DNA of 64,000 nucleotides from Fibrobacter succinogenes. GTDB taxonomy: Bacteria; Fibrobacterota; Fibrobacteria; Fibrobacterales; Fibrobacteraceae. Location of the stretch: positions 124,001 to 188,000 of the forward strand of contig CACVQR010000002.1 in assembly GCA_902756345.1 (NCBI GenBank). Direction: 5' to 3'. A program made the position numbers and the translations under genes. Below the pieces are notes generated by a model that saw nothing but the letters and a program-made list of their open reading frames with translations, ran no database searches and was not told the origin of the DNA. This document shows, one piece after another, positions 1 to 64,000 of the stretch (position 1 is its first letter; every line of letters begins with the position of its first letter).

Positions 1-2
1 GA

Positions 3-2618
3 ACATATGTTGATGCAATGAGCGGTATTCTGGGTGTTGTGTATGCGCAGTCCACTATTGAAAATAATATAAACGAGGGATCTCTAACGGGTGTCGCAGG
101 GTCGTATCTTGGTGGCATCGCTGGCGAAATCACTTCGTCTGTCAGATTAGTAGATAACCATAATAAGGGCGATATCAAGGTCGATAGTTACGCAGAGTAT
201 GTTTGTATAGGTGGTACAGTTGGTTTCTTGGCTGAAATCTATTCAAATGATGGTGTGGTAGAAAATAATTCCAATACTGGTAATATTGATGTTAGCTTGT
301 ATGCGTCCTTGTATGACAAATATGTAGGAGGTGTGTTCGGCAGATATATACATACGAAAGCATCTGACCTTGTGAATAAAGGTCATGTCTCTGCACTGGT
401 TTTAACTGCAAGTACAGTCAAAGTGGGCGGCGTCATCGGAAGTGCAGACTATACGGATTCCGTTTCGCTCGCGTCGATTGTGAATGAAGGCGCCGTTGAA
501 GTAAATATCGATACATCTGAGGTTGGCGCCTATGTGGGTGGCGTTCTAGGTTATTCCAATTCCAAGTATGTAGAAATTCGGGATGCCTTAAACAAGGGAA
601 GTGTTACTGTCGAAAGGAAAAGCTCTTCTTTAACAATTGTCGGCGGTGTTGCGGGTCTTTTGAGTCACAAGAATGCTCGTGTCGAAACCAGCTTTAATTA
701 CGGAGATGTAGATGTCCGTGGCGGCAACAATTTGAAAGTGGGTGGCATTGCGGGCTATTATGCCTCTTCGGATACCATTGCGGTGATGCAGAAATGCGGT
801 AACGAGGGTAATCTTCATGCTGTCAAGACTGCCAAAAAAACAAGTGAAATGGATGTGGGTGGCCTTATTGGAGATGGCTGGTCCTTGCATATAAGCGATT
901 CCTATAATTCGGGTAATGTCAGTGCTGGGTATAGGATGGATTCTTTGGTGACACCAAATAAGAATGCGACTTCAGATTTCATTGGCGGACTTGTTGGTGA
1001 TGCGTATGATGGCGTCCCGAAAGGAATGAATTCTTTCTTTGAAATTGAAAGATCGATAAATATTGGTGATGTGTATTACGAATCGAGTGCTGATGTTGTA
1101 TTCGCTGCCGGAATTGGCGGCATTGTGGGAAGCTCTCAACCTCAGGAGATGACTATAAAAAACGTGGCAAACTATGGCTCTGTTTCTTCGAATAAGTCGG
1201 AGACATTGCTTTGGATGGGCGGCGTTGTCGGTTATTCGCTTTATACCTTGACGATGAAAAATATCGTGAATGGAGGCGCCCTTTCTTTTGATGCCGATGT
1301 AAAGAATTCTTCTAGCGGAAGCCTTGTTGGATGGAACGCCAGCTCGACTCCTTATTCGGTAAGTTCTGCATTCCTCCATGGTTACGAGCATCTTGAAAAT
1401 CCGGAGCGCTACCATGCCGAAAAATGGGATAGTACCGTTGTCGATTTGCAGTGGGCTCGCCTTGATACCAATGAAGCGTATACAAGGCGCTTGACTGCAG
1501 AACTTACTGCAGATTCTTTACCCTTGGTGTTGAATGCCGAAAACTGGATTCAGGTGGAAGGTTATTATCCGCAGCTGAAGGCACTTGCAGAGTCTCCGGT
1601 AGAAGCGATTCGCAAGATTAGCGCACTTGGTGCAACGCCTGCCTATTTAAAAACCGGAAAAGAAGACTACGAACATGCCGATTTAGTCTGGAGTCCGTTT
1701 GCAGTTGCTACGAAGAATGCCCTTGGCGAAACGGCGGTTTGGACATCGAACGTGTCGCAGGTAGTGTTGAATGCCGATACCGTTTCTTTCAAGGCCCTGG
1801 ATCGTGACACGGTTACGGTGTTGACCGTTGCTGCAGATGGCTACAAAAAGTCAGTTTGGGTTTCTTTGATGTCCCTCTTCAAAAAGAACCTGGATTTCTC
1901 GAAGGTGAAATGGGACTATACGGCGCCCTTCACTTACGATGGAAAGGCTAAGGCTGTTTCTTTGAGTGGCCTTCCGGAACAGGTAAAGGCAACTTACTGC
2001 AATGACAGTGCAACGGTTCCTGGAACGTATGTTGCCCGCGTGACATTGCAATACGATACTGCCCTGTACAATGCGCCTGTCTTCATGGATAGCCTAAGGT
2101 GGGTCATCAATAAGGACACGCTGGATCTTTCGAAGATCGTGTGGAGTAAGACTGTAGAATTTGATTTTGATTCTACGGAACATTCCGTAAAGCTTGAAAA
2201 CGTTCCGGAACAGGTTGCGGTCGACTATGCCGATGCTTCGCAGACAAAGCCGGGGGAATACCATGCAATGGCCGTACTCCGTTACGATACCTCGCTGTAT
2301 GTGGGTAAGGATTACAAGGATTCCGTGCTCGTCTGGAAGATTCTTGCCGGCCCCACGAAGTTGGTTGCTGCAATTACCGCCCCGAACAGCGTGAGTCTGG
2401 TGCGCCACGGCACAGGAACTTGGACACTTGAATTTACGCAGAATGTTCCTGCAAAAGCCCGTGTCTCTGTAGTTGGTGTTGACGGCAAGAGAATCTCGGT
2501 AAAGATAGTGCGTGGCGCCCAAAGTATTGCCTTGCAGGGTATGCCCGCAAACGGCATCGCCATTGTCCGAGTCGCTTACCCGGGAATGTCGAAGACGTTC
2601 AAGATAAATCTTCGCTAA
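3..2618 (+). CDS. GLUG-repeat surface protein, C-terminal part (5' truncated by the window)
   Basis: The reading frame is open from base 3, so the start lies upstream. About 870 residues are visible. Residues 1 to about 450 are degenerate beta-strand repeats of 45-60 residues with a recurring G-G-I/V-A/V-G core and N-x-G-x-V turns, as in GLUG-type repeats of bacterial surface proteins. Two Ig/MBG-like repeats follow (about 630-780), each opening with D-x-S-K-[IV]-x-W. The last 80 residues end in basic beta strands (KTFKINLR) like type IX secretion C-terminal tails. The architecture matches the complete gene at 40171-43890. Likely role: secreted adhesion or matrix protein; the ligand is unknown. 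It converges on the GH16 gene with a 5-base gap and no clear terminator. Confidence 0.8.
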   Translation, partial: TYVDAMSGILGVVYAQSTIENNINEGSLTGVAGSYLGGIAGEITSSVRLVDNHNKGDIKVDSYAEYVCIGGTVGFLAEIYSNDGVVENNSNTGNIDVSLYASLYDKYVGGVFGRYIHTKASDLVNKGHVSALVLTASTVKVGGVIGSADYTDSVSLASIVNEGAVEVNIDTSEVGAYVGGVLGYSNSKYVEIRDALNKGSVTVERKSSSLTIVGGVAGLLSHKNARVETSFNYGDVDVRGGNNLKVGGIAGYYASSDTIAVMQKCGNEGNLHAVKTAKKTSEMDVGGLIGDGWSLHISDSYNSGNVSAGYRMDSLVTPNKNATSDFIGGLVGDAYDGVPKGMNSFFEIERSINIGDVYYESSADVVFAAGIGGIVGSSQPQEMTIKNVANYGSVSSNKSETLLWMGGVVGYSLYTLTMKNIVNGGALSFDADVKNSSSGSLVGWNASSTPYSVSSAFLHGYEHLENPERYHAEKWDSTVVDLQWARLDTNEAYTRRLTAELTADSLPLVLNAENWIQVEGYYPQLKALAESPVEAIRKISALGATPAYLKTGKEDYEHADLVWSPFAVATKNALGETAVWTSNVSQVVLNADTVSFKALDRDTVTVLTVAADGYKKSVWVSLMSLFKKNLDFSKVKWDYTAPFTYDGKAKAVSLSGLPEQVKATYCNDSATVPGTYVARVTLQYDTALYNAPVFMDSLRWVINKDTLDLSKIVWSKTVEFDFDSTEHSVKLENVPEQVAVDYADASQTKPGEYHAMAVLRYDTSLYVGKDYKDSVLVWKILAGPTKLVAAITAPNSVSLVRHGTGTWTLEFTQNVPAKARVSVVGVDGKRISVKIVRGAQSIALQGMPANGIAIVRVAYPGMSKTFKINLR

Positions 2619-2623
2619 GAGAT

Positions 2624-3673
2624 TTATTGCGTCACTCGGATGTAGTCGACGAGCATTTCGTTCGGGAATTGCGAGTCGTCTACTTCGAATCCGGGCCAGT
2701 TGCCTGCAACGGCGACATTCAAGATAAAGAAGAATGGCTTGTGGAATTCTTCGGTGTCGCCGGTGTTATTTTCGATTAAAATCTCGTGGTACATGAAGTC
2801 ATCCACAAACATGCGGATGTACTTTTCGTCCCATGTGAATTTGTAATTGTGGAATTGCGTGACATCGAGTTCAAATTTTTGGTCGCGGTAGCTGCCGGTG
2901 TTGTTGCCGTAGGTGGCGTACTCGCTGCCGTTAGCCCAATGGTTGGTGCCGTAGACGATGTTTTCGCTGTTCACTGTTTCGATGATGTCGATTTCGCCGC
3001 AGGCTGGCCAGCTTACGGCGTCGATGTTTTGGCCGAGTAGCCAGAAGGCGGGCCAAATGCCCTTGCCCACGGGGAGCGCGATTCTCGCTTCAACGGTGCC
3101 GTAGGTAAAGCTGAACTTTCCCTTGGTAATCATGCGGGCCGAGGTGTACTTGGAACCTTCGTAATCTTCCTTGTTGGCACGAATGTGCAAGATGCCGTCT
3201 TTAATGTAGGCGTTTTCTTTGCGGTCGGTGTAGTATTCCAATTCGTTGTTGCCCCAGCCGCTGGCACCGGTGCCGATTTCAAAAGTCCATTTTTCGGAGT
3301 CGATGTCGCCGTCAAATTCGTCGTGCCAGAGATACGGAGATTCGCCGGGGTTGCTTTCACTCGAAATGTTTCCGCTGGAAGTGATTCCGCTCGAGCTGCT
3401 GGCAATGTCATTTGCACTGCTCTCGGCATCGCGAGAACCGCTCATGTCGGTAGCGGAAGAATTTGCTGTGGATGGATTTTCAGCCTCGCTGGAGATTGCC
3501 GGGACATCTGCGGAAGATGAGGTCGGTTCAGCAACCGGGTATTCTCCGGAGGGGGTGGTCTGCTCGCTTATTTCGGCGTTTTCGGCATTGGAAGAGGAAT
3601 CCGAGGAGCAGGCTGCCGTGAAAAGGGCGACTCCTGCGCAGAGGGAAAAAAGGCTGAAAAAGGGGAGTTTCAT
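2624..3673 (-). CDS. GH16 family beta-glucanase lipoprotein
   Basis: 349 residues. The signal peptide ends in a lipobox (TAAC, Cys22). A Ser-rich linker follows (about 23-112), then a GH16 domain (about 115-349). The catalytic E-x-D-x-x-E motif is EIDIIE at 227-232, with E227 the expected nucleophile and E232 the acid/base. WHDEFDG at the domain start and GKGIWPAFWLLG before the active site are typical of the laminarinase/lichenase branch. Predicted reaction: endo-hydrolysis of beta-1,3 or mixed beta-1,3/1,4-glucan at the cell surface; exact specificity cannot be read here. The start is ATG at 3673 with no Shine-Dalgarno; a TATAAT box sits 12 bases upstream, fitting a leaderless mRNA. Confidence 0.93.
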   Translation of the reverse strand: MKLPFFSLFSLCAGVALFTAACSSDSSSNAENAEISEQTTPSGEYPVAEPTSSSADVPAISSEAENPSTANSSATDMSGSRDAESSANDIASSSSGITSSGNISSESNPGESPYLWHDEFDGDIDSEKWTFEIGTGASGWGNNELEYYTDRKENAYIKDGILHIRANKEDYEGSKYTSARMITKGKFSFTYGTVEARIALPVGKGIWPAFWLLGQNIDAVSWPACGEIDIIETVNSENIVYGTNHWANGSEYATYGNNTGSYRDQKFELDVTQFHNYKFTWDEKYIRMFVDDFMYHEILIENNTGDTEEFHKPFFFILNVAVAGNWPGFEVDDSQFPNEMLVDYIRVTQ

Positions 3674-3679
3674 GTCTTA

Positions 3680-3685
3680 ATTATA
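3680..3685 (-). promoter_or_regulatory. -10 box of the GH16 gene, leaderless geometry
   Basis: TATAAT on the minus strand. Its last base is seven bases before the A of the ATG at 3673, so the expected transcription start coincides with the start codon. There is no Shine-Dalgarno between box and ATG. Confidence 0.55.
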
Positions 3686-3778
3686 TAAAAAATCGCCATT
3701 TTACACCAAAACGTGAGTATTTCGTCATATTTGTGGAATAATTTTTTAAGAAATCGTTAAAAAGGCCGTATTCTAATA

Positions 3779-3786
3779 TATATTTA
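3779..3786 (+). promoter_or_regulatory. -10-like TATATTTA upstream of the HD-GYP operon
   Basis: TATATTTA lies 22 bases before the ATG at 3809, followed by a leader containing GAGG as Shine-Dalgarno. The same octamer precedes several other genes in this window, so it is probably the usual -10 element of this organism. It would drive the five-gene signalling operon. Confidence 0.5.
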
Positions 3787-3808
3787 CGAAGTGTAAAGAG
3801 GATTTAAC

Positions 3809-4852
3809 ATGTTGGTTTCGCAAAAAAAGACGGTCTTGATCGTAGACGATGACCGTATGAATTTAAAGTTCGCCGAGCACATGCTCAGTTCGACGTATGA
3901 CGTCGTGATGGCGAACTCTTACGAGGAAGCGTTGGACTACCTGTCAAAGGAGTTGCCGGCACTAGCCCTTTTGGATGTTCACATGCCGGGCAAGAACGGT
4001 TTCGAATTGCTGGCCGAGATTCGTAAGATCAAGCATTGCAACGAGTTACCGGTGGTGTTCTTGACCGCGGACAGCGACCGGGAGACCGAGGTCCGGGTGT
4101 TTCAGGAAGGTGGCCTCGACTATATCCAAAAGCCCCTGGTGCCCGAAGTGGTGCTTGAGCGAATCAAGCGAATTCTCTCGCTTCGCGAATTGCAGGTCAA
4201 CCTTGAAAGCGAAGTGGAACGCCGTACCGAAGAACTCGAAGAAAGCCGTCGCAAACTTCAAGTTCTTTCTTTGCAGGTGGTCAAGACGCTTGCTTCGGCG
4301 ATTGATGCCAAGGACCGCTACACGAACGGTCATTCGAGCCGCGTGGCTAAGTACAGCAAGGAAATTGCTCGCCGCGCGGGCAAGCCCGTGGAATTCCAGG
4401 ACGAAATCTATTTCATTGCCCTGCTGCACGATATCGGGAAAATTGGTATTCCGGATTATATCTTGAACAAGAATTCCAAGCTCACGGACGAAGAATACGA
4501 AACGATTAAACAGCACCCGAGTATCGGGGTTGAAATTCTGAAGAATATCACCGAGATGCCCAAAATCGAGATCGGTGCGCATTACCACCATGAACGTTTC
4601 GACGGCAAGGGTTACCCGGAAGGGCTTGCCGGTTATGGCATTCCTGAAATAGGCCGCATTATCGCCGTGGCCGACGCTTACGATGCCATGACGAGCCGCC
4701 GTAGTTACCGTTCGGGCTTGCCGCAAGAAACGGTACGCAGTGAAATTGTGCGCGGTCGCGGTCAGCAGTTCGATCCGGATTTCGCCGATATCATGCTCCA
4801 GATGATTGACGATGATGTGAATTACACCATGCGCGACGATAGACTTGTCTGA
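3809..4852 (+). CDS. response regulator with HD-GYP c-di-GMP phosphodiesterase domain
   Basis: 347 residues. The REC domain (about 8-122) has acidic residues D13-D15, phosphoacceptor D56 (LLDVHMPG) and K108. A short coiled coil (about 125-155) links it to an HD-GYP domain (about 155-340) with H175, H207-D208 and the GYP signature at 268-270 ([11 protein letters not shown]). The key residues of both domains are present, so it should hydrolyse c-di-GMP under phosphorylation control. First gene of an operon with two hybrid kinases and two binding proteins; it is the only free response regulator there and the likely output. Its stop is 16 bases before the preferred start of the first kinase. Confidence 0.95.
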
Positions 4853-4868
4853 TGAGCGGGGTGGACCG

Positions 4869-7094
<2,226 letters not shown>

Positions 7095-7095
7095 C

Positions 7096-8196
7096 ATGAA
7101 ACTGGTTTATATTGTTCCCTCGCTAATCCTTGCTGTGATTATAGCAGGATTGCTCACGTTCAATGTTAAAAAGAAAAATACCGACATTACTCGCGAAAAG
7201 ACAAAGGTTGCGATGATTATGAACGGCTCTATCGAAGACCATAGCTGGGGACAGTCGCATTATGAGGGAATGCGAAAGACCGCTAAGGAGTTGAATCTGG
7301 ACGTCATGTTCCGCGAAAGGATTCCGGCAGATAGAACTTCTGAAGAAGTGATGGAAGGCCTCATTGCCGCAGGTGCAAAAATCATTGTGGCCAATTCGTT
7401 TCAGCTTGGGCCTTATGTCCAGAATGTGGCTGTCAAGCACCCAGACGTAAAATTCTTCCATGCATCTGGCTTGGGCTATTCCAAGAACATGTCGACGTAT
7501 TTTGGCCGGATTTACCAAATGCGCTATCTTTCGGGCATTGTCGCCGGCATGCAGACGAAATCCGGCAACATCGGTTATGTGGCGGCCTTCGATATTCCCG
7601 AGGTGATTCGAGGAATAAACGCTTTTACCTTGGGCGTGAAAAAGGTAAACCCGAATGCGAATGTGATTGTTCGCTGGACAAAATCCTGGAACGAAGACAA
7701 AGCGTGCGCGAGGGCGACGCGCGCCCTTTGGGCTCACCATGATTCGATTGACGTGCTCACTTTGCATACGGATAGCCAGGAACCCTTGCGCATTGCGGAT
7801 TCTCTTGGACTTTGGCTTGTGGGTTACAACTTGGACAATGCAGAAATGTATCCGGAACATTTCTTGACGGCACCTATTTGGCGCTGGGAAAATTTCTATA
7901 CGCCGCACATCCTCAACGTACTCAAGAAAAAATTTGTGGGTAGGAATTATTGGAGTGGTGCTAATTCGGGAGTTGTTGATCTGGCTCCGCTAACAAACCA
8001 TGTGGCGCCGGAAACGATTGATCTTGTAAACAGTGAACGCAAAAAAATTCAGAACGGTTCTTTTGATGTTTTTTACGGACCCATCGAAGATGATACCGGA
8101 ACAATTCGCATTAATGAAGGGGAAAGCATGTCTGACAGCGATATGCTGAATAATTTCAACTGGTTCGTAAAGGGGGTAATCATCGATGAAGAGTAG
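7096..8196 (+). CDS. BMP/PnrA-like periplasmic substrate-binding protein, membrane-anchored
   Basis: 366 residues from ATG 7096, one base after the kinase stop; an upstream TTG at 7075 is less likely. An uncleaved hydrophobic anchor spans about 3-24 and has no lipobox Cys, unlike the lipoprotein form usual for this family. The rest is a basic membrane protein (PnrA-like) two-lobed binding domain, with family segments such as RIYQMRYLSGIVAG, NIGYVAA and GINAFTLGVKKVNP. Known relatives bind nucleosides or related ligands for ABC uptake, but no permease or ATPase gene is adjacent. The kinase context suggests a ligand-sensing role; the ligand is inferred only from the family. Confidence 0.85.
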   Translation: MKLVYIVPSLILAVIIAGLLTFNVKKKNTDITREKTKVAMIMNGSIEDHSWGQSHYEGMRKTAKELNLDVMFRERIPADRTSEEVMEGLIAAGAKIIVANSFQLGPYVQNVAVKHPDVKFFHASGLGYSKNMSTYFGRIYQMRYLSGIVAGMQTKSGNIGYVAAFDIPEVIRGINAFTLGVKKVNPNANVIVRWTKSWNEDKACARATRALWAHHDSIDVLTLHTDSQEPLRIADSLGLWLVGYNLDNAEMYPEHFLTAPIWRWENFYTPHILNVLKKKFVGRNYWSGANSGVVDLAPLTNHVAPETIDLVNSERKKIQNGSFDVFYGPIEDDTGTIRINEGESMSDSDMLNNFNWFVKGVIIDEE

Positions 8197-9292
8197 AGTG
8201 ACCATTGGAACGTTGACGGCGGTAGTCATCTTTTTTGTGTTGTTATATGTGGTTTTTGCAAAAGTCGACAATGTGGAATCGGTCAAGAAGACCGAATCGC
8301 AAAAACTCCGTGTCGGATTTGTCCTTTTAAGCGATACGGCTGACAATGGCTGGAATGAAACCATTTATAAGGGAATCAGGAATGCTTGCGATTCCCTTGG
8401 CGTGCAAAGGAACTTGGTGATTGATATTCCCGAGGAACGTATTCCCCTTGCGAATGCGGTGACCGGAATGATTGCCGATAGCTTGAAAGTCATTGTGCTT
8501 ACGAGCTACAATTATCCGATTTTAATCAAGGATATTATTGAATCGCACCCGGAAGTGACATTCTATGGAATCAACTGGGAATACGATGCTCCCAACTATA
8601 AAGCCTATTTTGCCCGTATTTACCAGGCTCGATATCTTGCAGGAATTGTTGCGGGGGCCATGACCAAGACGAACCACGTGGGCTTTGTCGCTGCGATGAA
8701 GAATATCCAGGTTTATAGGGGCTTGAATGCGTTCATCTTGGGCGTGCAAAGTGTTAATCCGCGTGCTAAGGTGTTTGTGCGTTGGACGAATTCCTGGAAC
8801 GAAGGCAATATGGAAACCGAAAACGCAAACAAGTTGATTGATAGTTCGGGTATCGATGTTATCGCGTTCCATCAAGACAGGGCCTTTATTATTGAAGTGG
8901 CCGAAAAGCGTGGGCTATATTGCATTGGAAACCATGTGGAAAATAACCGGTTCTCACCTAGAATGCTTACCTCCATCGCTATCAACTGGGGCATTATTTA
9001 CAAGGACTTTATTCAGGACTATATCCAGAAAAAGGATAACGAAAATATGGATTACTGGGTCGGACTAGAAAAAGATGCCGTAGGGCTTGCATTCTATTCT
9101 AGCGAAGTTCCTGATAGCGTGAAGATTCTGGTAAATGCGGCTGCCGAAAAAATCAAGGCAGGCTACAATGTTTTCTCGGGAAGGATTGAGGATGTCGAAG
9201 GAAAGATCCGTTCCGAAGAGGGCGAAACGATTAGTGACGAAGTTCTGCACAATGAAATGAATTGGCTTATAAAGGGTGCGATAGAACCATGA
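8186..9292 (+). CDS. second BMP/PnrA-like binding protein, membrane-anchored
   Basis: 368 residues, start ATG 8186 overlapping the previous gene by 11 bases. An N-terminal anchor (about 7-26) again lacks a lipobox Cys. It is collinear with the preceding protein, sharing RIYQ-x-RYL-x-GIVAG, VNP-x-A-x-V, VRWT-x-SWNE and the C-terminal NW-[FL]-[VI]-KG end, so the pair arose by tandem duplication. Residues between the conserved blocks differ, so ligand preference may differ. Its stop overlaps the next kinase start (ATGA), implying translational coupling. No transporter genes are present, so sensing rather than uptake is inferred. Confidence 0.85.
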
Positions 9293-11820
9293 TAAAAAAG
9301 ATTGGGGTGCGTCCCTTAGTTGGTATTCTATTTTTTGTTTTGATACTCCTTTTGGTAGGAGTTTTGCTGCGTGTCAAGTTTTCGAACCTGTTTGATAACT
9401 ATGTCGAAAAGCAAGTGGCTTACCAAGCCGAAAGCTATGCCGCCGCGGCAGGTGAAAGGCTTGATCTTGAATTGAAATCTCTGGCAGGAATTTCTTCGGG
9501 GATTTCTGCGAATATGAGTCATTTTGAGCCGATGCTTGCAACGCTTGAAGACCCGAATGGCAATTATTACTATGGCGTGATAGCCTTGAACGGTAAAATT
9601 GTCTATAGTGGCGATACGACTCATATCGATGCTTCGCATTTTAAGGGTATTTCGGAATCGTTCCATGGAGTAAAATCCATAAGCTATTCCAAGGGAATTG
9701 GCCTTACGTTTTCGGCTCCTGTGTACAGTGGGAAAAACATCAAGTATGTGCTGTTCCGCATGTACAAAGAAGATGCGGTTGTTAGAATTTTTGGCGTACA
9801 AAGCTATGGTGGCCGAGGCTACGCAACTTTAAGAGATGCGAGAGATTCTATTATCATCAAGTCTTCGAATGATTCGCTTGGAACAGATTTACTGTGGGGA
9901 GAAGAAGGGTTCTTGGCGGTTCGCGATAAGCTGAGAGCTGGCTTGAATGTCTCCATTTCTGCAGCGACGCATTTGGATGTTCGTGGTGTGGAATACTATT
10001 ACTTTATCGCTGAACTCAAGTTGCCGGGAGTTGCCTTGACGGGCGTAGTGCCCGAAAGAGAGGTGGCAGCTGAAAAAGATGATATTTCATTCTTGATTAT
10101 CTGGGTCTTTGGCCTTTTGATATTCATGTTTACAATTGCCATGCTCTATGTGGTGCTTTCTGAAAAGAAAGCCCGCGAAAACAAGGAGCTGCTTCGCGAA
10201 AAAGAAAATGCCGAAAGCGCAAGCAAGGCGAAGAGTGCTTTTCTTGCCAACATGAGTCATGAAATCCGCACGCCGATTAACGGAATTCTAGGTATGGATT
10301 CCATGCTCTTGAAGGAATGCAAAGATGAAACCCTGCGGGATTATGCCTTGAATATTCAGAGTGCAGGCCAGACGTTGCTTTCTCTGATTAACGACATTTT
10401 GGATATCTCCAAAATCGAATCAGGAAAAATGGAAATTTTGCCTGTTACGTATAGCGTATTTACGGTCTTGAATGACTGCTACAACATGGTGGCCGTTCGT
10501 GCCAAGGATAAGAACCTGGAACTGGTAATGGATATTTCACCCGAAATCCCGACGGCGTTGTTCGGTGACGAAGTTCGTATTAGACAGGTGGTGAACAACT
10601 TGCTTTCGAATGCGGTCAAGTATACGAACGAAGGTTCAATTACCTTATCGGTGCGCTCCGAAAAACTAAGCGTCGACCCGATTCAGGGGGGTAATTCGAA
10701 ACAGGTAAAGCTCTTTATTCAAGTGAAGGACACGGGTATCGGTATCCGCGAAAAAGATCGCGAAAAATTATTTGCCGACTTTGTGCGACTCGATGAAAAA
10801 CGCAACCGTAACATTGAAGGGACAGGCCTCGGACTGAATTTGACTAAGCAACTGTTGGATATGATGGGTGGTACCATCGAGGTTGAAAGTACGTACGGCG
10901 AGGGGTCTGTCTTTACAGTATGCCTGTTGCAGCAAGTCAGCGATGAAAAACCTCTGGGTGATTTTGAAAAGCTCTATAAGCAACACGTGAATGTGGTGGA
11001 TGCCGCGCACGAAAGGTTTGAAGCGCCCGAGGCGAAAATCCTGGTGGTTGACGATGTGCAAATGAACCTGAAGGTGTTCGCAGGCCTGTTAAAAGACACC
11101 AAGATCCAAATCGATACGGCAATGAATGGCGCCGAGGCTTTGGAACTCATTCAAGGCAAACATTACGATGTCATCTTCCTGGATCACATGATGCCGGTCA
11201 TGGATGGCGTGGAAGCGTTCCGCCGCATGAAACTGTTGGAGAAAAATCCAAACGCCATTACTCCGGTGGTGATGCTTACTGCTAATGCCGTTTCGGATGC
11301 ACGAAATGGTTATATGGATGAAGGTTTCTCGGATTACATGGCAAAACCGATTCGCGAAGAAGTCTTGCTGTCGACACTAAAAAAATTCTTGTCGAAAGAC
11401 CTGGTCAAGGTTGTGCACGAAAGAGAAGAGAAAACTTGTAACCCTGCAGAAACCGTTTCAGCAATGCCACAGGTAGCGTTGACCGATATGTTGGATATGG
11501 CTACAGGTCTTGCCTATTGTATGAATGACAAGAAGTTCTATAAAGAAATGCTTGACGAATATGTAAAAAGTGAAAAGACTGCAGAACTAAAGGAATACTT
11601 TGAAAATGGCGACTTGGAGTATTACCGCATTACGGTTCACGCCGTAAAAAGTACCTCTCTTACAATCGGTGCGATTAAAGTTTATGAAGATGCCAAGGCG
11701 CTGGAAATGGCCTGCAAAGAAGGCAACCTGGATTTCGTAAAACAGAATCATGAAGCGTTCATGGAAGAATATAAGTCGCTTGTTCGTGGATTTCAGTCGG
11801 GCAGCCTCAATTTGGATTAA
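9289..11820 (+). CDS. hybrid sensor histidine kinase with large extracytoplasmic sensor domain
   Basis: 843 residues from ATG 9289, overlapping the previous stop by four bases (ATGA). TM1 at about 10-28, an extracytoplasmic domain of about 240 residues with Cache-like features ([16 protein letters not shown]), TM2 at about 267-290, a coiled coil, HisKA with phospho-His near 324 ([15 protein letters not shown]), HATPase (NNLLSNA, DTGIG, GTGLGL), REC ([10 protein letters not shown]) and HPt ([13 protein letters not shown]). It is closely similar to the kinase at 4869 from HisKA onward but has a different sensor. It probably detects a ligand directly or through the BMP proteins and feeds the HD-GYP regulator. 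Last gene of the operon. Confidence 0.93.
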
Positions 11821-11891
11821 CGAATACGGTTTGCGAACTTGCAAAGACGACTTTGTTGAATTAAATTTCGTCTTACAACAGGAAGGTGTAT

Positions 11892-12893
11892 ATGAGAACT
11901 ATTCTTAAATTTGGCTTAATTGCCACTTGTGTTCTGACTGCAAATGCATTTGCTCAGGATTTCTGTAATACGACAACCCATAGCGGTGAATCCGTGGAAG
12001 TGTCTTCGAACAAGGTCGGTACTATCGGCGACGTTGGTTACGAACTCTGGAATGAAGGCGGCAATGGTGGTTCTGCGACGTTCTACGACGACGGTTCCTT
12101 CAACTGCAAGATGACAGGTGCCAAGGACTACCTGTGCCGTACGGGTCTTGCATTCAATAGCGACAAGACTCACGAAGAAATCGGTCACATGAAGGCGGAC
12201 TTCAAGCTGGTCAAGAGCGGGCTCTCTGGAATCGATTATTCCTATATCGGCATTTACGGCTGGACCCGTGAACCTCTGGTGGAATGGTACATTGTGGATA
12301 ACACCGGTAGCCAGTACATGCCGGGCGACTGGGTTGCCCAGGGAGCTTCTGCAAAGAATCATGGCGTGTTTGAAATCGATGGTGCTCAGTATACGGTTTA
12401 TGAAGGTGACCGCACCTCTTATTCCATCGATGGCGACAATAAATACTTTAAGCAGTATTTCAGCGTCCGTAAGTCAAAGCGCGATTGCGGTACTATTGAC
12501 ATTACCGCTCACTTCAAGAAGTGGGAAGAACTTGGCATGAAAATGGGCAAGATGCACGAAGCCAAGATTCTCGGCGAAGCCGGAAGCAATAGCGGAGCAA
12601 ATGCCAAGGGTGAATATGACTTCCCCTATGCCAAGGTTTATATCGAAGGTGCGGAACAGTCCAGCTCTTCTGCTGAACCTGAATCCAGCAGCTCGACGGA
12701 GGCTATCAAGGGTATTCGTTCTATGACTGTCGGTAACAACACGTCGCTCGTGTTTGACGCTCAGGGCAAGTACCTCGGCTCCTTTGAAACGGCTGACGCA
12801 GAAACCTTGAATGCGGCAATCAAGGCCAAGTACAATTCCGGCGTTTACATGGTGAAACAGGGCCGCGCTTTCCGTAGTATTTCGGTGAAGTAA
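11892..12893 (+). CDS. GH11 endo-1,4-beta-xylanase with C-terminal sorting-like tail
   Basis: 333 residues from ATG 11892, with GGAAGG five bases upstream; an in-frame GTG at 11886 lies within that site. The signal peptide is cleaved near Ala-Phe-Ala/Gln (about residue 21). The GH11 domain (about 24-255) has YLCRTGLAF, the nucleophile in PLVEWYIVDN (E131) and the acid/base in ILGEAGSNSG (E229). A short Ser-rich linker leads to about 60 residues ending GVYMVKQGRAFRSISVK, resembling type IX secretion type A tails. Predicted role: extracellular xylan cleavage. Monocistronic, closed by a strong terminator. Confidence 0.93.
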   Translation: MRTILKFGLIATCVLTANAFAQDFCNTTTHSGESVEVSSNKVGTIGDVGYELWNEGGNGGSATFYDDGSFNCKMTGAKDYLCRTGLAFNSDKTHEEIGHMKADFKLVKSGLSGIDYSYIGIYGWTREPLVEWYIVDNTGSQYMPGDWVAQGASAKNHGVFEIDGAQYTVYEGDRTSYSIDGDNKYFKQYFSVRKSKRDCGTIDITAHFKKWEELGMKMGKMHEAKILGEAGSNSGANAKGEYDFPYAKVYIEGAEQSSSSAEPESSSSTEAIKGIRSMTVGNNTSLVFDAQGKYLGSFETADAETLNAAIKAKYNSGVYMVKQGRAFRSISVK

Positions 12894-12911
12894 TCCTTTA
12901 CTGCGAATTTG

Positions 12912-12942
12912 AAAAAGCCTCTCCCTCGGGAGAGGCTTTTTT
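12912..12942 (+). terminator. rho-independent terminator after the xylanase gene
   Basis: Stem GCCTCTCC / GGAGAGGC with a four-base loop followed by six T. The A run on the 5' side means it could also serve the minus-strand ybaK gene whose stop is at 12960. Confidence 0.9.
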
Positions 12943-12959
12943 ATGCTTGAAATGCTCGC

Positions 12960-13460
12960 TTAATCTTGCGGGGCTTCGGGCGGAACTCGCGCGATCACGC
13001 CCACGGTGGCGCGTGTCGCCTTCACGAGGTCGGCGGGTGCAACTTTCAGTTGCAGGCCGCGTTCTCCTGCACTCACGTAAATGTACGGGAAGTTCATTGC
13101 GGTTTCGTGAATGAAAATCGGAAAGTTCTTCTTGAGACCAAGCGGACTGCAACCGCCGCGAATGTAGCCGGTCAGCGGCGTCAAATCCTTGAGCGGTACG
13201 GTGTCAATTTTCTTGTTGCCGCTCACCTTGGCGGCGCCCTTCAAGTCCACTTCGAGGTTGCCCGGCACCACGCATACGAGGTAGCCGATCTTGTCGCCGT
13301 GAACGAGAATGGTCTTGAAAACTTGGTTGATGTCTTCGCCGAGACTGTCAGCCACGTGTTGTGCACCCAGGTCGTTTTCGTCGACCTTGTAGGGGATGAG
13401 TTCGTAAGAAATTTTTTGGCGATCTAGAATTCTCGCCGCATTCGTCTTCTTGATTTCCAT
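12960..13460 (-). CDS. ybaK: YbaK/EbsC-type Cys-tRNA(Pro)/aminoacyl-tRNA deacylase
   Basis: 166 residues, the usual length for the bacterial YbaK family. Family features are visible: K-T-N-A at the start, QVFKTILVHGDK, the core CVVPGNLEVDLKGAAK and GYIRGGCSPLG. The protein edits mischarged Cys-tRNA(Pro) in the cytoplasm. ATG at 13460 is preceded by AAAGGAC; a TATATTTG -10 box lies at 13478-13485. It runs convergent to the xylanase gene and downstream of glgP, from which a terminator separates it. Confidence 0.92.
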   Translation of the reverse strand: MEIKKTNAARILDRQKISYELIPYKVDENDLGAQHVADSLGEDINQVFKTILVHGDKIGYLVCVVPGNLEVDLKGAAKVSGNKKIDTVPLKDLTPLTGYIRGGCSPLGLKKNFPIFIHETAMNFPYIYVSAGERGLQLKVAPADLVKATRATVGVIARVPPEAPQD

Positions 13461-13477
13461 AAAAATGTCCTTTGACT

Positions 13478-13485
13478 CAAATATA
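13478..13485 (-). promoter_or_regulatory. -10-like TATATTTG upstream of ybaK
   Basis: On the minus strand, TATATT is placed to start transcription about 13 bases before the ybaK ATG, leaving room for the AAAGGAC ribosome site. It lies between the glgP terminator and ybaK, so ybaK should have its own promoter. Confidence 0.45.
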
Positions 13486-13515
13486 AAAAGCCCGCGACCG
13501 TTAAGGTCGCGAACT
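13486..13515 (-). terminator. terminator of glgP
   Basis: Stem CGCGACC / GGTCGCG (13493-13499 and 13505-13511) with a five-base loop. On the minus strand it is followed by GGGCTTTTTATAT, so it closes the glgP transcript. Confidence 0.8.
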
Positions 13516-13532
13516 TTTCAATATTCAAGCTT

Positions 13533-13578
13533 GGATCCTTCGACTTCGAACCTTGCGGTTCTTCGCTCAGGATGACAG
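13533..13578. repeat. REP-like imperfect palindrome
   Basis: The segment starts with GATCCTTCGACTTC and ends with CGCTCAGGATGACAG, with an inner hairpin GAACC-TTGC-GGTTC. Such GATCCTTCG...CTCAGGATGAC elements recur between genes in many bacterial genomes. Here it lies in the 3' region of glgP between the heptad array and the terminator. Only one copy is visible in this window. Confidence 0.5.
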
Positions 13579-13583
13579 TAGAA

Positions 13584-13632
13584 AACTTCCTACTGTCTAC
13601 TTCCTACTGTCTACTTCCTACTGCTTACTAAC
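13584..13632. repeat. heptanucleotide repeat array downstream of glgP
   Basis: Seven consecutive 7-base units in register (AACTTCC, TACTGTC, TACTTCC, TACTGTC, TACTTCC, TACTGCT, TACTAAC), running up to the glgP stop codon. All fit xACTxxx. The same unit types form the longer array at 63247-63386. Confidence 0.85.
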
Positions 13633-16106
13633 TACAGCTTGATGCTGCAGCTCTTGGCGTTCCAGATTTCTTCGGCGTACTGCTTGATGGTACGGTCAGA
13701 ACTGAACTTGCCCATGCGAGCGACGTTGAGGATAGCCTTTTCGGCCCAGGTCTTCTTGTCCTGGTATTCCTCGGCGACTCTCTTCTGCATGTCCACGTAG
13801 CTGCGGAAGTCTGCGCAGAGCAGGTAGTTGTCGTTGGTGAGGAGCTTGTCTGCAATGTGCTTGAACAGGTCCGGACGGTCGGGGCTGAAGAAGCCAGAGG
13901 CAATCAGGTCGATCACGCGGCGCAGATCGTCGTCGTGTTCGTAGAAGTCGCGCGGACGGTAGCCCTTGGCAAGGAGGTCGGTGACTTCTTCCACGGTGAG
14001 GCCGAAGATAAAGATGTTGTCGTCGCCGACTTCTTCCTTCATTTCGACGTTGGCGCCATCGAGCGTGCCGATGGTGAGTGCGCCGTTCAAGGCGAACTTC
14101 ATGTTACCGGTACCGGAAGCTTCGGTACCTGCGGTGGAAATCTGTTCGGAGAGGTCTGCGGCCGGAATGATCTTTTCGGCGAAAGACACGCGGTAGTTTT
14201 CGAGGAACACCATCTTGAGCTTGCCCTTGCAAACCGGGTCGGCATCGATGATGGCGGCAACGGCGTTGGCAAGACGGATGATCTGCTTGGCCATCCAGTA
14301 ACCCGGAGCGGCCTTACCACCGATCATGATGGTACGCGGCATGATTTCCTTGCCGTCCTTCAGCTGGATGTACAGGTGAATGGCATGCAGAATGTTCAGG
14401 AGCTGGCGCTTGTATTCGTGGATACGCTTGACCTGCACGTCGAAGAACGTGTTCACGTCGACATCGACGCCCTGCGTTGCCTTGAGGTACTTGGCGAGGC
14501 GTTCCTTGTTCTGCTTCTTGACGGCCATGAATTCCTTCTGGAACTTGGCGTCCTTCGCAAATTTTTCGAGCTTCTTCAGTTCGTCGAGGTCCTTGACCCA
14601 GCCTTCGCCGATCTTGGAAGAAATGAGTTCGGACATAGCCGGGTTAGCCTTGCGGACCCAGCGACGCGGCGTCACGCCGTTCGTCTTGTTGTTGAACTTT
14701 TCAGGCCACAGTTCGTAGAAGTCCTTGAAGAGCGTGGTCTTCAAAAGGTCGGAGTGGAGTGCTGCCACACCGTTCACGGCGAACGAACCCACGATGGAGA
14801 GGTAAGCCATGCGGACCATCTTGCAGCCGCCTTCTTCGATGAGGCTCATGCGGGCAAGGCGAGCGTTGTCGCCGGGCCACTTGAGGGACACCTGACGGAG
14901 GAAGCGGGCGTTGATTTCGTAAATGATCTGGAGGTGACGCGGCAACAGCTTTTCGAAGAGGCTGACCGGCCACTTTTCGAGAGCTTCGGGCATCAAGGTG
15001 TGGTTCGTGTAGGCAAACGTGTGCGTCACGATTTCCCAGGCTTCATCCCATTCCAGGTTTTCTTCGTCAAGCAAGATGCGCATCATTTCGGCGATAGAGA
15101 TTGCCGGGTGCGTGTCGTTCAGCTGGATAGCGACCTTTTCGGGGAACACCTTCCATTCGCCTTCGTGGAGCTTCTTGAAGCGGCGGATGATGTCCTGCAG
15201 CGATGCAGAGCAGAGGAAGTACTGCTGCTTGAGGCGCAGTTCCTTACCGTTCATGGAAGCGTCGTTCGGGTAGAGCACCTTGGAAATGGTTTCGGAAAGT
15301 TCCATGTCCTGCACGGCGGCGATGTAGTCACCGTTGTTGAAGTAGCTGAGGCCGAAGTCGTCGGTGGACTTCGCGCTCCAGAGGCGCAGGTTGTTCACGG
15401 TGTTGTTCTTGTAACCCGGAATCGGAGTGTCGTAGGGGAGTGCGAGCACGTAGTCCTTGGTTTCCCAACGATTGCGGAGCTTGCCCTTTTCGTCCATCCA
15501 GCTCACGACGTAGCCGTACATGGGCACCTTGACTTCGTTCGACGGACGGGCGATTTCCCACGGGTTGGTAAGGCGCAGCCAGTTATCCGGCTGTTCTTCC
15601 TGTTCGCCGTTCACGATCTTCTGGCTGAACATACCGTATTCATAGCGGATGCCCATACCGGTAGCCGGGAGTTCGAGCGTGGCCATGGAATCGAGGAAGC
15701 AAGCGGCCAGGCGGCCGAGACCACCGTTACCGAGACCTGCGTCCACTTCCTGTTCGCGGAGTTCTTCGAGAGTCATGCCGAGTTCGTCAAGAGCTTCGGT
15801 GACGGCGCTTTCGACGTCGAGGTTCAGAATGGAGTTGCCGAGGGTACGGCCAATCAAAAATTCGAGGGACAGGTAGTAGACGCGCTTCACGTCTTTCTGG
15901 TAGTAGGTTTCCTGGGTCTTGATCCAGCGGTCAACCAAGCGGTCGCGTACAGCGTATGCAACGGCGAGGAACTTTTCGTGGTCGGTCACGGTCGCGCTGT
16001 TACGGGCGAGCGTGTGGTGGATGTGGTCGGTAAAGGCCTTACGGAAGGATTCCGCGTCGTTGCCGAGCACGGTCACTTCTTCTGCTTTTTTGAATGTTTT
16101 TGCCAT
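13632..16106 (-). CDS. glgP: glycogen/starch phosphorylase
   Basis: 824 residues, full length for GT35 alpha-glucan phosphorylases. Visible family blocks include the glucan and phosphate region (QLNDTHPAISIAEMMR), GVTPRRW, and the pyridoxal-phosphate site with the Lys in TGNMKFALNGAL. It releases glucose-1-phosphate from glycogen in the cytoplasm. The start is ATG 16106 with AGGA upstream. Its leader carries a 19-base sequence also present upstream of pgk. The downstream region holds the heptad array, the REP-like palindrome and the terminator. A long ORF on the opposite strand is a coding shadow. Confidence 0.97.
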   Translation of the reverse strand: MAKTFKKAEEVTVLGNDAESFRKAFTDHIHHTLARNSATVTDHEKFLAVAYAVRDRLVDRWIKTQETYYQKDVKRVYYLSLEFLIGRTLGNSILNLDVESAVTEALDELGMTLEELREQEVDAGLGNGGLGRLAACFLDSMATLELPATGMGIRYEYGMFSQKIVNGEQEEQPDNWLRLTNPWEIARPSNEVKVPMYGYVVSWMDEKGKLRNRWETKDYVLALPYDTPIPGYKNNTVNNLRLWSAKSTDDFGLSYFNNGDYIAAVQDMELSETISKVLYPNDASMNGKELRLKQQYFLCSASLQDIIRRFKKLHEGEWKVFPEKVAIQLNDTHPAISIAEMMRILLDEENLEWDEAWEIVTHTFAYTNHTLMPEALEKWPVSLFEKLLPRHLQIIYEINARFLRQVSLKWPGDNARLARMSLIEEGGCKMVRMAYLSIVGSFAVNGVAALHSDLLKTTLFKDFYELWPEKFNNKTNGVTPRRWVRKANPAMSELISSKIGEGWVKDLDELKKLEKFAKDAKFQKEFMAVKKQNKERLAKYLKATQGVDVDVNTFFDVQVKRIHEYKRQLLNILHAIHLYIQLKDGKEIMPRTIMIGGKAAPGYWMAKQIIRLANAVAAIIDADPVCKGKLKMVFLENYRVSFAEKIIPAADLSEQISTAGTEASGTGNMKFALNGALTIGTLDGANVEMKEEVGDDNIFIFGLTVEEVTDLLAKGYRPRDFYEHDDDLRRVIDLIASGFFSPDRPDLFKHIADKLLTNDNYLLCADFRSYVDMQKRVAEEYQDKKTWAEKAILNVARMGKFSSDRTIKQYAEEIWNAKSCSIKL

Positions 16107-16121
16107 AAGACGGTCCTATGG

Positions 16122-16140
16122 GTTAGGGTTAAAATTTTAC
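16122..16140 (-). promoter_or_regulatory. 19-base leader element shared by glgP and pgk
   Basis: On the minus strand GTAAAATTTTAACCCTAAC lies 15 bases before the glgP ATG, just 5' of its ribosome site. An identical 19-mer lies 14 bases before the pgk ATG (53377-53395). Exact identity in position and sequence at two sugar-metabolism genes suggests a common initially transcribed or regulatory element. Confidence 0.6.
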
Positions 16141-16225
16141 ACCATTAAGTTTAGAAATATTTACGGGTTTTGTGTGGAGCAAATAGTTAAATTAGGGGAA
16201 TAGATAATAAACTAGAGGAAAAACG

Positions 16226-17344
16226 ATGAATATGAAAAAATTTATTGCCGGCAAAGCTTTTCCTATGATTTGTGCTGCATTTATTTCAGTTGTTATTGCA
16301 GGCTGTGGTGACGATTCTTCTAACTCTTCGCCGACATCTACCACTGTTCCGGAACAAGTAACCCCGACAGATCCTTCGACTCCGACTGATTCTACAACTA
16401 ATCCTACGACGGATCCGGCAACAAACCCGACTACTGACCCGGCTACCAATCCGACCGATCCGGTAACGAATCCGGAAACTCCGACGGATACGGCGACGAC
16501 TCCGACTGATCCTGTTACGAACCCTCCGGCAGATACCACTACGACTAATCCGTCTACCCCGACGGACCCCACCATGACGGCCGCCGGTTTCTATCGTAAC
16601 CCCGCCGCTATCGGACTGGCTGTTTCTCCTGATACCAATGGTTTTTACGATGTGGGTGAAATCTACAAGGCGGCCCCTGCCGACGCAAAGATTGTCTTTG
16701 TGTTGCGTCATGCCGAACGTGAATCGGGTTTGGGCAAAGAATCTCCTCTGACCGAAGTCGGCCTTCAGCAGGCACTTGATGTGGGCGCAAAGCTCAAGAG
16801 CGATGAATCGTTCTATTACGGCGCTACCGATTTCTTGCGCACCCAAACGACCGCTGCAAAGATTGCAGAGGGCCGTGGCGAAACCACTGAAGTGGTGACG
16901 ATGGAAGAAATTAATGGTGGGTATTTCTTGACGGTGCCTTCGGATTCCTTGGATGCCATGGTGTCCAAGCGCGGTGGCTCTTTCAAGTATGTGGCCATGT
17001 GGGCATACGAACAGCCGTTCCCGACTCTTCTGGTGAACTTGGGCCTTCCGGGTTATTTCTATGACCTCATGGAACGTGGCGACCAGTTCGTGAACGAAGT
17101 GGTTCTTGCCAACCTGCCTTACTGGAAGCGCGTGAACGTGTTGATTACCCACGACTTGCTCACGGAACCGTTGGCTGTCTATGCTTCTAACCGTACGGTT
17201 GACCTCAAGACGTATGAATCTTATCGCTGGATCAACTACGTAGCGGGTATTACGGTTGTTGTCACCGCAGACGGCAAGGTTGCCGTACTTCCCACTCGCG
17301 GTGTAGAACGCGGCTTCTTGAATACCAGAGATATGGTTAAGTAA
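16226..17344 (+). CDS. histidine-phosphatase-superfamily lipoprotein
   Basis: 372 residues. Signal peptide with lipobox VIAGC (Cys27). Then a linker of about 80 residues made of Thr/Pro/Asp/Asn repeats (DPATNPTTDP, TPTDP). A phosphoglycerate-mutase-like domain covers about 120-372 with the catalytic RHAERE motif (R161-H162), a variant of RHG. A second core His is probably in TLLVNL-to-ITHDLLT (H near 310). Substrate unknown; it would act on the periplasmic or outer surface. The ATG at 16226 is served by GAGGA six bases upstream; it is transcribed divergently from glgP. The next gene follows after seven bases. Confidence 0.8.
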   Translation: MNMKKFIAGKAFPMICAAFISVVIAGCGDDSSNSSPTSTTVPEQVTPTDPSTPTDSTTNPTTDPATNPTTDPATNPTDPVTNPETPTDTATTPTDPVTNPPADTTTTNPSTPTDPTMTAAGFYRNPAAIGLAVSPDTNGFYDVGEIYKAAPADAKIVFVLRHAERESGLGKESPLTEVGLQQALDVGAKLKSDESFYYGATDFLRTQTTAAKIAEGRGETTEVVTMEEINGGYFLTVPSDSLDAMVSKRGGSFKYVAMWAYEQPFPTLLVNLGLPGYFYDLMERGDQFVNEVVLANLPYWKRVNVLITHDLLTEPLAVYASNRTVDLKTYESYRWINYVAGITVVVTADGKVAVLPTRGVERGFLNTRDMVK

Positions 17345-17351
17345 CGGTTCT

Positions 17352-18077
17352 ATGAAGGTTGCTGTTCTCGGTTCAACCGGACTTATCGGCAAAAACGTTT
17401 TGAAATTACTCGCACGCCTTCCGCAGGTTGTGCGGGTTTTTTGCCCTGTACGGAATATCCCGGATTTAAAGGATCTTGGAATTCTGGAAGGGGCGTTCAA
17501 GCTTGACTTCAAACAAGTGGATTTTGAACAAGATAATGAAGCCTTGCGCCTGTTTTTCTATGCGGGTTTTACCGGTTGCGATGCGGTGGTGTGTTGCTTG
17601 GGGACGACTCGGAAGCTGGCAGGGAGTAAGGCCGCTCAAGAAAAGGTCGATCTGAGGCTTCCGCTCATGCTTGCAGCGATTGCCAAAAAGGCGGGCGTAA
17701 AGAACTTCTTGTGCGTAAGCGCGATGGGCGCCGACAGCCAGTCGCCGTATTTTTACAATCGCTTAAAGGGCCAGCTCGAAGAAGGCCTCGATATGATTGG
17801 CTTTGAAACGCTGACGCTAGTGCGTCCGTCTCTTTTACTCGGAAAGCATAAGGACAGGCGCTTTGGCGAAGAACTTTTGCAAAAGACAATCGGCGCGCAT
17901 CCGGAATGGATTCCTGCGTTCATACGCCCGGTGCATGCAGAAACAGTTGCCGCCCATTTGGTGACATCTATTTTGAAACCGCCTACGGATCACGTATGCG
18001 CGACAGACGGAAAAATAGGCAAGCGGATTATTTATAACCGCGTGCTTGCGCAAACGAAAGTAGACGACTTTTTTTGA
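17352..18077 (+). CDS. NAD(P)-binding Rossmann-fold oxidoreductase (HTATIP2/NmrA-like)
   Basis: 241 residues. The N-terminal dinucleotide site is LGSTGLIGKNV (GxxGxxG). Further features of atypical short-chain dehydrogenases are DAVVCCLGTT, NFLCVSAMGAD, YFYNRLKGQLE (Y-x-x-x-K) and TLVRPSLLLG. This combination is typical of small HTATIP2/YwnB-like proteins. Cytoplasmic; substrate unknown. It is probably cotranscribed with the preceding lipoprotein. The stop lies within a perfect hairpin (TTTTGAGC-AAA-GCTCAAAA, 18072-18090) that lacks a T run. Confidence 0.82.
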   Translation: MKVAVLGSTGLIGKNVLKLLARLPQVVRVFCPVRNIPDLKDLGILEGAFKLDFKQVDFEQDNEALRLFFYAGFTGCDAVVCCLGTTRKLAGSKAAQEKVDLRLPLMLAAIAKKAGVKNFLCVSAMGADSQSPYFYNRLKGQLEEGLDMIGFETLTLVRPSLLLGKHKDRRFGEELLQKTIGAHPEWIPAFIRPVHAETVAAHLVTSILKPPTDHVCATDGKIGKRIIYNRVLAQTKVDDFF

Positions 18078-18130
18078 GCAAAGCTCAAAACAGTGTGAAA
18101 TACGGCCAACCGCGTTCTGCGAACTGCTAA

Positions 18131-19333
18131 CTATTTAAACTTCCAGAACTTGTACAGGAACTTCGTGGTCTGAAGCGGCGTCTTGAGGAAGGCGCTCTTC
18201 TTGTATCCGCTGAGTGCGAATCCTTGCAGTACCTTGTAAAGCCCGATTTGGTCTTCGCGGTTGATCGCGAGCAGGAACCTGCGGAACTTGTATTCGAAGT
18301 CGTGCATCTTGCCGAAGTAATCGTAGCAGCGTTTTTCGTATTGCTTCAAGAATTCCTTCGAGAGGTTGCCGGCTTTAAGACCTTGGTCTACGTATTCGGC
18401 GCAGAATCTTCCCGCCCTCATCGCGGCAGCGATACCACCACCCGTGAGCGGGTTGGTGTGGTGGGCGGCATCGCCCACGAGGGCGAATCGGTCGAGCGTG
18501 TAGTCCTTGAGCGTGCTCGAAACTGGAATCACGCCTCCGACGGTATGATTGATCTTTGCTCCCGGGAAAAGCTTTTCGAGCCATTCCATCGTGACTTCCA
18601 GAATATTCGGCCTGCTCTTGTTGCTAATCAAGAATCCTGCGCCGAAATTCGTGACGTTCGATTTCTGCTTCGGGAAACTCCAGATGTAACCGTCGTTAAT
18701 GTAATCGTGGCCTTGCCAGAAGGTCAGGTAGTCGGGCTTGGTCAAGAGCCCTTGCACCTCGATGTCGACACCGGTGCAGGTCTGCATCATTTTCTGTCCG
18801 CAGTCGAGCCCAACCATGCGACCAATATGGCTTTCGACGCCGTCGGCTGCAATCACCATCTTTGCAAAAATTTCCTGGGAGCCCGTTTCGGAGACAGATC
18901 CGTTTCCATCGCCTTTTCCGAGTACGACTCGAACCATGCGCTCGTCGCCTTCGACACCGCCCACGAATTTTGCACGGGCGCAAGTCTCTACCTGGGCGCC
19001 ATCGTCGGCAGCAAGCTTTGCAAGCCAGGGGTCAAAGATTTCGCGGTTGAGCATGATGCCGGTGGCGGGCTTGGGAACTTCGATGTTCACGCCGGCGGGG
19101 CCATAAATGTAGAGCCCGTTGATAATGCTTTCGATACAGCTCTCGTCAATCGGACCGTAAGTCTGCAGGTCGGCCAGGTTGGTGCTAGCTTCGCCACAAC
19201 GTACGGGGTAACCGATTTTTTCTCGTTTCTCGAGCAACAGAACCTTGCGGCCGGCGCGAGCCAAGTTGCGGGCAGCGACAGAGCCGCCCGGACCGGCGCC
19301 AATGACAACGACATCGTAATGGGAATCAAGCAT
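18131..19333 (-). CDS. geranylgeranyl reductase family FAD-dependent protein
   Basis: 400 residues. FAD-binding motif VVVIGAGPGGSVAARN at about 9-24, KREKIGYPVRCGEA, and the second flavin motif ALVGDAAHHTNPLTGGGI near 285-300. These are signatures of the geranylgeranyl/digeranylgeranyl reductase branch, which saturates isoprenoid double bonds (quinone side chains, polyprenols, lipids). The immediately upstream ferredoxin overlaps its start by eight bases and is a plausible electron donor. The exact isoprenoid is not determined; a menaquinone side chain would suit the anaerobic respiratory setting, as inference. Confidence 0.87.
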   Translation of the reverse strand: MLDSHYDVVVIGAGPGGSVAARNLARAGRKVLLLEKREKIGYPVRCGEASTNLADLQTYGPIDESCIESIINGLYIYGPAGVNIEVPKPATGIMLNREIFDPWLAKLAADDGAQVETCARAKFVGGVEGDERMVRVVLGKGDGNGSVSETGSQEIFAKMVIAADGVESHIGRMVGLDCGQKMMQTCTGVDIEVQGLLTKPDYLTFWQGHDYINDGYIWSFPKQKSNVTNFGAGFLISNKSRPNILEVTMEWLEKLFPGAKINHTVGGVIPVSSTLKDYTLDRFALVGDAAHHTNPLTGGGIAAAMRAGRFCAEYVDQGLKAGNLSKEFLKQYEKRCYDYFGKMHDFEYKFRRFLLAINREDQIGLYKVLQGFALSGYKKSAFLKTPLQTTKFLYKFWKFK

Positions 19334-19517
19334 CGTCCGCCTCCACGATTTTCAATGCACCAACAGGGCATGTCTTGGAGCAAATGCCGCACTTGATGCA
19401 TTTTTCGTAATCAATCTGCAAATCGAGGCCGAACATGTCGAGCGCCATCTTGGGGCATGTTCCCACGCAGCCTGCACAGGCAAGGCAAACTTTTCTGTCG
19501 TGAACGAGAGTCTTCAT
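19326..19517 (-). CDS. small 2[4Fe-4S] ferredoxin
   Basis: 63 residues from ATG 19517; a TTG at 19535 would add six residues. Two Cys clusters are visible: CLACAGCVGTCP and CIKCGICSKTCP. The first has an extra residue compared with the standard C-x2-C-x2-C spacing. It probably carries low-potential electrons to the overlapping geranylgeranyl-reductase-type gene. No Shine-Dalgarno is seen; TATATT lies eight bases before the ATG, so the mRNA may be nearly leaderless. Confidence 0.85.
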   Translation of the reverse strand: MKTLVHDRKVCLACAGCVGTCPKMALDMFGLDLQIDYEKCIKCGICSKTCPVGALKIVEADDA

Positions 19518-19553
19518 TATATGAGAATATAGCAAAAGAAGGCTTTCTCGGAA

Positions 19554-21242
19554 TTAATACATACGGTCGTTTGTCAGTCGCTTCAGGAAATCGTCGCGGA
19601 CAAGGGGCTTGTCGAACAGGAATCCTTGGGCGTTTTTGCAGTTGATGCCCTTGAGATAGTCTGCCTGCTCCTGGGTTTCCACACCTTCGGCAATCACGTC
19701 CTTGTTGAGTTCCTGGGCCATCTTGACCACATTCCTCAGAACGATTTCGTCGTTGGAGTTGGCCTTTCCGATATTGTTCAATAGGGACTTGTCAATTTTC
19801 ACGACGTTTATGTTGTAATCTTTGAGCACGTTCAGGGTCGAATAGCCGGTGCCGAAGTCATCGATGGCAACACCGATGCCGTTCTTGCGCATGATGTTGA
19901 TGAATTTCTGCATGGCGATCGTATCGTCGAAATCGGAAACTTCGGTCAGTTCGATTTCTATGTACTTGCCGTCGATTTCGTACTTGTTCAGGGTGTTGAG
20001 AATGCGGTCGGCAAAGTCTTCGTTGCGCAGATGCAGCTTCGAGAAGTTCGAAGAAATGCGCACAGGGGTAATACCGGCCTTGAGCCAATCACTGATGTCG
20101 CTACAGGCGGTCTCGAAAACGTAGAAGTCCAGTTCGCAGATGGTGCCTTCGCGTTCCAGAATGGGAATGAAGTCCATGGGCGGGACAATGGTCTTGTGGC
20201 GGACCCAGCGTGCCAGTGCTTCGGCGCCGTTGATCCGCTTGTCGTCAAGGCTGACCTTGGGCTGGTAGAATACGACCAGTTCGCGGTTGCGCATGGCGTT
20301 GTGAAATTCAGTCGAGATTTCCCTCTGGTGGATTGACTGGATTTGCATTTCCTTTGTAAAGTACACCACGTCGCGAGTCCTGATGAATCTTGCGGCCTGC
20401 ATGGCAGTCGCGCAGTTGTTCAGGGCGTCACCTACAATGACGTTTTCTTCGATGGGGTAGATACCTATGCGCGCCTGCAGGCGAATATTCATGGGCTTTG
20501 GCCCCTGGCTTGCGGTCAGTTCGCAAACGGTAAACTTGTCAATGAATTCTTTGTGATGTTTTTTTTTGGTCAGAACAAAGAAGTTGTCTCCGCCGAGGCG
20601 AGCGATCAGTTCTGTGTTGTCGAGGAACTGGAGAATCTGTTTGACGTACATCTTGAGGGCGAGGTCGCCTACATTGTTGCCCATGGCCTTATTGATGTAC
20701 TTGAAATTCTTGAGGTTGATAAAGTGGGCGGTGTAGTCCTTGAGGTTGTCGCCAATGAACTGCTGGGTAAACGCGAAGATGCCTGCCAGGTTGTAAGCCC
20801 CGGTCATGGGGTCCGAAATGGCCGCCTTGCGAGTGTTGCCCATGAGTCGTGCGCGGCCCGAAAGGATAAAGAAGTCCCAGCTCAGGAGTTGGATGATTTG
20901 CCTTTCCTCGTCGGTAAAGGAGTGGCCCTGGATGGGGTGGGCCTGGAAGGTGAACGACCCCTGTTCGCCGGTGGTCATGGTTTCGGAAAAATCCGGGGAG
21001 GTGGGTTTTTCGGGCAGTGCCTTCTTGTCGTGGTAGGCGGTAAATTCTCCAGAAAGACCGTTGGGGGCAAACTGGCTAACCGGTGCGTAAAAAAGGCAAT
21101 TTACAAAGCCGATATTTGTGATTTTGGCGAGAGGGGGCAGGTTCCGGGCTAAAATGGCGAGAATTTCCTCTGTACTAAAGACGGGGCCCAAGAGTTTGGA
21201 CCTAAAATCAAGATACATACTATTGTACAGCGGAATATCCAT
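19554..21242 (-). CDS. GGDEF/EAL protein, probable c-di-GMP phosphodiesterase with degenerate GGDEF
   Basis: 562 residues from ATG 21242, which has GAGGA five bases upstream; a TTG ten codons earlier lacks a ribosome site. An N-terminal region of about 150 residues without a recognised fold precedes a GGDEF-like domain (about 150-300) whose signature is RLGGDNFF, so cyclase activity is doubtful. The EAL domain (about 310-560) keeps EALAR, IEIELTEV, DDFGTGYS, KIDKSLL, AEGVET and QGFLFDKP and looks active. Predicted: cytoplasmic c-di-GMP hydrolysis, perhaps GTP-modulated through the GGDEF-like domain. Divergent from the complex I operon. Confidence 0.9.
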   Translation of the reverse strand: MDIPLYNSMYLDFRSKLLGPVFSTEEILAILARNLPPLAKITNIGFVNCLFYAPVSQFAPNGLSGEFTAYHDKKALPEKPTSPDFSETMTTGEQGSFTFQAHPIQGHSFTDEERQIIQLLSWDFFILSGRARLMGNTRKAAISDPMTGAYNLAGIFAFTQQFIGDNLKDYTAHFINLKNFKYINKAMGNNVGDLALKMYVKQILQFLDNTELIARLGGDNFFVLTKKKHHKEFIDKFTVCELTASQGPKPMNIRLQARIGIYPIEENVIVGDALNNCATAMQAARFIRTRDVVYFTKEMQIQSIHQREISTEFHNAMRNRELVVFYQPKVSLDDKRINGAEALARWVRHKTIVPPMDFIPILEREGTICELDFYVFETACSDISDWLKAGITPVRISSNFSKLHLRNEDFADRILNTLNKYEIDGKYIEIELTEVSDFDDTIAMQKFINIMRKNGIGVAIDDFGTGYSTLNVLKDYNINVVKIDKSLLNNIGKANSNDEIVLRNVVKMAQELNKDVIAEGVETQEQADYLKGINCKNAQGFLFDKPLVRDDFLKRLTNDRMY

Positions 21243-21495
21243 TAAATCCTCAACATACCAAAACCGCGCCAAAACTATAAAAAAATTACAATGGTTGCAA
21301 GTTTATTCTGGCGGAGAACCGTCAAATTCTGTTGTTTGCTATTCAATATATCTTTTTTTCCAAAGAAAAGTGTTCTATATCACTTGCAAAAATGCAAAAA
21401 TATGTTAGACTAATCTAACTACTGGCCGATGGGGCGGTAATGAATAAAAAACATTTCAAAATGGCCCATTTGGATATTCATCTCTCTCACTTTTC

Positions 21496-21528
21496 TATCT
21501 TTACGCACGCATTTAAAGAGGTAACCTC
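21496..21528 (+). promoter_or_regulatory. probable promoter and ribosome site of the nuo operon
   Basis: TATCTTTA (21496-21503) resembles the TATATTTA -10 used elsewhere in the window and lies 28 bases before the nuoB ATG. The ribosome site GAGG is inside a short palindrome, GAGGTAACCTC (21518-21528), which could partly hide it in RNA. The 288 bases between the EAL gene start and nuoB contain no nuoA and no other ORF I can support. Confidence 0.4.
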
Positions 21529-21530
21529 CT

Positions 21531-22166
21531 ATGAGTAATGAGGCAGAAAAGCCGAATTTCATTACGACTTCTCTTGACTTTCTGGTCAACTGGGGCCGTA
21601 CGAACTCCCTGTGGCCGTTCCCTTACGGAACTGCCTGCTGTGCAATCGAATTCATGAGTACCGAAGTGGGCCGTTACGACTTGTCCCGTATCGGGTCTGA
21701 ATACGTGCGTTTTACGCCGCGTCAGTCCGATGTGCTGCTTGTGGCCGGAACCATTTCCTATAAGCAAGCGCCAATACTCAAGCGCATGTACGAACAGATG
21801 GCCGAACCCCGTTGGGTGATCGCCATGGGTGCCTGCGCCAGCTCCGGTGGTTTCTATGACTGCTACTGCACTGTGCCGGGCATTGACCATATCATTCCGG
21901 TGGATGTGTATATCGGTGGTTGCCCCTCCCGTCCGGAAGCGTTCTTCGAGGCGATGTTTGACCTCCAGAAGAAGATCAAGGATGAATCTTACATGAAGCA
22001 GCGTGCCGAACGCGTCAAAGACCAGCTCGAAATGATCAAGGCGAAGACCGAACAGGCGAAGGCGGAAGCCCGTGAATTTGCCCGCGAAAAGACTGCTGAG
22101 CTCAAGGAATTCGTGACTGAAAAAGAGCAGGAACTTGTCAAGAAAGCCCAGTTCTGGAAGGAGTAA
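21531..22166 (+). CDS. nuoB: NADH-quinone oxidoreductase subunit B with C-terminal coiled-coil extension
   Basis: 211 residues. The N2 cluster ligands are all present: C36-C37 (GTACCAIEF), C102 (GACASSGG) and C131 (IGGCPSRPE). Residues about 145-208 form a highly charged Lys/Glu/Ala coiled coil that is not part of ordinary NuoB. It sits at the quinone-reducing end of complex I on the cytoplasmic side. First gene of the operon; its stop overlaps the nuoC start by one base. The usual first gene, nuoA, is missing. Confidence 0.96.
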   Translation: MSNEAEKPNFITTSLDFLVNWGRTNSLWPFPYGTACCAIEFMSTEVGRYDLSRIGSEYVRFTPRQSDVLLVAGTISYKQAPILKRMYEQMAEPRWVIAMGACASSGGFYDCYCTVPGIDHIIPVDVYIGGCPSRPEAFFEAMFDLQKKIKDESYMKQRAERVKDQLEMIKAKTEQAKAEAREFAREKTAELKEFVTEKEQELVKKAQFWKE

Positions 22167-22765
22167 TGATGGAATCCGTGATAGACATTCTAGAATCCAA
22201 GTTTGGCGCCAAGCGTGATGCGAGTGCCAAGTGGGATGCCTGCGTGGTGGTCCCGAAGGAATACCTGCACAATGCGGTCGAATTTTTGAAGAACGATCCG
22301 TCGATGCAGTTCGACATGCTCCTCGACCTCGCCGGTATCGACTACCTGACTTATCCGAACCATGAAGGTCCGCGTTTTGCCGTGAGCTACGCTTTTAAGA
22401 GCATGAAGAATCCGGGCCGCCGCGTTCGTCTTAAGGTGCTGGTCAGCGAAGCCGACCTGAAGGTGCCGACCCTTACAGATTTGTACGCAAGTGCCAACTG
22501 GCTCGAACGTGAAGTCTACGACCAGTTCGGTATCGTGTTCGAAGGCCACCCGGACCTGCGCCGCATTTTGAACCATGTTGAATTTGTGGGCCATCCGCTC
22601 CGCAAGGATTACCCTGCCCAGAAGCGCCAGTGGCTCTCGACGACCGACTTCCTGATTCCGGAACTGGAAAAGCGCCTGGAAGACAAGGGCTACAAGGTGA
22701 TCCAGCGCTCCAAGGAAATCATGCCTGTCGAAGAAGAATATCTTGAAGGGAGTATCAGAGAATGA
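22166..22765 (+). CDS. nuoC: NADH-quinone oxidoreductase subunit C
   Basis: 199 residues, a stand-alone NuoC (not fused to NuoD). The 30-kDa subunit signature is visible: LEREVYDQFGIVFEGHP followed by LRRIL and GHPLRKDYP. It lies in the peripheral arm next to NuoD and NuoB. ATG 22166 overlaps the nuoB stop (TAATG); a second ATG follows directly. It overlaps nuoD by four bases. Confidence 0.96.
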   Translation: MMESVIDILESKFGAKRDASAKWDACVVVPKEYLHNAVEFLKNDPSMQFDMLLDLAGIDYLTYPNHEGPRFAVSYAFKSMKNPGRRVRLKVLVSEADLKVPTLTDLYASANWLEREVYDQFGIVFEGHPDLRRILNHVEFVGHPLRKDYPAQKRQWLSTTDFLIPELEKRLEDKGYKVIQRSKEIMPVEEEYLEGSIRE

Positions 22766-23955
22766 TCGTACTTGACCCGAATGGCGAAAAGATGAACCTG
22801 ATGGCCCTGAACGTGGGCCCGACGCATCCGGCGACTCACCACTGCGTGCGCCTGCTGGCTGCCCTCGATGGCGAAACCATCGTGGCCGGTGTCCATGAAA
22901 TCGGCTTTATGCACCGCGGCTTCGAAAAGATGGTCGAACGCGGCACCTGGCAGCAAGTGATTCCGTACACCGACCGCTTGAACTACTGCTCTGCAATGAT
23001 GAACAACATTGCATTCTGCCGCGCTGTTGAAAACATGTACGGTATCGAAATCCCGGAACGCACCAAGGTGCTCCGCGTGATTGTGAACGAACTCTCCCGT
23101 ATCAACGACCACTTTATTTGTGTGGCTGCAGCATTCCAGGACTTGGGCGGTACCACACCGTTCATGTACGCCTTCAACCCGCGTGAAGAGATCATGCTGA
23201 TTTGGGAAAAGCTCACGGGCGCGCGCCTCACGAACAGCTTTGCCCGCATTGGCGGCCTCTACCGCGACAGCTACGACGGTTTCGAAGACGATGTGCTCGC
23301 TGCTTGCAAGTCGGTGGAAAAGGCCCTCAAGGACCTGCACGCCTGCTTGGACCGTAACCGTATCTTCCTTGACCGTACCGTGGGCGTCGGCAAGATTTCT
23401 GCCGAACGCGCCATCAGCTACGGCTGGACTGGTCCGTGTCTCCGTGCGACGGGTGTCGAAAGCGACCTCCGCAAGGACGAACCTTACTACGATTACGAAA
23501 CCTACGACTGGGAAGTCGTGGTGGGAACCCAGGGTGACGCCAACGACCGCCTGCAGGTGCGCCTTGCCGAAATCGAAGAATCTGTGAAGATTGTGCGCCA
23601 GGCCCTGAAGCGCCTCGCTCCGGGCCCGGTCGACATTGTCGACCCACGCATCCGCGTGCCCGCGCACAAGCTTGCCTACCAGGACATGGAAGCCCTTATC
23701 GGCCGTTTCAAGAGCGTGTACGAAGGTGTGCGCGTGCCTGAAGGCGAATACTACTGCGCAAGCGAATGCGCGAACGGCGAACTCGGCTTCACCATCGTGA
23801 GCGATGGCAGCGGCCACCCGTACCGCATCAAGGTGCGTTCCCCGTCGTTTGCCCATGTGTCTGCATTTAACGAACTGGTCGAAGGCCTGACCCTTGCCGA
23901 CTCGATGGCAACTCTGCCTGGCCTCAACATGATTGCTGGAGAACTTGACCGATGA
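22762..23955 (+). CDS. nuoD: NADH-quinone oxidoreductase subunit D
   Basis: 397 residues, normal length. 49-kDa subunit features include NVGPTHPATH, GFMHRGFEK, RLNYCSAM and RVIVNELSRI. It helps form the quinone site with NuoB. ATG overlaps the nuoC stop and its own stop overlaps nuoE by four bases, showing tight coupling. Confidence 0.97.
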   Translation: MIVLDPNGEKMNLMALNVGPTHPATHHCVRLLAALDGETIVAGVHEIGFMHRGFEKMVERGTWQQVIPYTDRLNYCSAMMNNIAFCRAVENMYGIEIPERTKVLRVIVNELSRINDHFICVAAAFQDLGGTTPFMYAFNPREEIMLIWEKLTGARLTNSFARIGGLYRDSYDGFEDDVLAACKSVEKALKDLHACLDRNRIFLDRTVGVGKISAERAISYGWTGPCLRATGVESDLRKDEPYYDYETYDWEVVVGTQGDANDRLQVRLAEIEESVKIVRQALKRLAPGPVDIVDPRIRVPAHKLAYQDMEALIGRFKSVYEGVRVPEGEYYCASECANGELGFTIVSDGSGHPYRIKVRSPSFAHVSAFNELVEGLTLADSMATLPGLNMIAGELDR

Positions 23956-25013
23956 CACAACATATTCAAGGTGCAGTTCAGTTTGTATCGAATAACCATT
24001 TGAAGTTCGACGGCCCGAGCGAAGCGATTCCCGCGCTCCCGGATCCGGGTCAGACTTTTGGCTACGTGAACAAGCCTGTTCCGCAGCCCGCTCCGAAGGA
24101 AGTGCTCGCCAAGCTCGACACTCCCGAAATCAAGGAACGTTGCGCCGACTTGCTCAGCCGCTACCCGGTGGGCCAGGGCGCTCTCCTCGAAGTCCTTTGG
24201 CTGGTGCAGGGCGTGTTCGGCTGGGTTCCGACCGAAGGTATCCGCTGGGCAGCAAACGTTTGCGGTTGCGCTCCGGCTCACGCTCTCGGCGTTGCCACTT
24301 TCTATACCATGTACAACCACGCCCCGAAGGGCAAGTTCCTGTTGCAGTTCTGCCGCAACATCAGCTGCGCCATCAAGGGTGCCCAGCCGCTCATCAAGTA
24401 TGTCGAAAACAAGCTTGGCGTTAAGTCCGGCGAAACCACTCCCGATGGCATGTTTACCGTGCTTCAGGTGGAATGCCTGGGTAGCTGCGGCAATGGCCCG
24501 ATGATGCTGGTGAACGATGACTTCGCCACCGACGTGGTCGACGGTGAACTCAAGATGAAGCGCGGTACGACTCTTACCGAAGCAAGCATCGATCGCATTA
24601 TCGACTGGTGCAAGGCTCACGCGAACAATGTTCCGAAGCACGATGTTCTCGGCGGAATCGTGAAGGGCCACGGCGGCCACCCCGGTGCTCCGGGTGCTAC
24701 GGCCAAGCCGCAGGTCGCTGACTACGCTCCGCCTTCTCCGGTGCTTAACGTGAAGGCCGAAGCCGACGAAAACGGTGCGACCCTCACTTGGAAGGGCGCT
24801 CCCGAATTCACGAAGATTGTCGTCGAAAAGAAGAACGGCAATGACTGGGTCGCCGTGGGCGAGCCCGGCGTGAAGGACAAGGCCTTTGTAGATGCAAACG
24901 GCAAGGCGGGCGATGTGTATCGCATGATAGCAACTTCCGGTGAACGTACGGCAAAGCCTTCCAAGGAAGCCGTTACCACCCAGAAACCGGCTCCGGTTGA
25001 GGAGGCTAAGTAA
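23952..25013 (+). CDS. nuoE: NADH-quinone oxidoreductase subunit E fused to a C-terminal FN3-like domain
   Basis: 353 residues, about twice the usual 160-180. The thioredoxin-like NuoE core spans about 45-225 with the [2Fe-2S] ligands C134, C139, C175 and C179 (FCRNISC and ECLGSCG). After a Gly/Pro/His linker (about 230-260), residues about 262-335 look like a fibronectin type III domain (PPSPVLNVKAEADENGATLTW ... YRMIATSGERTAKPS). The core transfers electrons alongside NuoF; the extra domain has no known role in complex I and may bind a partner or stabilise assembly. No frameshift is apparent, so this is a true fusion. Confidence 0.95.
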   Translation: MTQHIQGAVQFVSNNHLKFDGPSEAIPALPDPGQTFGYVNKPVPQPAPKEVLAKLDTPEIKERCADLLSRYPVGQGALLEVLWLVQGVFGWVPTEGIRWAANVCGCAPAHALGVATFYTMYNHAPKGKFLLQFCRNISCAIKGAQPLIKYVENKLGVKSGETTPDGMFTVLQVECLGSCGNGPMMLVNDDFATDVVDGELKMKRGTTLTEASIDRIIDWCKAHANNVPKHDVLGGIVKGHGGHPGAPGATAKPQVADYAPPSPVLNVKAEADENGATLTWKGAPEFTKIVVEKKNGNDWVAVGEPGVKDKAFVDANGKAGDVYRMIATSGERTAKPSKEAVTTQKPAPVEEAK

Positions 25014-25015
25014 TT

Positions 25016-26323
25016 ATGGCTGAAGTAGTAAAAGTTTGTACGCAAAACTTTGGCAAGGGTGCTCAGGACATCGAAGTCTACAAGAAGCTGGGCGGCTACG
25101 CAAACATTTCGGATAAGCTCTTCAACATGAGCCAGTTCGAAGTGATCGACTACGTGCAGCGTTCCGGTCTTCGCGGCCGTGGCGGTGCAGGCTTCCCGAC
25201 GGGCATGAAGTGGAGCTTTGTTCCGCGCAATTCCGGCAAGCCTGTGTATATCGTGGTGAACGCTGACGAAGGCGAAGGCGGTACCTTTAAGGATCACTTC
25301 CTGATGATGGAAGATCCGCACCGCTTGATCGAAGGCTTGATTATTGCAGCCTGGGCTCTCGGTAGCCGCGCTGCCTACATCTACTGCCGTGGCGAATTCC
25401 TGCCCTGCATCGAAAGCCTAAACAAGGCTTTGAACCAGGCATACGCCGCCGGTTACCTCGGCGAAAACATTTGCGGGACCAAGTTCAGTTTCGATATCTT
25501 TGTTCACCGTGGCGCAGGCGCCTACATTTGCGGTGAAGAAACTGCTCTTATTAACTCGCTCGAAGGCCAGAAGGGTCAACCCCGCCTCAAACCGCCTTTC
25601 CCGGCGGTGAGCGGCGCATGGAAGAGCCCGACTTGCGTGAACAACGTCGAAACCATTATGGCTCTCCCCTGGATTTTTAGCCATGAACCCGAAGAATACG
25701 CCAAGATGGGTACTCCCCGTGCAGGCGGTACCAAGGTGTTCTGCATCTCGGGCGACGTGAAGAATCCGGGTGTGTACGAAGCTCCGCTCGGCACTCCGAT
25801 GATGACGATGATTAACGAATACGCCGGTGGCGTCGTGGGCGGAAACCTGAAGGCGGTACTTCCGGGTGGTTCCTCTTGTGCTCCGCTGAACGCAGGCGAA
25901 TGTGCCGTGGCGACCATGGACTACGAATGTCTCGCCTCCATGAAGACGATGTTCGGTTCGGGCGCCATGATCGTGATCAACGATACGCACAACATGGCTG
26001 AACTCCTGAACGTGCTCGGCAACTTCTACAGCCACGAATCTTGCGGCCAGTGCACTCCGTGCCGCGAAGGTACGGGACTCTTGCACCGCATTCTGAACCA
26101 GATTGTGGAAGGCAGGGGTCACGATGGCGACGTGGAACTCATGCAGAGTCTTTCTGGCGGCTTTGGCGGCGTGACGATTTGTCCGCTGTCTATTTCGCTC
26201 GGCGGCCCGGTGGGCTCCTACACGGCGAAGTTCCGCGCAGACTTCGATGAATTAATCGCAAAGAACCCCGAACATGCCAAGCCGCGTGTTCAGGAAAACT
26301 ATCGTCCTGGAATTTTCTGGTAA
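25016..26323 (+). CDS. nuoF: NADH-quinone oxidoreductase subunit F (NADH-binding)
   Basis: 435 residues. The NADH/FMN site is GLRGRGGAGFPTGMKW, followed by NADEGEGGTFKDH, where the usual DEGEPGT has Gly for Pro. The N3 [4Fe-4S] ligands are ESCGQCTPCREGTG plus a later Cys in VTICPLS. It oxidises NADH at the tip of the peripheral arm. ATG 25016 follows GAGGAGG inside the end of nuoE. Confidence 0.97.
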   Translation: MAEVVKVCTQNFGKGAQDIEVYKKLGGYANISDKLFNMSQFEVIDYVQRSGLRGRGGAGFPTGMKWSFVPRNSGKPVYIVVNADEGEGGTFKDHFLMMEDPHRLIEGLIIAAWALGSRAAYIYCRGEFLPCIESLNKALNQAYAAGYLGENICGTKFSFDIFVHRGAGAYICGEETALINSLEGQKGQPRLKPPFPAVSGAWKSPTCVNNVETIMALPWIFSHEPEEYAKMGTPRAGGTKVFCISGDVKNPGVYEAPLGTPMMTMINEYAGGVVGGNLKAVLPGGSSCAPLNAGECAVATMDYECLASMKTMFGSGAMIVINDTHNMAELLNVLGNFYSHESCGQCTPCREGTGLLHRILNQIVEGRGHDGDVELMQSLSGGFGGVTICPLSISLGGPVGSYTAKFRADFDELIAKNPEHAKPRVQENYRPGIFW

Positions 26324-26327
26324 TAAT

Positions 26328-27947
26328 ATGAGTAACTACTACAACATGCCGAAACTCCCGACTGAGAACAGCCCGAAGGTGGAAATCTTCGTGGACGACA
26401 AGCCGGTGATGGTTCCGGGCGACACGAACCTCCTCGAAGCCTTGAAGGCTGTCGGGATTGAAACTCCTCACGTATGTTACCACCCGTATTTGCCGGTGTC
26501 CGGTAACTGCCGCCAGTGCCTGGTGGAGCAAGAAGGCCCCCGCGGTCGCATGCTCGTGATTGCATGCTACACACCGGTCGCTCCGGGCATGAAGATTTAC
26601 ACGCCCGCATCTAGTGCCCGCGTGAAGAACGCCCGCAAGGCAACGCAGGAATTCATGCTGGTGAACCACCCGCTTGATTGCCCGATTTGCGACAAGGCCG
26701 GTGAATGCACCCTGCAGGAAAACTACATGGAAGCGGGCCAGAACGAATCCCGCATGCGCCCTGAATACGGCAAGAACTACCACGGCAATCCCGCGCACCA
26801 GTTCATTGATGCGAAGGGTCAGCTCCGTGGTGGTAAGCATGTGGATTTAGGCCCCCGCGTTTTGCTTGACGAAGAACGCTGCGTGCAGTGCGACCGTTGC
26901 GTGCGCTTTATGCGTACCATTGCCGGTTCCGAACAGCTGCAGCTCGCCGGCCGCGCCGACCACACTTACATTACGACCTTCCCGGGCGAAAAGCTTGACC
27001 ACGAATACGACTTGTGCGTCACTGATGTTTGCCCGGTGGGCGCCATGACCGCGAAGTACTTCCGCTTCCAGAAGCGCGTATGGCTCCTGAGTCACACGCC
27101 GACGGTTTCGATGGATGACTCTCTCGGTGCAAACATTTGGCTGGATCACGCCGACGGTCACATTTACCGCGTGATGCCGCGTTGCAACCCCGAAGTGAAC
27201 CGCAGCTGGCTTTCTAACACGAGCCGCCTCGCGTTCCAGAACTTCGACAAGAACCGCTTGCCGGCGATGGGCTTCCACGTGATTCAGGAAGCGCTTGCCG
27301 AAGTCAAGAAGGTCGGGGGCAAGGTCGCCCTCGTTGCCGGAGGCTCATGCACCATCGAAGATCTCGCCGCACTCCGCATGCTCAAGGAAAGCCTGGGCGA
27401 CTCCGCCGAACTTTTCGGCGGCACCTTCAAGAAGGTGGGTGCCCCCGACGGAATTGCCATGAGTGGCGATCCGCTCGCTAACCGCGCTGGCTTCAAGCTG
27501 CTCGGCATTCCTGACAGCAACCTCGAAGACCTTACGAAGCGCGCTTCTGAATTCAAGGTGCTCTTGACGGTGAATGCAGATCTCTTTGGCGAAGGTGGCT
27601 CTGCCGTTTCTTCTCTCGAAAAGATTGCGACCCGTATCGTCTTGTCTGCTTTCAACGACGCTACCGCCAACAAGGCGACGCTTGCTTTCGGTATTCGTCA
27701 CTGGAGCGAAGTTCAGGGCACTATGGTGAACAGCCTGAATATTCTTCAGAAGCTTTCTGCCTGCCCGGTTTGCCCCGATGAAAAACTTCGCCCGGCTTAC
27801 GACGTTCTCTCTGAACTCGCCGGCTGCAAGTTCGAAAGCGCATTCGACGCCTTCAAGAAGGCTGGCGAATACGCAAGCGTCTTGGCAGGACTCTCTTACG
27901 ATACCATCAAGAGCACTGGTAAGTTGCTCGAAGGAGGTAACGCCTAA
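26328..27947 (+). CDS. nuoG: NADH-quinone oxidoreductase subunit G, short form
   Basis: 539 residues from ATG 26328; the longer frame from 26274 runs into nuoF and lacks a site. The N-terminal [2Fe-2S] ligands (PHVCYHPYLPVSGNCRQC), His-ligated N5 (HPLDCPICDKAGEC) and N4 (ERCVQCDRC ... CPVGA) are present. The region that in many NuoG proteins binds the extra N7 cluster has no Cys (TPTVSMDDSLGANIW). The molybdopterin-like C-terminal part is shortened relative to the usual 680-900 residues. It carries electrons from NuoF toward NuoI and NuoB. Confidence 0.93.
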   Translation: MSNYYNMPKLPTENSPKVEIFVDDKPVMVPGDTNLLEALKAVGIETPHVCYHPYLPVSGNCRQCLVEQEGPRGRMLVIACYTPVAPGMKIYTPASSARVKNARKATQEFMLVNHPLDCPICDKAGECTLQENYMEAGQNESRMRPEYGKNYHGNPAHQFIDAKGQLRGGKHVDLGPRVLLDEERCVQCDRCVRFMRTIAGSEQLQLAGRADHTYITTFPGEKLDHEYDLCVTDVCPVGAMTAKYFRFQKRVWLLSHTPTVSMDDSLGANIWLDHADGHIYRVMPRCNPEVNRSWLSNTSRLAFQNFDKNRLPAMGFHVIQEALAEVKKVGGKVALVAGGSCTIEDLAALRMLKESLGDSAELFGGTFKKVGAPDGIAMSGDPLANRAGFKLLGIPDSNLEDLTKRASEFKVLLTVNADLFGEGGSAVSSLEKIATRIVLSAFNDATANKATLAFGIRHWSEVQGTMVNSLNILQKLSACPVCPDEKLRPAYDVLSELAGCKFESAFDAFKKAGEYASVLAGLSYDTIKSTGKLLEGGNA

Positions 27948-29302
27948 TGGATATTATTGAATCCAAAACTTGGGTGGAATGGATCATTACCATTGCGAAG
28001 TTCGGCTTCTGCTTTGTTCCTGTCCTTTACATCCTGTTGTTGATTCCTATGGAACGCCGTGGTGCGGGCTTTATGCAGGACCGTCAGGGCCCGAACCGCT
28101 CCTATATCAAGGTTCCGTTCTTCGGTAAGGTTCGCCTGTTTGGCTATGTGCAGAACATGTGCGACGGTACCAAGCTTTTCTTCAAGGAAATGTTTGCTCC
28201 GACCGGTTCCAAAAAGTTCCTCTATTACGTAGCCCCGGCTATCCCGTTTGCTATCGTGTTCCTTTCTCCGTGCGTGATTCCGTGGTTTGGCCCGATGGTC
28301 TTTGAATGGGGTGGCAAGGTGATCCGCATTGCGGGGCCGATCGTGGATTCCGAAGTGGGCATCCTGTTGCTTTTCGGTTTCAGTTCGCTTTCTGCTTACG
28401 GTGCCGTTCTCGCAGGCCTTAGCTCCCGTTCCAAGTACAGCTACCTCGGCTCTCTGCGTACGACGGCGATGACGATCAGCTACGAAGTCTGCCAGGGCCT
28501 TTCCATGATGGGCCTCTTGGTGCTCGCAGGTTCCTTCAGCCTTACCGATATCGTGACTTGGCAAGAAAACCATGTGTGGGGCATTGTCGCCCAGCCGGTG
28601 GCTTTCTTCTGCTTCTTGATTGCGACGATTGCCGAAACGGGCCGCGCCCCGTTCGACGTTGCCGAAGGTGAACCGGAACTCGTTGCCGGTTACCACACCG
28701 AATATGGCGCCATGCAGTTCGGCCTGTTCTACATGGGTGAATACTCTCACATCTGCATTAGCAGCCTTCTGGTGGCAACCCTCTTCTTGGGGGGCTACTC
28801 GGTTCCGTTTGTATCGACTGCAACCATTCAAACCCACATGGGTGGCTCCTTGGCCATTCTCTGCTGGGTGCTTGCATTCCTCGGTCTTGCATTCCTCCAC
28901 ATGATTTACCGCTACTCCCGTAAGCTTGCCGCTTCCAAGCAGAGCAACAAGATGGAAATCCTGCAGGAATACAAGCTCTACAAGACGATTGCATGGGTTG
29001 TTACCGCAGCCTTCATTGCCGCCGGCGTTTGCTCCTGGCTCTATTACAACCCGGAATACTCCATGGTTAACGGCGTTGTCGTGAATAGCCTGGGTGCCGC
29101 TCTCGGTACTGCTGCAATTCACCTGCTGGTGCTCCTCGCCAAGAGCGTGTTCTTCTGCTGGGTGTGGATTTGGGTCCGCTGGACGCTGCCGCGCTTCCGC
29201 TACGACCACGTGATGCATCTTGGCTGGAAGATTATCTTGAACATCGCTATTTTGAACCTCGTCGTGACCGCCGTAGTCGCGAAGTTGGTGGGAGGTAACT
29301 AA
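27947..29302 (+). CDS. nuoH: NADH-quinone oxidoreductase subunit H
   Basis: 451 residues, longer than the usual 320-350. Membrane protein with family blocks ERRGAGFMQDRQGPN, IAETGRAPFDVAEGEPELVAGYHTEY and WVRWTLPRFRYD. An insertion of about 100 residues, including extra hydrophobic segments, lies between about 300 and 390. It forms the quinone entry at the arm junction. ATG overlaps the nuoG stop by one base; AAGGAGG serves as ribosome site. Confidence 0.95.
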   Translation: MDIIESKTWVEWIITIAKFGFCFVPVLYILLLIPMERRGAGFMQDRQGPNRSYIKVPFFGKVRLFGYVQNMCDGTKLFFKEMFAPTGSKKFLYYVAPAIPFAIVFLSPCVIPWFGPMVFEWGGKVIRIAGPIVDSEVGILLLFGFSSLSAYGAVLAGLSSRSKYSYLGSLRTTAMTISYEVCQGLSMMGLLVLAGSFSLTDIVTWQENHVWGIVAQPVAFFCFLIATIAETGRAPFDVAEGEPELVAGYHTEYGAMQFGLFYMGEYSHICISSLLVATLFLGGYSVPFVSTATIQTHMGGSLAILCWVLAFLGLAFLHMIYRYSRKLAASKQSNKMEILQEYKLYKTIAWVVTAAFIAAGVCSWLYYNPEYSMVNGVVVNSLGAALGTAAIHLLVLLAKSVFFCWVWIWVRWTLPRFRYDHVMHLGWKIILNIAILNLVVTAVVAKLVGGN

Positions 29303-29874
29303 TGGCCCGCGTTATTAGACAGAGACCCATGAACTGGGTGGAACGCCTTTACATCTTCGAGGCGATTCGCGGCTTGTGGACAACGCTCAAGCATGCGGCC
29401 CGCGGTCTGTTCCGCTACGAAGAACTTCCGACGATTTCTTACCCGGAAGGTCAGCCCGAAGTTCGTAGAACCTACCGCGCCAAGCATCGTCTGATGCTCC
29501 GTGCCGACGGCACTCCCCGCTGTGTTGCCTGTGGCATGTGCGCTGCGGCCTGCCCTGCCCATTGTATTTATATCGAAGCGACCGCCAGTGACGATCCGCG
29601 CATCGAAAAGAAGGTCAAGCGCTTCGATATCGACCATTTGACTTGCGTGTTCTGCGGCCTTTGCGTTGAAGCCTGTCCGGTCGATGCGCTCCGTATGGAT
29701 ACCAAGGAAATCATCTTTGAACACCGCACCCGTGACGAATTCGTGGCAACCCTCGAAACTCTTACGAGTTGGAATCCGAAGGATTACCCCGATGACGCTC
29801 AGAGCCAAGTGGCTCCGGGTGGTACCAAGAATGCCGAGGCCCGCAAGGTCTGGGGAATGGAGGTTAAAAACTGA
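29302..29874 (+). CDS. nuoI: NADH-quinone oxidoreductase subunit I (2x[4Fe-4S])
   Basis: 190 residues with two ferredoxin motifs, CVACGMCAAACPAHC and CVFCGLCVEACPVDA, for clusters N6a and N6b. A basic N-terminal segment contacts the membrane arm. It overlaps nuoH and nuoJ by one base each. Confidence 0.96.
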   Translation: MARVIRQRPMNWVERLYIFEAIRGLWTTLKHAARGLFRYEELPTISYPEGQPEVRRTYRAKHRLMLRADGTPRCVACGMCAAACPAHCIYIEATASDDPRIEKKVKRFDIDHLTCVFCGLCVEACPVDALRMDTKEIIFEHRTRDEFVATLETLTSWNPKDYPDDAQSQVAPGGTKNAEARKVWGMEVKN

Positions 29875-30419
29875 TGCTAGCCTTGATTTACTTTATCATT
29901 CTTGCCGTGGTTGCCGTGGGAGCCGCCCTCTGCGTGTTCCTTTCGAAGCATCCGCTTTACGGTGGTCTTTCTCTCGTTTTGACCATGCTTTCGCTCGCGG
30001 GCATTTACGGCCTGCTGGGTAGCCCTTTCATTGGGGTGGTGCAGATCATGGTCTATGCGGGTGCCATTATGATGCTCCTCGTGTTCGTGATTTCGGTCTT
30101 GAATGCGGCGAAGGACAATAAAACTCCCATGTTTGACGGTGTTTCGATATTTGTGATTCTCGGCGTGCTCGCGCTTGCCGGTCTCGTCGGCTTTGCCCTG
30201 GTGCTTTCGCCCATGGGTTTCGATGTCACCACACTCCGCGGCTCTGTCGAAATGACTTCTTCGAACCTGTTCAATACGGCCCAGGACGGCCCCGGTTACT
30301 TCGTCTTGTTCGAAGTGCTCGGTCTGTTGCTGCTTTCTTCGATGGGCGCTGCGGTGCTTATGGCCAAGAAGCGCCTGGGTACTGACGAAGCTGTCGCCGA
30401 AGATAAGGAGGAAAAGTAA
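29874..30419 (+). CDS. nuoJ: NADH-quinone oxidoreductase subunit J
   Basis: 181 residues, five hydrophobic segments. The family block GVVQIMVYAGAIMMLLVFVI in TM3 is clear. Membrane-arm subunit next to NuoK. One-base overlaps with neighbours (TGATG with nuoI, TAATG with nuoK). Confidence 0.95.
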   Translation: MLALIYFIILAVVAVGAALCVFLSKHPLYGGLSLVLTMLSLAGIYGLLGSPFIGVVQIMVYAGAIMMLLVFVISVLNAAKDNKTPMFDGVSIFVILGVLALAGLVGFALVLSPMGFDVTTLRGSVEMTSSNLFNTAQDGPGYFVLFEVLGLLLLSSMGAAVLMAKKRLGTDEAVAEDKEEK

Positions 30420-30733
30420 TGGAACTCCAACCGATTTACATTCAGATTCTCGCCTTGGTGCTCTTTACCATTGGCCTCATTACGGCTCTTGCTCGCCGTA
30501 ACGTGTTCTTCGTGCTCATGGGTGTCGAACTTGCCCTGAACGCGGTGAATCTTTCTTTCGTGGGCTTTGCAAAGACGCTTCCTGCCGAATTGAGCGTGGC
30601 CGGCCAGATTGTGCCGCTGTTCTCGATTGCGGTTGCCGCTGCCGAAGCTTGCGTGGGCCTTGCACTCGTGATCCTCATTTTCCGCAACAGCGAAAGTGTC
30701 GATTCCGACAACTATTCTAACATGAAGGGGTAA
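30419..30733 (+). CDS. nuoK: NADH-quinone oxidoreductase subunit K
   Basis: 104 residues with three membrane segments. The conserved glutamates are in GVELALNAVNL and AAEACVGLAL. Mrp-like small antiporter subunit of the membrane arm. Confidence 0.96.
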   Translation: MELQPIYIQILALVLFTIGLITALARRNVFFVLMGVELALNAVNLSFVGFAKTLPAELSVAGQIVPLFSIAVAAAEACVGLALVILIFRNSESVDSDNYSNMKG

Positions 30734-30736
30734 GCA

Positions 30737-32692
30737 ATGACAAATTTACCGCTTTGGTTTATACCTCTTTTCCCGCTCCTGGGAACAATCCTGCTTGCAA
30801 CGATTGCCGTTGTCTCTTCGGGTAGCAAGAAAGGCCCTTCCGAAGGCTTCGTGGGCGCCCTCTCGGTGCTGTTCCCGGTGCTTTCGTTCTTGAGCGTTGT
30901 CTTGCTCGCTTTCGGCATGCCTGAGGAAGGTGTCCGCCAGACGCTTTGCAACTGGATCGACATCCCGATGCTCAAGGTCGATATCGGATTCCTGTTCGAC
31001 GGCCTTTCCCGTGTGATGCTCCTGTTTGTGACAGGAATCGGTTCGCTCATCGCTCTCTACTCGATCGGTTACATGCACGGCGACCGCGGCTTTACCCGCT
31101 TCTTTGCCTACATCAACCTGTTCCTGTTCAGCATGGTCGTGCTCGTGCTTTCCGACAGCTTGCTCCTGACCTTCCTCGGTTGGGAAGGCGTGGGTCTCTG
31201 CTCTTACTTGCTTATCGGTTTCTGGAACCACGACTTGAACAACTGCAAGGCTGCGAACAAGGCCTTCATTGTGAACCGCGTGGGCGATATCGGATTCCTG
31301 CTCGGAATGCTTTGCCTTGCCACTTTGGGCGGCTCCGCTATCCTCAATTACGATGCATTGAACAAGTTCATCGAAATGCTGATTGCCGGTGGCCATGTGG
31401 ATCTTGCCGCTCCGATCTTGATGATTGCGGGCCTCTTGTTCTTCGTGGGTTGCACGGGTAAGTCTGCCCAGATTCCGCTCCTCACCTGGTTGCCCGATGC
31501 CATGGCCGGTCCGACTCCTGTGTCGGCCCTTATCCATGCTGCTACCATGGTGACCTCGGGCGTTTACCTGCTTGCACGCCTCAGTCGCATGTTCTCGGTG
31601 ATTCCCGAAGCTCTCGTGATTATCTTGATTGTGGGTATGCTGACTGCCTTCTGGGCTGCTGTCGCAGGACTTTTCCAGAACGACATCAAGAAGGTGCTTG
31701 CCTACTCGACGATTTCTCAGCTCGGTTACATGTTCATGGCCGCAGGCGCTTTCGCTTTCGACGCTTCTATCTTCCACGTGTTCACCCACGCCTTCTTCAA
31801 GGCCGCCCTCTTCCTGGGGGCCGGTGCCGTGATTCACTCCCTTGCGGGTGAACAGGATATGCGTCGCATGGGTGGCCTTATCAAGAAGACTCCGATTACC
31901 GCTTGCGTGATGATCTTCTCGTTCCTCGCCATTATCGGTTTCCCGGGCTTTGCAGGTTTCTGGTCCAAGGACCTGATTCTTGAACGCATTTACACGAACG
32001 CCCCGTATGGCGAATTCTTCTATGGTGCGGGTCTCCTCACGGCCGTGATTACGGCTGTCTACATGGGACGCCTGATCATCATGACGTTCTTTGGCGAATA
32101 CCGCGGTTCCAAGGAAAGCGAAGAACACATTCACGAAGCTCCGGCCAGCATGCTTATTCCGATGGTGGTGCTTGCTTTCGGTGCCGTGTTTGCCGGTTAC
32201 CTGTGGGCCGACTCCATGGGAATCAAGTTCTTTGAACATACGCTTGCGCCGGTGGTGGGCGATGCCCAGAATTACCTGCTCGGCAAGCTTGATGTTGTCC
32301 ACGTGAACCCGATGACCTTTGCCTGCTTCGGTACGGCTGCCGCAGTGCTCGGTATGATTATCGCTTACGTCGTTTACGGTCTTAAGCGCCAGCCGCGCTT
32401 GCATGCCAAGTGGGGGAGCGCTCCCGAAGGTTTCAAGGCCGATTGGACTTTCTTCTTTGACTATATCCACGAAATTTTCATTATCATGACGAAGGTTGCC
32501 GCTTTTGTCGTTGACATGATCGTCGATAAGATTCTGCAGGGAATCCAATGGACCGTCGGTTCCATTGTCGAAATCGTGGGCGACGGAGTAAGTTCCTTCC
32601 AGGTGCGCAAGGTGCGTGTGCAGCTTACGCTTAGCTTGGTAGGTGTCGTCGCACTGGTCGCTGTTGTTCTTTTGACCGGAGGTTTGTTCTAA
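30737..32692 (+). CDS. nuoL: NADH-quinone oxidoreductase subunit L
   Basis: 651 residues. Antiporter-like proton channel with WEGVGLCSYLLIGFW, the catalytic Lys/His stretch (GKSAQIPLLTWLPDAMAGPTPVSALIHAATMVTSGVYL, split here into family blocks) and a C-terminal lateral helix region (about 560-651). Distal membrane-arm subunit. Starts four bases after nuoK. Confidence 0.97.
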   Translation: MTNLPLWFIPLFPLLGTILLATIAVVSSGSKKGPSEGFVGALSVLFPVLSFLSVVLLAFGMPEEGVRQTLCNWIDIPMLKVDIGFLFDGLSRVMLLFVTGIGSLIALYSIGYMHGDRGFTRFFAYINLFLFSMVVLVLSDSLLLTFLGWEGVGLCSYLLIGFWNHDLNNCKAANKAFIVNRVGDIGFLLGMLCLATLGGSAILNYDALNKFIEMLIAGGHVDLAAPILMIAGLLFFVGCTGKSAQIPLLTWLPDAMAGPTPVSALIHAATMVTSGVYLLARLSRMFSVIPEALVIILIVGMLTAFWAAVAGLFQNDIKKVLAYSTISQLGYMFMAAGAFAFDASIFHVFTHAFFKAALFLGAGAVIHSLAGEQDMRRMGGLIKKTPITACVMIFSFLAIIGFPGFAGFWSKDLILERIYTNAPYGEFFYGAGLLTAVITAVYMGRLIIMTFFGEYRGSKESEEHIHEAPASMLIPMVVLAFGAVFAGYLWADSMGIKFFEHTLAPVVGDAQNYLLGKLDVVHVNPMTFACFGTAAAVLGMIIAYVVYGLKRQPRLHAKWGSAPEGFKADWTFFFDYIHEIFIIMTKVAAFVVDMIVDKILQGIQWTVGSIVEIVGDGVSSFQVRKVRVQLTLSLVGVVALVAVVLLTGGLF

Positions 32693-34425
32693 TGCTTTTA
32701 CATCTCCTCGTCTTAGCTCCTTTTGCCGCTGCCATTCTGATGATGGCAACCTCTAAGGAAGATCCCAAGTCTTCTTCTAGACTGGCCTTCTTGTTCGGCT
32801 TTACCTTCGTCGCTTTGTCGATTTCCCTGATTGCCGCGGGCAACCAGGCGACCGAAGCCATCGAATGGTTCCGTATTCCGGGTGCGAAGGGCCCCGTTTA
32901 CTACTACCTGTATAGCCATGGTCTTGGCGCCTGGATGGTGTTCCTTTCTACGGGACTTTCCCTGGTCGCCTTGATTACGGGCCGCAACACCTTCGAAAAC
33001 AACTACCGCAACTTTGCAATAGCCATCTTTGCGTTGATGGGTGCCATGAACGGAACCTTCCTCGCTGCCGATGCGGTGCTGTTCTTCTTCTTCTTTGAAG
33101 CGATGGTGTTCCCCGCAGCCGTGCTTATCGCGGGCTTCGGTGGCGCTGACCGTAAGAAGGCTGCCATGACGTTTGCGATTTATACTCTGGTGGGTTCTGC
33201 CCCGATGATGGTTGCCCTTTGGTACTTGCTCACGGTAGCGGACAACTCCTTGGTGCTTTCTTTGGCGGTGGCAATCCAGAATCTGGAACCCTCGATGCAG
33301 GTGACGCTCCTGGTTTGCTTCTTGCTCGCCTTCTTGGTGAAGACTCCGTTGTTCCCGTTCCACGGCTGGCAGGCGATTACTTACGCCGAAGCTCCGGCTC
33401 CGCTTTCGGCTATCCTTACGGGTGCCATGAGTAAGGCTGGCGTGTTCGGATTCATCGCCTGGATTCTTCCGATTTTCCCGCTTTCGATGGAAATTGTCGA
33501 TAGCATGTTGTGGCTCGGCCTGTTCACGGCGATTTACGGATCGCTCATGGCTCTCCGCGCTACCGACGGCAAGAAACTTTTGGCTTACAGTTCCATGGGC
33601 CACTTGGGCCTTGCCGTGGCGGGCGTGTTCAGCTTGTCTGAATCGATGCTTCCGGCTGTGCTCGTGCTCTTGGTCGCTCACGGTCTTAGCGCTGGCGCCC
33701 AGTTCTACCTGATGGGTATTGCAGAACGCTTTGCCGGTACCCGCAATATTGAACAGCTCGGCGGTCTTTCTGCCCGCAATACGGTGTTCAGTTCCCTGTT
33801 CGGTTTTGTGGCTGTGCTTTCGCTTGCAGTGCCTGGTACTGCCGGATTCGTGGGTGAATTCACGGTGCTCATGTCCCTATGGGATATGGGTCCGCTTCCG
33901 GCCCTTGCCGCAGGTCTTTGCCTGATTCTCTCGGCCGCCTACGTGCTCCGCTTTGTGCAGAAGGTTATCTTCGGTAAGCCGGCCCGCGACTACGAAGATG
34001 GCAAGCGTATGACCGCTCTCGAAGGCTCTTCGATCGGTATCATGGGCGTTCTCCTGTTGGTGTTCGGTATGCATCCGGCATTTATCACCAACGCTCTGCA
34101 GCTCTTCGATGAAACTGCCGTGCAAGAAATGAACAAGGTGACGCACCAGTCCGATGTTGCCACCGATGCAACCGTCGAAGCTTCTGCCGATTCTCTTGGG
34201 GATGCCGTGGTTGACGAAAACATCGCTGCCGTGGCTCAGCCCATGACCGAAGACGATTTGCGTCAGCTGGATTCCAACTTGAAGGCAAACGGCTTTACCG
34301 ACGAAGAACGCGCTTCGCTGATCGCTCAGCTCAAGTCCATGAGCGAATCCGAAGTCGCCGATGCGGAGAACGCAACTGAATTTAACGAGGCCACAGTAAA
34401 CGAGGAGGCTTCTAAACATGAGTAA
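32692..34425 (+). CDS. nuoM: NADH-quinone oxidoreductase subunit M with acidic C-terminal tail
   Basis: 577 residues. Antiporter-like core with the FFFFEAMVFPAAVLI segment (key Glu in TM5) and FLVKTPLFPFHGWQAITYAEAP. After the last membrane helix, about 95 hydrophilic, Asp/Glu/Ala-rich residues (about 482-577) extend beyond normal NuoM length (480-510). The tail contains a short helical EF-like stretch (MTEDDLRQLDSNLKANGFTD). Function of the tail is unknown. Confidence 0.95.
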   Translation: MLLHLLVLAPFAAAILMMATSKEDPKSSSRLAFLFGFTFVALSISLIAAGNQATEAIEWFRIPGAKGPVYYYLYSHGLGAWMVFLSTGLSLVALITGRNTFENNYRNFAIAIFALMGAMNGTFLAADAVLFFFFFEAMVFPAAVLIAGFGGADRKKAAMTFAIYTLVGSAPMMVALWYLLTVADNSLVLSLAVAIQNLEPSMQVTLLVCFLLAFLVKTPLFPFHGWQAITYAEAPAPLSAILTGAMSKAGVFGFIAWILPIFPLSMEIVDSMLWLGLFTAIYGSLMALRATDGKKLLAYSSMGHLGLAVAGVFSLSESMLPAVLVLLVAHGLSAGAQFYLMGIAERFAGTRNIEQLGGLSARNTVFSSLFGFVAVLSLAVPGTAGFVGEFTVLMSLWDMGPLPALAAGLCLILSAAYVLRFVQKVIFGKPARDYEDGKRMTALEGSSIGIMGVLLLVFGMHPAFITNALQLFDETAVQEMNKVTHQSDVATDATVEASADSLGDAVVDENIAAVAQPMTEDDLRQLDSNLKANGFTDEERASLIAQLKSMSESEVADAENATEFNEATVNEEASKHE

Positions 34426-35890
34426 TATCGTTAATCTTTTGCCCGTGATTTTGGTTGCCGCAGGCGCCCTAGTGTCGCTTGCCGCTGAACCGTTCATCAA
34501 AGACGAAAACAAGCACAAGGTGTTGCCTTGGGTGGCTAGCTTCTTTATCGCTCTCGCAGCCGGGGCGTACTACCTGACGACGAACGACACGTTCATGGAC
34601 TTGTATGCCATGGACCCGATTCGCCGCGTGCTCGGTGTATCTGTTATCCTGTGCGCTTTCCTTGGCATTTCGAGCCTCCAGTGGACTCTCGGCCATGAAA
34701 AGTTCAAGGGTGGCGAAGCCTACGGTTTGTTGATGCTTGCCACTGCCGGTGCGCTTCTAATGACCCAGTCCATCGACTTCTTGGCTCTCTACCTGGGTAT
34801 GGAACTTTCCAGTTTCCCGATTTATGCCCTGGTGGGACTCCGCCGCAAAGACGTGAATGCGAACGAGGGCGCCTTCAAGTACTTTGTTTCCGGAGCCATC
34901 TTTAGCGTCATCTTCCTTTACGGTGTCGCTCTCATTTACGGTGCCACGGGTACTACGCATATCTTTGCCTCCGTTATCGCGGGTCGCGGCCTGCTATACG
35001 GCTTGGGCGTTCTGTTGGCCTTGTTTGCCCTCCTGTTCAAGGCGGGTGCCGCTCCGGTTCACTTCTGGGTGGCCGATGTCTATACGGGCGCCTCTGTGGC
35101 AGTGACCGGCTTTATGGCCTCCGTCGTCAAAGTCGGTGCGCTTGCCGCTCTCGGTACGCTTTGGCTGGGCTCGCTGGTGACCCGCATCGGTTCTGCTCCG
35201 GCTTGGAACCTTGCCGAACAGGTGACCATCCATAGCGAAAACAAGAGCTTGTTCTACGTGATCGTGGTGGTATCGCTGCTTTCTATGGCTATCGGTGCGT
35301 TTGGCGGTCTCGCTCAAAAGTCTATCCGCCGCATTATGGCATACTCTGCCGTGATGAACGCGGGCTTTATCGTGATTGGCCTCTTGCTGCCGGACTATGC
35401 AACCGAAGGTACGGTGCAGATGGGCGCCATGTACTACTTCTTGATTACTTACGCTGTCGGTAGCGCGGGTGCCCTCGCCGGTATCGCTTACCTTGCTGGT
35501 AAGGACGACAAGAACGAAACTCTGGAAGACATTCAGGGCCGTGGCCGTAAGCGCCCCTACGTGGCTGTCGCTACGACCGTTTGCTTGGCTAGCCTTGCGG
35601 GCATGCCGCCTGTGGCTGGATTCCTTGCCAAGTTCACGCTCTTTACCGATGCCCTTTCGGGTGGACTCGGCATAATCGCTGCGATTGCCTTTGGTCTTTC
35701 GCTGGTGGCTGCTGTGTTCTACCTGCGCATTGCCTTCGTGCTCTTCATGCCGCTCAAGGCTGAGTGCGAATGCAAGTGCTGCTGCGGCAAGAACAAGGCT
35801 TTCGCCTACCTGCTTCGCTTTGCAGTGACCCTTGCCGCAATCGCGCTTATCTTCATCGGAATTTTCCCGAAGTATGCGCTGATTGTGTAA
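34418..35890 (+). CDS. nuoN: NADH-quinone oxidoreductase subunit N
   Basis: 490 residues, third antiporter-like subunit. Typical segments are ALYLGMELSSFPIYALVGLRR, LLFKAGAAPVHFWVADVYTGA and AGMPPVAGFLAKF. A loop before the last helix contains a Cys cluster (ECECKCCCGK, near 448-457), which is unusual for NuoN. Overlaps nuoM by eight bases and ends the operon at a terminator. Confidence 0.96.
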   Translation: MSNIVNLLPVILVAAGALVSLAAEPFIKDENKHKVLPWVASFFIALAAGAYYLTTNDTFMDLYAMDPIRRVLGVSVILCAFLGISSLQWTLGHEKFKGGEAYGLLMLATAGALLMTQSIDFLALYLGMELSSFPIYALVGLRRKDVNANEGAFKYFVSGAIFSVIFLYGVALIYGATGTTHIFASVIAGRGLLYGLGVLLALFALLFKAGAAPVHFWVADVYTGASVAVTGFMASVVKVGALAALGTLWLGSLVTRIGSAPAWNLAEQVTIHSENKSLFYVIVVVSLLSMAIGAFGGLAQKSIRRIMAYSAVMNAGFIVIGLLLPDYATEGTVQMGAMYYFLITYAVGSAGALAGIAYLAGKDDKNETLEDIQGRGRKRPYVAVATTVCLASLAGMPPVAGFLAKFTLFTDALSGGLGIIAAIAFGLSLVAAVFYLRIAFVLFMPLKAECECKCCCGKNKAFAYLLRFAVTLAAIALIFIGIFPKYALIV

Positions 35891-35916
35891 TTGAAAGACT
35901 GGAAAATATTTCAAGG

Positions 35917-35941
35917 AACCGCCTTTCGGGGCGGTTTTTTG
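35917..35941 (+). terminator. terminator of the nuo operon
   Basis: Stem ACCGCC / GGCGGT with a six-base loop, then six T, 27 bases after the nuoN stop. Confidence 0.88.
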
Positions 35942-35993
35942 TCGTTATAGCGGGATTTTGCGTATAAATTGTTCTGTACACGCACAAAGGACT

Positions 35994-36001
35994 TATATTT
36001 A
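35994..36001 (+). promoter_or_regulatory. -10 TATATTTA with leaderless geometry before the 36007 gene
   Basis: TATATT ends seven to eight bases before the ATG at 36007, so transcription should start at or one base before the start codon. No Shine-Dalgarno is present. Confidence 0.5.
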
Positions 36002-36006
36002 TAAGC

Positions 36007-36666
36007 ATGAAATTGAAAGGGTGGGTTGTATTTTTTCTTTTTTCGACATTCCTCGTGATAGAGGGGTGTTCGCTGTATGACTACAACGAATATACTATAT
36101 CGCTAAACGAAGCCAATGTATATTCTGCTTATTGGCAACCCGCTGATTCCTTGCTGCTCGAATTCGCTGCCGATACAAATCATGCCGGCAAGTATATTTT
36201 TTACAAGTATGAAACTCGTGCAAAGGAATTGAAGGACAAATCGGAAGGTAAGACTGTTTATGCAATCTCCGTCTATAGCGATGTGAGTCGTCAAACGGAT
36301 GTCTTTTCGATAGGGCTAGGATTGTCTGTCGTAAAAAATCAGGACGAGTATAGCGTCTACAGGTTTCCCGATACACTGTTCGTAGACATATACGGCTGCT
36401 CCGATTATGGCTGTACAAGGGCCGAAAAAATGGTTGTCCATAATGCAGATTATAGCTTTACGAAACTCTTGAAAAAAGACGATTTTGAAATATCCAAGCC
36501 TAAAGGAAAATTTCACACGATTGAATTCGGGTATGACTGCGATGTGGTCAAGGATTATTTTTTCCATTTGAAAATCAGACTGGACGATGTCAAGCTTGAT
36601 TTGGATGCGCAGAAAGGTTCTGAATCCTGCTATGAGAGGAGTAACCCATGGTGTATTTACTGCTAG
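36007..36666 (+). CDS. hypothetical lipoprotein
   Basis: 219 residues; signal peptide with lipobox VIEGC (Cys21). The rest is beta-rich with no recognised domain; several Cys, including a pair at CSDYGC. It overlaps the start of the next lipoprotein gene by 19 bases, so the two are cotranscribed and probably act together at the envelope. The gene appears to be transcribed as a leaderless mRNA. Function unknown. Confidence 0.8.
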   Translation: MKLKGWVVFFLFSTFLVIEGCSLYDYNEYTISLNEANVYSAYWQPADSLLLEFAADTNHAGKYIFYKYETRAKELKDKSEGKTVYAISVYSDVSRQTDVFSIGLGLSVVKNQDEYSVYRFPDTLFVDIYGCSDYGCTRAEKMVVHNADYSFTKLLKKDDFEISKPKGKFHTIEFGYDCDVVKDYFFHLKIRLDDVKLDLDAQKGSESCYERSNPWCIYC

Positions 36667-39581
36667 TGCTTGCAGTGGCCCTTGTGGGTTGTTCCGATTG
36701 GTATTATGAACTGGCCGATACCGATTACTCGAAAAATAAAGAACACAACCTTCATGGACGTTATCCAGTCAATGACCGAATATTGGAAGGCAATGTCGTT
36801 TTGTTCCCGTTTGACAAGGACAGTGTGTTTGCTCCTGAAAAGGTGGTGCTGATCCAGTTGGACAGTTCCCTTGCCGAAGTAGAAAAAATCCAAGGTGACA
36901 TCCTCAAAGGAGATTCTGTCGATTACAGAATCCCTAGCCGAACATATAAGTATCCGTATGTGAAAATCCAGGTCAAGGGAAGGTGGAAATACTTGGGCTC
37001 AAAGGCGGTTCCGCTGACATTTGAGACAATATGCGATATTTCGAATGTGTGGAGCCCAAACGTCAACCTGATGACGCACTTGGAAGTCCCGCTGGTGGAA
37101 TCGCTTGTTGCCTACGAATACCCGTTTGATGCGGCGAAGCAGTTGGCTATGCAAAGGTTTACCGAAAATTTCGGCTTTGAATTCTTGAAACTGCCTGCGG
37201 AAACCTCTCGTCGCGAATTCAGCGAAATGGCTCCTTGGTACAAGTTCTTCTTGTTCGAAGGTTCGGATAGCGCCTTTGTAGAACGTATAGAAGATTTCCG
37301 CCAGGATATGGCAGACGGTGTTTATGATAATTCCGACCTAGTTGAATTTGCTGATTACATCATAGATGATTGGTCCCGTACGGATTCGCTCCTAAAAAGG
37401 CCGGACTCCGTAAAACTGAGTTGGAACTTTGTAGAGGCACTCGTTGAACATGCCTACGGACTGGATGCTTGCGATGATTTATCGATAGGAGTTGTGCATG
37501 TCAATGTCAAGGACTCTAAATACAAGGGAGATTCCCTCGCTTGCGACAAACGCCAAAATGGTGAATATGTCTTGCGTCCTTTGACTCCGTTGGATCGTCA
37601 GTTTGGCCCGTGCACGGCCATTGATTCCTCGACAAATGACATTGTCTCCGATGGAGATACCGCGTACTATTACTGTCTTCACAACTCTTTTGAATATGGC
37701 TCTTGGTCCAAGGCTCCTATGTATTTGGTGGTCGAAAAATATATAGGACCATGCAACGAAGATTTACGGTTGGTTGAAGAGACTTCGGCCAGGAAAGTGA
37801 CTCAAGAGGTAAGAGTGAAATTTGGAGGGAAAATTTATGTTTGTGGACACCATGCAAACCAATGGCTTTACGACGGAAACGATACGTTGAGCTTTTTCTT
37901 TGGCGAATGCAATGAAGATTCGTTATGGAAATTGAAAAAGTTGCAGGATTCTTCCGAGTTTGTATGTACGTTTGATTCGTGGGTACCAGCAAACGATACG
38001 CTCAGATTCCTTTCGGAACAGCGCCCATGCGAAAGAGGCCGGGATTCGCTGCGTTCCTTCTCGTTTGATTCCACTTATTATGTGTGTGCCGAAATCCTTA
38101 GGGACAAAAAGCGTGTCTACACCTTCAAGGATACGACGCGCGCATTTGCGGATTCAATTGCCCACGAGAATTATCTTGCGACGGAATGTGCAAATATATC
38201 CGATACGGTAAAGTATATTGTGGATACGCTTGCAGGCAAGTATTACCATTGCCAAAATGGAACGGCCGGTTTCAAGTTCTACGAATCTGATTTTAGTCAC
38301 GCCAGGGATTACTTGAACAAACAGTACGTCAAGACACTTCCGAATTGTACGGCGAATTCCGATACGCTAGAATTGATTACTTACCCGTATTTCGAGAAGA
38401 CCCAGGGAAGTGACATGGCTAAGTATTATCATTGTGCAAATGTCGGAGGAAAATATCAATATGAGGCACTTGATTACGACCATGCTGTGACCTTGGCAGG
38501 GATTGCCGATGTAAATGCGAGATACACATGCGATGCAAAAACGGATACGCTCTCTGTGGTTCGCGATAGCGCATTCCGGAATTATTTCCATTGTGAAAAA
38601 CAGAATGGTAAGTACACCTTTGTCCGAATTGATAAAATGCTGGCAGATTCCTATGCAAGCTATGCGGCCATGGATTCGCTCCTGCCCTGTGTGCCGTCGG
38701 ATACCTTGCAGTATGAAAAGGACCAATACGGTTTCTGGTATTACTGTGCCGATAAGGGTGGAACGCTTACGCATGAAAGGATTGAGAGAGATTCCCTGGA
38801 AAAAATGCTTGTGAAACAGTTCGTTGCAGGACTGGAACCGTGTGACGAAACCTTGCACAGATGGCGTTCGGCGAAATATGATTTGTCATACGGTAAACGA
38901 TATTATTTTGTATGTGACTACGATGAATACAATGTCTTTTCATGGAAAAGAGTGACTGGGGTTCGTTACGACCTCTATGGCATGATGGAAGAAGCGAAAA
39001 TGAACTTGGAGGCTTGCTTGGCAGAAGAACTTGCGGCGCGAGGCCCTGCGGCCGAAGTAAAGAACGGAATGGTTACGGATCCGCGAGATGGACACAAGTA
39101 CCGCGTCGTGACAGTCGGAAAACAGACCTGGATGGCGGAAAACTTGGAATACTACGATACTTTGGCCATGCCTAACTTGGTGAACGAGACCGCATGCGCG
39201 GATTCTAGCGTTTGTGCGGCAGGCGCCCGTCGGTATTCGTGGTATGGCGCAGTCAACGTGACTCACACAAGCGCTCTTGGTGATTTGAGACCACAACTTT
39301 GTACTCCTGTGCAAGGCGTGTGCCCCGTGGGGTGGCATATTCCTTCGATGATGGAATGGCAGGAACTTTTTGACAATGCAGCGAAAAACAAAGCTGGCAG
39401 GGATTACGGTGTCGACGTACGGAACAAGGACGATGTGTATTACGCCGTTTCTGAAGTGCGAGTCATAAATGATAAGATTTCTTTGTTCTATGGCATGGAT
39501 ATTCCCTACGATAGCGATTACTATAGTTTTCAGATGGTATTCTATTCCCGATTCTATTCAGTACGCTGCGTAATGGATTAG
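36648..39581 (+). CDS. large FISUMP-domain lipoprotein with two-cysteine repeats
   Basis: 977 residues; lipobox LVGC (Cys15). Residues about 20-310 are without recognised homology. From about 315 to 790 there are roughly eight tandem units of 50-65 residues, each with an upstream Cys near a SDTL or DSL stretch and a YY-x-C followed by G-x-[YF] (examples [39 protein letters not shown]). The C-terminal FISUMP domain starts near 805 ([37 protein letters not shown]). Such domains are known as a major paralogous family in Fibrobacter; their biochemical role is not established. Probably cell-surface exposed. Confidence 0.88.
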
Positions 39582-39587
39582 AGAGAT

Positions 39588-39612
39588 TCCCGGACTGATG
39601 TTCCGGGATTTT
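39588..39612 (+). terminator. terminator after the FISUMP gene
   Basis: Perfect seven-base stem TCCCGGA / TCCGGGA with a seven-base loop, followed by TTTTTATT. It starts seven bases after the stop of the preceding gene and separates it from ispF. Confidence 0.85.
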
Positions 39613-39648
39613 TATTATCTTTCCTACCGAATAAAAAAGGAACAAATT

Positions 39649-40134
39649 ATGGACAAGATTTATCGTTCGGGCATCGGTTTTGATGTTCACAAGTTGGTAG
39701 AAGGTCGCAAGTGCATTATTGGTGGCGTGGATATTCCTTACGAAAAGGGGCTCCTCGGTCACAGCGATGCCGACGTTTTGCTGCATGCGATTAGCGATGC
39801 ACTGCTGGGTGCCGCGGGTCTCGGCGATATCGGCACGTACTTTCCGGATACGGACCCTGCATTCAAGGGAGCCGACAGTCTGGAACTGTTGCGCAAGGTG
39901 GGCGAAGAGGTACGTAAGGCCGGTTACGAGATTATCAATATCGACAGCATCGTGATGTGCGAACGCCCGAAGGTGAACCCGTACAAGGACGCCATGAAGG
40001 CAAACATCGCCCGCGTGCTGGGCCTGGATATCAAACAGATTGGCATCAAGGGCACCACGACCGAAAAGCTCGGGTTTACGGGCAGGGGCGAGGGCATTGC
40101 CAGCCAGGCTATCGCGATGGTGCGTAGCCTTTAA
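39649..40134 (+). CDS. ispF: 2-C-methyl-D-erythritol 2,4-cyclodiphosphate synthase
   Basis: 161 residues from ATG 39649 with AAAAAGGA upstream; the longer frame from 39598 overlaps the terminator and is rejected. Family motifs: GIGFDVHKL (metal-binding Asp and His), [30 protein letters not shown] and [19 protein letters not shown]. It forms the cyclic diphosphate in the non-mevalonate isoprenoid pathway. Standard length, single gene. Confidence 0.97.
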
Positions 40135-40170
40135 TATTTTTTAGATAAATACATAGTTAGGAGAACAAAG

Positions 40171-43100
40171 ATGCTTAAACGAATCTATGCAGTTGTATTG
40201 CTGCTTGTATTCGCCCAGGTCTCATATGCAGCCTGGGACGGTTCCGTTAAAATCCCTAAAACAGTCAAGACCGACGGTGTAGAATACTACGAGATTACCT
40301 CTCCCGAGGAATTGATCGGTTTCCTGGATTCCGTGACGACGAAGAATGTGGGCGACGCAAGCCTCAGGGCTTATTTGAAGAACGATATCGTTTTCGGATC
40401 CGACACCTCTAAGCTTTGTTCCAAGCGTTGGGTGCGTAGCGAACGTAACGAGTTCTTCGAAGGCGATTTTGATGGCAGGGGCCACACGATTTACGGCTTG
40501 AATGCGGAACGGTCGTTGTTCCAGATTGTTGGCCAGGGGGGAGGTCTCGTTCACGACTTTAACGTGGCGAACGGTTCCTTTGGCAGCGATACGGTTTACA
40601 CCTCGGCTGCGGTCGTGAGCGAGTTGCAGGCGGGGCTTGCGAACGTGAATGTTATCAATACCGATGTTCGTGGTGGATTTATTGCGGGTGGTGTTGCAGC
40701 CCGAATGCTGAGTTCTGCGGATAATCGCTTGGCTTATATATTGAATTGCAACATGATTGGCGGCTCTGTTAAAGGCGGCACCTATGTGGGCGGTGTCGTA
40801 GGTACGGCTTATGGGCGCGTTGCCGGTTGTAGCAATTCGGCAAAGGTCACTTTTGTAAAGAATGAAAAAGTTGGGCCAGAATACAATATTTTTGTTGGCG
40901 GCATTGCCGGTGATGCCGAAGCTCGAGATGGTATCGCCATTGAAAGCTGCGTGAATCGCGGTGATGTTGAAATGGTATCGGGTGCGTCGCTGTCTTATGC
41001 GGGGGGCATTGTCGGTTATGTACTTGGCTCTGTAACGAACCTTCAGAACTACGGAAAGGTCTCTGCTAAAACGGCCTTTACATGCGATACGGTGAGTTCG
41101 GACTGGAAAATTTCGCTTTATGTTGGTGGTATTGCCGGCAGCAAACATTATCGTAATTATGAAGAAAGCGAAACCCGTGATTTCGTGAACGAGGGCGATG
41201 TAACGGCTGTTGTCGAAACAGCCCTTGACGAAGGTATCTTGGCGGTAGGGGGAATTTTCGGCGAAAATAAGAATAACGCCTTCCGCAATGCTTTGAATAA
41301 GGGCTCTGTCAAAGGCAATGGTGCTGGTAAATACAGAAAGGTTTACGCCGGTGGTGTTGTCGGTTATACTTCGATTTATTCGAATGTTCGTGGCTATGAA
41401 AAGTTGGGAAACCGCGGCAGCGTCTATGCCGAAGGCCCGTACCGCGTCTGGACGGGCGGCGTTGTCGGTTATATGGAACGCAGTAATTCTCAGTTCCCTG
41501 CGTTGTCCTTGTCCTACAATTACGGTGATGTCACCGGATCTGTCGCAGAAGACCCGAGTGAGTACGGCGTTCTGAATGTGGGCGGTATTCTTGGTTATGC
41601 CTATGGGCTCTCCGTTTCCGATGTCTACAATCGTGGTAAAGTAATTGCAAAGGGAAAACTGAATAAGGGTAGCAGCGAGGTGGGCGGCCTTGTCGGCTTT
41701 TTCGATTATTCCGATCGCCCGATTTCGAATTCCTATAGCGCCGCTCCCGTTGTCAAAGGCGATACTGTTGGTGGCATTTATGGATATTCGGGCTTGAGTT
41801 ATTCGCCGATTAACACATATTATGACGGCTCTCTTGTGGATATTGCTACAGCGGGCAGATTCTACTATGACGCTACCAATAGCGCAGAATGCAAAAAGAC
41901 GACTGCAGAACTCCAGAGCGAAAAAATGCTTGTATTGCTGAATACGACTGGTGGAACCGTACCTAACCGAAATTTGTGGACGCGTCGTCCTGACGGTTAT
42001 CCGGTTCTCAAGTTCGATAGCCTGTATAAGAATGATTCTGCTTATTTCGATATGCAACAGTATGCGATGCCGCCTTCTCAAGCAGATGGCGATACCTTGG
42101 TCTATACCATTTCTAAGGCCGAAGAATTGGCGGCCTTCTTGGAAATGCCTCGTTATTTCGAAAAGTATGTCTACAAGAAAATTAGGGTGAATCTTGCAAA
42201 CGATATCGTGATGGGTCGCGACACCACGCTTTTGGCGGCTCGTCAGATGTCTGCGGACACGGGCTATACCAGCTGCCTAAAGGCCGATTTTGACGGGAAA
42301 AATCATACTATTTATGGCCTCAACATGTCGAGAGCGATGTTCTTCTGCATGGATTCTGGCGTGGTCGTGCAAAACCTTACCATTGCAAATAGCCGCTTCG
42401 AAAATGATTGGGGTTGGTCTGCTGCCGCCGTGGTTGTTAACAATGGTGGCGTCGTTAGAAACGTGACGGTGCGCAATAGTTTGGTGCGCGGTGGGTATTC
42501 TGCGGGCGGCATTGTCGCTAGCAACTACTATTCAAAATCGGGACTGGTGCTGGATTCCAAGAATGAAAATACGACTGTGATTTCGTCGAATATTGCGGGC
42601 GGTATCGCTGGAGAATCCGAGGGCGTGTTGAAGAATGTACGTAACTCTGGCAGGGTGTATGGACGTCTTGCCGGCGGCATTGTGGGTAAAGCGGCTCCCT
42701 ATTACACGTTCTCCAGTGGTTCGAAATTGGTCTCTGACGCCTACAATTCGGGAACGGTTGTTGCTAGTGGCGAAGGTTCTGTTGCCGGCGGCGGCATTGT
42801 GGGTTATTGCCAGTTGTCAACGATAAGCAGCGTGTTCAATACGGGCTTGGTTGAAGGCTCCGCTAATTCGGCGACACTTATGGTTGGCGGCGTTGTCGGC
42901 GTAATCGATTCAAATACGACTGTGTCGGAAACGGGTAACTGGGGACGTGTGCATGCTTTGAATGGCAAGAAGGTTTATGCCGGCGGTGTCGTGGGGCGCG
43001 CTTCGGGTTACATTTACACCATGCCAGGGCAGCAGATTTTCGCTGTGATTACTCCGGTAGCCTATAGCTTTAATTATGGTCCCGTGACGGTGAAAAACTC

Positions 43101-43890
43101 CCTTGAAGAATCTTATGCCGGAGGCATTATCGGTTGGGGCAAGGGTGTTATCATGACGACGGATTATAATAGAGGCAACGTGAAAAATGAAGCCAAGTCT
43201 GCTACGGCAGCGGCGGGCGGTATTGTTGCCGTGATGGATACTTTGACGATGTCTTCTGTGTATACTTATAATGATTCCCTGGTGGGCAAGAATGTGGGCG
43301 TCGTGGCTTACGAGGCAAAGGGTCGCTACATTTTTGATGGAGTCATTTATGGTTCAAATCTGGATGGAATCCCGGATCGCGCCGTCTTGTCGCCGGATTC
43401 AGGTTCGAGGGATACGGCTGTGGAGTCTTACACCTTCGAAGAATTGAAGTATTCGTCCATTACGGAATTGACGAATACGTTTAGAGCGGATAACTGGGTC
43501 GATAAAGGATGCCTGCCGGTATTCCGTTATGACACGACCTCGGTCTGTGCCGTGAATGTGGTCAAGGATTTCTTTGGCGATGCCGACGAGCCGTATAAGG
43601 TCGGCTATATTGTAGACGTCTTCTATGCGGATTCTACTTCGAATCCGGGGGGTGGATTGACTCCTGTGTTGCCGAAGCCGGTGGTTTCGTTGTTGCAGGT
43701 GGAAGTCTCTGGTCGTAACGTTACTGTGATGGGCTTGCTTGAAAACCATCCGGTCATGGTGTTCGATTTGCGCGGTCGCATGGTGGCGTCGGCTAGACCT
43801 GTAGGGGCTGTCGCTACTCTCGCTGTTCCGAAGGCTGGGGTTTACATTGTGCGTAATGGAAATGAATCCCGCAGAGTGACAATCCGTTAA
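40171..43890 (+). CDS. GLUG-repeat surface protein with C-terminal sorting-like tail
   Basis: 1239 residues, AGGAGA ribosome site. Signal peptide cleaved near Ser-Tyr-Ala-Ala (about 20). The body consists of two internally similar halves: each begins with FDG-[RK]-x-HTIYGLN (near 103 and 708) and continues with many GG-[IV]-[VA]-G repeats separated by N-x-G-x-V turns. The last 65 residues end VFDLRGRMVASARPVG ... GVYIVRNGNESRRVTIR, a type IX secretion type A-like tail. Same architecture as the truncated gene at the window start. Likely secreted, surface-attached, beta-helical; binding target unknown. Confidence 0.86.
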   Translation: MLKRIYAVVLLLVFAQVSYAAWDGSVKIPKTVKTDGVEYYEITSPEELIGFLDSVTTKNVGDASLRAYLKNDIVFGSDTSKLCSKRWVRSERNEFFEGDFDGRGHTIYGLNAERSLFQIVGQGGGLVHDFNVANGSFGSDTVYTSAAVVSELQAGLANVNVINTDVRGGFIAGGVAARMLSSADNRLAYILNCNMIGGSVKGGTYVGGVVGTAYGRVAGCSNSAKVTFVKNEKVGPEYNIFVGGIAGDAEARDGIAIESCVNRGDVEMVSGASLSYAGGIVGYVLGSVTNLQNYGKVSAKTAFTCDTVSSDWKISLYVGGIAGSKHYRNYEESETRDFVNEGDVTAVVETALDEGILAVGGIFGENKNNAFRNALNKGSVKGNGAGKYRKVYAGGVVGYTSIYSNVRGYEKLGNRGSVYAEGPYRVWTGGVVGYMERSNSQFPALSLSYNYGDVTGSVAEDPSEYGVLNVGGILGYAYGLSVSDVYNRGKVIAKGKLNKGSSEVGGLVGFFDYSDRPISNSYSAAPVVKGDTVGGIYGYSGLSYSPINTYYDGSLVDIATAGRFYYDATNSAECKKTTAELQSEKMLVLLNTTGGTVPNRNLWTRRPDGYPVLKFDSLYKNDSAYFDMQQYAMPPSQADGDTLVYTISKAEELAAFLEMPRYFEKYVYKKIRVNLANDIVMGRDTTLLAARQMSADTGYTSCLKADFDGKNHTIYGLNMSRAMFFCMDSGVVVQNLTIANSRFENDWGWSAAAVVVNNGGVVRNVTVRNSLVRGGYSAGGIVASNYYSKSGLVLDSKNENTTVISSNIAGGIAGESEGVLKNVRNSGRVYGRLAGGIVGKAAPYYTFSSGSKLVSDAYNSGTVVASGEGSVAGGGIVGYCQLSTISSVFNTGLVEGSANSATLMVGGVVGVIDSNTTVSETGNWGRVHALNGKKVYAGGVVGRASGYIYTMPGQQIFAVITPVAYSFNYGPVTVKNSLEESYAGGIIGWGKGVIMTTDYNRGNVKNEAKSATAAAGGIVAVMDTLTMSSVYTYNDSLVGKNVGVVAYEAKGRYIFDGVIYGSNLDGIPDRAVLSPDSGSRDTAVESYTFEELKYSSITELTNTFRADNWVDKGCLPVFRYDTTSVCAVNVVKDFFGDADEPYKVGYIVDVFYADSTSNPGGGLTPVLPKPVVSLLQVEVSGRNVTVMGLLENHPVMVFDLRGRMVASARPVGAVATLAVPKAGVYIVRNGNESRRVTIR

Positions 43891-43956
43891 AGTTGAAACG
43901 GATTGTTCCGCCATACTGCGGTCATTTTGGCTGTAATAAATTTTTTCTGTTTTCGT

Positions 43957-43984
43957 AGCCTTGCGCCACTCGTAAGGCTTTTGA
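43957..43984 (+). terminator. possible terminator of the GLUG gene
   Basis: Stem AGCCTTGCG / CGTAAGGCT (one G-T pair) with a five-base loop and four T. The T run is short. It lies just before the promoter of the Na/Pi transporter gene. Confidence 0.5.
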
Positions 43985-43992
43985 CTTATTTC

Positions 43993-44000
43993 TATATTTA
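43993..44000 (+). promoter_or_regulatory. -10-like TATATTTA of the Na/Pi transporter gene
   Basis: TATATTTA places the transcription start near 44005, giving a leader of about 90 bases before the ATG at 44097, much longer than other leaders in this window. Confidence 0.45.
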
Positions 44001-44026
44001 CGGCAACAAATCAGATAAACAATTCA

Positions 44027-44080
44027 CCGCCATGAGCCCGAACTAGCTGAAAGGCAGCGACGATGATCCGGTAGTGGCGT
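44027..44080 (+). ncRNA. structured leader, candidate riboswitch of the Na/Pi transporter gene
   Basis: The leader contains an outer pairing CGCCA / TGGCG (44028-44032 with 44075-44079) enclosing a hairpin GCTG-AAAGG-CAGC (44046-44058) and a purine-rich unpaired stretch GACGATGATCC. The compact architecture, close to the ribosome site of an ion-coupled transporter gene, is what a metabolite or ion riboswitch would look like. Given the downstream Na+-coupled carrier, the Na+-I (DUF1646) and Li+ (nhaA) classes are the ones to test; I cannot assign a class by eye. Confidence 0.4.
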
Positions 44081-44096
44081 TCCGTAGGAATGTCCT

Positions 44097-45803
44097 ATGA
44101 CACTTATGATTCTTAAAATGATCGGTTGCCTTGCGCTCCTCATGTTCGGCATGAAGACCATGAGCGAAGGCTTGCAGAAACTCACGGGCGGTCACCTGCG
44201 TGCTGTCCTTGGCACTATGACCAAGCACCGCATTGGAGGCCTTCTCACAGGTACCTTTGTGACGGCCTCGGTGCAGTCTTCTACCGCTACGACCGTACTT
44301 ACCGTAAGCTTCGTTAACGCTGGCCTGCTCACATTGAGTCAGGCCATTCCTGTTATCATGGGCGCAAACATCGGTACAACGGCCACGGCCTGGATCATGT
44401 CCATATTCGGGTTCCAGTTCAACATGAGCTCGGTGGTGTGGCCCTTCTTCGCCCTCGGGATCATCCTTTCTTACACCAAGAAGAATTCGACCAAGAGCCT
44501 GGGCGAATTTGTCTTCGGTTTCGCGTTCATGTTCCTGGGCCTTACCACGCTTCGCGAAAATGCGGTGGCGATGGACCTGGCCCATAACCAGACGGTCATC
44601 AACTTCTTTGCGACGACCGGCGGTTGGGGCATCTTCAGCACGCTCCTCTTCCTGTTGCTGGGTAGCATCCTTACCATGTGCGTGCAGTCGTCTGCCGCCA
44701 TCATGGCGATTACGCTCTTGCTCTGCAGTAGCGGCGTGCTCCCGATTTACCAGGGCATTGCGCTCGTGATGGGCGAAAACATCGGTACCACGGTGACGTC
44801 GAACCTTGCGGCCCTTTCGGCAAGTACGCAGGCAAGGCGCGCGGCCTTGGCCCACATGCTGTTCAACGTGTTCGGCGTGGTGTGGGTATTGATAGTGTTC
44901 CGTCCGTTCGTGAACATGGTGTGCAGCATCGTAGGGTTCGACCCGACGTTCGTGCCGCATACCGAAGAAGAAGTTGCACAGGCGAGCGTCCGTGTGACCT
45001 ACGCGCTATCTGCCTTCCATACGGCATTCAACCTCTGCAACGTGCTTATCCTCATCTGGTTCATCAAGCCGATGGAAAAAATTATCTGCAAGATTATCCG
45101 CGAAAAGGAAGACGGCGAGGATTTCAAGGTCAAGTTTATCAGCGCGGGCCTCATGAGCACTGCAGAACTTTCGCTTTTCGAAGCCCGCAAGGAAATTAAC
45201 TTGTTTGCAGCGCGCACGCAGAAAATGTTCCGCATGGTGCCTGAACTGCTCGAGATGAAGGACGAAAACGACTTCGTGAAGCTCTTTGCCCGCATCGAGA
45301 AGTACGAAGGCATTAGTGATAACATGGAAATTGAAATTGCCAAATACCTGAACCAGGTGTCCGAAGGCCGCTTGAGCCCCGAAAGTAAGACGAATATCCA
45401 GTCGATGCTCCGCGAAATTTCTGAAATTGAAAGTATCGGCGACTCCTGCTACAATATGGCGCGTGCCATTAACCGCAAGTTTAGGAGCACCGACGACTTT
45501 ACCGAAGAGCAGTACAACCGCATCAAGCACATGATGCAGCTTTGCGACAAGGCGTTAACGAACATGATCGATGTCATTAGCGATGCAGTGACGGCCGACG
45601 CGAACCGTACGTTGAATCTCGAAAACGAAATCAACGATTACCGCAAGCTCCTCAAGGAGAAAAATATTACCGACATCGAATCGCAGAAGTACAGCTACCA
45701 GATGGGTGTTCACTACATGGATGTGGTGAACGACTGCGAAAAGCTCGGCGACTACGTGGTGAACGTGGTAGAAGCTCATCGCAACAAGAAACTGTCCGGC
45801 TAA
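44097..45803 (+). CDS. Na/Pi cotransporter family protein with PhoU-like C-terminal domain
   Basis: 568 residues. Two inverted NptA-type repeats carry QSS motifs (ASVQSSTATT near 60 and MCVQSSAAIM near 200) and MGANIGTT / MGENIGTTVTSN. After the last membrane helix (about 330) a cytoplasmic helical PhoU-like domain (about 345-560) follows. Predicted: sodium-coupled phosphate transport or a related anion export. ATG 44097 has GTAGGA upstream, right after the structured leader. Single gene, closed by a large terminator. Confidence 0.92.
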   Translation: MTLMILKMIGCLALLMFGMKTMSEGLQKLTGGHLRAVLGTMTKHRIGGLLTGTFVTASVQSSTATTVLTVSFVNAGLLTLSQAIPVIMGANIGTTATAWIMSIFGFQFNMSSVVWPFFALGIILSYTKKNSTKSLGEFVFGFAFMFLGLTTLRENAVAMDLAHNQTVINFFATTGGWGIFSTLLFLLLGSILTMCVQSSAAIMAITLLLCSSGVLPIYQGIALVMGENIGTTVTSNLAALSASTQARRAALAHMLFNVFGVVWVLIVFRPFVNMVCSIVGFDPTFVPHTEEEVAQASVRVTYALSAFHTAFNLCNVLILIWFIKPMEKIICKIIREKEDGEDFKVKFISAGLMSTAELSLFEARKEINLFAARTQKMFRMVPELLEMKDENDFVKLFARIEKYEGISDNMEIEIAKYLNQVSEGRLSPESKTNIQSMLREISEIESIGDSCYNMARAINRKFRSTDDFTEEQYNRIKHMMQLCDKALTNMIDVISDAVTADANRTLNLENEINDYRKLLKEKNITDIESQKYSYQMGVHYMDVVNDCEKLGDYVVNVVEAHRNKKLSG

Positions 45804-45836
45804 AATTCACCTATAAACTTCGCCATACGGCGTCAT

Positions 45837-45885
45837 GCGAACTTTCTCGCCGTACTTTTGTACGGCTTCGGTTCGCTTTTTTTTG
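45837..45885 (+). terminator. terminator of the Na/Pi transporter gene
   Basis: Two-storey stem: GCGAAC / GTTCGC outside and GCCGTAC / GTACGGC inside with a TTTT loop, followed by eight T. Confidence 0.85.
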
Positions 45886-45977
45886 CGTTTTTAAGGCAGT
45901 TTGGGCCTTTTTTGTGACCGATTTCACATAGGTTCTCAAGGGTTATCCTTCTATTTGAAATATTATCGTGATAAAAT

Positions 45978-45985
45978 TATATTTA
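45978..45985 (+). promoter_or_regulatory. -10-like TATATTTA of the FISUMP lipoprotein pair
   Basis: TATATTTA lies 38 bases upstream of the preferred ATG at 46024; a GAGG ribosome site lies between them. Supports the shorter start. Confidence 0.5.
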
Positions 45986-46023
45986 CATTGAATAGTCCCA
46001 TCAATCTCTCAAACGAGGTCCGA

Positions 46024-48237
46024 ATGAAAATGAAGTTCTCTCTACAGGCAATGGTTGCCTCAAGCGCACTCTTGATCGCTTGCGGCGGAGATTCCACTTC
46101 TACCAAGCCCGAAGCAAAAGATACTCTAGCGGACGGATCTAGCGTAGAGACGATTTACGACTTGGGCAAATGTACATCTGATCGTATTGGCGACGTCATT
46201 TTTGTCGAAGAGGAAGGCGTCAATTACGAATGCACCAAGAAAGATTGGAAGGATATCGGAGAACCGGAATCCTCTGCATCGAAAGAGGATAAATCTTCCT
46301 CTTCAAAGGTAAAGTCTTCAGAATCTAAAGATGATGATTCCTCTTCTTCAAAAGATAAATCATCCGATTCCAAGGATGATGAATCTTCGTCTTCTAAGGA
46401 CAAGTCGTCTGATTCCAAGGACAGTTCTTCTGAATCTAAAAAGGATGACTCTAGTTCTTCAACGGCGCCAAGCTCGAGCAGTGTTCCCGAATCGAGTTCC
46501 AGCGTACAGGGTGCAAATGAGACTGTAGAAAATGTTGCTATATCAAAGAAAATCTTTACGGGTGTTGCCGAAAAAGGTCCCTTTGCAAGCGGAACAGCGA
46601 TTAAACTTTCTGAATTAGACGATGTTCTGGACCCGACTGGAACCACTTTTGAATGGGAAGTTACAAGTGAATTGGGCGAATACACATCGGCTAAGGTGAC
46701 GCTCAAGAGCCAATATGCATTGATGCAAGCAAATGGCTATTATTACAATGAAAACACCTATAAAAAGAGCGCAGGCCAGTTGACCCTTAAGTCTCTTGTT
46801 GATTTGAGTGATCGTAATTCTGCAAATATCAACGTTTTGGGACACCTGGCTCACAAGCGAATCATTAACCTGTTTGCAGAAAGTGGCAAATACAAAAATG
46901 TGCCTGCGGCAAAGGCTGCTGCCGAAAAAGAAGTTCTCGCTGCTTTCGGTTGGTCTGGCAACAACCATGCTTTTGAAGACTTGAGCATCTTTGGAAGCTA
47001 CGAAGATGATGCGAAGCTTCTTGCTGCATCCATTCTTTTGCAGGGGGGCTTGAGCGACGCTGACCTTACCAGCCGATTGACGACTCTTGCAACCGATTTC
47101 GAAGATGACGGCCGTTGGAGTGATTCTGCGGCAAAGGTTGCCATGGCTGACTGGGCTATGAAAAATGATTCCAACCTTACTGTTATTCGTACAAAACTGA
47201 CTGCGATGAATAGCTCTGTTCCGAATTTCGAAAAATATATCAGCATGTTTGTTGGCGAAATTTATGGAATTGGAGTGTGCGATACAAAGCAAGACGGCAT
47301 GATGATTAAGATGACAAACGCTTACAGCGATAACTTGGGCAAAACTTATGTTTGCGATGGTGACCGTTGGCGTTTGCCCACGTCTATTGAAAATAGTTTC
47401 AAAACCGCTTGCACCAAGGGTAATAACAAGAAGACTTTCACCGATATGAATTCTAGCAGTTCTCCTATTACCTATGTATGCGATGGTGGTAATGGAAATT
47501 GGCGCAAGATGGGTGTTTACGATTTTAGTAAGAGCGCTTACTTGAACAGTGAAATGGAATATGGAGAAATCAAGGACAGTCGTGATGGAAAGACCTATAA
47601 GACGATAACCATTGGACTTCAGACTTGGATGGCAGAAAACTTGAACTATTACGATGAAGATAATGCAAACCTTGTTGAAAACGCTTGGTGCTACAAAAAT
47701 GTCAAGGACAATTGTGAGGTTGGTGGAAGACTTTATAGTTGGACTGCCGCTATGAATCTTGATTCGAAATACTTGAAGACTTCGGCTGCTGCACTTATTG
47801 AAAGTCCGCATAGAGGCCTTTGCCCTGAAAAGTGGCATGTGCCTGACACTGCGGAATGGAGACAGCTTAAGACTTACGTTGCGAAAATGGAAACGGCTTC
47901 TACTATGACAAATGATCATACTGGAAAGTTGAAATCTTCTAGAGGTTGGGTGGGCTACAGTACAATCAGCCAGTCTACCAATGAATATGGTTTCTCTGCC
48001 ATTCCGACAGGAGCTTATTATGGTATTCATGCTGACCCGACGGACAACTATAGCCGTTACCTTTTTGACGATGCGGGCTACTTTGCCAATTTCTGGAGCG
48101 CAAATGAGGCCTCCAAAAGCACTGGTGCTATTTACTGGTTCCTTGACTATCGATACAACTATATCAGCTATTATTATAGCAGCTATAACGAGAAGGATCG
48201 CGGATTCTCTCTGCGCTGTGTGAAGGATAAGGAATAA
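46024..48237 (+). CDS. FISUMP-domain lipoprotein with Ser/Lys/Asp linker
   Basis: 737 residues from ATG 46024; upstream codons of the open frame cover the promoter and are not used. Lipobox LIAC (Cys19). A two-Cys module lies at about 42-80 (IYDLGKCT ... YECTKKDW). A long Ser-Lys-Asp linker spans about 80-165 and a helical middle domain about 170-410. Two further two-Cys modules follow (near 417-445, TYVCDGDRW, and 460-500, TYVCDGGNGNW). The FISUMP domain covers about 515-737 ([26 protein letters not shown], split; CPEKWHVPDTAEWRQL). Surface protein of unknown function; the next gene is a smaller paralogue. Confidence 0.88.
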   Translation: MKMKFSLQAMVASSALLIACGGDSTSTKPEAKDTLADGSSVETIYDLGKCTSDRIGDVIFVEEEGVNYECTKKDWKDIGEPESSASKEDKSSSSKVKSSESKDDDSSSSKDKSSDSKDDESSSSKDKSSDSKDSSSESKKDDSSSSTAPSSSSVPESSSSVQGANETVENVAISKKIFTGVAEKGPFASGTAIKLSELDDVLDPTGTTFEWEVTSELGEYTSAKVTLKSQYALMQANGYYYNENTYKKSAGQLTLKSLVDLSDRNSANINVLGHLAHKRIINLFAESGKYKNVPAAKAAAEKEVLAAFGWSGNNHAFEDLSIFGSYEDDAKLLAASILLQGGLSDADLTSRLTTLATDFEDDGRWSDSAAKVAMADWAMKNDSNLTVIRTKLTAMNSSVPNFEKYISMFVGEIYGIGVCDTKQDGMMIKMTNAYSDNLGKTYVCDGDRWRLPTSIENSFKTACTKGNNKKTFTDMNSSSSPITYVCDGGNGNWRKMGVYDFSKSAYLNSEMEYGEIKDSRDGKTYKTITIGLQTWMAENLNYYDEDNANLVENAWCYKNVKDNCEVGGRLYSWTAAMNLDSKYLKTSAAALIESPHRGLCPEKWHVPDTAEWRQLKTYVAKMETASTMTNDHTGKLKSSRGWVGYSTISQSTNEYGFSAIPTGAYYGIHADPTDNYSRYLFDDAGYFANFWSANEASKSTGAIYWFLDYRYNYISYYYSSYNEKDRGFSLRCVKDKE

Positions 48238-48245
48238 ATTACCCG

Positions 48246-49295
48246 ATGCGTTTCCCTCTTGTCGCGTTTTGCCCGTTGGTACTATTACTCGCTTGTGGCG
48301 ATGAATCAAATACTATTGATTCAAGTGGCCTCTCAACTTCAGATACAAAAGAGGTTGAATCTATTTATGACTTGGGGGCTTGTACCAACAAGCGCAAAGG
48401 CGAAGTCGTATTCGTAACCGATGACGATAAGGAATACATTTGTTACTCGAACAAGTGGATTCCTTCTGATGAGATTGACAAATCGGATGAAATTTCATCG
48501 TCAAGCGAAGATGCAATCGTTGACGACGAAAAATCTTCTAGTAGCAAAAAAGAGGAATCCTCGTCTAGTGAGAACAGTATCTCTGAAAACGAAAAGTCCT
48601 CTTCGAGCGAAACCTTGTTAGAGGAATCATCTTCAAGTGGAATAGAGTCTTCCTCTAGCAAAGAGGAACCTGATGAATCTTCGAGCAGCTCGTCTATACA
48701 AGAGGAAAAATCGTCTTCTAGTGCAGAGAGTTTGTCGGAATTGACGGATTCTACATTCACGGATTCGCGCGATGGTCAGACATACCGAATTCTCAAGTTG
48801 GGAAAGCAAGTCTGGTTTGGCGAAAATTTGAATTATTCCGGTGAAGATGCGGTTGGCTATTGCCATGAGAACGATCCTGAAAAATGTGAAATATACGGCA
48901 AGCTATATCGTTGGAACGATGCGATGAAAGCGTGCCCCGAAGGTTGGCATTTGCCGGGTCTTTTGGAATGGATTGACTTGATTAATTATGTCGGCGGACA
49001 AGAAATGGCTGGTGTCAAGTTAAAGTCAAAGGCTTACTGGTATATTCAAGAAGAGTTTGCTCAGTATGCAGGTACCGATGATTACGGATTCTCAATTCTT
49101 CCGGGAAGCTTTATGTCTGAACAAGGTTCTTTCGGTTCCACGGCCAGGCTTGCAGCCCATTTATGGACTTCGACGGAAGAAACCGATACGAGATCGAATG
49201 ATGTGTTCCTGATGCATAGTATGGGAAAAGTGGTGCTGGAAGGATCTCCGAGGGATGTCGGGATGTCTGTTCGTTGCCTGAAGGACTCTGACTAG
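48246..49295 (+). CDS. FISUMP-domain lipoprotein, smaller paralogue
   Basis: 349 residues; lipobox LLAC (Cys17). The N-terminal two-Cys module (about 36-75: IYDLGACTNKRKGEVVFV, then YICYSNKW) is clearly related to that of the preceding protein. A Ser/Glu linker spans about 80-165, and the FISUMP domain about 170-349 (DSRDGQTYRILKLGKQVW; CPEGWHLPGLLEWIDL). It starts eight bases after the preceding stop, so the two form an operon. Role unknown; surface location inferred. Confidence 0.88.
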   Translation: MRFPLVAFCPLVLLLACGDESNTIDSSGLSTSDTKEVESIYDLGACTNKRKGEVVFVTDDDKEYICYSNKWIPSDEIDKSDEISSSSEDAIVDDEKSSSSKKEESSSSENSISENEKSSSSETLLEESSSSGIESSSSKEEPDESSSSSSIQEEKSSSSAESLSELTDSTFTDSRDGQTYRILKLGKQVWFGENLNYSGEDAVGYCHENDPEKCEIYGKLYRWNDAMKACPEGWHLPGLLEWIDLINYVGGQEMAGVKLKSKAYWYIQEEFAQYAGTDDYGFSILPGSFMSEQGSFGSTARLAAHLWTSTEETDTRSNDVFLMHSMGKVVLEGSPRDVGMSVRCLKDSD

Positions 49296-49371
49296 AATCC
49301 ATTACGTGGATTTTGATTGACGACTTCAAAATTTAATTCCGGTCAGTATTCCTAAATAGGGTTTTATTTGA

Positions 49372-49379
49372 TATATTTA
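49372..49379 (+). promoter_or_regulatory. -10 TATATTTA with leaderless geometry before the barnase-like gene
   Basis: TATATT ends seven bases before the A of the ATG at 49384, so the predicted transcript begins at the start codon. No Shine-Dalgarno. Confidence 0.55.
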
Positions 49380-49383
49380 AGAT

Positions 49384-49941
49384 ATGCTGAAAAAATATTT
49401 TTTCAAAATTAGCTTTGCCTGCGCAGTGACCGCTTTCTTTGCGGCCTGCTCGACTCCGACCGTTTCCAGCGACGACGATGAAGACCTTTATAGAAGGTCT
49501 TCGGCATCGAAGAAAGGAAAATCATCTTCTAGCGAAGAAGCGACATCATCTTCTAGCGAAACGAAGCAGTCTGTATATGATGCCGTGGTGAAGTCTGGCG
49601 TGTATACCACCAAGGATTCCGTGGCCGCGTACTTGTGCAAGTTCGACAAGTTGCCGAGCAATTATATTACCAAGGACGAAGCGATTGCCCTTGTCGAAGA
49701 AGAAACGGGTAGAGAATTTACGAAGTGGAATTTTAATCCGTGGACCGCCTTTGACTTTATGGTGGGTGGTGACGTCTACAGCAACAGCGAAGGCCTTTTG
49801 CCCAAGGGCTCTTACCACGAAGCCGACGTGGATTACCATGACGACAGCCGCGGAACCAAACGCTTGGTCTATGCGTCGGATTGCGTGATTTACTATACCG
49901 CTGACCATTACAAGACATTCAGCAAGCTGGACATTCGGTAA
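49384..49941 (+). CDS. barnase-family ribonuclease lipoprotein
   Basis: 185 residues. Lipobox FFAAC (Cys22), Ser/Lys linker (about 28-62), then a barnase/binase-type domain (about 64-185). Collinear matches to barnase are KLPSNYITKDEA, GGDVYSNSEGLLP, HEADVDY, KRLVYASDCVIYYTADHYKTFSK. Catalytic counterparts are all present: K89 (barnase K27), E146 (E73), R156 (R83), R160 (R87), H175 (H102), with E-R-R-H spacing identical to barnase. Two extra Cys (C85, C167) could form a disulfide. Predicted: RNA cleavage on the cell surface. No barstar-like inhibitor gene lies nearby. The ATG appears leaderless; the iron alcohol dehydrogenase gene follows after four bases. Confidence 0.9.
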   Translation: MLKKYFFKISFACAVTAFFAACSTPTVSSDDDEDLYRRSSASKKGKSSSSEEATSSSSETKQSVYDAVVKSGVYTTKDSVAAYLCKFDKLPSNYITKDEAIALVEEETGREFTKWNFNPWTAFDFMVGGDVYSNSEGLLPKGSYHEADVDYHDDSRGTKRLVYASDCVIYYTADHYKTFSKLDIR

Positions 49942-49945
49942 TTAT

Positions 49946-51058
49946 ATGCGTTTCTTTGTTCCGACAGATATTTATGTTGAAAAGGACTGCGTGAAAAAAC
50001 ACGCGAATCAATTGCTTGTTGTCGGGACTCGCGCGCTCATTATGACGGGCCGCCATTCTGCAGTGGCGAATGGCTCCTTGAACGATGTTGAAAGCGTCTT
50101 GAATTCCGGCAATATCCCGTTCCAGGTTTTTGACGAAGTCGAAGAAAATCCGTCCACGGATACGGTGCGCAAGGCCGTACAGATGGCGCGGAATTTCAAG
50201 GCTGATTTTGTCATTGGTATTGGGGGAGGCTCCGCTATCGATGCTGCCAAGGCGGTGTCGTTGCTCCTGTTGAATCCTGCCGTCGATGCCGATGACCTTC
50301 ACAAAGCGTCAAGCAGCCCTCTGGATCATGCGCCTGTCGTGGCTGTCCCGACAACGTGTGGAACTGGTTCCGAGGCGACGCCTGTTTCGATCATCACGAA
50401 TCACGGGATTCAACTCAAGAAAAGCATTCCGCATGTGATTTTCCCGGCGCTTGCGCTTGTTGACGGAAAGTATCTTGCCTCGGCAAAGAAACAGTTGATT
50501 GTGAATACCGCTGTCGATGCGCTTTCTCACATGGTCGAAAGCATTCTTAATATCAAGTCGAATGCGTTCAACCGCATGTTCCCGGAATACGGCCTCAAGC
50601 TTTGGGGCGAATGCAAAAGCGCGTTGCTCTCCGATGCCGCTATCGATTCGGGCCTCTATGAAAAGCTCATGCTCACCTCGACTATTGCAGGTATGTCCAT
50701 TGCCCATACAAGTACTTCGGTGCCGCATGGCATGAGCTATGATCTCACACTCCATGCGGGTGTTCCTCACGGACCCGCGGTCGGCTACTTCCTTGCCGCT
50801 TACACTGAGATCTGTGCAAAATTTGTGCCCGAGGACGTTCAGAAAATACTTTCTATTTTAGGGCTTAAGAATATTGAGGAATTTGCGGCGATGCTTCGCA
50901 AACTAATCGGGACTTGTACCATCCCGAGAGCTCTGCGCGACCAGTTTGCCGCGGCCATGAAGAAGAACCGCTCTAAACTGGATCTCGTTCCCGGAGCAAT
51001 CACAGCTGCCGATATCGACTTTATATACGAAAAGTCCTTGGTCGTGGAATCGAACTAA
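49946..51058 (+). CDS. iron-containing alcohol dehydrogenase
   Basis: 370 residues. Nucleotide-binding GIGGGSAIDAAKAV (near 92-105), PTTCGTGSEATPVSII, and metal ligands in NTAVDALSHMVE, SVPHGMSYDLTLH and GVPHGPAVGYF. Reaction: NAD(P)H-dependent interconversion of an aldehyde and alcohol; the substrate cannot be read. Cytoplasmic. Probably cotranscribed with the upstream RNase gene, although no functional link is obvious. Confidence 0.93.
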   Translation: MRFFVPTDIYVEKDCVKKHANQLLVVGTRALIMTGRHSAVANGSLNDVESVLNSGNIPFQVFDEVEENPSTDTVRKAVQMARNFKADFVIGIGGGSAIDAAKAVSLLLLNPAVDADDLHKASSSPLDHAPVVAVPTTCGTGSEATPVSIITNHGIQLKKSIPHVIFPALALVDGKYLASAKKQLIVNTAVDALSHMVESILNIKSNAFNRMFPEYGLKLWGECKSALLSDAAIDSGLYEKLMLTSTIAGMSIAHTSTSVPHGMSYDLTLHAGVPHGPAVGYFLAAYTEICAKFVPEDVQKILSILGLKNIEEFAAMLRKLIGTCTIPRALRDQFAAAMKKNRSKLDLVPGAITAADIDFIYEKSLVVESN

Positions 51059-51085
51059 ACCGTTTTCGAAAAAATAAAGAGGCTT

Positions 51086-51433
51086 CTATTTCTCTAAAAA
51101 GTCAAGGGCCTCGCCGGCCAGTTCCACGCAGCGATTGCAGGGGATAATCTTGTTCGGGCGGATTTCGCTGCACTTGGTAAAATTCTGTGCCCCACGCCTG
51201 AAAAAATCCTCGATGGCATCGGCGTGATCGGGCTGCATCATTTTTGCCGCATAGAGCGCTCCGCAGGCCCCGTTAGGAGCCTTGCCGCCGCCAAAATCAC
51301 GGAACATCTGCGCTGTGGCCGTTGCATCAATCTCGGACTTGCCTGTGGCTCGGGCATAACCATATGCAACCGACATCGCGCAATTACCGCGTTTATCCGC
51401 ATGGAATTTTTTAGAAATTTCTGCAATCGACAT
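51086..51433 (-). CDS. C_GCAxxG_C_C family redox-type protein
   Basis: 115 residues. The family signature is complete: an N-terminal Cys (RGNCAMSVAYGYA), NGACGALYAA and C-terminal Cys residues in FTKCSEI and PCNRCVELA. Members are thought to be small redox-active or metal-linked proteins; the role is not established. ATG 51433 is preceded by AAAGGAA and a TATATT -10 about 25 bases further upstream. Convergent to the alcohol dehydrogenase gene. Confidence 0.88.
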   Translation of the reverse strand: MSIAEISKKFHADKRGNCAMSVAYGYARATGKSEIDATATAQMFRDFGGGKAPNGACGALYAAKMMQPDHADAIEDFFRRGAQNFTKCSEIRPNKIIPCNRCVELAGEALDFLEK

Positions 51434-51521
51434 AAGATGTTCCTTTGTTAAAGACTTCTTAAGTTTAATATATAAAACTTAAAATCAAAGCGTGCAAACA
51501 CCTGGTTGCGAAATTAGAAAG

Positions 51522-51840
51522 CTAATTGCTTTCTTGGAATGTCAAAGGAATCGTGATTGATCCGACATGTTTGGCTTGCGGAAATTTCCACCGGCTCACC
51601 GCTTTTGCGATTTGTTCGTCGAATTCTGGATAGTCCGTAGTTGTAGATTTGACTAGAACATCGCTTACGGTGCCCAGATCACCGATTTCAAGTTTTAGGA
51701 CAATCGTTCCCTTGAAACTCGGCTTATTATTGCGCTCTCGTTTATTTAGATATTTGAGGTAGATCTAGAACGGAGTCCAATTTTGCTGAATCCTCTTGAA
51801 TGGGCCCATCATTGAGGCTTGTTATTTCCAAGATGCTTGC
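51522..51840 (-). pseudogene. remnant of an AgmX/PglI (TonB-like) C-terminal domain gene
   Basis: In one minus-strand frame, bases 51764 down to 51522 encode IYLKYLNKRERNNKPSFKG, then TIVLKLEIGDLGTVSDVLV, KSTTTDYPEFDEQIAKAVSR and WKFPQAKHVGSITIPLTFQE before TAG. This matches the C-terminal domain of AgmX/PglI energy-transducing proteins (YNK/FKG...STT...FD..I...V..WKF...IPLTF). The frame is interrupted upstream by TAG at 51765-51767; a second frame (51767-51840) continues with LNDGPIQEDSAKLDSVLDLP, showing a frameshift. No start codon or signal is visible. It is a decayed copy. Confidence 0.7.
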
Positions 51841-51887
51841 TCAAAAACTTTGCCATGCCTATAATATAAAATGTTTATTCATAGATA

Positions 51888-51920
51888 AAATAAAAAACTC
51901 CGCAAACAATATGCGGAGTT
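51888..51920 (-). terminator. terminator downstream of pgk
   Basis: Stem AACTCCGCA / TGCGGAGTT with a seven-base loop. On the minus strand it is followed by TTTTTTATTTTA. It lies about 185 bases after the pgk stop. Confidence 0.8.
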
Positions 51921-51949
51921 TACAAATCCAGAAATTTGCGCAATCGCAA

Positions 51950-52085
51950 AATTCTAGGCTCGGAAATGCGAACGCAAGCGTTCGCGCTTCACTCGCCTTA
52001 CGAATTTTTGTTCAGTTGCGAGCAGAGCAAGGCCGCAGACCCGAAGCTGTATAAGACATACAGCGAGAGCTCGCGTGACGCAGTA
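51950..52085. other. structured intergenic segment between pgk and its terminator
   Basis: Contains three hairpins within 110 bases: GCGAACGC-AA-GCGTTCGC (51968-51985), GCTGTAT-AAGAC-ATACAGC (52044-52062) and the palindrome CGAGAGCTCG close by. No convincing protein-coding frame is seen. It would be transcribed as the pgk 3' untranslated region and could be a repeat element or small RNA. The stretch 51434-52105 otherwise holds only the promoter of the 51086 gene, the AgmX/PglI remnant and the pgk terminator. Confidence 0.4.
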
Positions 52086-52105
52086 TTGCGAAGTTTATCG
52101 ACGAA

Positions 52106-53362
52106 TTACTTATCCGTGAGGAATGCGACGCCCGGCAAAACCTTCCCTTCGAGCAATTCGAGGGAAGCGCCACCACCCGTAGAGGTGTGGGTCACCTTCT
52201 TGTCGGCGCCGTACTTCTTGGCAGCCGTAGCGGTATCGCCACCACCGATCACGGTGATTGCGCCAGCAGCGGTAGCTTCGACGATAGCGTCGGCCATAGC
52301 CTTGGTGGCCTTTTCGAAGGCTTCGAATTCGAACACGCCTGCAGGGCCGTTCCAGACGATGGTCTTGGCAGACTTGATAGCGTTCACGAAGAGCTTGGTG
52401 GACTCGGCACCCACATCGAGGCCCATCCAGCCAGCCGGAATGCCTTCGGCGTCAGAGACAGCCTTAGTAGCAGCGTCGGCAGCGAACTTGTCGGCAGCGA
52501 TGTAGTCGACCGGGAGGATGATTTCCTTGCCGGCAGCCTTGGCCTTGGCCATCAGATCCGGAACGAGCTTGGCGCCTTCTTCGTCAAACAGAGAAGAACC
52601 GATTTCGATGTTGTTCAGAACCTTCTTGAAGGTGAAAGCCATGCCACCGCCGATGATGATCTTGTCGGCCTTGTCGAGGAGGTTGTTGATGAGCTGGATC
52701 TTGTCAGCGACCTTTGCACCGCCGAGGATGGCGAGGAACGGACGCGGAGGATTGTTGAGCACCTGGTCGAATGCCTTGAGTTCCTTGTTCATGAGGAAAC
52801 CAGCGGCACGCTGCGGGAGTTCAACACCAGTCATGGAAGAGTGGTCGCGGTGAGCGGTACCGAAAGCGTCGTTCACGTAGACGTCAGCGAGCTTGGTGAG
52901 GCTTGCGCGGAAGGCCTTCACGGCTTCCTTGTCGGCCTTTTCCTTAGTTTCGGTGCCATCGGCGTTCTTGATCTTGCGCTTGCCTTCTTCTTCGATGTGG
53001 AAGCGGAGGTTTTCGAGGAGGATGATTTCACCCGGCTTGATAGCGGCGCAGGCAGCTTCGACTTCGGGACCCACGCAGTCGGAGAGGAACTTCACCGGCT
53101 TCTTGATGAGTTCTTCGAGCTTCTTTGCAACCGGAGCGAGCGTGTACTTCATGTTCTTTTCGCCATTCGGACGACCCAGGTGGGAAGCGAGCACGACGGC
53201 TGCACCGTGATCGAGAGCGTACTGGATGGTCGGGAGGGCGGCTTCGATACGCTTGGTGTTGGTGATTTCGCCAGTCACCTTGTCCTGCGGAACGTTGAAG
53301 TCAACACGGATGAACACGCGCTTGCCGGCGAGTTCGAGATCTTCGATAGAAAGCTTTGCCAT
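52106..53362 (-). CDS. pgk: phosphoglycerate kinase
   Basis: 418 residues. Signature blocks: [67 protein letters not shown] and the C-terminal GGGDTATA with [12 protein letters not shown]. It makes ATP from 1,3-bisphosphoglycerate in glycolysis. The leader contains the 19-mer shared with glgP, and TATATTTA lies just upstream at 53401-53408. A long ORF on the other strand is a shadow. The terminator is about 185 bases downstream. Confidence 0.98.
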
Positions 53363-53376
53363 TGTAGCAATCCTCT

Positions 53377-53408
53377 GTTAGGGTTAAAATTTTACGGGCT
53401 TAAATATA
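53377..53408 (-). promoter_or_regulatory. pgk -10 box and shared 19-base leader element
   Basis: On the minus strand TATATTTA (53401-53408) predicts a transcript start near 53396, immediately followed by GTAAAATTTTAACCCTAAC (53377-53395), then AGAGGA and the ATG. The 19-mer is identical to that in the glgP leader and would form the very 5' end of the mRNA. Confidence 0.6.
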
Positions 53409-53590
53409 GTAAAAAAGAAACCCCTTTGAATTGGTGCCGCTTTGTTGCACGGACTATGTAAATATTGTTAAACATTGGGCTGGAGAGAACATTATGTGCA
53501 CGGCTGTATATTACAAAACAATTATTTTCAGTACCATTATACGCATTTTTTTATATATTTCCATCAAAAATTAGACATTTTGGAGTACAA

Positions 53591-54628
53591 ATGAAACGTT
53601 CACTTTTGATGGTCCTTTGCCTGTCTGTCGTATCCGCTTTCGCAAGCATTTACGATATCGATGAATTTACCGCCAAGGATGCTGGTGTACCCGATGACTA
53701 CATCGTAGCCGAATTCGGTGGCGAACTCAAGGTCGCTCCGGCTGACGAGGTCTCCTCTTTGCAGAGTGGCCGCTTGGTTGTGCGTCAGAAATTTGAAGAC
53801 CCGTTTGGTGAATCTGAAACCTCTTACCAGCTCTACCAGGGTGGTAAAGGCGACCTTTCTTCCATGACTCCGATGACCGCCGAAGGCGTTGACTACTCCA
53901 AGCTCGTTAACGCTAAGCTCTATACTCGCCGCGGTGCCGCTGCCGATAAGGATGTCGAAAAGGTTTACTTCGACGGTAAGGCTGTCTATGCTCCCGGCCT
54001 TTCGACCGCAGTGGTGTATATCGATGGCAAGGCTGTTGAATTGAAGGGCGAAGCTCCTGCTGCCGCTGAAGAAGAAGAGGAAGAAGAATCTGTTGCAGCC
54101 GCTCCTGCCGTTCCGAGCAACCAGGCTGAAGAATGTGACGAATACGATCCGGATTGCGAAGACGACGATGATGAAGACTACAGCAAATACAAGACTTCCG
54201 CTCCGGTTGAAGACGATCGTGACTACGCTGCAAGCGCTGCTGCAAGTGACGTGGGTGACCGTTTCGGTATTGCTGACGAAGTCCGTTTCTGGACGGCCGT
54301 CGGCCTCTCTGCCTTGGCAGTCACTGCCGCCGTGGTTGGAATCATGCAGCACAGCAAGGCTAACGAAGCCAAGGATGCCTACGACAACTTGAGCGGCTTG
54401 AACAGCCAGATCCTGAGCGCTTGCCATGATCCGGGTGAAGCCAACCCGGCCAAGTGCGAAGAAATCATGGCGTCGCAGGTAAGGCAAGAAGCCTGGACCC
54501 TGCGCGATCTCCAGAGAAGAATGGAAGAAGACAAGAAGACGCAGGATTCTTATACGTCTGCCCGTAACATCTGGTTCGGCGTTTCTGCAGCCGCAATCGC
54601 AGGTGCTGTCGTACTCTTCGTATGGTAG
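53591..54628 (+). CDS. hypothetical exported membrane protein
   Basis: 345 residues from ATG 53591 with GGAG upstream; the longer frame from 53465 crosses a TATATTT -10 box and is not used. Signal peptide about 1-19 (SVVSAFA/S). An extracytoplasmic region of about 220 residues contains a Glu/Asp-rich, Ala-rich stretch (about 155-215). Hydrophobic segments lie near 234-252 and at the very C-terminus (about 325-345), separated by a helical hairpin rich in charged residues. No recognised domain; role unknown. It overlaps folB by seven bases. Confidence 0.75.
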   Translation: MKRSLLMVLCLSVVSAFASIYDIDEFTAKDAGVPDDYIVAEFGGELKVAPADEVSSLQSGRLVVRQKFEDPFGESETSYQLYQGGKGDLSSMTPMTAEGVDYSKLVNAKLYTRRGAAADKDVEKVYFDGKAVYAPGLSTAVVYIDGKAVELKGEAPAAAEEEEEEESVAAAPAVPSNQAEECDEYDPDCEDDDDEDYSKYKTSAPVEDDRDYAASAAASDVGDRFGIADEVRFWTAVGLSALAVTAAVVGIMQHSKANEAKDAYDNLSGLNSQILSACHDPGEANPAKCEEIMASQVRQEAWTLRDLQRRMEEDKKTQDSYTSARNIWFGVSAAAIAGAVVLFVW

Positions 54629-54987
54629 TCGAAACCGGAAAAATCACGATTCGTGATTTGGAATTCAACTGCATTATTGGAACGCTCCCTTACGAGCGCG
54701 AAAATATGCAGCCGGTTGTCCTGAATATTTCGGTGTGGCTTGATTTTACTCTTGCCGCCCGAAATGAAGATCTTGCCCATTCTATCGATTATGTGCAACT
54801 AGCTGACGACGTGCAGGATTTTGTCTGCAGGTCGTCTTTCCAGCTAGAAGAAACCTTGGTGCTTGAAACGGCCAAGTATATCTTGAACCACTACCCGAAG
54901 ACGCTTGCCGCAGAAGTCTCTGTCCGTAAGCCGTTGGCAATCCCGCAAAGCGCAGGAGCCGAATCGAGTATCAAGGTGATTCGTTAG
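54622..54987 (+). CDS. folB: dihydroneopterin aldolase
   Basis: 121 residues, standard length. Motifs: IRDLEFNCIIGTLPYERENMQ (split here from VVLNISVWLDF) with the catalytic Glu, and the conserved Lys in VRKPLAIP. It converts dihydroneopterin to hydroxymethyl-dihydropterin in folate synthesis. It overlaps the upstream envelope protein gene by seven bases and meets the comM gene tail-to-tail with a four-base overlap. Confidence 0.92.
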   Translation: MVVETGKITIRDLEFNCIIGTLPYERENMQPVVLNISVWLDFTLAARNEDLAHSIDYVQLADDVQDFVCRSSFQLEETLVLETAKYILNHYPKTLAAEVSVRKPLAIPQSAGAESSIKVIR

Positions 54988-56519
54988 CTTCTGAAGGCGC
55001 GGTAGCGCAGGGCTTCAGAAAGGTCTACAATTTCAACGGAATCGGATTTTCGAAGGTCGGCAATCGTTCTGCCGACCTTTAATAGTCTGTAAAAGCCGCG
55101 GGCGCTGAGCCCCATTCTGTCGGCAGCGTTGATGGCGAACTGTTCGGTTTCTGCCGAAAGCTTGCAGCTCTTCTTGGCAAAGTCCGAAGTCATTTCGGCG
55201 TTCGTCTTGAACGGCGTTCCCTCGAATCGCTTGCGCTGGATTTCCCGGGCGCTACAGATTCGCTTGCGAATCTCGGCCGAAGACTCGGCGGTGCTCTTGC
55301 GGCCAAATTGCGAGGCTTCGACGGGCGGGACGCTCACTTGGATGTCTATGCGGTCGAGGAGCGGGCCGGATATTTTTTCTTGATAGCGCTTGCGAGCCTC
55401 GGGGAGGCACGTGCAGGCGCGTTTCGGGTCCATGGCGTACCCGCAGGGGCAAGGGTTCATGGCCGCTCCCATCATGAACCTCGCGGGCCAAGTGACGGTC
55501 CCGCTAGCGCGACTAATCGAAATTTCACCCTCTTCCATGGGCTCGCGTAAAGCTTCCAGAACGCTGCGGTTGAATTCCGGCAGTTCGTCGAGAAACAGGA
55601 CTCCGTTATGGGCTAGGCTCGCCTCACCCGGCTTTAGCCGGGTGCCACCCCCCACCAGCGACACCATGGAAGCGCTGTGGTGGGGGGTACGGAACGGGCG
55701 AATCATCACGGGCTTGAATTCTTCGGAGTCGCCCGCAGATCTTGCACACGAATGGATTCGGGTCGTTTCGAGAATTTCAAGTTCCGTCATTTCGGGCAGA
55801 ACGCCCGGCAGGCATTTTGCACACAAAGTCTTGCCCGCTCCGGGCGAGCCAACCATAAGGAAGTTGTGGGCGCCAGCGGCAGCGACTTCAAGCGCCCGCT
55901 TTACGCCTTCCATGCCGACCACGTTCTTGAAGTCGGGAATGTCCCGGTCGGCATGCGTTAAATTCATTTGCTCTTTCAATCCGGATGCACGCTGTGCGTA
56001 ATTCTCGGCTCCGGCTTCAATTTTTTCAATGCATTCCATGAGCGTGTCTGCGCAAACATAGCGGATTCCCTCGACAAGCGAGGCTTCTTGCTCGTTGCCT
56101 TTCGGGATTACCAGAATGTCTTTAGACTTTTCGGACAAACTCATTGCAATGGAAAGAACGCCCCGGACAGGCTTCAACAGGCCATCGAGTGAAAGTTCTC
56201 CGACAAAAACGAGGTGTTCCAAGTCGGGTGCTTCAATCTCTTCGGCTGCAGTCAAAAGCCCAAAAGCAAGGGGCAAGTCCAGGGCGCTCCCTTCTTTTCG
56301 CAAATCCGCGGGCGACAGGTTTACCGTCGTGCGAAAACCGGTTACCACTTTGCCTGCGGAACGAATTGCAGAAACAACTCGTTCCCTAGACTCTCTTACG
56401 GCATTGTCTGGCAAACCTACCAAGGTGAATCCAGGCAGCCCCTGCGAAGAGTCGACTTCGACATTGACAGGGACTGCTTTAATTCCAAGCAAGCAATAAG
56501 AGCGGATTCTGCGGAACAT
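54984..56519 (-). CDS. comM: YifB/ComM family Mg-chelatase-like AAA+ ATPase
   Basis: 511 residues, typical length. An N-terminal Lon-like domain (FTLVGLPDNAVRESRERV, NLSPADLRKEGSALDLPLA) is followed by a Mg-chelatase-type AAA+ module with Walker A GSPGAGKTLCAK, Walker B GVLFLDELPEF and RAPFRTPHHSAS-like sensor (PFRTPHHSASMVSLVGGG). The C-terminal domain has RMGLSARGFYRLLKVGRTIADL. ComM is known as a branch-migration helicase in DNA uptake and recombination. Likely cotranscribed with spoVG, which ends eight bases upstream. Confidence 0.94.
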   Translation of the reverse strand: MFRRIRSYCLLGIKAVPVNVEVDSSQGLPGFTLVGLPDNAVRESRERVVSAIRSAGKVVTGFRTTVNLSPADLRKEGSALDLPLAFGLLTAAEEIEAPDLEHLVFVGELSLDGLLKPVRGVLSIAMSLSEKSKDILVIPKGNEQEASLVEGIRYVCADTLMECIEKIEAGAENYAQRASGLKEQMNLTHADRDIPDFKNVVGMEGVKRALEVAAAGAHNFLMVGSPGAGKTLCAKCLPGVLPEMTELEILETTRIHSCARSAGDSEEFKPVMIRPFRTPHHSASMVSLVGGGTRLKPGEASLAHNGVLFLDELPEFNRSVLEALREPMEEGEISISRASGTVTWPARFMMGAAMNPCPCGYAMDPKRACTCLPEARKRYQEKISGPLLDRIDIQVSVPPVEASQFGRKSTAESSAEIRKRICSAREIQRKRFEGTPFKTNAEMTSDFAKKSCKLSAETEQFAINAADRMGLSARGFYRLLKVGRTIADLRKSDSVEIVDLSEALRYRAFRS

Positions 56520-56527
56520 GCTGGCTC

Positions 56528-56857
56528 CTATACGATGGCGGCCTGGTACTTTTCAAGGATGCAGTTTTCGATGTGCTCGCGAAGCTGGCGAGTCACCGGA
56601 TTGCAAATGGAACGGAACGATTCGCCCTTGAAGAACGGATCGACGGGGTAGCCCACGAAGAGTCCGTTTTCGCCATCCATCACGCGCAGCCCGCGGATCA
56701 TGAACTGGTCGTTCAGCACGATCGACGCAATGCCCTTAGTGTGTCCCATGGAAGGGCCTTCCTGGAAGGGGTAGACTTGTACATTGGTGACGGCGAGACA
56801 GTCGAATGCGGAACTTGCCTCGGATTCTTTTTCGGGCATTTTATTTTTTGTTGCCAT
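56528..56857 (-). CDS. spoVG: SpoVG family RNA-binding regulator
   Basis: 109 residues from ATG 56857 with GGAGA upstream; the longer frame from 56899 adds an unsupported stretch. After about 20 charged residues, the SpoVG core is clear: VTNVQVYPFQEG, GIASIVLNDQFMIRGLRVMDGENGLFVGYP, then FRSICNPVTRQLREHIE. SpoVG proteins bind RNA and DNA and regulate diverse processes, including in non-sporulating bacteria. First gene of a probable spoVG-comM unit. Two operator-like palindromes lie between it and the divergent CBM9-like gene. Confidence 0.92.
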   Translation of the reverse strand: MATKNKMPEKESEASSAFDCLAVTNVQVYPFQEGPSMGHTKGIASIVLNDQFMIRGLRVMDGENGLFVGYPVDPFFKGESFRSICNPVTRQLREHIENCILEKYQAAIV

Positions 56858-56987
56858 AAAGGTCTCCTGTTTTATTAGAGTTGTTGCTTTTGTAAGCAAA
56901 CCGCTAAATGCAAATTGCGTGCCAATTATTTGAGGTGGCGAATTCGGCGGAAAATCCCCAATTCCTTAAAAGTACCTATGGCAATTC

Positions 56988-57025
56988 AAGTGATTAATCA
57001 CTGCTTAATCATTGATTAATCACTT
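56988..57025. promoter_or_regulatory. paired palindromic operator candidate
   Basis: Two identical copies of the perfect palindrome TGATTAATCA (56991-57000 and 57013-57022), with centres 22 bases apart (two helical turns), and a half-site TTAATCA between them. It lies in the 183-base gap between the divergent spoVG and CBM9-like genes, 19-50 bases before the latter's ATG. The geometry suggests cooperative binding of a dimeric regulator. Confidence 0.5.
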
Positions 57026-57040
57026 TACTACTTTTTAACC

Positions 57041-57589
57041 ATGCTCTTGAAACCGAATATGAATTGGGCGGCAAACCAAGGGAAAACGCTCCCGACGGTG
57101 CTTGCCGAAGTCGAAATTTCGCCGGATTATTTCACGGTGAATTTTACCGTTGAGGAACCTTCGGACTGTTTCCGTGCCGAAGTAAAAGAAGACAATGGCT
57201 CCAGCTGGGAAGATTCCTGCGTCGAAGTCTTCTTGCAGAACCCGGCGAACCCTGCCGAATATTTCAACTTCGAAACGACTTGCCGCGGCTACTTGCTTGC
57301 GGCCCACGGACCCGATCGTAATTCGCGAGTCAAACTTTCCCAAGAACAAATTAATTCTGTCGTGCGTACCAAGCAATTGGCAAGTGTCGCAGGCAATCTT
57401 GTATGTTGGGGAATGACTGTCCAGATTCCGCCTTCACTCTTTGGTTTGCGGACCTTTGAAGGCGTGACTCTTCGCGGGAATCTTTACAAGTGCGCCGATA
57501 AGTCAAAGACGCCCCATTATCTGAGCGCATTCCCAATAGAAACAGAAAAGCCGGATTTTCACCGGCCTGAATTCTTCCAAGAATTTTAA
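57041..57589 (+). CDS. CBM9-like carbohydrate-binding family protein
   Basis: 182 residues, no signal peptide. Family 9-like carbohydrate-binding fold: WEDSCVEVFLQNPANPAEYFNFETTCRG (in two parts) with the conserved acidic and aromatic residues, then WGMTVQIPPSLFG and LRGNLYKC. Known members bind sugars at chain ends; stand-alone cytoplasmic-looking versions are common in gut bacteria and their role is unclear. No Shine-Dalgarno is seen before ATG 57041 (or ATG 57059). The operator candidate is immediately upstream. Convergent with the thioesterase gene. Confidence 0.8.
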   Translation: MLLKPNMNWAANQGKTLPTVLAEVEISPDYFTVNFTVEEPSDCFRAEVKEDNGSSWEDSCVEVFLQNPANPAEYFNFETTCRGYLLAAHGPDRNSRVKLSQEQINSVVRTKQLASVAGNLVCWGMTVQIPPSLFGLRTFEGVTLRGNLYKCADKSKTPHYLSAFPIETEKPDFHRPEFFQEF

Positions 57590-57597
57590 TTCGGCGG

Positions 57598-58353
57598 TTA
57601 CTTCATCTTGACTTTCATCTCAAAGACCTGGCGTCCTGAATCGTCTTCGATTTTCATATAGGTCGCACCCATCTTGTCGGCGCGGAAAATCGTGACTTCC
57701 TGGCCTTCGCGGGTTTCTCCCAAAAAATGCAGCTCGAGCATCGCGGGGATGCATAGTTCCAGGTCGGCGGCGCTGAACACATTCAGACCAAGCTTTACGT
57801 ATTCGATGTTGTTCATGTGGTGCGACATGTCGATATGCTGCGGCAGCACCTTCTGGCGGTACACTTCCTGATATTCCTCGGGCTCTACGGGGAACTTCGA
57901 AAACTTGTTGTCCATAAAGGGTTCAGGGGAACCTTCTGCAGGAAAGTCCACCGCAGAAAGCTTCATGGGGCGATGTGTTTCCAAGTTGAGGCAGCAGGCT
58001 TCTTGTACGGCGAGAATGATGGGTTCCCCTTCGACTGTCGTGACGGCAGTATTTTCGTAAGTGCGGATGGGAGCGCTGTCGGCGGGGAACGATGTGGTCA
58101 CCACCTTGTCGCGCCAATAGGGGCGTTGGAAAAATTTAAACTTCGCTTTGGTGATGGCCCAATAGCCGCCTTTTTCGTTGACGCAGAAGTTGTCCATCTT
58201 GAGCGTGCCGAAATTCTCGGTGAAGTTGTCCTGCACCATGAGTACCGTCTGCGCAAGGCCCATCTTGCCCGAAACATCGATGTAGGCCGAGGTAATGGTG
58301 CGTTGTTTCTGGAAAACCAGCGGATTTTTAGCAAGCGAATAAATGTCGATCAT
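57598..58353 (-). CDS. acyl-ACP thioesterase
   Basis: 251 residues from ATG 58353; an upstream in-frame extension to 58401 runs through the glgE terminator. Two tandem hotdog halves are visible. The first has TSAYIDVSGKMGLAQTVLMVQDNF and WAITKAKFKFFQRPYW; the second has LPQHIDMSHHMNNIEYVKLGLN with the catalytic Asn/His region, as in bacterial FatA/FatB-like enzymes. It releases fatty acids from acyl-ACP in the cytoplasm. TATATT ends seven bases before ATG, so the mRNA is predicted to be leaderless. Confidence 0.9.
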   Translation of the reverse strand: MIDIYSLAKNPLVFQKQRTITSAYIDVSGKMGLAQTVLMVQDNFTENFGTLKMDNFCVNEKGGYWAITKAKFKFFQRPYWRDKVVTTSFPADSAPIRTYENTAVTTVEGEPIILAVQEACCLNLETHRPMKLSAVDFPAEGSPEPFMDNKFSKFPVEPEEYQEVYRQKVLPQHIDMSHHMNNIEYVKLGLNVFSAADLELCIPAMLELHFLGETREGQEVTIFRADKMGATYMKIEDDSGRQVFEMKVKMK

Positions 58354-58359
58354 ACTTTG

Positions 58360-58365
58360 AATATA
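58360..58365 (-). promoter_or_regulatory. -10 box of the thioesterase gene, leaderless geometry
   Basis: TATATT on the minus strand ends exactly seven bases before the A of ATG 58353. It directly follows the T run of the glgE terminator, so the two genes are separate transcription units with no spacer. Confidence 0.55.
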
Positions 58366-58400
58366 AATAAAAAAAGGGAAGTTGTTTGCACAACTCCCCA
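58366..58400 (-). terminator. terminator of glgE
   Basis: Stem GGGAAGTTGT / ACAACTCCCC (one mismatch) with a TTGC loop at 58376-58399. On the minus strand it is followed by seven T. Confidence 0.85.
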
Positions 58401-58421
58401 TATTTGATGTCTAGCGGTAAG

Positions 58422-58456
58422 TACTCAGAACTGATAACTCACAACTGATTACTATT
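58422..58456. repeat. heptanucleotide repeat array at the 3' end of glgE
   Basis: Five 7-base units in register: TACTCAG, AACTGAT, AACTCAC, AACTGAT, TACTATT. All fit xACTxxx and the array runs into the glgE stop codon. Confidence 0.75.
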
Positions 58457-60185
58457 AGATTTTCTTCAGCACCAGCAGGTGGCCAGGAGCCTTGGCAGGA
58501 TCGAGACGCACAAAGTTCTTGTTGCCGCGCCAGACAAAGCTTTCGTCGGTAATCAGGTCCTTCAAGAAGAAGAAGGAATCGTCATTCAGGCCGAGCTTCC
58601 TCATGTCAAGTTCCACGATGCCTTCCTGCGCATTGTCCATGTCCATGTTGCACACGCAGAGAATCACGTCTTCGCCAGATTTCTTGGAATAAACCATTAG
58701 CTGGTCGTTGGCGCAATAGTGGAAGTCGAGGTTGTCGTATTCCTGAAGGGCGACGTGTTCCTGACGGGCGGTGTTCACGCGGCGAACGAAGTCCTGGATG
58801 CCCGGACCATACCAGTTGTGCACCTTGTACTGGTACTTTTCGCTGTCCTGCAGTTCTTCCTTGATGGGGCTCGGGATGTTTTCGCAGAGCTCGTAGCCGT
58901 TGTACATGCCCGTAAGGCTAGAAAGCGTACCGGCCAAGAAGTAGCGCTGCTTGAAGGCGTTCGGGCCCTTGTAGGCGAGGTACTTCGGGAAAATGTCCGG
59001 AGTCGTCGGGAAGAAGATGCCGCGCATGTATTCCTTGGCATCGCTCTGGGTAAGTTCCTTGAGGTATTGCTCGAATTCCCACTTGGCAGAGCGCCATGCG
59101 AAATACGTATAGCTCATGTCGAAACCGGACTTTGCGAGGCGATGCATCATCTTCGGGCGCGTGAACGCTTCGGCGAGGAACACCAGTTCCGGACGCTTTT
59201 CCTTGACGTCAGCAATCAGCCATTCCCAGAACGGGAAGGGCTTGGTGTGCGGGTTGTCGATACGGAAAATTTCAATGCCCTTGTCGGCCCAGAACAAGAT
59301 AATGTTTTCGATTTCTTTCCACAGGGCCTTGTAATTCTTGTTGTAGTAGTCGAACGGGTAAATGTCTTCGTACTTCTTGGGCGGGTTTTCGGCGAACTTG
59401 ATGCTGCCATCCGGTTCGTGATAGAACCATTCCGGGTGCGATTTCACATACGGGTGGTCGGGGCTGCAGTTGAGTGCGATGTCGAGTGCAAGGCGGAGTC
59501 CCTTCTTGCGGGCGGCCTTGGCGAAGTGTTCGAAATCCTTCATGCTTCCAAGTTCGGGGTCCACGTCGTAGTGGCCGCCGTTCTTGTTGCCTACGGCGTA
59601 CGGGCAACCCGGTTCGAGTGGCTTGCCCTTCTTGTCCACCTTGGCATGCAGGGCGTTGTTCGCGCCCTTGCGGTTGGTAACGCCGATCGGGTGAATCGGT
59701 ACCAGGTAAACGGTATCGAAGCCGAGGCCGGCAATGTAGTCGAGCTGTTTTTCGCAATCCTTCCAGGTGGCACTCTTGGTGGGGTCAGTGCCCTGGCTCT
59801 TCGGCCACATTTCGTACCAAGTACCGATGCGGGCGTAAGAGGGGTCCACGCGGAGTTTCATTACCGGGCTTTCGGTCGGGGTGTCCTTGGGCTCCACGGT
59901 CCAGGCGCAAATCTTGTATTCATAGTAGCCGATGTTGTTGACCGTGAAGGTACCTTCCCACTGGTCGTTATCGACAAAGTGCATGGGAGCCTTTTCCCAT
60001 TTTTTCTTGGAATCGTGGCGGTAGAAAATCGCCGCGTCATACTTTTCGTGGCTGTGGCGGAAAATGTCCGCGGTAAGCGTGACGGTGTCGCCCGGTTCAC
60101 GCTTGAGCATGAATCGTCCGCCTTCGATCTGGGGACGAATGTTTTCGATAACGAGATTGTCTTTACGGGTAGGAATAGTAGCCAT
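58455..60185 (-). CDS. glgE: alpha-1,4-glucan:maltose-1-phosphate maltosyltransferase
   Basis: 576 residues (many GlgE are near 650). N-terminal family start IENIRPQIEGGRFMLKREPG, TADIFRHSHEKY, then a GH13_3 barrel with the substrate region TNRKGANNAL, nucleophile Asp in IEIFRIDNPHTKPF, acid/base Glu in FLAEAFTRPKMM, and KVHNWYGPGIQDF. It transfers maltosyl units from maltose-1-phosphate to alpha-glucan. It complements glgP elsewhere in the window. ATG 60185; followed by a heptad array and a terminator. Confidence 0.93.
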   Translation of the reverse strand: MATIPTRKDNLVIENIRPQIEGGRFMLKREPGDTVTLTADIFRHSHEKYDAAIFYRHDSKKKWEKAPMHFVDNDQWEGTFTVNNIGYYEYKICAWTVEPKDTPTESPVMKLRVDPSYARIGTWYEMWPKSQGTDPTKSATWKDCEKQLDYIAGLGFDTVYLVPIHPIGVTNRKGANNALHAKVDKKGKPLEPGCPYAVGNKNGGHYDVDPELGSMKDFEHFAKAARKKGLRLALDIALNCSPDHPYVKSHPEWFYHEPDGSIKFAENPPKKYEDIYPFDYYNKNYKALWKEIENIILFWADKGIEIFRIDNPHTKPFPFWEWLIADVKEKRPELVFLAEAFTRPKMMHRLAKSGFDMSYTYFAWRSAKWEFEQYLKELTQSDAKEYMRGIFFPTTPDIFPKYLAYKGPNAFKQRYFLAGTLSSLTGMYNGYELCENIPSPIKEELQDSEKYQYKVHNWYGPGIQDFVRRVNTARQEHVALQEYDNLDFHYCANDQLMVYSKKSGEDVILCVCNMDMDNAQEGIVELDMRKLGLNDDSFFFLKDLITDESFVWRGNKNFVRLDPAKAPGHLLVLKKI

Positions 60186-60230
60186 AGTGGCCTAAATGTA
60201 GAAAAGTAACTAGAAGGTTACAAGAGGCCG

Positions 60231-60293
60231 AACTTAGAACTTAGTTGGTAGAGCTTAGAGAGAATGATTATCTAAGTTCTAAGCTCTAAGTTC
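60231..60293. repeat. heptanucleotide repeat array with inverted halves
   Basis: Nine 7-base units in exact register: AACTTAG, AACTTAG, TTGGTAG, AGCTTAG, then two irregular units, then TAAGTTC, TAAGCTC, TAAGTTC. The second half is the reverse complement of the first, so the array can form a long hairpin. It ends seven bases from the stop codon of the lipoprotein gene at 60300. Confidence 0.75.
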
Positions 60294-60299
60294 TTAAAC

Positions 60300-61682
60300 C
60301 TATTCTGAAAGCCTTAAGACTTTGACTTCCTTAATCCAGAAGGTGCGTTCGGAGCCGCCGAGGTTCAGTTCAAAGCGGGCGAACGGGTCGCTGACTTCGG
60401 GCGTGAACGTGATTCCGACGGATTGGCCAGTGGTCTGCACTTGCACATGTTCCTGGAACCCGATTGTTTCGTAGGTGTTGTACGAACCGATACGGGCCGT
60501 AATTTGACCTTCCACATCGGACCAAATGGTGAATACGCACTGGTACTGCACGCCCGCAATCAGGGCCACATTTTCTTGAATTAGTTGCACGCTATAGGAA
60601 TGCTTGCCGCCATCCGTAACGTTCACCTGCATAATGCGTTCCTTGGACCCCTTTTCGAGCAGCACCGTCGTGTCGGAATGTCCGCCAAACTGGTTCATCA
60701 AAATCCAGTCGGTGGTAAAGGGCGAAGAGAAGTTTCCGTTGATAATCGTGTTTTCGCCCTTCTTGGCTGCAATACCCTTCCATATGTCAGCGACATATTC
60801 GAAATGTGCATCGCCAGCAACTGTGGTGTAGTCATAACGCAACGGCTGGAAACTTGTCACAAAGCGCTTGTTCATTGCGTTCCACAATTCCGAATTGTAC
60901 TTGGAATCAATATGAATTACGCTGTCTTCGCCGACTTCGGCGCCCGAGAAATCAATCCCGTCTGTAAACTGCTTGACTCGGAACACTACAGACAAATTGG
61001 CCTTGCCGTTTGCGGTATCAATCTGCGAGTAGTGGTAGCGCAGCATGAGCGTCTGGAAGTTCGAAAGACTGTAGACGAAGGGATGGTACTTCTTGTCGAT
61101 GAGAATGCGACCGAATATGGCCATGGTTTCGTCGGGCTTGAATCCGACGCCCATTTCCTTGAGGTAGCCTTCTTCGTTCAAGTCGATATCCTTGAAGGGG
61201 TCTTCGATGAGGGAACCCTTGGTAAACGAAATCGCAAGGGATTCGTTGGGGGCGTCTTCGTAAGGCCAGAGCTGGAGTCCGACAACGGGGTCGACAATCA
61301 AGGTCGTGTAATAATAGCTAGAGTAGGAACGTACTTCAGTAAGAATCAGGGAGAATGAATCCAGCAGAATCGGTTCGTCCTTGTCCGCTTCCTTGGCGAG
61401 AGCCTTGGGATTCACTTCGGAATAGTCGATAGAGAAGTCGGCGACCAGCGGAAGGGCAGGCTGTTTCTTGTCGGCGGTGTCCTTGGATGTAGTATCCTTG
61501 ATAGTCGTGTCCTTGACTGAGGAGTCCTTTGCCGCGGTATCTCTTGCGGTTGTATCGCTGTCCGCAATGCTCGGGTTGCCAATTTCGATTCCAGTCAAAG
61601 ACTTGTCGTTGGAACAGGCTGCCAGCGACAAATAGAAGACTGCGCAAAAGGCGATCGATGCTATGGACAAAAAGAATTTCAT
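60300..61682 (-). CDS. lipoprotein with C-terminal CBM4/9-like domain
   Basis: 460 residues from ATG 61682; the alternative GTG at 61685 is one codon earlier. Lipobox SLAAC (about Cys23), then TGIEIGNPSIAD and a Thr/Asp/Lys linker of repeated KDT units (about 40-72). The middle domain (about 75-300) is unrecognised beta-rich. The C-terminal part (about 305-460) has NGNFSSPFTTDWIL, SYSVQLIQENVALIAGVQY and ARFELNLGG, as in CBM4/9-type jelly rolls. Surface carbohydrate binding is likely. The start overlaps the stop of the TIGR02147 gene by one base, so the two are translated together. Confidence 0.82.
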   Translation of the reverse strand: MKFFLSIASIAFCAVFYLSLAACSNDKSLTGIEIGNPSIADSDTTARDTAAKDSSVKDTTIKDTTSKDTADKKQPALPLVADFSIDYSEVNPKALAKEADKDEPILLDSFSLILTEVRSYSSYYYTTLIVDPVVGLQLWPYEDAPNESLAISFTKGSLIEDPFKDIDLNEEGYLKEMGVGFKPDETMAIFGRILIDKKYHPFVYSLSNFQTLMLRYHYSQIDTANGKANLSVVFRVKQFTDGIDFSGAEVGEDSVIHIDSKYNSELWNAMNKRFVTSFQPLRYDYTTVAGDAHFEYVADIWKGIAAKKGENTIINGNFSSPFTTDWILMNQFGGHSDTTVLLEKGSKERIMQVNVTDGGKHSYSVQLIQENVALIAGVQYQCVFTIWSDVEGQITARIGSYNTYETIGFQEHVQVQTTGQSVGITFTPEVSDPFARFELNLGGSERTFWIKEVKVLRLSE

Positions 61683-62530
61683 CACACTCCTCGGGTCAAG
61701 GGGAAGAGCTGAATGTTGACTTGCACAACATCTTCTGCTTCTCCGGCTTTTGCAGAGAAATCTAGTAGTTCTTTTCGCATTAGTTGTAAATGTTTTTTCA
61801 AATTGGGGAAATCTGAACGCTTTATTCCAAAAGTAAGCGCAGAAACATCCCTTTCGTGGCCCGGAAGGTCTGCAAGCATGGTTGCAGACAGCTTGAGCAT
61901 CTGGAAATGGTACATCTTGACCATCATGTCCTGGACTTCGTCATCGGTCGTAATCAGGGGGTCGCGTTGGCGATAGCCGTTGGCGGTCTTGACCAGGAGG
62001 CCCAGTTCCAAGAGCAACTGGAGCGATTCGGTCACCTGTGCGGGAGTCACGAGCCCGCGCAGTTTTTTGGAAATCAAGTCGGGAATGGGGCGGAAATCCT
62101 TGAGCCCTACCATCTCAAGAATCACAGAATGGTGCCATTCCTGGAAAATACGTAACTGCGCCTTGTCCATCTTGTGCAGCTTTGAACGGGGGCTTGCCTT
62201 GATGAGCTGGGCGTAGTAGATTTGCTTGTCGGCGTCGGTTTGTGCCTGGTTAAAGAATACGAGGCTTTCGAAGTATGCGGCGCGCTGGTTTTCAAGGCCC
62301 AAGCCATGAATGAGCTTGGTGACCGTGTTTTTGGTGATGTTGCGCTTGCCGTCGATTGCGAGCTTTAAATGGGCATGGCTAGAAAGCCCTGCCTTCTCGG
62401 CAAAGAACCGCAAGCTGAACGCGGTCGAGGTTTTCTTTTTATACTCGTAATAATCACGGAGAAATACCCTGTAGTTCGTGTACTGCAGGATATCCGGTTC
62501 TACGAGTTTCTGCTTTTCTCCATTTTCCAT
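61682..62530 (-). CDS. TIGR02147 family protein (HTH-type regulator)
   Basis: 282 residues from ATG 62530; a TTG two codons earlier is possible. Family features: ILQYTNYRVFLRDYYEYKK, FSLRFFAEKAGLSSHAHLKL, ISKKLRGLVTPAQVTESL and a basic C-terminal half. The N-terminal part resembles an Xre-type helix-turn-helix and the family is abundant in Fibrobacter and Bdellovibrio-like bacteria. No signal peptide, so cytoplasmic. It is coupled to the lipoprotein gene at 60300, suggesting it controls or is controlled by that envelope protein. Confidence 0.85.
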   Translation of the reverse strand: MENGEKQKLVEPDILQYTNYRVFLRDYYEYKKKTSTAFSLRFFAEKAGLSSHAHLKLAIDGKRNITKNTVTKLIHGLGLENQRAAYFESLVFFNQAQTDADKQIYYAQLIKASPRSKLHKMDKAQLRIFQEWHHSVILEMVGLKDFRPIPDLISKKLRGLVTPAQVTESLQLLLELGLLVKTANGYRQRDPLITTDDEVQDMMVKMYHFQMLKLSATMLADLPGHERDVSALTFGIKRSDFPNLKKHLQLMRKELLDFSAKAGEAEDVVQVNIQLFPLTRGV

Positions 62531-62611
62531 ACTCAAAAAAATAGAAGAATTAACCCCTGAAAGCCATATCTAATTTAAGTTTCCCGTTTACCCGAGTAAC
62601 CATTGTAACTA

Positions 62612-63226
62612 TTAATATACGTCCCGGGCCAGAAGCGAAAATCGCCTGTGGTCAACGAATTTGCCGTTTATGAGCTCGTAATCGCGGTTTATGCCCTCTT
62701 CCATGAACCCGCATCGTGCGGCAACGGCGGCGCTTTTCCCGTTGTATACAGAGACTAAAAGTTCCAGACGGTTGAGCTTGAGGGTTGCAAATGCGAACGC
62801 CGAGAGCAACTTTACGGCCTCCGTCATAAGCCCCTGACCCGTAAATTCCTTGCAAAGCCAGTAGCTCAGGGTCGCAGAACGATTCGATAGTTTGACGTCC
62901 ATCATGATGGCGCCTGCTAACGGGGCTGAATCTCCGGCCGTGATTTCTTCGTCCGCGTTCTTGAAAATCAGCCAGCAACCGCCTTGTCCGAAGCGTTCGT
63001 TCAGGATCCAGGAACGGATGCGTTTTTTGATGTCGAAAATATCGGTATCGCGAACCCAGGGGAGGTACTCCGAAAGATGTTCGCGGGATTTTTCGATTGC
63101 CTGCATGATCGATTCTGCGGAAATCGGACCCTCGGAATTTTCTCGCAGGCCCTTGAGCGTCACTACGCTATTGGCAAGTGTCGCCGTTTCGAATGTCGCC
63201 GTAAAAAAATCTTCGAAGTTATCCAT
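62612..63226 (-). CDS. GNAT family N-acetyltransferase (RimJ/RimL-like)
   Basis: 204 residues. RimJ/RimL-type features: [11 protein letters not shown] near 50-60, a beta strand [29 protein letters not shown] (acetyl-CoA loop, GQGLMTEA) and [24 protein letters not shown] followed by EEGINRDY. Such enzymes acetylate protein N-termini, antibiotics or small amines; the substrate is not predictable. A heptad array lies just upstream, between this gene and the tRNA. Confidence 0.9.
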
Positions 63227-63246
63227 GAGGGGGAATGTAGTAAATA

Positions 63247-63386
63247 GTTGGAAGTGGGCAGTAGGAAGTAGGCGGTAGACAGTAGGAAGTAGGCAGTAGA
63301 CAGTAGGAAGTAGGCAGTAGACAGTAGGAAGTAGGCGGTAGACAGTAGGAAGTAGGCAGTAGACAGTAGAAAGTGGGCGGTGGGAG
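63247..63386. repeat. heptanucleotide repeat array (20 units)
   Basis: Exactly 20 consecutive 7-base units in register, mostly GTAGGAA, GTAGGCA/G and GTAGACA in a 21-base higher-order order, ending GTAGAAA, GTGGGCG, GTGGGAG. On the other strand the units read TACTxxx-like, matching the array at 13584. It lies between the GNAT gene start and the tRNA terminator. Confidence 0.92.
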
Positions 63387-63390
63387 AAAA

Positions 63391-63424
63391 TAAAAAACCG
63401 CCGAATCGCTTCGACGGTTTTTCA
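63391..63424 (-). terminator. terminator of the tRNA-Leu transcript
   Basis: Stem AAACCGTCGAA / TTCGGCGGTTT (one G-T pair) with a four-base loop, on the minus strand followed by TTTTTTATTTT. It directly follows the tRNA 3' end. Confidence 0.85.
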
Positions 63425-63425
63425 G

Positions 63426-63509
63426 TGCGGATGAAAGGACTTGAACCTTCATGCCCTTGCAGGCACTAGAACCTGAATCTAGCGTGTCTACCAGTTCCAC
63501 CACATCCGC
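63426..63509 (-). tRNA. tRNA-Leu (anticodon CAG)
   Basis: 84 bases. Acceptor GCGGATG / CATCCGC, D arm GGTGGAACTGGTAGACAC, anticodon stem CTAGA / TCTAG with loop TTCAGGT (anticodon CAG, reads CUG), a long variable arm (TGCCTGCAAGGGCA) typical of class II tRNA, and T loop GGTTCAAGTCC. Discriminator A; CCA is not encoded. Confidence 0.95.
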
Positions 63510-63554
63510 GTGGGGTAAGCCAAATTTTGAAAATTTTGCCCTATTTGTCAAGGG

Positions 63555-64000
63555 TTATTTAGAAAAAATCTCTAAAATCCAGTCTTTGTGCTTGTTTTCC
63601 CAATAGCTCCAGTCATGCTCGCCTTGCGGGTCGAATTTGAGGTCACATCCGGTGCCTACGTTTTTGCAGAATTCCTGAATCCAGGGGACGGTCTTGTCGG
63701 CGGGGTAGAGCCGGTCGGAGCCGCCCTGAATGAATCTCCAATGCCCGTTTTTGAACGGAGCCTGAGCGGCGACTTGTGCTGCCGGTCCGAGCGATTCTCC
63801 GTACGAACTCATGAGAATGCGGTTTTTGATTTTGCGCTTGCCCCACATGGAGTAGGCGATAACTCCCAGGGAGCCGTCCGAAACTCCGATGAGCGAGACT
63901 TCGGCAATATCTTTCTTTTGGCGCTTGGCAAGGCTGTCCAGGGCATCGTCTAAAGAATTGATAGTGGAGGGATCGACCCAATGGTTTTGTTTGCAGGCCG
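63555..64000 (-). CDS. alpha/beta-hydrolase-type esterase, C-terminal part (5' truncated by the window)
   Basis: The frame is open to the window edge (first full codon at 63998), giving about 148 residues; the apparent ATG at 63848 is internal. LIGVSDGSLGVIAYSMWG carries a G-x-S-x-G nucleophile elbow (GVSDG) and GEHDWSYWEN contains the expected catalytic His, with an Asp likely near SDRLYPADK. This looks like a carbohydrate esterase or related alpha/beta hydrolase. The signal region lies outside the window. Stop at 63555, 45 bases before the tRNA 5' end. Confidence 0.7.
   Translation of the reverse strand, partial: ACKQNHWVDPSTINSLDDALDSLAKRQKKDIAEVSLIGVSDGSLGVIAYSMWGKRKIKNRILMSSYGESLGPAAQVAAQAPFKNGHWRFIQGGSDRLYPADKTVPWIQEFCKNVGTGCDLKFDPQGEHDWSYWENKHKDWILEIFSK

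Follow-up and report, generated by a model that had tools for sequence, protein, structure and literature searches.

A window of 64,000 nucleotides (the whole stretch of DNA analysed) from Fibrobacter succinogenes encodes a barnase-family protein, predicted to be lipid-anchored, with its full catalytic set, and barstar is missing from its genome and, in effect, from the genus Fibrobacter as well. Barnase and barstar are the textbook toxin-inhibitor pair. The window protein is a real, well-conserved variant of the known enzyme. The interest lies not in the lipid anchor but in a barstar lost or lacking throughout the genus, combined with a pair of cysteines, C85 and C167, specific to the lineage. 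A sequence-only reading of the window had described a lipid-anchored barnase with a complete active site and no barstar; our results support that description and extend it to nearly the whole genus.

The window encodes a predicted lipoprotein of the barnase family

The gene, the parts of its product and the gene that follows it are listed below.

49384..49941, + strand: barnase-type lipoprotein gene, 185 amino acids plus stop (open reading frame, domain search)
49384..49449, + strand: signal peptide with lipobox FAA-C (FFAA-C), Cys22 (sequence pattern)
49450..49569, + strand: acidic SSDDDED, then a Ser-rich linker with two SSSS blocks
49600..49929, + strand: barnase domain, residues 73-182 (PF00545, phmmer, AlphaFold2 model, Foldseek)
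49636..49638, + strand: C85, barnase position 15, first Cys of the pair (alignment)
49672..49674, + strand: K97, barnase K27, the catalytic Lys, in YITK (phmmer alignment)
49819..49821, + strand: E146, barnase E73, the general base (alignment)
49849..49851, + strand: R156, barnase R83 (alignment)
49861..49863, + strand: R160, barnase R87 (alignment)
49882..49884, + strand: C167, barnase W94 position, second Cys of the pair (alignment)
49906..49908, + strand: H175, barnase H102, the general acid (alignment)
49946..51058, + strand: iron-containing alcohol dehydrogenase (Fe-ADH), 4 bp downstream (PF00465, E 6e-45)

The open reading frame and domain searches placed the lipobox, the Ser-rich linker and the barnase domain within 49384-49941, where the sequence-only reading had put them. 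Only PF00545 exceeds the Pfam cut-off in the 185-residue protein (51.9 bits, E 1.2e-13; curated cut-off 24). With phmmer against the PDB the best matches were binase and barnase (E 6.9e-20). The AlphaFold2 model of residues 59-185 has a mean pLDDT of 92.6 and a pTM of 0.86, and Foldseek matched it to barnase with an E of 3.5e-11 and to barnase and binase with a probability of 1.0. By profile, catalytic set and fold, the protein belongs to the barnase family. From the lipobox in its signal peptide, judged by script with a PROSITE-type pattern, it is predicted to be a lipoprotein, and a lipobox is recognisable in nearly all lipoprotein-type Fibrobacter barnases. Acidic residues after Cys22 were considered as a signal for surface export and not taken up, since barnases made up most of the set compared.

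The spacing of E146, R156, R160 and H175 (10, 4 and 15) is identical to that of their barnase counterparts, and these four residues do not vary among the Fibrobacter domains that extend to the positions. The catalytic Lys had earlier been given as K89. The alignment rejects this, pairing K89 with barnase K19 and K97 with K27. Since the residue at the K27 position is a Lys too, the claim of a complete active site stands, including the four matches and their spacing, with only the Lys numbering in error. Barnase R59 is replaced by Ser (S135), while E60, the Glu of guanine recognition, is kept as E136. Loss of R59 was considered as a mark of barstar independence and rejected, as the barstar-paired barnases of the Lachnospiraceae mostly have Tyr there. 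About 30 of 85 domains (L034, L050, L059 and about 27 other Fibrobacter barnases) have 7 residues inserted into the guanine-binding loop; in these a His aligns at the E60 position, which suggests an altered base preference.

The gene that follows is an Fe-ADH, as had been read from the sequence. It was rejected as a functional partner, since just a few of the other Fibrobacter loci have the two genes side by side. Directly upstream are two adjacent Ser-rich lipoprotein-like genes with a Fib_succ_major domain (45901-48237 and 48246-49295). This domain and the nearest relatives assign the window to Fibrobacter. A small C_GCAxxG_C_C redox-type gene, under the Pfam cut-off, is found at 51086-51433 on the minus strand.

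Barstar is effectively absent from Fibrobacter

Barstar (PF01337) had no match in the window genome, which is 99.2% complete, and none adjoins the barnase gene. The earlier statement that no barstar is adjacent is thus correct, and holds genome-wide. When the genomes of 151 relatives were searched with PF01337, a single match was found, in G028, one of the 80 Fibrobacter genomes. This match is a domain of a 315-residue protein in an assembly with 8% contamination; it does not lie beside barnase, and its neighbours on the contig look foreign. The search was sensitive, as it recovered barstar in all 13 genomes of non-Fibrobacter relatives and in 60 of the 65 barnase-bearing Lachnospiraceae genomes searched. 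Because a divergent inhibitor could escape the Pfam profile, we also built a cognate-barstar model and searched the 80 Fibrobacter genomes with it. The model was made from nine barstars found in genomes of the relatives; for several of these the position next to barnase could be verified. Only eight weak, short partial matches were found. The four that were read are aroK-aroB fusion genes, matched by chance, and a divergent Fibrobacter barstar was rejected.

Barstar lies directly after barnase on the same strand in 59 of 67 Lachnospiraceae cases, with 11-314 bp (median about 34 bp) between the matched stretches. Among clostridial-type barnases, 28 of 43 are lipoproteins by an automated lipobox test; the others mostly have a hydrophobic N-terminal segment, and several show a lipobox by eye. 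Lipid anchoring is therefore ordinary, and a tethered barnase with a barstar is the rule in gut Clostridia. It had been implied that tethering explains the missing inhibitor. That explanation fails, because the tethered clostridial enzymes keep theirs, and tethering alone cannot account for the absence in Fibrobacter. In E. coli, a periplasmic signal reportedly does not free active barnase from the need for barstar (PMC8403359), which makes the absence from a Gram-negative genus notable.

The gene is conserved in shifting genomic contexts

In a profile search, PF00545 was present in 61 of the 80 Fibrobacter genomes and in four other genomes of the family, with one copy in the window genome. 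The window gene has a dN/dS of 0.07-0.17 against its two closest orthologues. For the barnase domain the range is 0.03-0.13 (ten orthologue pairs with computable dS), and the N-terminal part and linker evolve faster than the domain in several to most pairs. The barnase gene is under purifying selection. It is found in several different genomic contexts across Fibrobacter; of 59 lipoprotein-type loci, only 17 have the commonest neighbour family, which is hisC-like and encoded on the other strand. The enzyme is thus maintained, but it has no linked partner gene.

These data bear on two other explanations. An inhibitor unrelated to barstar could be encoded elsewhere in Fibrobacter genomes, since inhibitors may be unrelated in sequence and lie beyond family searches. 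No gene, however, travels with barnase from one context to another, and we consider such an inhibitor improbable. The other explanation is a toxin directed at adjacent cells, either contact-dependent, as the sequence-only reading raised, or displayed on the surface. Barnase domains do serve as polymorphic toxin tips with barstar immunity, in fibrobacteres as well (PMC3482391), but the 185-residue lipoprotein is short and has no trafficking domain, an immunity protein is neither adjacent nor elsewhere in the genome, and the domain is conserved and slowly evolving where a toxin tip would be variable in architecture. The PADLOC defence library gave no match for this role either. The toxin proposal does not hold up against these results, and we give it very little credence.

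A second architecture was observed in Fibrobacter, with an N-terminal cold-shock-like domain (PF00313 under the cut-off, E 0.0015), a basic stretch, one hydrophobic helix and a barnase with the same Cys pair. Its members are L001, L004-L006, L008-L012, L014-L016, L020, L022, L023, L025, L030, L113, L126-L128 and L131; L024, L114 and L120 are short forms without the cold-shock part. A literature search for a cold shock domain combined with barnase returned only a paper on another system. In one locus (L061:4968-5532) the barnase gene is broken across two reading frames by a frameshift or an assembly error. Another (L142, 2947-3594, minus strand) encodes a very divergent barnase lipoprotein with extra cysteines besides the conserved pair, on the longest branch of the tree.

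A cysteine pair is specific to the lineage

The first reading mentioned C85 and C167 in passing; they proved the most informative feature of the protein. Of 83 distinct Fibrobacter domains, 82 have both (83 of 84 as tabulated, one row duplicating the window protein), whereas all 43 relatives lack both; neither is ever found singly. The sole exception, L132, is from another genus of the Fibrobacteraceae. It has His and Gly at the two positions, like the clostridial proteins, and no barstar. As this lipoprotein barnase lacks both cysteines, the pair is not strictly required for life without barstar. A quick tree, with long branches and weak deep support, puts L132 between the Fibrobacter group and the clostridial one. 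This placement would fit barstar absence preceding the gain of the cysteines, though the long branches make it uncertain. The co-occurrence of the Cys pair with the lack of barstar may represent one evolutionary event rather than many.

Strand 4 of barnase begins at W94 and packs there on the last part of helix 1, close to H18, which makes a C85-C167 disulfide sterically plausible. The window genome encodes a DsbA-like CPYC lipoprotein; it had no match to DsbB or VKOR. One possibility, which we hold tentatively, is that the disulfide restricts folding and activity of the barnase to the outside of the cytoplasm and so replaced barstar. Loss of the inhibitor would then have been permitted, and the enzyme would have spread into two anchored architectures, the lipoprotein and the cold-shock-like domain with membrane helix and barnase.

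It may instead be an ordinary secreted RNase, protected by Sec export alone, in which the cysteines only stabilize an exported protein. Barstar would then either not have been gained in the first place or have disappeared with nothing to compensate for it. L132, with neither Cys pair nor barstar, is consistent with this, as are B. pumilus binase, which has no known inhibitor (PMC8837141), and the common use of disulfides to stabilize exported proteins. The requirement for barstar in E. coli despite a periplasmic signal argues the other way, as do the exported, anchored clostridial relatives that almost always retain it and a Cys pair that is near-invariant across two architectures and never broken singly. 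We regard this explanation as somewhat unlikely, on a par with the disulfide replacing barstar.

Proposed function

On balance we lean towards an extracytoplasmic, lipid-anchored RNase, probably for RNA scavenging, with the producer protected by export and possibly by a disulfide. A barnase-family, guanyl-type RNase would be exported, tethered to the membrane and active outside the cytoplasm. There it would break down RNA at the cell envelope, most likely for nucleotide, phosphate or nitrogen scavenging. Being exported unfolded, the enzyme would spare its producer, and a C85-C167 disulfide forming outside the reducing cytoplasm could confine the stable fold to that compartment, perhaps in place of the inhibitor. 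The scavenging role is suggested by analogy with the Bacillus enzymes, which are induced by phosphate starvation; binase and balifase are produced under this condition (PMC5021464). No transporter or Pho context for such a role was found. The digestive RNase of the sequence-only reading is thus plausible, with purifying selection, the extracytoplasmic signal, the lack of an immunity gene and the starvation-induced Bacillus relatives as indirect support.

A clade in which most species keep an active-site-intact enzyme without its inhibitor offers a clean test case for how a lethal RNase is tolerated. Fibrobacter may also be a source of a barnase whose expression needs no barstar. Finally, the enzyme suggests that this bacterium, a dominant degrader of cellulose in the guts of herbivores, handles RNA at its envelope.

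Comparison with known barnases

Fibrobacter barnases are set apart by three features: no barstar, no conserved neighbour gene and a near-invariant C85/C167 pair. Barnase from B. amyloliquefaciens and binase from B. pumilus (PF00545) are like the window protein in fold, in the Lys/Glu/Arg/Arg/His set and in having an export signal, with about 41% identity in the structural alignment. The window protein differs from them in its predicted lipid anchor, in the Cys residues at barnase positions 15 and 94, in the change of R59 to Ser and in 3 net extra residues between K27 and E73. Unlike B. amyloliquefaciens, the window genome encodes no barstar. Secreted barnase homologues with no accompanying barstar are reported from B. 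pumilus and B. altitudinis (PMC8837141). On B. licheniformis the literature is divided, as PMC5021464 describes a barstar orthologue in the same operon.

The Tox-Barnase/Imm-Barstar polymorphic toxin cassettes (PMC3482391) have a barnase-type catalytic domain in common with the window protein, which is by contrast a small conserved lipoprotein with neither a trafficking region nor an immunity gene. The anchored barnases of gut Clostridia (for example L064, L066, L070, L071 and, from the Lachnospiraceae, L162-L191) are likewise exported, mostly as lipoproteins, with the same catalytic set. They differ from the Fibrobacter enzymes in the Cys pair (0 of 43) and in a barstar that is nearly always next door.
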